This document shows positions 1 through 22,133 of a DNA stretch of 22,133 bases, piece after piece. Numbering within the stretch: position 1 is the stretch's first letter; each line of letters opens with the position of its first letter. The notes beneath the pieces were generated by a model, which had not been told where the DNA came from, did not search any database, and saw only the letters and a list, made by a program, of their open reading frames with translations. The stretch spans positions 1 through 22,133 of the IMG/VR virus record IMGVR_UViG_3300017775_000642. One strand, 5' to 3'. This DNA is from a virus. The translations under genes and the position numbers were made by a program.

Positions 1-104
1 CTGACATCATCTCTGCTGCGAACCTCAGAATAAAGGGGACGTAACAGGACATCATCAAAGGACAGATGTTCGTTAAGAATTATCCTTGCTGCCACATGCG
101 GCAT
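1..104 (-). CDS. IMP dehydrogenase / GMP reductase family, N-terminal fragment (runs off left edge)
   Basis: Only about 34 codons are inside the window. Read from the ATG at 104, the peptide begins MPHVAARIILNEHLSF and continues DDVLLRPLYSEVRSRDDV. The (S/T)FDDVLL-x-P-x-(Y/R)SEV block is the hallmark N-terminus of the IMPDH/GMPR TIM-barrel family; the YSEVRSR wording is closest to what I remember of GMP reductases, but the fragment cannot separate GuaB from GuaC. Family role: NAD-dependent oxidation of IMP to XMP, or NADPH-dependent reductive deamination of GMP to IMP. A GTG at 95 is an alternative start, with GGGAAG about 9 nt upstream. It is the last visible gene of the leftward operon, 36 bp after the 46-residue protein. 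A purine-interconversion enzyme in a phage operon is an auxiliary metabolic gene. The frame is open to the edge, so it may be intact outside. Confidence 0.8.
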   Translation of the reverse strand, partial: MPHVAARIILNEHLSFDDVLLRPLYSEVRSRDDV

Positions 105-140
105 CTTCCCACATGGAGCAAGGCATTGCACGCATCACTT

Positions 141-281
141 TTAGTCGATTAAACCTTGTTCTTTTAAATGTTCTAATTGATCCTGAGAAAGCATTCGCTT
201 TAAATAATTCAAGTCAGCCTCTCTCGGTTCACCGTCCGGCCCAAGAACATCGTCCTCAATTATTACTTTAGGGCGTTCCAT
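141..281 (-). CDS. Hypothetical 46-residue acidic protein
   Basis: The ATG at 281 gives MERPKVIIEDDVLGPDGEP followed by a helical, charged C-terminal half (LNYLKRMLSQDQLEHLKEQ). A longer reading from the ATG at 356 would overlap the preceding 838-residue gene by almost 100 bp. The start at 281 overlaps it by only 19 bp and has GGAAAGG-like purines upstream, so I prefer it. No domain recognised. It lies between the head-associated polyprotein and the IMPDH/GMPR gene in the same transcription unit, and its expression is probably coupled to the upstream gene. Confidence 0.6.
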   Translation of the reverse strand: MERPKVIIEDDVLGPDGEPREADLNYLKRMLSQDQLEHLKEQGLID

Positions 282-2779
282 GCCGTCAACACCCTTTCCA
301 CTAGTGGTCCAAGTATTACCATTTCCGCTTCTGTGAAAGATACTGTACCATTCCATTCCCTGTCTTCCATACCTAAACTCTCTTCTGCCATTTCAAGAGC
401 GGCTGCTCTTTGACCATTGTTGCCATGTTTGGCCATCAACCATTGGGACGCAGCCCTTGCGAAGATTTCAAGAGGATCAAAAACATAACGTTGATGTTTA
501 GTGCTTATTCCCTCCTCCGACAATGCTTTCTGCATAGAAGGGGAATTAATCGCTGCTTGTACCAAATCCTCAACTTCTTCACGACCCACGCTTGAGATTT
601 CGGATGCGGTGGATCCGGGTACCGCGTCCAACGGATGAGAAACAATCTCACCAAATTCTGAAACCATGTGGCTTGTACCGTTCGGATCATACCCATAATC
701 AAAATGGTGCATGATTTCGTGGACCAACGTCAACTGTCGTTGTTGTGGAGTTCTCTCAACTCCGTCCACCGTTTTAGAAATTCTGATTTCTTTCCGTGCT
801 ACTACATCTGGGAAACCTGCTCGCTCGGCTTCCATGAATTCGTCTTCTGCGTGGAGGAATTCAAACACTGCGTCAATATATTCACGCTGACTGTCGTAAC
901 CTTTTTCTTGCCAACTCCCCCAATCATGTTCAAGTTGGTCTAGTTGGGTCGGATCAACGATATCTTCAAGAGTTCCATCCCAAGGCAGAGGAACCTGTGG
1001 TGGTCCACCCTCTCTGGAATCAAAAACATGATGAACCCGCGCACGACCTGCGCGCTCCGCATGAGCGTCCACCGCTATTTCCTCTGGTGTAGCGTCCCTG
1101 CTTCGATCGCGGGATAGGCCCAGAGTAGCGTAGGTTTCAAGGTGTCTACGATCCCATGTTATGGATGATGGAAGTCCGCCATAACCATCTTCCCTAGTAT
1201 CGTTCCTGAGATTTTCATTGAATCTCCTACCATTCAACTTTGGCCTAGAAGGATTGCGTACCCTTCCGTATGGGCTGAACTCTCCTCTGAGTTTTTTGGA
1301 TGAATGAGTGTCAGTAATAATATGAACTTCGTCATCAGGATTTCTTCTCTTGGGAGTAATCAATACTGAATCAACGAGTGCTGCAACCGGGTCAATCACT
1401 TCCCGCTTGTCTCTTTGAGATCCACGATGATGTACGAGACCGCCAGCCATCGTCCCCTGTAGAGGATCGACATCAGGAACATCGGGAGCGTCAGGAGCAT
1501 CAGGAGCATCATCAGGGGCGAGATCGTTTGCCTTTGCTGACTTGGCAAGAATTCCGAAGTCTGCGGTGAACGCTCTAGCGTCAGCCAACGCTTCGTGGAT
1601 AGACAGGTCGATGACGACGACAGGCATTGAATCTTGGCCTAACGTTCCATCGGCGGCATCCACGTTGACAACAGCAGCCCAACGATGGTGACCGTCGATC
1701 ACATAACCATCCCTGCTGACATAGATCGGATCCTTACCCGGATGCCACATGGCCTCTGCCATTTCAAGAGTTATGGGTTTGCCGAAATGTGGATTGTCAA
1801 CTTTCACGCCATCTACAAAGTCGGTTTCACGCGGGTCCAGCATCGGGTCGCCTGCTTGCGCTCTCCTTATCGCCTCGTTCCTTAAAAGACCGGCCTTTGT
1901 AAAGTTGGCCACTTTTTTAGCAACCAGTTCGTTCTGACTGGCGTGCATGTGCGATGCAACCCTCGTTGTTTCTTCATGACCTATGAGCCTTCCCGCAAGA
2001 GACTCCATCCATTCGTCTCCGGCAGTGACTTCTTCTGGGAGTTTTCCCGTCTCTTTTTCGATCCGCAAAGCCTTCTGGTGCGCTTTTGACCCCTCCCGTG
2101 GTTTGCCGCCTACCTGCGGCATCTCGGCCCGAATGAAACCCAAGTGGGAATTCTTAAACTGTTCGGCACAAAAAAGGTTAGTGCCTTGAACGGAGGCATA
2201 ACACAAGCCGTAACTCGGCATGTCAACCCCCTTCTTTATTGCTTCGTCATTTAACTCCACAAGTCTCTCTGTAAGGGTGACAATATCTTCCGGCTTTTTT
2301 AACTCAACAAAATGTCCTTGGTTTATGAGTTCTATAGCATGATCAACATCTCTTGCCATCACGGGATTTCCGAAGGTTCCCGGCTTGGCTGCTGCCCTCT
2401 TCTTTTCTATCTCACGCCTGTTCTTGATGGCATCGCCAATCATTAACCCCCGGTCTTTCAAAGACGCAGAAAACTCTCCCACAATTTTCGCACCAGAGTC
2501 CCGTATATCTGTCAACCCAGCGGTATCTGGACCCGCATCAATCTTGCCTACCCATCGTGGGGTGTAGGCAACATCGTTCCCGTCGGCGTCTACAAAGCGA
2601 AGACCATCCAGCGCATCTGCTGAGGTCATACCAGAAACAATGGCCTGACCAAGTGAATTCAGTAACCGTGTTCCCGCAGGACGCTCAAAAGCAGTGTCTT
2701 CCTGAACGACGCCATCATGGTCGGCATCGACAGCGTCCGGCTTGTACGGCTCCAACCGCAACCCGCCCCAACGCACCAT
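263..2779 (-). CDS. Actinophage head-associated polyprotein with ParB-like and zinc-metallopeptidase-like domains
   Basis: 838 residues. Residues 18-34 (DADHDGVVQEDTAFERP) match the DxDxDGxVQExTxxERP segment often found near the C-terminal part of actinophage MuF-like minor head proteins; here it is N-terminal, so the MuF part is absent or encoded elsewhere. Residues 188-232 (CYASVQGTNLFC, then EMPQVGGKP) and 276-370 (SHMHASQNEL to VSRDGYVIDGHHRWAAV) form a ParB/sulfiredoxin-like module known from actinophages, with DGHHRW at 362-367. An Asp/Pro/Ala linker follows (about 422-438). Residues 683-694 contain VHEIMHHFDYGY, an HExxH zinc site, and DPLEIFARAASQW (768-780) resembles the (E)xFARAFxxY motif downstream of such sites in phage polyvalent metallopeptidase domains. 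There is no Shine-Dalgarno: the stop of the small membrane-protein gene lies just before the start (TAGTCATG), suggesting translational coupling. The ParB-like part could be a nuclease, an NTPase or non-enzymatic. The call is good at family level; activity is inferred. Confidence 0.75.
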   Translation of the reverse strand: MVRWGGLRLEPYKPDAVDADHDGVVQEDTAFERPAGTRLLNSLGQAIVSGMTSADALDGLRFVDADGNDVAYTPRWVGKIDAGPDTAGLTDIRDSGAKIVGEFSASLKDRGLMIGDAIKNRREIEKKRAAAKPGTFGNPVMARDVDHAIELINQGHFVELKKPEDIVTLTERLVELNDEAIKKGVDMPSYGLCYASVQGTNLFCAEQFKNSHLGFIRAEMPQVGGKPREGSKAHQKALRIEKETGKLPEEVTAGDEWMESLAGRLIGHEETTRVASHMHASQNELVAKKVANFTKAGLLRNEAIRRAQAGDPMLDPRETDFVDGVKVDNPHFGKPITLEMAEAMWHPGKDPIYVSRDGYVIDGHHRWAAVVNVDAADGTLGQDSMPVVVIDLSIHEALADARAFTADFGILAKSAKANDLAPDDAPDAPDAPDVPDVDPLQGTMAGGLVHHRGSQRDKREVIDPVAALVDSVLITPKRRNPDDEVHIITDTHSSKKLRGEFSPYGRVRNPSRPKLNGRRFNENLRNDTREDGYGGLPSSITWDRRHLETYATLGLSRDRSRDATPEEIAVDAHAERAGRARVHHVFDSREGGPPQVPLPWDGTLEDIVDPTQLDQLEHDWGSWQEKGYDSQREYIDAVFEFLHAEDEFMEAERAGFPDVVARKEIRISKTVDGVERTPQQRQLTLVHEIMHHFDYGYDPNGTSHMVSEFGEIVSHPLDAVPGSTASEISSVGREEVEDLVQAAINSPSMQKALSEEGISTKHQRYVFDPLEIFARAASQWLMAKHGNNGQRAAALEMAEESLGMEDREWNGTVSFTEAEMVILGPLVERVLTAWNALK

Positions 2780-2781
2780 GA

Positions 2782-2916
2782 CTAAGGGGCCACTCTAGGA
2801 GAGGTATGGATAACGTTTCGCTGCGGAGGATCCTTCTTCTTGAACCATTCGTAACCGATCAGTATTCCAACGAGAAACATGCCGACATAGAAGAGCGCCG
2901 ACAGAAACCATTTCAT
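2782..2916 (-). CDS. 44-residue single-pass membrane protein
   Basis: Starting at the ATG at 2916 the peptide is MKWFLSALFYVGMFLVGILI, then GYEWFKKKDPPQRNVIHTSP and a short tail. Residues 3-21 form one clear hydrophobic segment, followed by a Lys cluster (KKK 26-28), so an N-out/C-in topology is likely. Support for being a gene: its ATG overlaps the TGA of the ribbon-helix-helix gene as ATGA, GGAGAG lies about 10 nt upstream, and its TAG is 2 bp before the ATG of the 838-residue gene. It thus fills exactly the gap between two cotranscribed genes. Function unknown; candidates are a small membrane anchor, an antiholin-like peptide or a superinfection-exclusion peptide. Confidence 0.7.
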   Translation of the reverse strand: MKWFLSALFYVGMFLVGILIGYEWFKKKDPPQRNVIHTSPRVAP

Positions 2917-3149
2917 CCCGACAATCTCTCCCCACAATGATCGCAGAATTCCGCCCACGGATAAGTTCTACGAAACTCCAACGGATGAATACAATACAAG
3001 GCTTCCTTAACAACAGGAGCAACACTGCTACGAATCAAGTCAGACATACTCACACCCAGTTTTTCAGCAGCCTGTTTCCATTCCTCACGCTCGTCCTCAG
3101 CAATACGAACAAGAATTTGAGCAGTCTTATTTTCTTCGCTCTCACTCAT
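2913..3149 (-). CDS. Ribbon-helix-helix-like small protein with C-terminal CxxC
   Basis: 78 residues from the ATG at 3149. A longer reading from 3209 would lie inside the upstream gene. Residues 7-40 (TAQILVRIAEDEREEWKQAA, then EKLGVSMSDLIRSS) fit the beta-helix-helix pattern of RHH/MetJ-Arc DNA-binding proteins: an ILVRI strand, an amphipathic helix, and S-x-SDLIR starting the second helix. The C-terminal part has H-x-LE and a CDHCGERL knuckle (the two Cys near residues 70 and 73), a possible zinc-binding hairpin. The start overlaps the end of the small-terminase-like gene by 8 bp and the stop overlaps the next gene as ATGA. It probably acts as a small DNA-binding regulator; target unknown. 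Confidence 0.7.
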   Translation of the reverse strand: MSESEENKTAQILVRIAEDEREEWKQAAEKLGVSMSDLIRSSVAPVVKEALYCIHPLEFRRTYPWAEFCDHCGERLSG

Positions 3150-3750
3150 CGTCTGGTTCTTCAATAGTTTCTGCATCAACAATCTCCAATTCGTTGTCGT
3201 TGTCTTCAACTTCTGCTAACACTTTTTCAACCACTTCCGCTTCTAGAACTCCCGCTTTTCTCATCAGTTCCAAAAGTTGCATGGATTCTGTTCGATGATC
3301 AATCTGATTGACCTTGCTCAATTCCTCACCAGCCAGACTATGACGAATATCTGTATGACCTTGAACGTTCAGGTTCACGTTCTGCACCTCCATGCCCAAC
3401 AATTTGGCACGACGATCCATTATTCCTAAAGCCGTCTGTATGGCTTTCATGTCAGGTTCAACTACTATTTCCTCATCCCCAATTGTTTCCCGACGGAACT
3501 GCGTCAAAGGCCAAACGGAAGATTGAAGATTATCCAAACGTTCCAGTTCTAGTCTGAGAACTTCCGGATAAGCGAGAGCAGCGTCCCGGTTTAATCTTTC
3601 CAGAACACGACTAATCCCCTTAGACACACTGGAAACCGGAACCTCATACCGTTTAGAAATCTCCGCGTGGGATGCCCCGGCCTGCCGCATACGGAACATT
3701 TTCAAATCACGTTCCGCTATGAACTCTCTAGTTAGGTTAGTTCCTGCCAT
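3142..3750 (-). CDS. Small-terminase-like HTH protein
   Basis: About 202 residues from the ATG at 3750 (MAGTNLTREFIAERDLKMFR). Alternative in-frame starts at 3759 and 3825 lie deeper in the upstream gene. An N-terminal helix-turn-helix is visible (MRQAGASHAEISKRYEVPVS followed by SVSKGI). The middle part, E-x-xRLDNLQSSVWPLTQF then KAIQTALGIMDRRAKLLGME, has the typical wording of small terminase subunits that follow the HTH with a helical oligomerisation region. The C-terminus is strongly acidic (EVEDNDNELEIVDAETIEEP). In this family the protein binds phage DNA and recruits the large terminase. No large terminase is visible in the window, so a regulator with the same fold is a possible alternative. 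It overlaps both neighbours, within the leftward operon. Confidence 0.65.
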   Translation of the reverse strand: MAGTNLTREFIAERDLKMFRMRQAGASHAEISKRYEVPVSSVSKGISRVLERLNRDAALAYPEVLRLELERLDNLQSSVWPLTQFRRETIGDEEIVVEPDMKAIQTALGIMDRRAKLLGMEVQNVNLNVQGHTDIRHSLAGEELSKVNQIDHRTESMQLLELMRKAGVLEAEVVEKVLAEVEDNDNELEIVDAETIEEPDDE

Positions 3751-4147
3751 AGTTATCATTCGGTTTGAATTTGGTTTCTGGCTTTTCTTTATAATACCGC
3801 AGCATGTCAGCCATAAACTCCGCAATAGTAGGTTTGGTCGGAATCACACCACGCGCCTTCTGTTCTTTAGCCAACTGTCTGGGAGTCAATCCAGCCCATA
3901 TCCCATGCATGTCAGCAGCAGGAAAACTTAGAGCATATTGCAAACATTCAGAACGAACATCACACACTCTGCAAATACGACGCGCTTCTGAGATATAGGT
4001 GATGTCCTTATGCTTCTTGGGAAACATAAGGTGACCACGACCTTTGCAATTCGCTCTGTCTGTCCAGTGGGCCTCCCCATCACCTCCGACTAAATCATAT
4101 GCCAATCTACACCTTGTACTCTTTATCCCGGTACAAGGCCCAACCAT
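3737..4147 (-). CDS. WhiB-like [4Fe-4S] transcriptional regulator
   Basis: 136 residues from the ATG at 4147. The four cluster cysteines are C34, C59, C62 and C68 (C-x24-C-x2-C-x5-C), in HWTDRANCKGRGH and ARRICRVCDVRSEC. The family's turn motif is present as GIWAGLT (82-88), followed by a basic helix (RQLAKEQKARG). Wbl proteins bind a [4Fe-4S] cluster and the principal sigma factor to redirect transcription, and are known only from Actinobacteria and their phages, so this gene is the best host indicator in the window. The ATG at 4147 overlaps the phosphoesterase gene by 41 bp and has no Shine-Dalgarno. A TTG at 4105 is preceded by AAGGTG and follows the upstream stop by 1 bp, so it may be the true start. 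The 3' end overlaps the small-terminase-like gene by 14 bp. Confidence 0.92.
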   Translation of the reverse strand: MVGPCTGIKSTRCRLAYDLVGGDGEAHWTDRANCKGRGHLMFPKKHKDITYISEARRICRVCDVRSECLQYALSFPAADMHGIWAGLTPRQLAKEQKARGVIPTKPTIAEFMADMLRYYKEKPETKFKPNDNYGRN

Positions 4148-5267
4148 CGCGAATGGTAATCATTTCTAGATTGAATTTGCCGTCGCCCTCTTCGTAATCC
4201 ACAACTGCAAGACCTTGCTGCCAATTTTCGTATCTGGTCAACGGCCTACCGTCCAAATCTGTGCCGCCTTTTGTGGAAGGGACTGCCCCGTCGATCCGGG
4301 CCAAACATCCCGGTGACGCTGCTGTCACCGTTTTTGGTCCGTCAAAATCTTCACGAGTCATTTCAGCCCATTCACGCCGATGTATGTGACCATATAATAC
4401 AGATATTTTCTCGCGTTTCAAGTATGCCATCGCTGTACTGCCCCCGCTACGAACAAGATCACCATGAATAACTTTAATATGTTCATTGATCCAAATAGTT
4501 GATGCTGGATAACCTGAAAGATATTCGATATCAAAATCATCTAAGCGACACAGATTAGGAACACTGAGTACAGGCCAAGAAGAAGGTTTGTTTCCTTGGC
4601 GTATACCAAACGCTGCCATGGCGTTATCCATCATGAAGTTTGTTAAACGTTCTTCATGGTTACCCGCAAGCCATTTGATCTCTGCCTTTGGAGCAGCCAC
4701 TCTGATAGCAGCACAAATTTCTGTCGCCCGGTCGATGGAACGCTGAGTTGTTTGCTGAAAAGCAGGAGACAGTCGGTATTTTCCCAATTCCGGAAGATCA
4801 AGATTGTCTCCAATGAGTGCAACCTTGTCCGGATTCACATCCTTACAAATGGATATGGCAATGTCGATAGCGCCTTCATCGTGGGTTGGTTCCAGTTCTC
4901 CATCCCTGTTTCGGAAATACCCGATCTGCATATCAGGAAGAACCACACACTTTTTAAATTTGGTTGACTTTTTCTTTGTTGCCGTGTTCTTCGGTAAAGT
5001 TATGCTGGGTCCGGGCTGAACAACAGGCCACTCTGGACCCGTTTCCCAAGAGGGGGAAATCTGGATCCCAACAAGATCGTGAACCTGTGCCTCGCCGTCA
5101 GCATCTTTCGTTAAAGACTGATAGACGGACACCTTTCTAACATCACCTATTTCATTGATGTCTATGTCTTGGCGTTCCAGCAATTCGGCCAGTTTGCCCA
5201 ATGATGCCCTACTGGGTACCTTTTGCATTTGTTTGAGATTACTTTTTAGGTCTGACTTTTTAGCCAC
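4107..5267 (-). CDS. Calcineurin-like metallophosphoesterase
   Basis: 386 residues from the GTG at 5267 (MAKKSDLKSN), which has GGGGG about 8 nt upstream; another in-frame GTG at 5276 gives 389 residues. Numbered from 5276, the phosphoesterase motifs appear in order: DMQ 115-117, GDNLD 156-160, GNHEE 205-209, HGD 271-273 and GHIHR 296-300. The first motif, normally DxH, has Gln in place of His (DMQ), so one bridging-metal ligand is substituted. Residues 1-100 are a charged N-terminal extension of unknown role. Family members hydrolyse phosphomono- or diesters with a di-metal centre; many phage copies are thought to act on nucleic acids, but the substrate here is unknown. The gene follows the HTH gene by overlap (TGA followed by AGTG) and precedes the WhiB-like gene. 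Confidence 0.85.
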   Translation of the reverse strand: MAKKSDLKSNLKQMQKVPSRASLGKLAELLERQDIDINEIGDVRKVSVYQSLTKDADGEAQVHDLVGIQISPSWETGPEWPVVQPGPSITLPKNTATKKKSTKFKKCVVLPDMQIGYFRNRDGELEPTHDEGAIDIAISICKDVNPDKVALIGDNLDLPELGKYRLSPAFQQTTQRSIDRATEICAAIRVAAPKAEIKWLAGNHEERLTNFMMDNAMAAFGIRQGNKPSSWPVLSVPNLCRLDDFDIEYLSGYPASTIWINEHIKVIHGDLVRSGGSTAMAYLKREKISVLYGHIHRREWAEMTREDFDGPKTVTAASPGCLARIDGAVPSTKGGTDLDGRPLTRYENWQQGLAVVDYEEGDGKFNLEMITIRDGWALYRDKEYKV

Positions 5268-5268
5268 T

Positions 5269-5541
5269 TCACCCACCCCCTAAACGTTGAGAGCAGTGCG
5301 GATCGCATCTGCAAATCTGATTGCGATACTTGGTAATGCTTTCTCGTGATATTTTTACGCCATTGCGACTCAACTCACGATGGAGTTCTGTAACCGTCAC
5401 ACCTGTATTCATCATTGAATCTGAGATAAGAACCGACAGATCCAAATCCTCTTCTCGGAGTTTTCCAAGAAGTCTTTGTGCCGGACAGGTCGGTGGTTCT
5501 TCTACCGTAAGCCCCTGCAACCTTGCTCTCAGTTCTTCCAC
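5269..5541 (-). CDS. HTH-type small DNA-binding protein, first gene of the leftward operon
   Basis: 90 residues from the GTG at 5541 (VEELRARLQGLTVEEPPT), chosen because AAGGGA lies 8 nt upstream. The longer ATG reading at 5634 would reach the divergent gene's leader and starts with an unconvincing Arg/Cys-rich stretch. Residues ~45-78 (TGVTVTELHRELSRNGVKIS, then RESITKYRNQ) form a helix-turn-helix of the kind that reads a choice between forms (K-I-S-R-E-S-I-T-K-Y), followed by CRCDPHC, a possible metal site. It may be an autoregulator or a packaging-type DNA binder. It is divergent from the winged-helix gene at 5640, with 98 bp between the two starts. Confidence 0.6.
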   Translation of the reverse strand: MEELRARLQGLTVEEPPTCPAQRLLGKLREEDLDLSVLISDSMMNTGVTVTELHRELSRNGVKISRESITKYRNQICRCDPHCSQRLGGG

Positions 5542-5597
5542 ATGATTGTCCCTTGATAGATGACGTTGTGGTCGGCAGCAAAGAAGCCGCCGTTGTC

Positions 5598-5603
5598 TAT
5601 AAT
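5598..5603 (+). promoter_or_regulatory. Candidate -10 box TATAAT for the winged-helix gene
   Basis: A perfect TATAAT lies 36 nt upstream of the ATG at 5640, in the 98-bp divergent intergenic region. I see no convincing -35 hexamer at 16-18 bp. On the minus strand the same bases read TATTAT-like, so it may also serve the leftward operon. Confidence 0.35.
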
Positions 5604-5639
5604 AGATCAAGAACAGTGATGCTGTAGGGACCAATCAAG

Positions 5640-6077
5640 ATGAACGACTTTAAAGGCTATGGACCAGCCCATGAACACGCCTTAAAAAAACACATTGCTG
5701 ATGCCATCGCAGGAGCAGACACCCTTGAGTTGGCAGTTGAATACGTCATGGAAGCGCTTAACGAAGCGCGTGTTATCTCGTATCACAACAAAAGAACCCT
5801 CGCCCTTCTGACCCAGACAGGCAGAGCATTTGTCGTTTTGATTGAATATCCCGAATCTTCCATTCGTGATGTCGCTTCAAAGATGGGAGTATTAGAGAAC
5901 ACAGCACAACGTTCAATGACAAAACTGCTGGAACACGGACTAGTAGAACGACAAAAGCGAAAGAACACCTTCACTTACAAGCCACGCTACGAAAGCGTGT
6001 GGAAGCACCCCGATGTATGGAGATTTGCCCTTGCAATACTAAAGATGTCTAAAGAACAACCAGACAACCCGTGGTGA
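5640..6077 (+). CDS. Winged-helix (MarR/BlaI-like) transcriptional regulator
   Basis: 145 residues; AGGGA lies about 9 nt before the ATG. Residues 52-115 show the winged-helix order: LALLTQTGRAFVVLIEY, then SSIRDVASKMGVLENTAQRS (recognition helix), MTKLLEHGLVERQKRKN and a FTYK strand forming the wing. This layout matches one-domain regulators in which a helix pair selects DNA and the wing is basic. The N-terminal 45 residues form helices (HEHALKKHIADAIAGADTLE) that may dimerise. It is transcribed divergently from the leftward operon and so is a candidate repressor of that operon or of itself. The C-terminal HPDVWRFALAILK is also helical. No ligand site was recognised. Confidence 0.75.
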   Translation: MNDFKGYGPAHEHALKKHIADAIAGADTLELAVEYVMEALNEARVISYHNKRTLALLTQTGRAFVVLIEYPESSIRDVASKMGVLENTAQRSMTKLLEHGLVERQKRKNTFTYKPRYESVWKHPDVWRFALAILKMSKEQPDNPW

Positions 6078-6088
6078 TATACGCTAAT

Positions 6089-6094
6089 TATGCT
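6089..6094 (+). promoter_or_regulatory. Candidate -10 (TATGCT) within shared ATTATGCTA motif
   Basis: ATTATGCTA at 6087-6095 recurs exactly at 19404-19412. In both places it lies about 40 nt before the start codon of a rightward gene that follows an intergenic gap. TATGCT fits TANNNT. No clear -35 box is visible. Confidence 0.35.
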
Positions 6095-6134
6095 AAATTA
6101 CTTACGAGAAACGCCAAATATTACAAGGAGTACC

Positions 6135-6521
6135 ATGCCGGATACAATAAACAAAGAAGGAGCGGAGATCGTTTACGCCCCCGGTGAAGATTTGTCGTTG
6201 CAATCCACCGAATTGTTGTTAGAGGAGATGGCTTCCACCATGATGGACGCTGAAATCAAGGAGACTTATCTACTCCACTACACTGCGGTTAACCAAACTG
6301 GACCTGAAGCGCACACTATCGAACTGAAAACTCTAAAGGCGTGTCACGATAATGCTGCCGGTCTGGCGAAATCTCCCTCCATTCTTCCTAACACCGTCAG
6401 GATCACATCTCAAAAGGTAATCGTTCTTCCAGAGGTGGAACATTCATTGATTAAAGAAGAGCCGCAAGACGCACCCATCTGGAAGACGCCAGAAGTACAT
6501 CCGTATATACCGACTAATTAA
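6135..6521 (+). CDS. Hypothetical 128-residue protein
   Basis: The ATG at 6135 is chosen because ACAAGGAG ends 5 nt upstream, one of the best ribosome binding sites in the window; the upstream ATG at 6090 has none. The protein is soluble and mildly acidic (starts MPDTINKEGAEIVYAPGEDL), with a central strand/helix mix (THIELKTLKACHDN-like segment) and a Pro-rich C-terminus (EVHPYIPTN). No family recognised. Its stop overlaps the stop of the convergent minus-strand gene by 8 bp. A candidate promoter lies about 40 nt upstream. Confidence 0.65.
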   Translation: MPDTINKEGAEIVYAPGEDLSLQSTELLLEEMASTMMDAEIKETYLLHYTAVNQTGPEAHTIELKTLKACHDNAAGLAKSPSILPNTVRITSQKVIVLPEVEHSLIKEEPQDAPIWKTPEVHPYIPTN

Positions 6522-6903
6522 GTTCAGGAATTCCCTTACCGTCTAACCAACTAGCGAATGCCTCATCATTGAGTGGGATCCACCACAGTTGGCACGAATT
6601 CAAATCGTAGGTATCGCCCAACAAAGCCCACGCTATTTCCATCGTTGGACCTTCGATGGCTGCGGTACCTACGTTGCACTCCAAACCGAAGGTGTCAATA
6701 AAGTATCTGACGACACAAGGCACTTCCCGAATGGCACACTTGCCATCATCCGGGCAATGTAACAGCGTTACCTGAACCTCATGTTTGATTAAGTGCAGCC
6801 CAATGGTGTGTCCGTTGGTATGCCAAACGGCATCCGTACCGCCTAGAGCCGTTTCAATCTTCTTGCTTATTCCAGCGCCCTTGCCATTCAAGGCCGTATC
6901 CAC
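6514..6903 (-). CDS. Hypothetical 129-residue protein
   Basis: GTG start at 6903 with GAGGAAG 6 nt upstream, just after the stop of the coiled-coil gene, so the two are cotranscribed leftward. The sequence mixes strands (HTIGLHLIKHEVQVTLLHC, VVRYFIDTFGLECNVGTAAI) and ends in a Trp-rich segment (NSCQLWWIPLNDEAFASWLD). Four Cys are present (HCPDDGKC, EVPC, LEC) plus NSC, perhaps metal-binding, but the spacing matches no family I know. Convergent with the 128-residue gene. Confidence 0.6.
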   Translation of the reverse strand: MDTALNGKGAGISKKIETALGGTDAVWHTNGHTIGLHLIKHEVQVTLLHCPDDGKCAIREVPCVVRYFIDTFGLECNVGTAAIEGPTMEIAWALLGDTYDLNSCQLWWIPLNDEAFASWLDGKGIPELN

Positions 6904-6905
6904 AG

Positions 6906-7094
6906 TTACTTCCTCTTTTTATTTTCTTTCTCTTCTATGGGAGTTAAAGCAGCCACTTGTGCTTCTAGGTTATTCATCTCTTCTTGCATTTTTGCAACAG
7001 CCATCTTCAATACCGTATTTTCAGACATGAGATTGCCGATTTGACTACTAAGGTTATTGATAACCTCTTCTGGGTTAATATTTAAATCAGCCAT
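6906..7094 (-). CDS. Small coiled-coil protein (62 residues)
   Basis: Starts MADLNINPEEVINNLSSQIG with GGAGAAG immediately upstream of the ATG. Residues 8-52 are one heptad-patterned coiled coil (hydrophobic residues in VINNLSSQIGNLMSENTVLK, then MAVAKMQEEMNNLEAQVAAL), and the tail is basic (KENKKRK). A small oligomeric helix of this type often acts as a structural or chaperone-like phage accessory, but the role is unknown. Divergent from the BppU-like gene with 56 bp between starts. Confidence 0.65.
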   Translation of the reverse strand: MADLNINPEEVINNLSSQIGNLMSENTVLKMAVAKMQEEMNNLEAQVAALTPIEEKENKKRK

Positions 7095-7150
7095 ATTCTT
7101 CTCCGCTCGTGGGACTTGGAACAGGATAAACTACTTTTCGGAGGTACGCA

Positions 7151-7492
7151 ATGACCGCAGCAACTTACAATTTGACCTGCGAACAGGGTTCAACATTTGT
7201 TAAGAAATTCACGATCACCACCTCTGCGGGTGCTGCTCGCGATCTTAGCGCACACACGGCAAGAATGCAGGTACGACCTGATGTCGAATCCACTACAAAA
7301 ATTCTAGACCTGACATCATCTGGTGGGGACATCACCGTGAATTCAAGCGGAGAAATAGAAGTCACTGTCAACGCCGCTAGTACGGCTGCTCTCACTCAGG
7401 GAGGCGTCTACGATGTGGAGATAGAATTAAGTAGCGTCGTAGAACGAGTTATCGAAGGCGACTTTAATCTCAGTAAGGAAGTTACTAGGTAG
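7151..7492 (+). CDS. Phage structural Ig/BppU-like protein
   Basis: 113 residues, start supported by GGAGG 6 nt upstream. The all-beta pattern fits a family seen in many tailed phages: an N-terminal strand pair with EQGSTF-x-KKFT, then ARDLSAHTARMQVRPD, a GDITVNSSGEIEVTVNAAST stretch, YDVEIE, and a closing G-D-F-NLSKEVTR. The last two elements (YDxEI... and a terminal G-x-(F/V)-x-(V/L)S-x-EVTR) are the recognisable signature. Such proteins are virion (baseplate or tail) components or Ig-like decorations. It is a lone gene in this strand block and convergent with the membrane coiled-coil gene. Confidence 0.65.
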   Translation: MTAATYNLTCEQGSTFVKKFTITTSAGAARDLSAHTARMQVRPDVESTTKILDLTSSGGDITVNSSGEIEVTVNAASTAALTQGGVYDVEIELSSVVERVIEGDFNLSKEVTR

Positions 7493-7838
7493 GGTTGTGC
7501 CCCTTAGCCTTTTTCTTCGGATGGGCCTTCTTCTGGGGAGTCTTCTTCTCCGATAGTTCTATTACTAGTGCTTGTAGTTCTCTCCGCTCTGCATGACAGC
7601 GCTCCACATCTTTTTCCAGAGCAGTTATTCGACCCTCAAGAACTGCACGATCAGACAAATATTCTTGTTCCCGACGATCCATCTCGGCACGCAACTCGTC
7701 TCGCAAGCGTTGACCAATTTGGAAGTCGGACTGATACCGCTCAGTTTTATGCTTACGCCGCACGTTACGCTCCCTAAAGATTGCTGCTATAGCCACTAGG
7801 ACAGCACCGACTGCACCACTAGCAAAAATAGACTCCAT
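7485..7838 (-). CDS. Membrane-anchored coiled-coil protein
   Basis: 117 residues from the ATG at 7838, with GGAGGGA 8 nt upstream; the reading from 7913 would run over the divergent methyltransferase start. Residues 4-21 (IFASGAVGAVLVAIAAIF) form a single TM helix, followed by a positive stop-transfer (RERNVRRKHK). Residues 35-95 are a coiled coil (LRDELRAEMDRREQEYLSDR, LEGRITALEKDVERCHAERR), and the tail is Lys-rich (KKTPQKKAHPKKKAKG). The layout (N-terminal TM, periplasmic or cytoplasmic coil, basic tail) is seen in holin-associated and i-spanin-like proteins. I cannot assign a function. Confidence 0.65.
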   Translation of the reverse strand: MESIFASGAVGAVLVAIAAIFRERNVRRKHKTERYQSDFQIGQRLRDELRAEMDRREQEYLSDRAVLEGRITALEKDVERCHAERRELQALVIELSEKKTPQKKAHPKKKAKGHNPT

Positions 7839-7851
7839 CTGCGTTATCCCT

Positions 7852-7914
7852 CCATGGACAATCTCTGTCAACAATAACAAGTAGCAACATACTACTATTC
7901 CAACCATGGACAAT
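7852..7914. repeat. 11-bp direct repeat CCATGGACAAT flanking the divergent start region
   Basis: CCATGGACAAT occurs at 7852-7862 and again at 7904-7914, 52 bp apart start to start. The first copy overlaps the minus-strand Shine-Dalgarno and the second contains the methyltransferase start codon. This may be chance or a small operator pair. Confidence 0.4.
7893..7898 (+). promoter_or_regulatory. Candidate -10 (TACTAT) for a leaderless methyltransferase mRNA
   Basis: TACTAT ends 7 nt before the ATG at 7906, and no Shine-Dalgarno precedes that ATG. A TANNNT box at this distance would place the transcription start at or next to the A of ATG, as in leaderless actinobacterial genes. Confidence 0.4.
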
Positions 7915-8478
7915 AAATTAAACGTCGGTTGTGGAACCCATTACATAAATGGTTGGACCAATACCGATGTATGGCAGGATGATAAACACACCCCAGATAT
8001 TCTGTTGAAGGCCAATGAGCCTTATCCATTTGACGACAACTCCATAGATTGCATTTACCTTGGGCACGTTCTGGAACACATCCCTTGGCTAGAAGTTGCA
8101 ATATTCCTAAACGACATGCAACGGATTGCAAAACCCGAAGCGCCCATTCTCATAGCCGGACCAGACCTTTACAGAACCATCAAACTCTGGCGTGAAGGAC
8201 AACTCCCATGGGATCTAGTTGAGTCCGTCATGGAGCATCAGGACATTGACGCTTCCATCAATCGACTAGAAAGCAACACCGACTACTGGGAAAATGCAGC
8301 CCATCATTGGAACTGTCATGAGGCAAGACTTCTTGAAATTACCAAGAGAATTTTCCCCAACGCCACAGCGATCAGTAATGACATAACTTCCAGCCCATGG
8401 CTGGATCCGATAACAGGTATTGAGTGGCCCGTGGTGGGCTATTCCCCTTGGCAGTGTGCCGTAAGGTGTACCGCATGA
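7906..8478 (+). CDS. Class I SAM-dependent methyltransferase (Methyltransf_11-like)
   Basis: 190 residues. LNVGCGTHYINGWTNTDV (5-22) is motif I plus the acidic end of strand 2 (D21). PDILLKANEPYPFDDNSIDC (30-49) and IYLGHVLEHI (50-59) are the usual motif II/III wording of small predicted SAM methyltransferases linked to polysaccharide loci. The C-terminal part contains the WPVVGYSPWQCAV stretch, likely the last strands. There is no Shine-Dalgarno, and a TACTAT box lies 7 nt upstream. It heads a four-gene operon with a coiled-coil protein, a dioxygenase and a glycosyltransferase, so its acceptor is probably a sugar or small-molecule intermediate. Confidence 0.85.
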   Translation: MDNKLNVGCGTHYINGWTNTDVWQDDKHTPDILLKANEPYPFDDNSIDCIYLGHVLEHIPWLEVAIFLNDMQRIAKPEAPILIAGPDLYRTIKLWREGQLPWDLVESVMEHQDIDASINRLESNTDYWENAAHHWNCHEARLLEITKRIFPNATAISNDITSSPWLDPITGIEWPVVGYSPWQCAVRCTA

Positions 8479-8633
8479 GTTTTGATACTGGCAACTTTGA
8501 AGAACATCTCCTTCAGGAGATAGCCGACCTGAAGGATGTAATCGCAGATCAAGAAGAACGCATTCGTTCCTTTGATCAAAGACTCGGAATTCATTGGAAG
8601 ATCATTGAAAAACAAGTGGATTGGGTGATATGA
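8475..8633 (+). CDS. Small coiled-coil protein (52 residues)
   Basis: The ATG at 8475 overlaps the methyltransferase TGA (ATGA), and its own TGA overlaps the dioxygenase ATG at 8630 in the same way. A longer in-frame reading from 8424 lies inside the methyltransferase gene. Residues 8-45 (EEHLLQEIADLKDVIADQEE, then RIRSFDQRLGIHWKII) form an amphipathic helix. Its place between two enzymes suggests a partner or adaptor. No family recognised. Confidence 0.6.
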   Translation: MSFDTGNFEEHLLQEIADLKDVIADQEERIRSFDQRLGIHWKIIEKQVDWVI

Positions 8634-9508
8634 ACATCCATCCAGATTATTTTAAAGGATTTTATGAGGCCGATGTTATAGAAGATTGGCCAAACAGAAG
8701 TGAACTCCCTTGGTTAGACCAAGAATCCAACGGGCCGGAAACAGACCTTCAGGCCGAATGGCAAGATGACGGTGTGGTCATTCTCTCAGAATTTATGCCC
8801 GATGAACTAATAGATGATTATTGTGAGGCTTGGATAAAAGACAACGGAAGTCACAAGATTCGACCGATGGGCTGGCCCTTCGACGTTCCTTATATGTATG
8901 TCAACTCTCTTATGGACATGCTTTCGTACAAGCCGCTCACGGATATCATGACAAGTCTTATTGGTGAACCAATGGCCACGCACCTGAACCTCACGGGCTG
9001 GCGCTCCACACAGAGGAATTGGCATCAAGATGGGTATTTAAACCCTGATACCAACCGTGACTTTTACATGGCCGTCTGGGTTGCCCTTGATGATATCCAT
9101 CCAGACGCAGGACCATTTCAATTTGTTCGTGGTTCACACAGGTTCCCGGTGATCACCAACGAAAAGATTCTCGGCGTTCTCGGACCTAATGCAAAGTCTG
9201 ATCCGAATTGGCCTAAGTATTCAGAAGAAATACTCACACCCCTTTTTGAACAACTCATCGTGGACGCCGACCTGACGGTGGAACCGTTCTTGGCCAAACG
9301 TGGGGACGTTCTGCTGTGGCATGGAAGACTCATGCATCGTGGAAGCATCCCGAACGATCCCGAACTAGAACGACGAGCCTGTATCGCCCACTTCTCTGGC
9401 ATTTGGCACAGACCCGATATGCCTAGTCCAGCATTGTCTCGGATCGGTTTCAGGCATCATCACCAACTAGACGGACATTATTTTCCCATTACTCAAAATT
9501 ATGTCTGA
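8630..9508 (+). CDS. Phytanoyl-CoA dioxygenase (PhyH)-family 2OG-Fe(II) oxygenase
   Basis: 292 residues from the ATG at 8630 (overlap ATGA with the preceding gene); a TTG at 8621 is possible. DDGVVILSEFMPDELIDDY (46-64) is the usual PhyH N-terminus. The iron triad is visible as WHQDG with H132 and D134, and LMHRGS with H236; R248/R249 follow and may bind the 2-oxoglutarate carboxylate. AGPFQFVRGSHRF (160-172) is the typical GSH strand motif. The family hydroxylates small substrates such as lipids, nucleosides or secondary metabolites; the substrate here is unknown. Being between a methyltransferase and a glycosyltransferase, it likely helps to decorate a glycan or nucleotide precursor. Confidence 0.9.
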   Translation: MNIHPDYFKGFYEADVIEDWPNRSELPWLDQESNGPETDLQAEWQDDGVVILSEFMPDELIDDYCEAWIKDNGSHKIRPMGWPFDVPYMYVNSLMDMLSYKPLTDIMTSLIGEPMATHLNLTGWRSTQRNWHQDGYLNPDTNRDFYMAVWVALDDIHPDAGPFQFVRGSHRFPVITNEKILGVLGPNAKSDPNWPKYSEEILTPLFEQLIVDADLTVEPFLAKRGDVLLWHGRLMHRGSIPNDPELERRACIAHFSGIWHRPDMPSPALSRIGFRHHHQLDGHYFPITQNYV

Positions 9509-10117
9509 ATGCTAACTGTAATCATTGCTTCTTACCAGTATGGCCATCTGGCCGCACACTGTATTGAAAGTCTTTTATCCCAAACAAGACAGCCAGACAA
9601 GATTCTGTTTGTCGATGATGGTGTTGGTGACTGCACACATCTCCCAGATATTTATCCTGAGATTGAGTACGTCTTGCGGGAGGAAAACCTTGGCACGGTA
9701 GACAACTTCCAAGACATGCTCATGAGAGTGCAAACCGAATACACAATGTTTATCGGTGCGGACAACTGGTTCCGTTCCGATGCTGTGGAGAAACTGTTGG
9801 AACAAGATGCCGACATTGTTACTTACGAAATCATGGTGACCGGAGAGTTCAAGATGGGTCATCGTGACGCGGGATTGCCTGACGTTATAAGAGGTGGGGA
9901 TGTCTACTGGCGTTGGGACGGACATCACGGTTCCATGATGTATCGCACATCCTTTGGACAGGCAGCGGGGTACGCGGCCAAGGAAGGACTAGAACACGCG
10001 TGCGAGGATTGGGAACTATGGGATCGGATGTTGGAGAAGGGTGCCACCGTTGCCCACATAGAAGAACCGCTGCTCTACTACAGGAGACACAGAGAGAACT
10101 TTATCGACTGCCGCTAA
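9509..10117 (+). CDS. Family 2 glycosyltransferase (GT2, GT-A fold)
   Basis: 202 residues; the ATG directly follows the upstream TGA. MLTVIIASYQYGHLAAHCIE starts the Rossmann-like domain, QTRQPDKILFVDDG contains D36/D37, and GADN (83-86) stands where the DxD metal/sugar-nucleotide motif is expected (only one acidic residue before Asn). CEDWELWDRM (165-174) supplies the conserved ED/W acceptor-site motif. The C-terminus ends PLLYYRRHRENF, typical of GT2 domains. It is a soluble enzyme without TM segments, short compared with usual 250-300-residue GT2s. It may glycosylate a phage or host surface component. Its stop codon overlaps the stop of the convergent dioxygenase. Confidence 0.9.
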   Translation: MLTVIIASYQYGHLAAHCIESLLSQTRQPDKILFVDDGVGDCTHLPDIYPEIEYVLREENLGTVDNFQDMLMRVQTEYTMFIGADNWFRSDAVEKLLEQDADIVTYEIMVTGEFKMGHRDAGLPDVIRGGDVYWRWDGHHGSMMYRTSFGQAAGYAAKEGLEHACEDWELWDRMLEKGATVAHIEEPLLYYRRHRENFIDCR

Positions 10118-10842
10118 GGGATTCTGCGAGGGTCAATATTTTCAACGACATTCCCATTTACAAGATAATCGGGATAGTCGCTTGCTGATCTAGTTCGACA
10201 GAATCCATTCATGTAAGTCATTCTAGAATCAGTTGACTTATTTGCTTCGCTCCCGTGAACAATCATCACCGACCAAAGCATCATGTCACCTTTTCGGGCT
10301 GTGTACTTCTTTCCCTTGTACCGCTTTCTTTCAAAGGCTCGTAGATCCTCAGGAATACTGAACGAATCCCAAAAGTGTGACCCCGTGATGAATTCGACAG
10401 GACTGTTATCTTCCTTGATGTCATCCACAACAATAATTGTTTGCAGATAGTCAGTAGGAAGAGTGGAAGAAAAGATATGGCTTTCTCTAAAGATCGTGTC
10501 CCGGTGCCAAGCGAAGGTGTCGAAGTCTCCGGCTTCTCTAAAATAGATTTGATTATTGATTTGCCGGACATCATCTCCAAGAAACTCACGCACAATATCG
10601 AACATACGTTCGTCTGTTCTGATGGAGTTGAGATACTCGTTGGCTAATGCAGGGAAAAAGATTAGAGACTTTTTGTTGTATGCCTGCTCGCTTGGAACAT
10701 GCCTGTACCCGGATTGTTTTATCTGATCGTCAGTAACCCCGTATGCCTCTTCTTTAATCCGGTCGCATTCCTCTGCGGAGAACACCGAAGGAATAACGAC
10801 AACACCGTCTTCCTCATAGGCGCGCTTAAATCCAGTCAACAT
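10114..10842 (-). CDS. Second PhyH-family 2OG-Fe(II) oxygenase
   Basis: 242 residues from the ATG at 10842 (MLTGFKRAYEEDGVVVIP), which begins the PhyH fold naturally; ATGs at 10872 and 10869 add ten residues and have AAGG upstream, so the start is uncertain. The triad is visible: WHRD with H113 and D115, IVHGSEA with H196, and SRMTY with R207 as probable 2OG ligand. NSPVEFITGSHFWDS contains the GSH motif. It overlaps the deacetylase gene by 17 bp. It is only distantly similar to the plus-strand PhyH protein at 8630-9508, so it is a separate acquisition or an old duplicate. Substrate unknown; its neighbours (deacetylase, methyltransferase) suggest glycan chemistry. Confidence 0.88.
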   Translation of the reverse strand: MLTGFKRAYEEDGVVVIPSVFSAEECDRIKEEAYGVTDDQIKQSGYRHVPSEQAYNKKSLIFFPALANEYLNSIRTDERMFDIVREFLGDDVRQINNQIYFREAGDFDTFAWHRDTIFRESHIFSSTLPTDYLQTIIVVDDIKEDNSPVEFITGSHFWDSFSIPEDLRAFERKRYKGKKYTARKGDMMLWSVMIVHGSEANKSTDSRMTYMNGFCRTRSASDYPDYLVNGNVVENIDPRRIP

Positions 10843-11332
10843 AATTACTGAAAAGTCTATACGGGTCATCATGTACGCCTTGAGTAACTGCGTATGCCTG
10901 CTTATAGCCCGCCCGCTTCACACATTGAACAACCAGATCGTTGTATTCGCCATAGGGATAGCGAAAATATTTTGTTTGAAACGGCGCTGCCACCTCCTGC
11001 GTGATCTCCCTTTCGGACAGTTCACAAAGGTTTCTGTGTGACCAAGTGTGCCATCCGATCTCAAAGTCGTATCTCCTACATAGTTCTTTGACTTCGCCAA
11101 GTGTGCAGAAACTTTCCAGTTTGGGCACGTTTTCTAAATCGAATTCGTTATTGCCGCCCAGATGATCCCCCATAACGAACATAATCCCAGACTTGTTTCG
11201 CAAAACATCCTGATTTTTGTAAACACTACGGTAGACGCCATCGAAACCTATGGGTTCTTGACAGGCAAGGATCTGCTCACGGGTGTGATAGTTGGAATGT
11301 TTTATATTCCCGATGTTATGTGCAAGTCTCAT
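10826..11332 (-). CDS. Polysaccharide deacetylase (CE4/NodB-like) with atypical motif 1
   Basis: 168 residues, starting inside the last codons of the methyltransferase gene (17-bp overlap). The NodB-homology motifs: motif 2 is clear as IGWHTWSHRNL with H95 and H99 (HxxxH metal ligands); motif 3 is KYFRYPYGEYN (121-131). Motif 1, normally TFDDG, reads IGFDGVY (D31), so one of the two aspartates is missing. The domain is short (200 is usual) and has no signal peptide, so it would act in the cytoplasm. The family removes N- or O-acetyl groups from polysaccharides; here perhaps a lipid- or nucleotide-linked sugar. The lost Asp may mean reduced or altered activity. Confidence 0.82.
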   Translation of the reverse strand: MRLAHNIGNIKHSNYHTREQILACQEPIGFDGVYRSVYKNQDVLRNKSGIMFVMGDHLGGNNEFDLENVPKLESFCTLGEVKELCRRYDFEIGWHTWSHRNLCELSEREITQEVAAPFQTKYFRYPYGEYNDLVVQCVKRAGYKQAYAVTQGVHDDPYRLFSNYVDWI

Positions 11333-11801
11333 AAACGTTGAATACCGAAGTGTATTCCCTGTAAGGAAATTTGAAAGTATCTACCATTCTCCCAAATGGA
11401 TAGGGCAACAACCAATCATCTATTCCACCGATACAGACATACTTACTGGCAGCGTCCAACGCTTGCTTGGCTATTCGTTCATGGTCGTACTGCCTATACA
11501 GCAAACCGGTAACTAGAACTAGATCGTACTTTCCTTTCGGGGCGAACACGCGTTCGACATTCTTAGGAAACCTGCTTGCAGCATTGTCACTGATCTCTAT
11601 CCCGTGGATCTCTTTAGCGGGAAGATCCCCCGTTATGAACCCCTGACCAGCACCGATGTCCAATGCTCTGTCGAAGTATTCATCCAGATTATCTAAAACT
11701 GTCAGATAAAAACGTTTGCGGTAGATGTCATCAGGCGTGACCGTGTAATCCCACGGATCATTCTGCTCATACCATTCTTCAAGTTCTTGCTTGGTCTGCA
11801 T
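11316..11801 (-). CDS. Class I SAM-dependent methyltransferase (NodS-like)
   Basis: 161 residues; the ATG directly follows the TGA of the upstream gene. The N-terminus EEWYEQNDPWDYTVTPDDIY resembles NodS/tellurite-type methyltransferases that begin with a (Y/F)-x-x-xDPW motif. Motif I is LDIGAGQGFIT (47-57), the acidic residue after strand 2 is E69 (HGIEIS), and KYDLVLVTGLLYRQYD (91-106) is the motif-II strand. NodS-type enzymes N-methylate sugar amines next to deacetylated positions, and the next gene is a deacetylase, so deacetylation followed by N-methylation of an amino sugar is a natural reading. This is inference. Confidence 0.85.
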   Translation of the reverse strand: MQTKQELEEWYEQNDPWDYTVTPDDIYRKRFYLTVLDNLDEYFDRALDIGAGQGFITGDLPAKEIHGIEISDNAASRFPKNVERVFAPKGKYDLVLVTGLLYRQYDHERIAKQALDAASKYVCIGGIDDWLLPYPFGRMVDTFKFPYREYTSVFNVYETCT

Positions 11802-12644
11802 TCATAACGCTTCGATTTGGTCTGCAATTCTCCTGAGTTGATCGGACAGACTCGGAGCCATCTCAGCCATCGTGTCCACCGGCTTCGGCGGTGCCTCAAT
11901 GATCTTCTCTGATTCTGCGGTTTCCTTAGCAGCCTCTTCCTTTTCAGCAATCATCCGGGCAATGGCATCCCAGTCAATGCCGGGATCCAACGGATCAGGA
12001 CCAAGATTCTCCAACTTGTAATCGGAGATGTCCCACGCCATATTCTCAGGAGACACAGCAGGTCCGCCGTAGTAAGCGTCCAGCCACGCCCATACCACCG
12101 CCGTCTTGTCAGTAACGACAAGATTGTGGCGAACCCAATCGCCTCCGTCTACTCGGGCACGAATAAAACCTTCATCAAAATCGGCTTCACATTCAAAAAG
12201 AACAGCATTGCCGCCCACCTTGAGTTGTCCAACCTTGACCGAATCGCCCCACTTCGGAACTTGACCTAGATGATAGAAGTACATGCCGATAGGCATAAAC
12301 CCATCTTTAGTCTTGCCAAACCATGTGCGGAATGAAAACCCGTCCGGATTGGGTTGTCGGTTGCCGTGCCCGTAGGACCGGCCCCTGCTGTCCTTATAGC
12401 GAAGGTCAGCAAACCCCAGCGTCTTTCCCGTACTGTGGGAATTCCAATTGCCAAGTGCCCTCACCATGTAAGAAACTTTCACATGGCGACACGGAGGCAC
12501 CTCTTTGTAGAGGGCACACCCGTAGTGATTACCCTCACGGAACATCAGCCGTAGAGCGTCACCGCTCACATAAGCGTTTTTGATGTCCCCGCTCCACGAA
12601 TCCTGCCACCCCTCTTCAAAGGTTTCATGAACCAAAATGGACAT
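11802..12644 (-). CDS. Lectin/polysaccharide-lyase-like beta-sandwich protein
   Basis: 280 residues; the ATG at 12644 has AGGAG 7 nt upstream. Residues 1-215 are strand-rich with KVSYMVRALGNWNSHSTGKT, GFSFRTWFGKTKDGFMPIGM, YFYHLGQV-type and VVWAWLDAYYGGPAVSPENM segments. The order (long beta strand, FxxR, YxxH, then W-x-D-x-YYGG-x-x-SPEN) resembles the concanavalin-like fold of PL14/alginate-lyase-type and LamG proteins found in phages. The C-terminal ~65 residues switch to a charged helix (AIARMIAEKEEAAKETAESE) and end in IADQIEAL, perhaps an attachment or trimerising tail. It leads the minus-strand half of the modification island. It might bind or cleave surface polysaccharide, as a virion protein. 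Catalytic residues cannot be named with confidence. Confidence 0.6.
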   Translation of the reverse strand: MSILVHETFEEGWQDSWSGDIKNAYVSGDALRLMFREGNHYGCALYKEVPPCRHVKVSYMVRALGNWNSHSTGKTLGFADLRYKDSRGRSYGHGNRQPNPDGFSFRTWFGKTKDGFMPIGMYFYHLGQVPKWGDSVKVGQLKVGGNAVLFECEADFDEGFIRARVDGGDWVRHNLVVTDKTAVVWAWLDAYYGGPAVSPENMAWDISDYKLENLGPDPLDPGIDWDAIARMIAEKEEAAKETAESEKIIEAPPKPVDTMAEMAPSLSDQLRRIADQIEAL

Positions 12645-12661
12645 GGCTAACTCCTAACTTT

Positions 12662-13024
12662 TTACCGCTTACCTCCGTGATACTCGGTTGCGTGACCTTC
12701 TTTGATCATCACATCGTTTAAACAAATACCTTCTTCGTTGACTATCCGCCCTAAAACCCGACCGAACTTTCCCTTTTTATCTAACGAAGTTTCGATAATC
12801 GGATTCATCCCTGCTTCTTCAAGAAGCCAACGGCCAACAAAATCTTTTGCAGCAAGGCCCAAAGCCTTCTCTTCCAAATCTCTGGTGCGCGATTCCGGAG
12901 CATTTATTCCTAAAAAACGAACACGCGATCTGTAGGTAATATCAAAGCCCAAGTCCAATTCAACATCAATAGTGTCACCATCAACAATGTGGGTGACCTT
13001 GGCTCGGTACTGATACAGACTCAT
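12662..13024 (-). CDS. Thermonuclease (staphylococcal nuclease-like, SNase)
   Basis: 120 residues covering a complete SNase domain without signal peptide or extra domains. Motifs in order: VDGDTIDVEL (14-23) with the calcium-site aspartates, RVRFLGINAPE (34-44) with the catalytic Arg and Glu, GKFGRVLGR (85-93) with the second Arg, and the C-terminal LNDVMIKEGHATEY. Family members cleave DNA and RNA with Ca2+. The lack of a secretion signal suggests action inside the cell, for instance on host nucleic acids. There is no Shine-Dalgarno; a TAGTAT box lies 6 nt upstream of the ATG. It is separated from the lectin-like gene by 17 bp and from the upstream membrane gene by 69 bp. Confidence 0.9.
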   Translation of the reverse strand: MSLYQYRAKVTHIVDGDTIDVELDLGFDITYRSRVRFLGINAPESRTRDLEEKALGLAAKDFVGRWLLEEAGMNPIIETSLDKKGKFGRVLGRIVNEEGICLNDVMIKEGHATEYHGGKR

Positions 13025-13030
13025 TCAAAT

Positions 13031-13036
13031 ATACTA
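13031..13036 (-). promoter_or_regulatory. Candidate -10 (TAGTAT) for a leaderless SNase mRNA
   Basis: On the minus strand TAGTAT ends 6 nt before the ATG at 13024, in an AT-rich stretch with no Shine-Dalgarno. The 69-bp gap to the preceding gene leaves room for a promoter. It matches the pattern at 7893 and 21483. Confidence 0.4.
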
Positions 13037-13093
13037 TTACACTACTCAACTAACTCAATGAAGATACATTCACCCGGACACTCGTCAGTTGCA

Positions 13094-13468
13094 TTACTTC
13101 TCCGAATTAAGGACTTTTTCAAACATCCTTCCAGCAATCAAAGCCAATACCATCGCTATTCCCGCTGCGACCAATGAGGTCTGGGCAATATCAGCCCTTG
13201 AAGTACCATAGGTTGGCGACTGGGCGATCATCTCCACCCCAAATGTTGCTGCACCACACAGTAAAGCCCGTGTCCATTTGTTGACACGAAGTCCAATTAT
13301 CGCTGCCACAGTTGCGATAACCGCTGTTATTCCACCTGATCTAAAAGCATTAGCCCAATGATCACCTGTAATAGCCGACACATCACCATTAGTCATTGCT
13401 GTAAGACAGCCAAGAAACGTACTCGTCAAGTGCGTTTGTGGCTGCGCCATCTTGATGCGTTCAATCAT
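13094..13468 (-). CDS. Three-TM membrane protein, holin-like candidate
   Basis: 124 residues from the ATG at 13468 (MIERIKMAQPQTHLTSTFLG), with GGGGG about 9 nt upstream; ATGs at 13477 and 13450 are alternatives. Hydrophobic segments are at 44-62 (SGGITAVIATVAAIIGLRV-like), 67-82 and 95-113 (AQTSLVAAGIAMVLALIAGR). Small size, three TM helices, Gly/Ala-rich helices and a charged tail (EKVLNSEK) fit class-I holins, but I do not recognise a Pfam signature. It follows the giant lipoprotein by 24 bp and precedes the nuclease. A dedicated partner of the lipoprotein is as likely as a second holin. Confidence 0.65.
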   Translation of the reverse strand: MIERIKMAQPQTHLTSTFLGCLTAMTNGDVSAITGDHWANAFRSGGITAVIATVAAIIGLRVNKWTRALLCGAATFGVEMIAQSPTYGTSRADIAQTSLVAAGIAMVLALIAGRMFEKVLNSEK

Positions 13469-13492
13469 TCTAATCATCCCCCATTACAATAT

Positions 13493-16400
13493 TCATGGAT
13501 ACTCCACATCAGCATCTCTAATAGTCAACCTGTACCAACCGTCGTTGTTTTGGTTGTAGACCGAACCTCGCAGTACATAGTCTCCCGCAGAAAGTTCTCT
13601 CTCAATACGACTATCCCAAGAGTCAGACACATTATCTATAACTGCGTCACCGTTAGAGAGCGTCACATTCGGAGTTTCATCTACGTCTTCTGCGCTGCTT
13701 GGCGGGTTATTGCAGGTATTCCCGCAATCCCTACCCCCATCGTCGTCGGATTCAATGCTGCCGCCAACCGTTATTTCTGATGTGTCTCCTGAATGTTCGC
13801 CGTCATCTGAATCAGTGTCGTGATTGAGGAAGATGTAGGGATCTCCGTATGGGCCACTGTTGAACGCCGCTTGGGTCATATTCGTTTCAGCATCAATACG
13901 AATATCCATAAGCCCATCACCGTCTTCACAGTCACAGGCTTCGTTTTCTTCTGCTGCGGTCGGTACGGAAAATGCAACAGCGGTCATATCGTTGCTGCGG
14001 TGATTGGATTCGATAATGCACCAGTCTCCTAGCCCGGTAAATCCACCCTGAGAACAGGACTGAGGTACAGGGTCGGCAACAGTTGTTACCACAGTGGAGG
14101 TGCTGGTTGTATCCCCTACGGTGACTGTTGTTTGAGACGGTTCCCACGTTACGGTTTGCTGACAGGAAGCAAGTTGTCCGTCGCTATAGGTGCAGAATTG
14201 ATTGCTTACACCGGCTTGAGAGATTGCCGTGGTGGTGTCCACATACGAATTGTCTGTTGTGGTAACCGTTGTCTCTGTGGTGTACCAATAATCGTCTGAG
14301 GCTAAGTCAAGTACAGCCGATGAAGTAGCCGTAACCAACTGACTGGTCAGATCATTCACTGTGGCACTAGACAGCACTTGAGAAACTGGTGTGTCGATAC
14401 TGGTATAAGTAATCGTTGGATAATAAACGGGAGGCGGGGGAGGGATGTACGCCTCTTGGACTTCTTCGGGGAGGTATTCCTGAGCGACATCTATTGGGAC
14501 TATCCCTGCCTCAACCTCAATGGTGAAGTCAATCCATGTGGTATACCCACCCGGCGGAGTACCCCATTCATCGTAATAAGTAGGATCATTGGCTGCGTCG
14601 TAGTCCTCCCAAGTGTCAAAGCCGCCGGGAGCCATGGAGCAAGCGTCTGTGCCCCTACAGCCTTCATAGGGGTCTACCCACCCCGGTTCCTCTGGTTCCG
14701 GCTCTGGTTCTGGTTCCGGCTCCGGCTCTGGTTCCGGTTCCGGTTCTGGTTCTGGTTCTACTTCTTCTGAAGGCACCTCCTCTTCATCCATTTGCTCTTC
14801 ATCCACTTCTTCTTCTTCAGGTAAAGAGCCGTCGGATTCTGAGTCCTCGTCAACTTCTGGCCATTCTTCCTCATTCCCGTCGCTGTTTATTTCCTCTTCC
14901 AACTCATCTTCCCACAACTCTTGCTGTTCTTCGTCAAAGGCTTGCCAATCTTCTTCCGACCAATCCCACGACTCGCTTGGTGACGGACCCCAGTCCTCTG
15001 GCCATTCATCAAGCCCTTCCTGATCAAGAATCCACTGCTCCTCATCCTCGCCGGTCCAGTTTTCGTCCCCCCACTCATCTTCAAGCCAAGGCTCTTCCCA
15101 GTCGTCGTCAGAGTTACCTTGTTGCTGGTCATCGTCCCACTCCTCAAAAGGCTCCTCTAACTCGCTATCTGATTCTTCGATAGTTTCTTCCGAATCTGGC
15201 CCATCTCCTTCAGTCTCTTCAGATTCAGTCTCTTCTTCAATTCCTTCGCCCTCATCAACTTCTTCTTGTATCTCCTCGCTTCCCTCTGGCTCTTCTTCAA
15301 ATTCCTCTTCCCAAAGTGCTTCCTGTTCTTCGTCATACGTCATCCAATCTTCTTCTGTCCAATCCCAACTGTCACTAGGGGATGGACCCCAATCTTCGGG
15401 CCATTCATCAAGCCCTTCTTGATCAAGAATCCAAGCCTCTTCGTCCTCCCCGGACCATTGTCCAGTTTCCTCTAATGCCTCAATCGTTTCTTCTTCCCAT
15501 TGGTCCAACTCTTCTGGGCTGAGATCCCCAAGGATTTCAAGGAACTCCTGTTCCCGTTCTTCGTCGTAAGCCTGCCAATCGTCTTCTGTCCAATCCCAAG
15601 ACTCGGCAGGAGACGGACCCCAGTCCTCCGGCCATTCTTCAAGTCCCATTTCTTCAAGGATCAACGCTTCCTCATCATCACCCGTCCACTCGTCCCATTC
15701 CTCAAAAGGCTCTTCAACCCACTCCTCCTCAACTTGTTCTTCTTCTTCAACCCATTCTTCTTCTACTTCCTCTTCCCAAGATGCTTCCTCTTCTTCCCAC
15801 AATGCCTGCATTTCTTCGTCGTAAGCCTGCCAGTCACCGTCATCCCACAATGCGGTTTCACTGGGGGACGGACCCCAATCTTCCGGCCACTCCTCAAACC
15901 CTTCCTCTTCAAGAATCCGCGCTTCTTCATCAACCGCCCACTCTTGGTCGTAGGCGTCCCAGTCTTCTTCAGTCCACTCAGCCGATTCCGTGGGTGACGG
16001 ACCCCAATCTTCAGGCCATTCCTCTACGCCCAATTCCTCTAGTAGTTCTTCTTCCCACGCCTCCGGGTTGTCCATCTCCTCTTCCCAGATGGCATCCATT
16101 TCCTCGTCGTAGGTGTCCCAGTCTTCTTCCTCCCACTCCACAGTCTCGGTGGGGGATGGACCCATCAGATCTTCGTTCCATTCCTCCAAACCCATTTCCT
16201 CAAGGATCATCTCCTCTTCTAGTTCGGCGTCGTATTCTTGGAACGCGAAATCCTCTTCGTAATATTCTTCTTCGTACTCCTCCCAGAACTCCTCCTCATC
16301 AAACTCTTCGTGTTCGGCAAAGAACACGGTTCGTTCTTCTTCGACCTCCTCCATAAATGATTCAACTTCTTCAAACAGTTCTTCGACATCGACAGCCTCA

Positions 16401-18508
16401 CCAAAGAGATCGTCCATCAACTCCTGTTCTTCTTCAAACCATTCATCGTCGTATTCGACTTCATCCCACTGCTCGTCTTCCCAATACTCCTCATCCACGC
16501 TGAGAAGGATTTCGATGAAATCAATTTCATCGTCTTCAAATATTTCGGGGGCTTCCCACTCCTCAACTGATTGAATCTCTTCAACGTAAGAAGCACCCAA
16601 CACTTCTTCAATGCGGTCTTCAGCGATCGCTTGGAAATACTCAGCGTCAGAAGCAACCCACGCTTCGATCTCAACTTCTTCTTGTACTATTTCCCCGACT
16701 TCTTCATCGAACACCAGTTCGATAAGAACGGGAACGATTACGGGTTCCGATGGTGGAGGAGGAGTGGTCGATGGTTCATTAGGAATGGTGACAGTTGGCT
16801 CATCGAACACCTGTTCGACAACCCGGTAAGCGGTCATGTCAACCTCTACCTCAGCCAGTACCTCACCTTGATCGTTCTGAATGGCGATATCCAGCATGTC
16901 CCTGACTGGCTCAGGCTCAGGCTCTGGGGCACCGGGCTGCTCAGGTTCTGGCTCCGGGTCCGGGTCCGGTTCTGGTGCAAAGACCACCTCAATCTGCTGA
17001 CCAGACTCCAACTCAATTTCAACCTCTAGGGCATCCACGGCAATCGCTACAGTGGCTTCTTCAATATCAGCAATTTCAATTGCGTCATCAGAGAAGTCCA
17101 ACAACGACTGAACCTCTTCAGGCTCTGTTTCTTCTTCAGGCTGCTCCCACCGCTCAGGCTCCTCTTCCTCCACGATGACGGCTTCGATCTGAATAGATTT
17201 CTCTTCATTCAAAACCAGCAAAGAAAACTTCTGCTCAGTCTCTTCTTCTACCTTTTCCTCTAATGCCTCTTCAATCCTGTCCTTAGTGGAAGTTGGCTTT
17301 TCTACTTCAGGAGTTGGAACGTGGATCTCTTCTACGTCTGCGGAGAATGACTCCACCCCCGGCGGAAGGAATACGAGAACCGGATCAGCGGTACTTGGTC
17401 CTGAAATCAAATAACGATAGGTAGCACCTTCGATTTCATTAACGAACACGCCGTCGTAGTACCCCAGCCTGTCACCTGATTCAGTTTCAATCTTGAGAGC
17501 CATCTGCTTGTCGCCGGAAGCAGCAACAGTAAGCATCGTGCCCGATTCTTCTCCCTCTTCCTGAGGACAGAAACTGCATGTGAATGGGCCAGACCGGGAA
17601 CGCATGGGGGTGAGTTCCATCGTCCCCGTCCCACCAGACCAAGCCTCCGATTGTTCCGTAGGATTGGTCGCAGCGAGGGCGTACAACCACTGGCCGTCGT
17701 TAGATACGTCAATCCAGCGTTCTTCGTTGGGCCAGTTGCTGTCGTATATGTAGATTCTGTAACCACCGGCCATTTCTTCGACCCGGTAAGGGGTGACAGC
17801 GTGTCCGCCCATTTCGCTGTAAATACCGATTGTGAAGCCAGTGTGTGGGTTTCCCCTTTCCGCTTCTGAGAAGTCGTAGAGAAGAACCTCTGCCAACTCC
17901 TTGGGAGACTTTTCTAAATACGAGGAGGCTTCCTGCTGTACCTCCATGGCGAACTGGGTTACATACCAGTAGGCGATTTCAGAGAGGAGGGCCGGATCCT
18001 GTTTGATGAGTTCCGCAACAGTTTGCGTGTTTTGGAAAGTCGCAAGGGTTTCTATGTCGCCTGCGAGGCGGAGGCTCAACACTGCCAAGCCTTCGCACAA
18101 TCCTCCACGCATTGACTTGTTGGCCTGAGACATCAACTGCAAGATCACCGGGTACGGCGTACATTGACCGTCGGTTACATCTGAACAGACTTGGTTGTCG
18201 CCATACAGACGACGCGCCATGTTTACTGTCAGGTCTGCCGGTGCCTCGCCACCACCAAAGTTCTCAAATGAGAAGGTGTCCTCATTGGCCGTGTAATCCG
18301 GAATGGAATGATCCGCTAGGGGAACTTCTTCAAGAATTTTTGGAGTGATGGTCGTAGTCGGAACGACCAAACCAGTGGTCGTTGTAACCACACTGGTAGT
18401 TGTAGGAGGAAAGAGAGTGGTCGTCGGCGCGTCAGGATCTCCGGCAGGAGAGGAGCATCCGAAGAAGAACAGCGACCCCGCGAGCAGAGTGGCGATAAAC
18501 CGTTTCAC
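13493..18508 (-). CDS. Giant acidic surface lipoprotein with papain-like domain and EEWPEDWGPSP repeats
   Basis: 1671 residues, GTG start at 18508, five bases after the upstream gene. Residues 1-18 (MKRFIATLLAGSLFFFGC) are a lipoprotein signal with C18 as probable lipid site. Residues 28-54 are a Thr/Pro-rich stalk. Residues ~95-285 look like a papain-like cysteine peptidase: GGLCEGLA (C137), GGHAVTPYRV (H236) and IYIYDSNWP (D256, N258). After K437 no lysine occurs in the remaining 1234 residues, while Glu, Asp and Trp abound. Six ~35-residue repeats lie at 768-1194 (see separate entry), a run of (Glu-Pro)11 starts near 1251, and a Thr/Ser-rich region follows. CDCEDGDGLMDI near 1520 is a calcium-loop-like motif. 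The C-terminal ~80 residues (GDAVIDNVSDSWD, SAGDYVLRG, GWYRLTI) resemble a PPC domain. It is probably exported and tethered to the host membrane. Its role is unknown: wall remodelling, exclusion, or adhesion. Confidence 0.85.
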   Translation of the reverse strand: MKRFIATLLAGSLFFFGCSSPAGDPDAPTTTLFPPTTTSVVTTTTGLVVPTTTITPKILEEVPLADHSIPDYTANEDTFSFENFGGGEAPADLTVNMARRLYGDNQVCSDVTDGQCTPYPVILQLMSQANKSMRGGLCEGLAVLSLRLAGDIETLATFQNTQTVAELIKQDPALLSEIAYWYVTQFAMEVQQEASSYLEKSPKELAEVLLYDFSEAERGNPHTGFTIGIYSEMGGHAVTPYRVEEMAGGYRIYIYDSNWPNEERWIDVSNDGQWLYALAATNPTEQSEAWSGGTGTMELTPMRSRSGPFTCSFCPQEEGEESGTMLTVAASGDKQMALKIETESGDRLGYYDGVFVNEIEGATYRYLISGPSTADPVLVFLPPGVESFSADVEEIHVPTPEVEKPTSTKDRIEEALEEKVEEETEQKFSLLVLNEEKSIQIEAVIVEEEEPERWEQPEEETEPEEVQSLLDFSDDAIEIADIEEATVAIAVDALEVEIELESGQQIEVVFAPEPDPDPEPEPEQPGAPEPEPEPVRDMLDIAIQNDQGEVLAEVEVDMTAYRVVEQVFDEPTVTIPNEPSTTPPPPSEPVIVPVLIELVFDEEVGEIVQEEVEIEAWVASDAEYFQAIAEDRIEEVLGASYVEEIQSVEEWEAPEIFEDDEIDFIEILLSVDEEYWEDEQWDEVEYDDEWFEEEQELMDDLFGEAVDVEELFEEVESFMEEVEEERTVFFAEHEEFDEEEFWEEYEEEYYEEDFAFQEYDAELEEEMILEEMGLEEWNEDLMGPSPTETVEWEEEDWDTYDEEMDAIWEEEMDNPEAWEEELLEELGVEEWPEDWGPSPTESAEWTEEDWDAYDQEWAVDEEARILEEEGFEEWPEDWGPSPSETALWDDGDWQAYDEEMQALWEEEEASWEEEVEEEWVEEEEQVEEEWVEEPFEEWDEWTGDDEEALILEEMGLEEWPEDWGPSPAESWDWTEDDWQAYDEEREQEFLEILGDLSPEELDQWEEETIEALEETGQWSGEDEEAWILDQEGLDEWPEDWGPSPSDSWDWTEEDWMTYDEEQEALWEEEFEEEPEGSEEIQEEVDEGEGIEEETESEETEGDGPDSEETIEESDSELEEPFEEWDDDQQQGNSDDDWEEPWLEDEWGDENWTGEDEEQWILDQEGLDEWPEDWGPSPSESWDWSEEDWQAFDEEQQELWEDELEEEINSDGNEEEWPEVDEDSESDGSLPEEEEVDEEQMDEEEVPSEEVEPEPEPEPEPEPEPEPEPEPEPEEPGWVDPYEGCRGTDACSMAPGGFDTWEDYDAANDPTYYDEWGTPPGGYTTWIDFTIEVEAGIVPIDVAQEYLPEEVQEAYIPPPPPVYYPTITYTSIDTPVSQVLSSATVNDLTSQLVTATSSAVLDLASDDYWYTTETTVTTTDNSYVDTTTAISQAGVSNQFCTYSDGQLASCQQTVTWEPSQTTVTVGDTTSTSTVVTTVADPVPQSCSQGGFTGLGDWCIIESNHRSNDMTAVAFSVPTAAEENEACDCEDGDGLMDIRIDAETNMTQAAFNSGPYGDPYIFLNHDTDSDDGEHSGDTSEITVGGSIESDDDGGRDCGNTCNNPPSSAEDVDETPNVTLSNGDAVIDNVSDSWDSRIERELSAGDYVLRGSVYNQNNDGWYRLTIRDADVEYP
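14690..14758 (-). repeat. Glu-Pro dipeptide tract, (EP)11
   Basis: The minus strand encodes eleven consecutive Glu-Pro pairs (gaa/gag cca/ccg variation), then EEPGW. A shorter, Asp-containing version, EPDPDPEPEPE plus APEPEPEP, is at about 16909-16975. Synonymous codons vary, so the peptide seems to be conserved rather than recently expanded. EP tracts are rigid rod-like spacers. Confidence 0.85.
14927..16207 (-). repeat. Six-copy protein repeat (I/L)LEEMGLEEWPEDWGPSP...YDEE
   Basis: Copies, 5' to 3' on the minus strand, begin at 16207, 16045, 15916, 15661, 15430 and 15031, each about 105 nt (108 in the first). The invariant core is GPSP preceded by EEW/DEW-(P)EDW and followed by (S/T)E(S/T)-x-x-W-x-x-x-DW-x-x-(Y/F)D(E/Q)E. 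Unit spacing is 162, 129, 255, 231 and 399 nt, filled by variable Glu/Trp-rich linkers, so it is not a simple tandem. The first copy is the most diverged (NEDLM for PEDW), and copies 5 and 6 (ILDQEGLDEW) are closest to each other, suggesting late duplication. Third positions differ between copies. Confidence 0.9.
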
Positions 18509-18512
18509 GGCT

Positions 18513-18965
18513 CTACCGCTTTTTGCGTTTACTCTGGTACCAGAAAAGAAGTGCGATTAAAACAAGTAACCCAGCGGCGACACAAATGACAGTTACCGAT
18601 CCACCCGGTGCGCCACTCATGTCTAAAGAAAAGTTCTTCGTTCCTCCGCCAAGAAGATCATTTTCCGCTTTCAATTCTGCTACGGCTTCTTCCAGTTGCT
18701 GCACTTGATACCCAAGTGCAGCCTCCTCGCCGGATGATTGCCATATAAAGCCAAAGGCTCCGGAAACTGCTGCGGGCAGACCAAGGACATAAGCGATGTT
18801 GTCTTTGATTCGGTCAATCAGGCTCGTGGCTTTGCCAGTTGCCTTTTTGGCCGTATCGAAGACACCACCACCCACATCCGGGTCTGCCCCAGCGTCCGTC
18901 TCTTCTAGGGGCTGCGAAAGTAATTTCGCAACCTCGTCAAGACGTTTCCGCAGATCCCCATCCAT
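18513..18965 (-). CDS. Bitopic membrane protein with coiled coil, envelope block
   Basis: 150 residues from the ATG at 18965, with AAGGGG 6 nt upstream; the reading from 18992 has none. The N-terminal 25 residues are amphipathic (DLRKRLDEVAKLLSQPLEE). A moderately hydrophobic segment is at 57-75 (IAYVLGLPAAVSGAFGFIW), a coiled coil at 80-105 (LGYQVQQLEEAVAELKAEND), a Gly-rich linker, and a strong TM helix at 122-144 (SVTVICVAAGLLVLIALLFW) followed by the basic tail YQSKRKKR. The gene lies between the r1t-like holin and the giant lipoprotein, five bases before the latter. It could anchor or export the lipoprotein or act in lysis. No family recognised. Confidence 0.7.
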   Translation of the reverse strand: MDGDLRKRLDEVAKLLSQPLEETDAGADPDVGGGVFDTAKKATGKATSLIDRIKDNIAYVLGLPAAVSGAFGFIWQSSGEEAALGYQVQQLEEAVAELKAENDLLGGGTKNFSLDMSGAPGGSVTVICVAAGLLVLIALLFWYQSKRKKR

Positions 18966-19025
18966 AACAACCCCTTTTGAGCATACATGCACTCAAGTCG
19001 TTATAGATGTTACCTGCTGATTCCA

Positions 19026-19045
19026 TACAGAAACGTACAGAAATG
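19026..19045. repeat. Tandem 10-bp near-repeat TACAGAAACG / TACAGAAATG
   Basis: Two adjacent 10-bp units, identical but for one base, lie in the 103-bp gap between the holin and the bitopic gene, upstream of the latter. This may be a helical-turn-spaced operator or chance. Confidence 0.35.
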
Positions 19046-19068
19046 GTTGTCTTTTTTGTCTTGCAACC

Positions 19069-19275
19069 TTATGAAAGCATCGACGGTGAACGATCACCAA
19101 ACTTGCTTGCAGCCCAGCCCTTGATAACTGCGACCCCTGCTGACACACCGGCCATCAGAATCATCTTCCAGTTATCTACGCCAAGATCCATGACGCTGTT
19201 AGTACCCATGGCACCAATAGCGGCCTGAATAAAGGTTGCAATGGTACGTTCAGCCAAATCTTTGTATTCAGCCAT
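19069..19275 (-). CDS. r1t-type holin
   Basis: 68 residues; GAGG lies 7 nt before the ATG. The sequence follows the r1t holin family closely: an N-terminal KDLAERTIATFIQAAIGAMG helix (compare W-x-D-x-xER-x-x-x-TFxQ), then a polar connector with D-x-GVDNW, a second hydrophobic segment KMILMAGVSAGVAVIKGWAA, and a short end in SKFGDRSPS. Two TM segments and about 70 residues are usual. These holins form the lethal lesion in the cytoplasmic membrane that triggers lysis in phages of Gram-positive, notably actinobacterial, hosts. It is the first gene of the leftward block leading to the giant lipoprotein. No endolysin was recognised in the window. Confidence 0.82.
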   Translation of the reverse strand: MAEYKDLAERTIATFIQAAIGAMGTNSVMDLGVDNWKMILMAGVSAGVAVIKGWAASKFGDRSPSMLS

Positions 19276-19405
19276 GCGTTAACCTCATTCCTTCGCCTGT
19301 TAAGAAAGGTCTTGCGACCAACTTCAATATTACTATCTCTGACCCCCGGCTAAATGGACGTATACTGTTATCGCAGATGTGTACCTGTCGTGGCTCATTT
19401 TGGAT

Positions 19406-19411
19406 TATGCT
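19406..19411 (+). promoter_or_regulatory. Candidate -10 (TATGCT) within shared ATTATGCTA motif, rightward block
   Basis: Second copy of ATTATGCTA (19404-19412), 41 nt before the ATG at 19453. It lies in the 177-bp divergent region between the holin and the rightward gene block, the longest non-coding gap in the window. TATAGT follows directly at 19411-19416 and is an alternative -10. Confidence 0.4.
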
Positions 19412-19452
19412 ATAGTCCGACTAGAGCCGTATCTACAAAAGAGGTTTCTTCT

Positions 19453-19680
19453 ATGGATTTCAGTAGCATTATGACAACAGCAACAAAAACCACTGCATTG
19501 AATGCGGTTATCGCTGATAAAGAGGGGGAAATTTATCGCTTGTCTTGGGCTTTGGGTATCGACCCCGACGACCTTGCAGCGGACTACGCCGCTCCCGCTG
19601 ATCCGGAAACAGCAGAAACACGACTAGAAGACACACTTACTAGTCTCGCCACCGTGAAAGCAGCGCTCGCAGCATTATAG
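19453..19680 (+). CDS. Small protein with RLSW-G-DPDDL motif, paralog A
   Basis: 75 residues from the ATG at 19453, with AGAGG 8 nt upstream; a longer reading from 19354 would run over the promoter region. The core is AVIADKEGEIYRLSWALGID followed by PDDLAADYAAPA and a helical end (ETRLEDTLTSLATVKAAL). The gene at 21222-21467 has the same order, so the two are paralogs. The pattern is helix, conserved loop with WxxGxDPDDL, YxAPA, then helix, suggesting a small helical hairpin. No known family. It opens the rightward operon. Confidence 0.75.
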   Translation: MDFSSIMTTATKTTALNAVIADKEGEIYRLSWALGIDPDDLAADYAAPADPETAETRLEDTLTSLATVKAALAAL

Positions 19681-19692
19681 GGGTTGGATCGA

Positions 19693-19902
19693 ATGGCTTT
19701 AACAGAAGCAGAAGTAACCGCCGCAAAGGCAGACGCTAAAAAATTCTTAGAATATTCCACCCAAGCACTCGCACTTGCGTTGGGTGTCACATCAGACGAA
19801 ATCTCTAGTTCTTTAGTAATCCCTGTCGCATCAGACCATACCAACTATGAGGCATATGATTGCCTCAAGAAACAGGCTGCTGCTTTGGAGGCATTGGCAT
19901 GA
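19693..19902 (+). CDS. Hypothetical 69-residue helical protein
   Basis: The ATG at 19693 follows the preceding stop by 12 bp. Sequence: MALTEAEVTAAKADAKKFLE, then YSTQALALALGVTSDEISSS and DHTNYEAYDCLKKQAAALEA. It is almost entirely helical and Ala-rich, with a central GVTSDEISS turn. The stop overlaps the next start (ATGA). Its general size and arrangement are like the RLSW-type neighbours, but no residue-level similarity was seen. Confidence 0.65.
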   Translation: MALTEAEVTAAKADAKKFLEYSTQALALALGVTSDEISSSLVIPVASDHTNYEAYDCLKKQAAALEALA

Positions 19903-20147
19903 GTTATCCAGAACCGCGAATGTTCGTACCAGAAGTCTCTCAGGTTGCCCTTGCAAAAAGTAAAAATCGGGCTGTTGCCGAAACCAGCCATCGTGACGAT
20001 ATGCCCGGAAGCGATCAGGCTTTTGAAACTGAAATAAATCGGGATGATGACATCCCACGTTGGAATAATGTATTAAACGCTACTGAATTTGTATCAGACC
20101 AATACACCATGTTTTGCCGTCGGAACACTGAAAGTACCAACGTTTAG
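19899..20147 (+). CDS. Hypothetical 82-residue charged protein
   Basis: The ATG at 19899 (MSYPEPRMFVPEVSQVALAK) overlaps the previous stop and has GGAGG 8 nt upstream, which fixes the start over an in-frame ATG at 19860. The middle is Asp-rich (SHRDDMPGSDQAFETEINRD), and the end contains WNNVLNATEFVSDQYTMFCR. No TM, signal or family recognised; probably partly disordered. Confidence 0.65.
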   Translation: MSYPEPRMFVPEVSQVALAKSKNRAVAETSHRDDMPGSDQAFETEINRDDDIPRWNNVLNATEFVSDQYTMFCRRNTESTNV

Positions 20148-20161
20148 TCGAAAGAATAATT

Positions 20162-20464
20162 ATGGCTTTACGAAACAGTTGGGAAGAAGCAGGATCCCTT
20201 TACGACCCCGCGAAACATCTGAGCGCTACTGAATTCAACTTGGCTGTCCTCATGTTTATTATTGGTTTGGATTGGGAGGACGAAGCCACTATAACTTTTG
20301 ACGACATTATCAATGGCATTCGTGACAACTACACTGGCGGCGACAACGCCAGAACACTAGCGATCGACACTGCCGCAAATTCGTATCTTGAAACTGAACG
20401 ATCTCTTTTGCTTCAACTCGCTCGTCGGGCACATCGCCAACGTCAAATAGCAGAGGCAGCGTAA
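20162..20464 (+). CDS. Hypothetical 100-residue helical protein
   Basis: ATG at 20162 with only weak GAAAGAA upstream. MALRNSWEEAGSLYDPAKHL is followed by SATEFNLAVLMFIIGLDWED, a helix with one hydrophobic stretch too short for certain membrane insertion, and a long C-terminal basic helix (ERSLLLQLARRAHRQRQIAE). The A of its stop codon is shared with the start of the next gene (TAATG), so the two are translationally coupled. Family unknown. Confidence 0.65.
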   Translation: MALRNSWEEAGSLYDPAKHLSATEFNLAVLMFIIGLDWEDEATITFDDIINGIRDNYTGGDNARTLAIDTAANSYLETERSLLLQLARRAHRQRQIAEAA

Positions 20465-21213
20465 TGTCTAGTCATTGGTTTGAAACCGGTCGCATCGCTC
20501 AAGAATTTTCCAATAGCCCTAATATTGATACAGACATGGTTAGCGACTACGCAACTTCCGTACTTGCACATTATGACGCAATCAATATGGACCGCAGAAG
20601 TATCGCCATCTCTGACGATTACGCACTCATCCAGTATGAGACTTACCAAAACCCTGATCCGAATTGGGCTGCGATGATGTGGATCGCCTACACGACTGAA
20701 AGCATGGTCGTGGACATGCTGGACACCGGGGGGACTCTGAAAATACTTACTCCCATTTTCGTTCCCCTTGTCACACTGTTCGATGACCTTGAGAACACAG
20801 GACGAGAGTACACATTTGTAAACAATTGGAATCTTCACCACTTTGAACAGTTCGCTCTCACACAACCAGCCGTGGCAGCGAACTATCCCGACGCACGATA
20901 TTCAGCAGTAGACGAACAGGACATCCTTGACGGATCTTTGGCCGGAACTTACGACGTTGTGCGAAGCACTCCCATAGGGTTCTTTGGCCCAAATACAAAA
21001 CTTCTAGATGCCTATTTGGACACACTCAAAGTTGGCGGTGTAATGATTTGGTTTGAGTCTAGCGAATGGACATCCATTTACGCTAATGGACTATCCCAGA
21101 CACATACTAGTTTTTATACACGATTCGCTAAACATCTTGCCGCAAAAACCGACTTCACCGTCTATCATATACCGATGGAACATGGCGTAACTGTCTGCAA
21201 AAGAACGTCGTAG
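20464..21213 (+). CDS. Unknown 249-residue protein, possibly a degenerate methyltransferase fold
   Basis: TAATG overlap with the upstream gene. The C-terminal half has a Rossmann-type end: GTYDVVRSTPIGFFGPNTKL, then LLDAYLDTLKVGGVMIWFES, which matches strand 4, helix D and the LxxGGxMI strand 5 of SAM methyltransferases. The place of motif I (residues ~78-90, VDMLDTGGTLKILTP) lacks the GxGxG loop, so SAM binding is doubtful. The protein also has DEQDILDGSLAG, which would be strand 3/loop. Alternatives are a non-catalytic relative or another alpha/beta fold. It is the largest complete gene of the rightward operon. Confidence 0.6.
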   Translation: MSSHWFETGRIAQEFSNSPNIDTDMVSDYATSVLAHYDAINMDRRSIAISDDYALIQYETYQNPDPNWAAMMWIAYTTESMVVDMLDTGGTLKILTPIFVPLVTLFDDLENTGREYTFVNNWNLHHFEQFALTQPAVAANYPDARYSAVDEQDILDGSLAGTYDVVRSTPIGFFGPNTKLLDAYLDTLKVGGVMIWFESSEWTSIYANGLSQTHTSFYTRFAKHLAAKTDFTVYHIPMEHGVTVCKRTS

Positions 21214-21221
21214 GGATAATC

Positions 21222-21467
21222 ATGGATTTTGAAACAACGCTCTCAAATTCAGAAAAGCGAAGTCTGCTTGAGCAAGCCATTGCTGACGTAGAGTCACAGG
21301 TTCGCAGACTGTCATGGACGATTGGCACCGACCCCGACGACCTATCTGCTTCTTATACCGCACCCGCTGCGACCCCAACCGACGATTATGTGTTGGAACA
21401 CAAACTGGAAGATGTTTGCACCCGACTCACTAATCTAAAAACAGAACGTGACGCCGTACCCTCGTAA
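21222..21467 (+). CDS. Small protein with RLSW-G-DPDDL motif, paralog B
   Basis: 81 residues; AGGGA about 6 nt before the ATG. MDFETTLSNSEKRSLLEQAI is followed by ADVESQVRRLSWTIGTDPDD, then LSASYTAPA and EHKLEDVCTRLTNLKTERDA. Compared with the gene at 19453, the shared positions are the MDF start, the IAD-x-E helix, RLSW-x-x-G-x-DPDDL-x-A-x-Y-x-APA, and the LED helix. A 15-nt identity, cgaccccgacgacct, persists at the DPDDL codons. The two copies bracket four unrelated small genes in the same operon. Function unknown. Confidence 0.75.
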   Translation: MDFETTLSNSEKRSLLEQAIADVESQVRRLSWTIGTDPDDLSASYTAPAATPTDDYVLEHKLEDVCTRLTNLKTERDAVPS

Positions 21468-21482
21468 CGAGTCCTTTACTGA

Positions 21483-21488
21483 TAATCT
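21483..21488 (+). promoter_or_regulatory. Candidate -10 (TAATCT) for a leaderless oxygenase mRNA
   Basis: TAATCT, inside CTGATAATCT, ends 6 nt before the ATG at 21495, and no good Shine-Dalgarno precedes that ATG. Third example of this arrangement in the window. Confidence 0.35.
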
Positions 21489-21494
21489 GGATTG

Positions 21495-22133
21495 ATGGGT
21501 TCCGTATTTGAAATGCCGATGATTGACGGTTCCGACTGTCAATCTATCTCTGATCTTGAACTGCACAACTATGGCAGTGGCATTGTCTTGTTCAAAAACG
21601 CCATTGATGTTGATCAAAAATCGGTTCTTCCTTATTTGGACGAACGGGTTACATTTGCTGATTGCGGTATCAAAGTTATAGAAGAAAACGGAGATCGTTG
21701 GGCCGAAGACTTTTTGGGCAACGTAGTCGAAGGCGGCTTAGAAATGCTGTCCGAACAGGCACTCCGTTTAGGGTCTGATGCGGACAACATGCCCGTACAG
21801 GACGACACTCCTGAACCGGTTGCTGATTTCTTCCAATCCTGTGAAGAAGTCATATACAAATCTCTTATTAGATACATCGACATGCATCCAATGATTTTGA
21901 ATACCCTTTGGTGGAAAAACCGTGGTCACATTCTTAAGTACAGTTCCAACGGTATCCTTGGGGAACACAACGATAACGACACCAACTTTCGCGTTATAGA
22001 CGGTCAGCGATATTTTACGCTCAGACCGCAAGCCATCTATCAAGTTTTAGCCTGCATCGTCTATTTGTACGACGAATACGAAGGGGGAGAAATGTACTTC
22101 CCCTACGCCGATGTTGTTTTTTTTACTGTTACC
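21495..22133 (+). CDS. Prolyl-4-hydroxylase-like 2OG-Fe(II) oxygenase, partial (runs off right edge)
   Basis: 213 codons are open from the ATG at 21495 to the edge; the C-terminus is missing. The N-terminal part includes NYGSGIVLFKNAIDVDQKSV. The catalytic half shows LKYSSNGILGEHNDND, in which H-x-D (HND) is the first pair of iron ligands, then QAIYQVLACIVYLYDEYEGG followed by EMYFPYADV. The LY(D/N)-x-x-YEGGE-x-x-FP string is the hallmark of prolyl-4-hydroxylase-type oxygenases. The distal His and the 2OG Arg/Lys lie beyond the edge. The preferred start is uncertain; an ATG at 21513 is possible. It is the third 2OG-Fe(II) oxygenase in the window and belongs to a different branch from the two PhyH proteins. 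Confidence 0.82.
   Translation, partial: MGSVFEMPMIDGSDCQSISDLELHNYGSGIVLFKNAIDVDQKSVLPYLDERVTFADCGIKVIEENGDRWAEDFLGNVVEGGLEMLSEQALRLGSDADNMPVQDDTPEPVADFFQSCEEVIYKSLIRYIDMHPMILNTLWWKNRGHILKYSSNGILGEHNDNDTNFRVIDGQRYFTLRPQAIYQVLACIVYLYDEYEGGEMYFPYADVVFFTVT

Follow-up and report, generated by a model that had tools for sequence, protein, structure and literature searches.

A phage gene cassette with a conserved order, probably involved in glycan tailoring

The region studied here, positions 7906-12644, lies in an uncultured phage fragment, IMG/VR record IMGVR_UViG_3300017775_000642 (positions 1 to 22,133; this whole stretch of 22,133 nucleotides is referred to below as the window). Two tightly packed gene strings converge there, and their last stop codons overlap, GT2 ending at 10117 on the plus strand and PhyH2 at 10114 on the minus strand (Table 1). 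A preliminary description, made from the sequence alone, had recognized the two convergent operons. It had also listed two methyltransferases, two PhyH proteins, a family-2 glycosyltransferase and a CE4 deacetylase, all of which found Pfam or profile matches, together with a lectin- or lyase-like protein, for which nothing matched. The small ORF between MT1 and PhyH1 had not been mentioned.

Table 1. Genes of the region, with positions in the window and the main evidence for each assignment
Gene	Assignment	Position	Strand	Evidence
MT1	Methyltransf_11-type methyltransferase, accessory to PhyH1	7906..8478	+	PF08241, 27.5 bits (cut-off 21.2)
69-aa ORF	SlyX-like or coiled-coil, between MT1 and PhyH1	8424..8633	+	sub-threshold matches only
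PhyH1	second PhyH-family oxygenase, separate accessory module	8621..9508	+	PF05721, 58.9 bits (cut-off 22)
GT2	soluble family-2 glycosyltransferase, cassette gene 4	9509..10117	+	PF00535, 53.8 bits (cut-off 23.3)
PhyH2	PhyH-family Fe(II)/2-oxoglutarate oxygenase, optional cassette gene 3	10114..10842	-	PF05721, 86.9 bits (cut-off 22)
CE4	short polysaccharide-deacetylase-fold enzyme, cassette gene 2	10826..11332	-	Polysacc_deac_1 PF01522, 43.3 bits (cut-off 23.1)
MT2	putative NodS-like SAM-dependent methyltransferase, cassette gene 1	11316..11801	-	profile match to NodS
280-aa protein	no known family, outside the cassette	11802..12644	-	no database match

Both oxygenases score above the PF05721 cut-off and show the HxD...H plus Arg signature of the PhyH family: PhyH1 carries HxD and HRG motifs, and in PhyH2 the Fe/2OG columns H123, D125, H206 and R217 are invariant in the homologue alignment. 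The PhyH2 ORF is open to 10872; its homologues start near the ATG at 10842. GT2, also above the cut-off of its family, has invariant VDD, GADNW and ED columns, its nucleotide-binding and base motifs, in a 202-aa soluble core, and no strongly hydrophobic stretch was found in any cassette protein. MT2 on its own gave a sub-threshold Methyltransf_23 match in Pfam. When a profile of 35 homologues was compared with the PDB, the best match was NodS (3ofj, E 3.6e-5), and the SAM-motif columns D48, G50 and G52 are invariant in the alignment. The NCBIfam NodS equivalog model gave MT2 12.4 bits, far below its cut-off of 300, which sets MT2 apart from rhizobial NodS; judged by sequence, MT2 is NodS-like at most and not assignable as NodS.

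CE4 has the fold of its family but departs from two of the catalytic motifs. The AlphaFold model (pLDDT 89.9) matched IcaB best (4wcj, Z 15.3), followed by PplD (Z 15.0) and PgaB (Z 13.6); a match to the HFTV1 turret (8qpg, Z 8.9) was taken as a shared fold only. Residues H5, D31, G32, H95, H99, Y125 and P126 are invariant in all 54 proteins aligned. The canonical motif 1, TFDD, contains the base Asp and a metal-binding Asp (PMC6415152). All 54 proteins have FDG instead, the first Asp being kept and the metal-binding Asp replaced by Gly in the alignment. The zinc motif H(S/T)xxH of motif 2 is present throughout (H95 and H99 in 54/54, mostly as HTWSH), whereas in motif 3, RxxPY, whose Arg tethers the base, position 124 is Ala in 37 proteins and Arg in 15. 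Since one motif-1 Asp is missing in every CE4 and the motif-3 Arg is mostly absent, deacetylation by this enzyme is uncertain.

Dozens of IMG/VR phage contigs from several lineages carry MT2, CE4, PhyH2 and GT2 in this order, mostly with all genes in the same orientation. Because some loci repeat one contig, contigs sharing sequence were first merged into groups and the groups then counted; even so, the counts are weighted towards the largest phage lineages. The full order was found in 26 groups, MT2-CE4-GT2 in 14 more and a version with GT2 inverted in 3. The CE4 sequences form 29 clusters at 80% identity and 12 at 60%, and thus do not stem from one resequenced phage. As MT2 gave few relatives when used as a single-sequence query, its spread was taken from the CE4 and PhyH2 loci. 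Of the 51 contigs that extend far enough upstream of CE4, 50 have MT2 immediately before it. The succession of NodS-like methyltransferase and deacetylase, previously singled out as the classic pair for N-methylated amino sugars, is therefore the most constant element of the cassette; the chemistry read into it stays hypothetical, with CE4 motifs 1 and 3 deviating. GT2 shares the orientation of MT2-CE4(-PhyH2) in most lineages and is inverted in the window's own. The cassette genes also co-evolve (Mantel rho 0.45-0.86), which may reflect common descent alone.

The layout of the window itself is in large part local. Its convergence is confined to the window's lineage (L002-L007), and in a relative, L057, the four cassette genes are collinear and lie at another site. 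The convergence is thus a rearrangement local to the nearest relatives of the window, and we rejected it as a functional design. MT1 and PhyH1 form a second module, separable from the four-gene cassette: an MT1 query found six viral contigs, each of them also encoding PhyH1; whole contigs as long as 105 kb carry the two genes but no CE4 gene; and MT1 was not found in L002-L007. One methyltransferase and one PhyH protein per half is a feature of the window and not a conserved arrangement in its relatives. The 280-aa protein, 79-95% identical within the window's lineage, had no match in Pfam, PHROGs, NCBIfam, PDB sequences or phage records, and its AlphaFold model (pLDDT 39) was unusable; the proposed lectin or lyase identity was dropped. 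In L057 this protein still lies beside a nuclease gene although the cassette sits elsewhere, and it is therefore not part of the cassette. MT1/PhyH1 and the 280-aa protein are distributed separately, and the two operons with their eight genes form a local composite, not a conserved island. What recurs together across divergent phages is the core four.

Closely similar phages differ cleanly at the cassette. The sister phages L017 and L172 share 88.7% DNA identity, with flanks of 8,985 and 2,732 bp at about 89%; where one has a 3,113-bp block comprising the cassette and one further gene, the other has 14 bp. In L157, L161, L164 and L168 the same slot is occupied by LicD, a CTP_transf_like enzyme and DUF3307. 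In five pairs it is PhyH2 alone that one member has and the other lacks, scarlessly, at ATGA junctions. The cassette is carried as a block by many unrelated environmental phages and is swapped or lost cleanly. Presence and absence of the block, exchange with LicD and the optional PhyH2 all support a glycan-tailoring module, and that the cassette tailors glycans of some kind is, in our estimation, likely. The glycan-modification reading put forward earlier is favored by the cohesion of the core four and by the exchange with LicD and cytidylyltransferase genes; it is weakened by the composite make-up of the island, the unsupported lectin/lyase label and, for the amino-sugar chemistry, the departure of CE4 from canonical deacetylases.

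Phages commonly carry methyltransferases, PhyH proteins and glycosyltransferases as cargo, and the eight genes of the window are indeed a composite, as would be expected if the cargo of environmental phages had clustered by accident, with no joint function. For the core four this reading, which we rate as very improbable overall, is already contradicted by the fixed order and pairing in divergent lineages, the block-wise gain or loss and the conserved catalytic residues; it stands for MT1, the 69-aa ORF and the 280-aa protein. Relatives with these genes scattered singly among unrelated neighbors would have spoken against a functional set; MT2, CE4, PhyH2 and GT2 were instead seen to stay together.

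From the features directly observed (the conserved genes with their order, their assigned folds and families, presence or absence of the block, LicD replacement and optional PhyH2) we infer a substrate, a reaction order, a CE4 activity and a virion target as follows. In the cytosol of the infected host, GT2 would attach a sugar, probably one with an N-acetylated amino group, to an acceptor; the CE4-fold enzyme would strip the N-acyl group, the NodS-like MT2 would N-methylate the freed amine, and the PhyH oxygenase, where present, might hydroxylate or oxidize the product. The likeliest acceptor would be a phage structural protein or its glycan, which would give each phage a changeable surface decoration. 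The cassette probably puts an unusual amino sugar on the phage particle or the host surface; that its chemistry consists of deacetylation and N-methylation is a proposal to which we give slightly less than an even chance. Among the closest known parallels is the rhizobial NodC-NodB-NodS pathway for the N-methylglucosamine end of Nod factors, which likewise combines a family-2 glycosyltransferase, a CE4/NodB fold and a NodS-like methyltransferase, NodS acting after NodB and only once deacetylation has taken place (PMC5080398). The phage cassette differs in its short soluble GT2, the added PhyH, the altered CE4 motif 1 and the lack of any NodA seen. Since the rhizobial chemistry yields a secreted molecule (PMC5080398), the cassette might instead make a small N-methylated amino-sugar compound that is free to diffuse. 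Neither a NodA-like acyltransferase nor an exporter was noticed, and the 202-aa GT2 core is unlike NodC. NodC is a polymerizing membrane enzyme. We consider a diffusible product extremely unlikely.

The position of the cassette varies with the phage. Its carriers include WhiB-encoding phages, T4-like myoviruses (DNA polymerase, phrog_262, 1090 bits) and contigs with the MT2-CE4 pair inside head and tail genes. The pair lies amid major capsid protein (MCP) and tail genes in MW202801 and L143, adjoins the terminase in L130, L139, L140 and L146, and sits between portal and MCP in L145. In T4-like and RecA-bearing lineages the cassette is near DNA polymerase or recA instead of structural genes, a point against a virion target. 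Further glycosyltransferases, as well as epimerases and FkbM methyltransferases, often recur in its neighborhood, in keeping with glycan tailoring.

The cassette enzymes could decorate host surface glycans or cytosolic lipid-linked precursors during infection and so block the adsorption of competing phages. The LicD/cytidylyltransferase genes that can replace the cassette are similar to enzymes of teichoic acid or LPS modification, and presence or absence of the cassette and of PhyH2 would fit diversifying selection on a surface epitope. In the Flandersviridae, a two-gene insertion of licD and ispD in only some members of a syntenic phage group was read as host-surface modification (PMC8008677). 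There, as here, LicD and cytidylyltransferase genes are one state of a variable site; here, unlike there, the slot alternates between the LicD type, MT2-CE4-PhyH2-GT2 and empty. The GtrABC genes of temperate phages, which bring about serotype conversion, are likewise glycosyltransferase cargo that changes a surface glycan. Among 28 cassette records, most possibly fragments, none had GtrA or a Wzx flippase above cut-off and two had an integrase, unlike classical seroconversion by temperate phages. The enzymes are moreover soluble and without membrane anchors, and the MT2-CE4 pair lies inside the late head/tail module in several lineages. We therefore regard a host-surface role as possible but rather doubtful. 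The absence of GtrA and Wzx and the rarity of integrases make us lean towards the virion as target, a choice to which we give even odds. About equally balanced is the fuller reading of the cassette as a horizontally exchanged, apparently virus-restricted glycan-tailoring set with a phage structural protein as likeliest acceptor. More tentative, and in our judgement unlikely in all its parts together, is that phages switch virion glycotypes in a phage-specific, horizontally exchanged manner: an N-methylated amino sugar made by the NodS-like enzyme, CE4 and GT2, its hydroxylation by PhyH switched on and off as one gene is scarlessly gained or lost, and the block interchangeable with LicD phospho-decoration in the same slot. 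Mycobacteriophages such as Che8 encode glycosyltransferases thought to glycosylate capsid and tail proteins (Freeman et al. 2023, as cited in PMC11256854 and PMC12619734). What these citations describe is glycosyltransferases, whereas the cassette adds CE4, methyltransferase and oxygenase genes in a fixed set with a predicted tailoring role.

An oxygenase, a glycosyltransferase and tailoring enzymes might also modify the bases of phage DNA. There are known systems in which DNA is hypermodified by phage glycosyltransferases and 2-oxoglutarate oxygenases (Pyle et al. 2024, as cited in PMC12619734), the cassette is close to the DNA polymerase gene in the T4-like lineage, and a Tet_JBP gene occurs in the cassette record of L021. 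That record was the only one of 24, most possibly fragments, with Tet_JBP, and C5 DNA methylase was found in 5 of the 24; the cassette oxygenase is a PhyH protein whose nearest PDB relative is ectoine hydroxylase, and GT2 has no match to TAGT. With so little in its favor, DNA hypermodification appears highly improbable.

Few systems with phage surface glycans are known, and how such glycans are tailored has received little study; in the literature covered, which was partial, we found no paper linking PhyH, polysaccharide deacetylase, methyltransferase and glycosyltransferase in phages. CE4 polysaccharide deacetylases of mangrove soil viruses, described as auxiliary carbohydrate genes and reported to keep all active and metal-binding residues, were read as serving polysaccharide degradation (PMC6460857); the cassette enzyme, also a CE4 fold of environmental viruses, lacks one motif-1 Asp and belongs to a biosynthetic-looking cassette. 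Closely similar phages with, without or with a replaced cassette offer natural comparison pairs; the cassette could reveal the purpose of phage or host-surface sugars and may supply small soluble enzymes for N-methylation and hydroxylation of amino sugars. No family-level relative was found in cultured phages or in cells, the latter covered by a single-sequence scan and by a profile search of 400 genomes of one phylum. A cellular origin was set aside, since the cellular side yielded only the phage-like L057, with the reservation that a single-query scan can miss relatives and that the profile search was limited to that phylum. The single-sequence scan gave 38 viral loci against one close genome locus, L057, a phage-like contig. 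When the 400 genomes of L057's phylum were searched with a profile, the L057 record alone fell within the family range, at 278.6 bits, the next scoring 59.3.

The core of the island is a four-gene cassette, in which a NodS-like SAM-dependent methyltransferase (MT2), a short polysaccharide-deacetylase-fold enzyme (CE4), an Fe(II)/2-oxoglutarate oxygenase (PhyH2) and a family-2 glycosyltransferase (GT2) are encoded in succession. A PhyH2 scan of IMG/VR gave 55 loci; among the complete ones, nearly all carry the four genes in this order. A CE4 profile scan gave at least 80 loci; listed contigs sharing sequence were merged into 58 groups, and gene orders were determined by six-frame profile searches. 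Among the matches listed, MT2>CE4>PhyH2>GT2 was found in 26 groups, with one more having a second GT2, and MT2>CE4>GT2 in 14; the remainder were a GT2-inverted form, which is the window lineage (3), PhyH2>MT2>CE4 (2), MT2>CE4>GT2>PhyH2 (1), MT2>CE4>PhyH2 (1), MT2>CE4 alone (4) and CE4 alone (1). Among the same matches, MT2 lay within 300 bp of 50 of the 51 CE4 genes having at least 700 bp upstream, and CE4 formed 29 clusters at 80% identity and 12 at 60%. Pairwise divergences of the four proteins are correlated (rho 0.45-0.86, Mantel p 0.001), as expected from co-inheritance; by itself this is no proof of joint function.

The cassette moves as a block. In two contigs of a WhiB/RecA lineage, L017 and L172, stretches of 8,985 and 2,732 bp can be aligned (88.7% and 88.9% identity); between the aligned parts L017 has 3,113 bp, containing MT2, CE4, PhyH2, GT2 and one further ORF, whereas L172 has 14 bp. 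The slot also lacks an insert in L160/L162 and L167, and in L157, L158, L161, L164 and L168 it holds LicD (PF04991, 40.5 bits), CTP_transf_like (40.1 bits) and DUF3307 instead. Thus, one slot holds one or other of two sugar- or polymer-decorating modules, or stays empty. A licD/ispD insertion present in only some Flandersviridae phages (PMC8008677) provides a precedent for plug-in decoration genes. This LicD + cytidylyltransferase + DUF3307 module of the sister phages lies at 1455-2718 in L161, with L188-L194 as relatives, and a LicD scan gave seven contigs.

Within the cassette, five contigs (L119, L101, L096, L126 and L099) lack exactly PhyH2, the comparison relatives being about 82-99% identical around the gene. 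Here CE4 is joined straight to GT2, mostly via an ATGA-type overlap resembling those at PhyH2 junctions, which suggests that PhyH2 is a dispensable tailoring step.

Genes of the island and flanking features in the window
Feature	Position	Strand
MT1 (Methyltransf_11-type methyltransferase)	7906-8478	+
69-aa ORF	8424-8633	+
PhyH1 (second PhyH-family oxygenase)	8621-9508	+
GT2	9509-10117	+
PhyH2	ends 10114	-
CE4	11332-10826	-
MT2	11801-11316	-
280-aa protein	12644-11802	-
1,671-aa protein	13493-18508	-
Possible third enzyme pair	20464-22133	+

The window arrangement is derived. The preliminary description had proposed two convergent operons of seven named enzymes; the closely packed convergent strings are seen in the gene layout, and six of the seven have family support. 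The seventh, the 280-aa protein called lectin/lyase-like, had none in database searches, and the structure predicted for it is of too low quality to interpret. In L057, a clear relative (PAOV01000021.1) from a marine Chloroflexi bin, MT2-CE4-PhyH2-GT2 is collinear at another location, while PhyH1 and the 280-aa protein remain at the window site. L002 has an inverted GT2 attached behind PhyH1, and an IMPDH-family gene separates GT2 from PhyH2; in L057 this gene comes after GT2. No MT1 was found in L002-L007, and entire contigs, the longest reaching 105 kb, carry PhyH1 with MT1 but no CE4 gene. It follows that the two halves are distinct modules which have been brought together. The IMP dehydrogenase/GMP reductase-family gene (L002:10746-11768; L057:11895-12917, PF00478 303 bits) is absent from the corresponding place in the window. 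L057 also has an Amidase_2 gene downstream of the cassette, and its host indications conflict (WhiB, Actinobacteria, versus the Chloroflexi bin).

The surroundings of the cassette vary from lineage to lineage. One lineage is T4-like (DNA polymerase phrog_262, 1090 bits), with Synechococcus phages as its nearest named records (53-54%), another has T4-like baseplate genes, and a third encodes WhiB, RecA and an exonuclease together with an Erf-like protein. Several divergent contigs carry the MT2-CE4 pair inside the head/tail module: in the complete podovirus MW202801 and in L143 it separates major capsid from tail genes, in L145 it lies between the portal and major capsid genes, and in L130, L139, L140 and L146 it is beside terminase. 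In L149, tail genes lie downstream. Recurrent neighbours are other glycosyltransferases, NAD-dependent epimerases and FkbM methyltransferases; MW202801 has a radical-SAM protein. In L145 a PIG-L GlcNAc de-N-acetylase gene (9155-9775) follows MT2-CE4 and a glycosyltransferase-like gene, placing two unrelated deacetylase families side by side. The cassette-bearing T4-like record L021 (172,991 bases) has a Tet_JBP domain gene (111747-112133) about 18 kb from the cassette.

The first PDB match of the MT2 profile is NodS (E 3.6e-5), and MT2 scores 12.4 of 300 bits against the NodS equivalog model. The CE4 model is confident (pLDDT 89.9) and matches IcaB (Z 15.3), PplD and PgaB-type deacetylases. 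By the motif definitions of PMC6415152, all 54 CE4 sequences keep the N-terminal His, one motif-1 Asp, HxxxH and the YP motif; motif 1 is FDG, not TFDD, and the motif-3 Arg position is usually Ala. Judging from these residues, CE4 would either use an unusual metal site or catalyse a different reaction. The CE4 model (m48af88c9aef3) also matches the Haloferax tailed virus 1 turret protein (8qpg; Z 8.9, 127 residues), a hint that a virion protein contains a CE4-like domain. PhyH2, nearest to ectoine hydroxylase EctD, keeps its Fe/2OG residues, and GT2 its VDD, GADNW and ED motifs.

NodS methylates only after NodB deacetylation (PMC5080398). By analogy with this order, GT2 would add an N-acetyl sugar, CE4 would deacylate it, MT2 would N-methylate it and PhyH2 could optionally hydroxylate it. 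No strongly hydrophobic segment was found in the four proteins; a cytosolic site of action is therefore expected. The main rival to a virion acceptor is a host-surface target; among 28 records, though, neither GtrA nor Wzx above cut-off was found and integrases were rare. Together with soluble enzymes and placement in structural modules, this favours a virion protein as acceptor. DNA hypermodification has little support.

In the annotated phage collection, PhyH2 and CE4 relatives occur only in MW202801 (40-45%), itself metagenomic; the sole close GTDB match is the phage-like L057, and in a profile search of 400 genomes of its phylum scores fell straight from 278.6 to 59.3 bits. Within these searches, the cassette family appears virus-restricted. 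The component families are known, and the cassette would be a variant of phage glycan modification; the literature searched gave no report of the fixed cassette, its slot exchange or the optional oxygenase.

Elsewhere in the window, a virus record of 22,133 bp, WhiB and a metallophosphoesterase have their nearest matches in Clavibacter and Microbacterium phages (35-42% identity), most further matches falling in mycobacteriophages. The 1,671-aa protein, which had no match in Pfam or PHROG, has a lipoprotein-like signal (LFFFGCSS), N-terminal Cys/His motifs that recall a papain-like fold, and long E/D-rich acidic repeats. In the possible enzyme pair at the right edge, one protein, of 249 aa, has distant relatives in L002/L006, and the other ORF, cut off by the end of the window, resembles a 2OG-Fe(II) oxygenase (phrog_61, E 0.0014).
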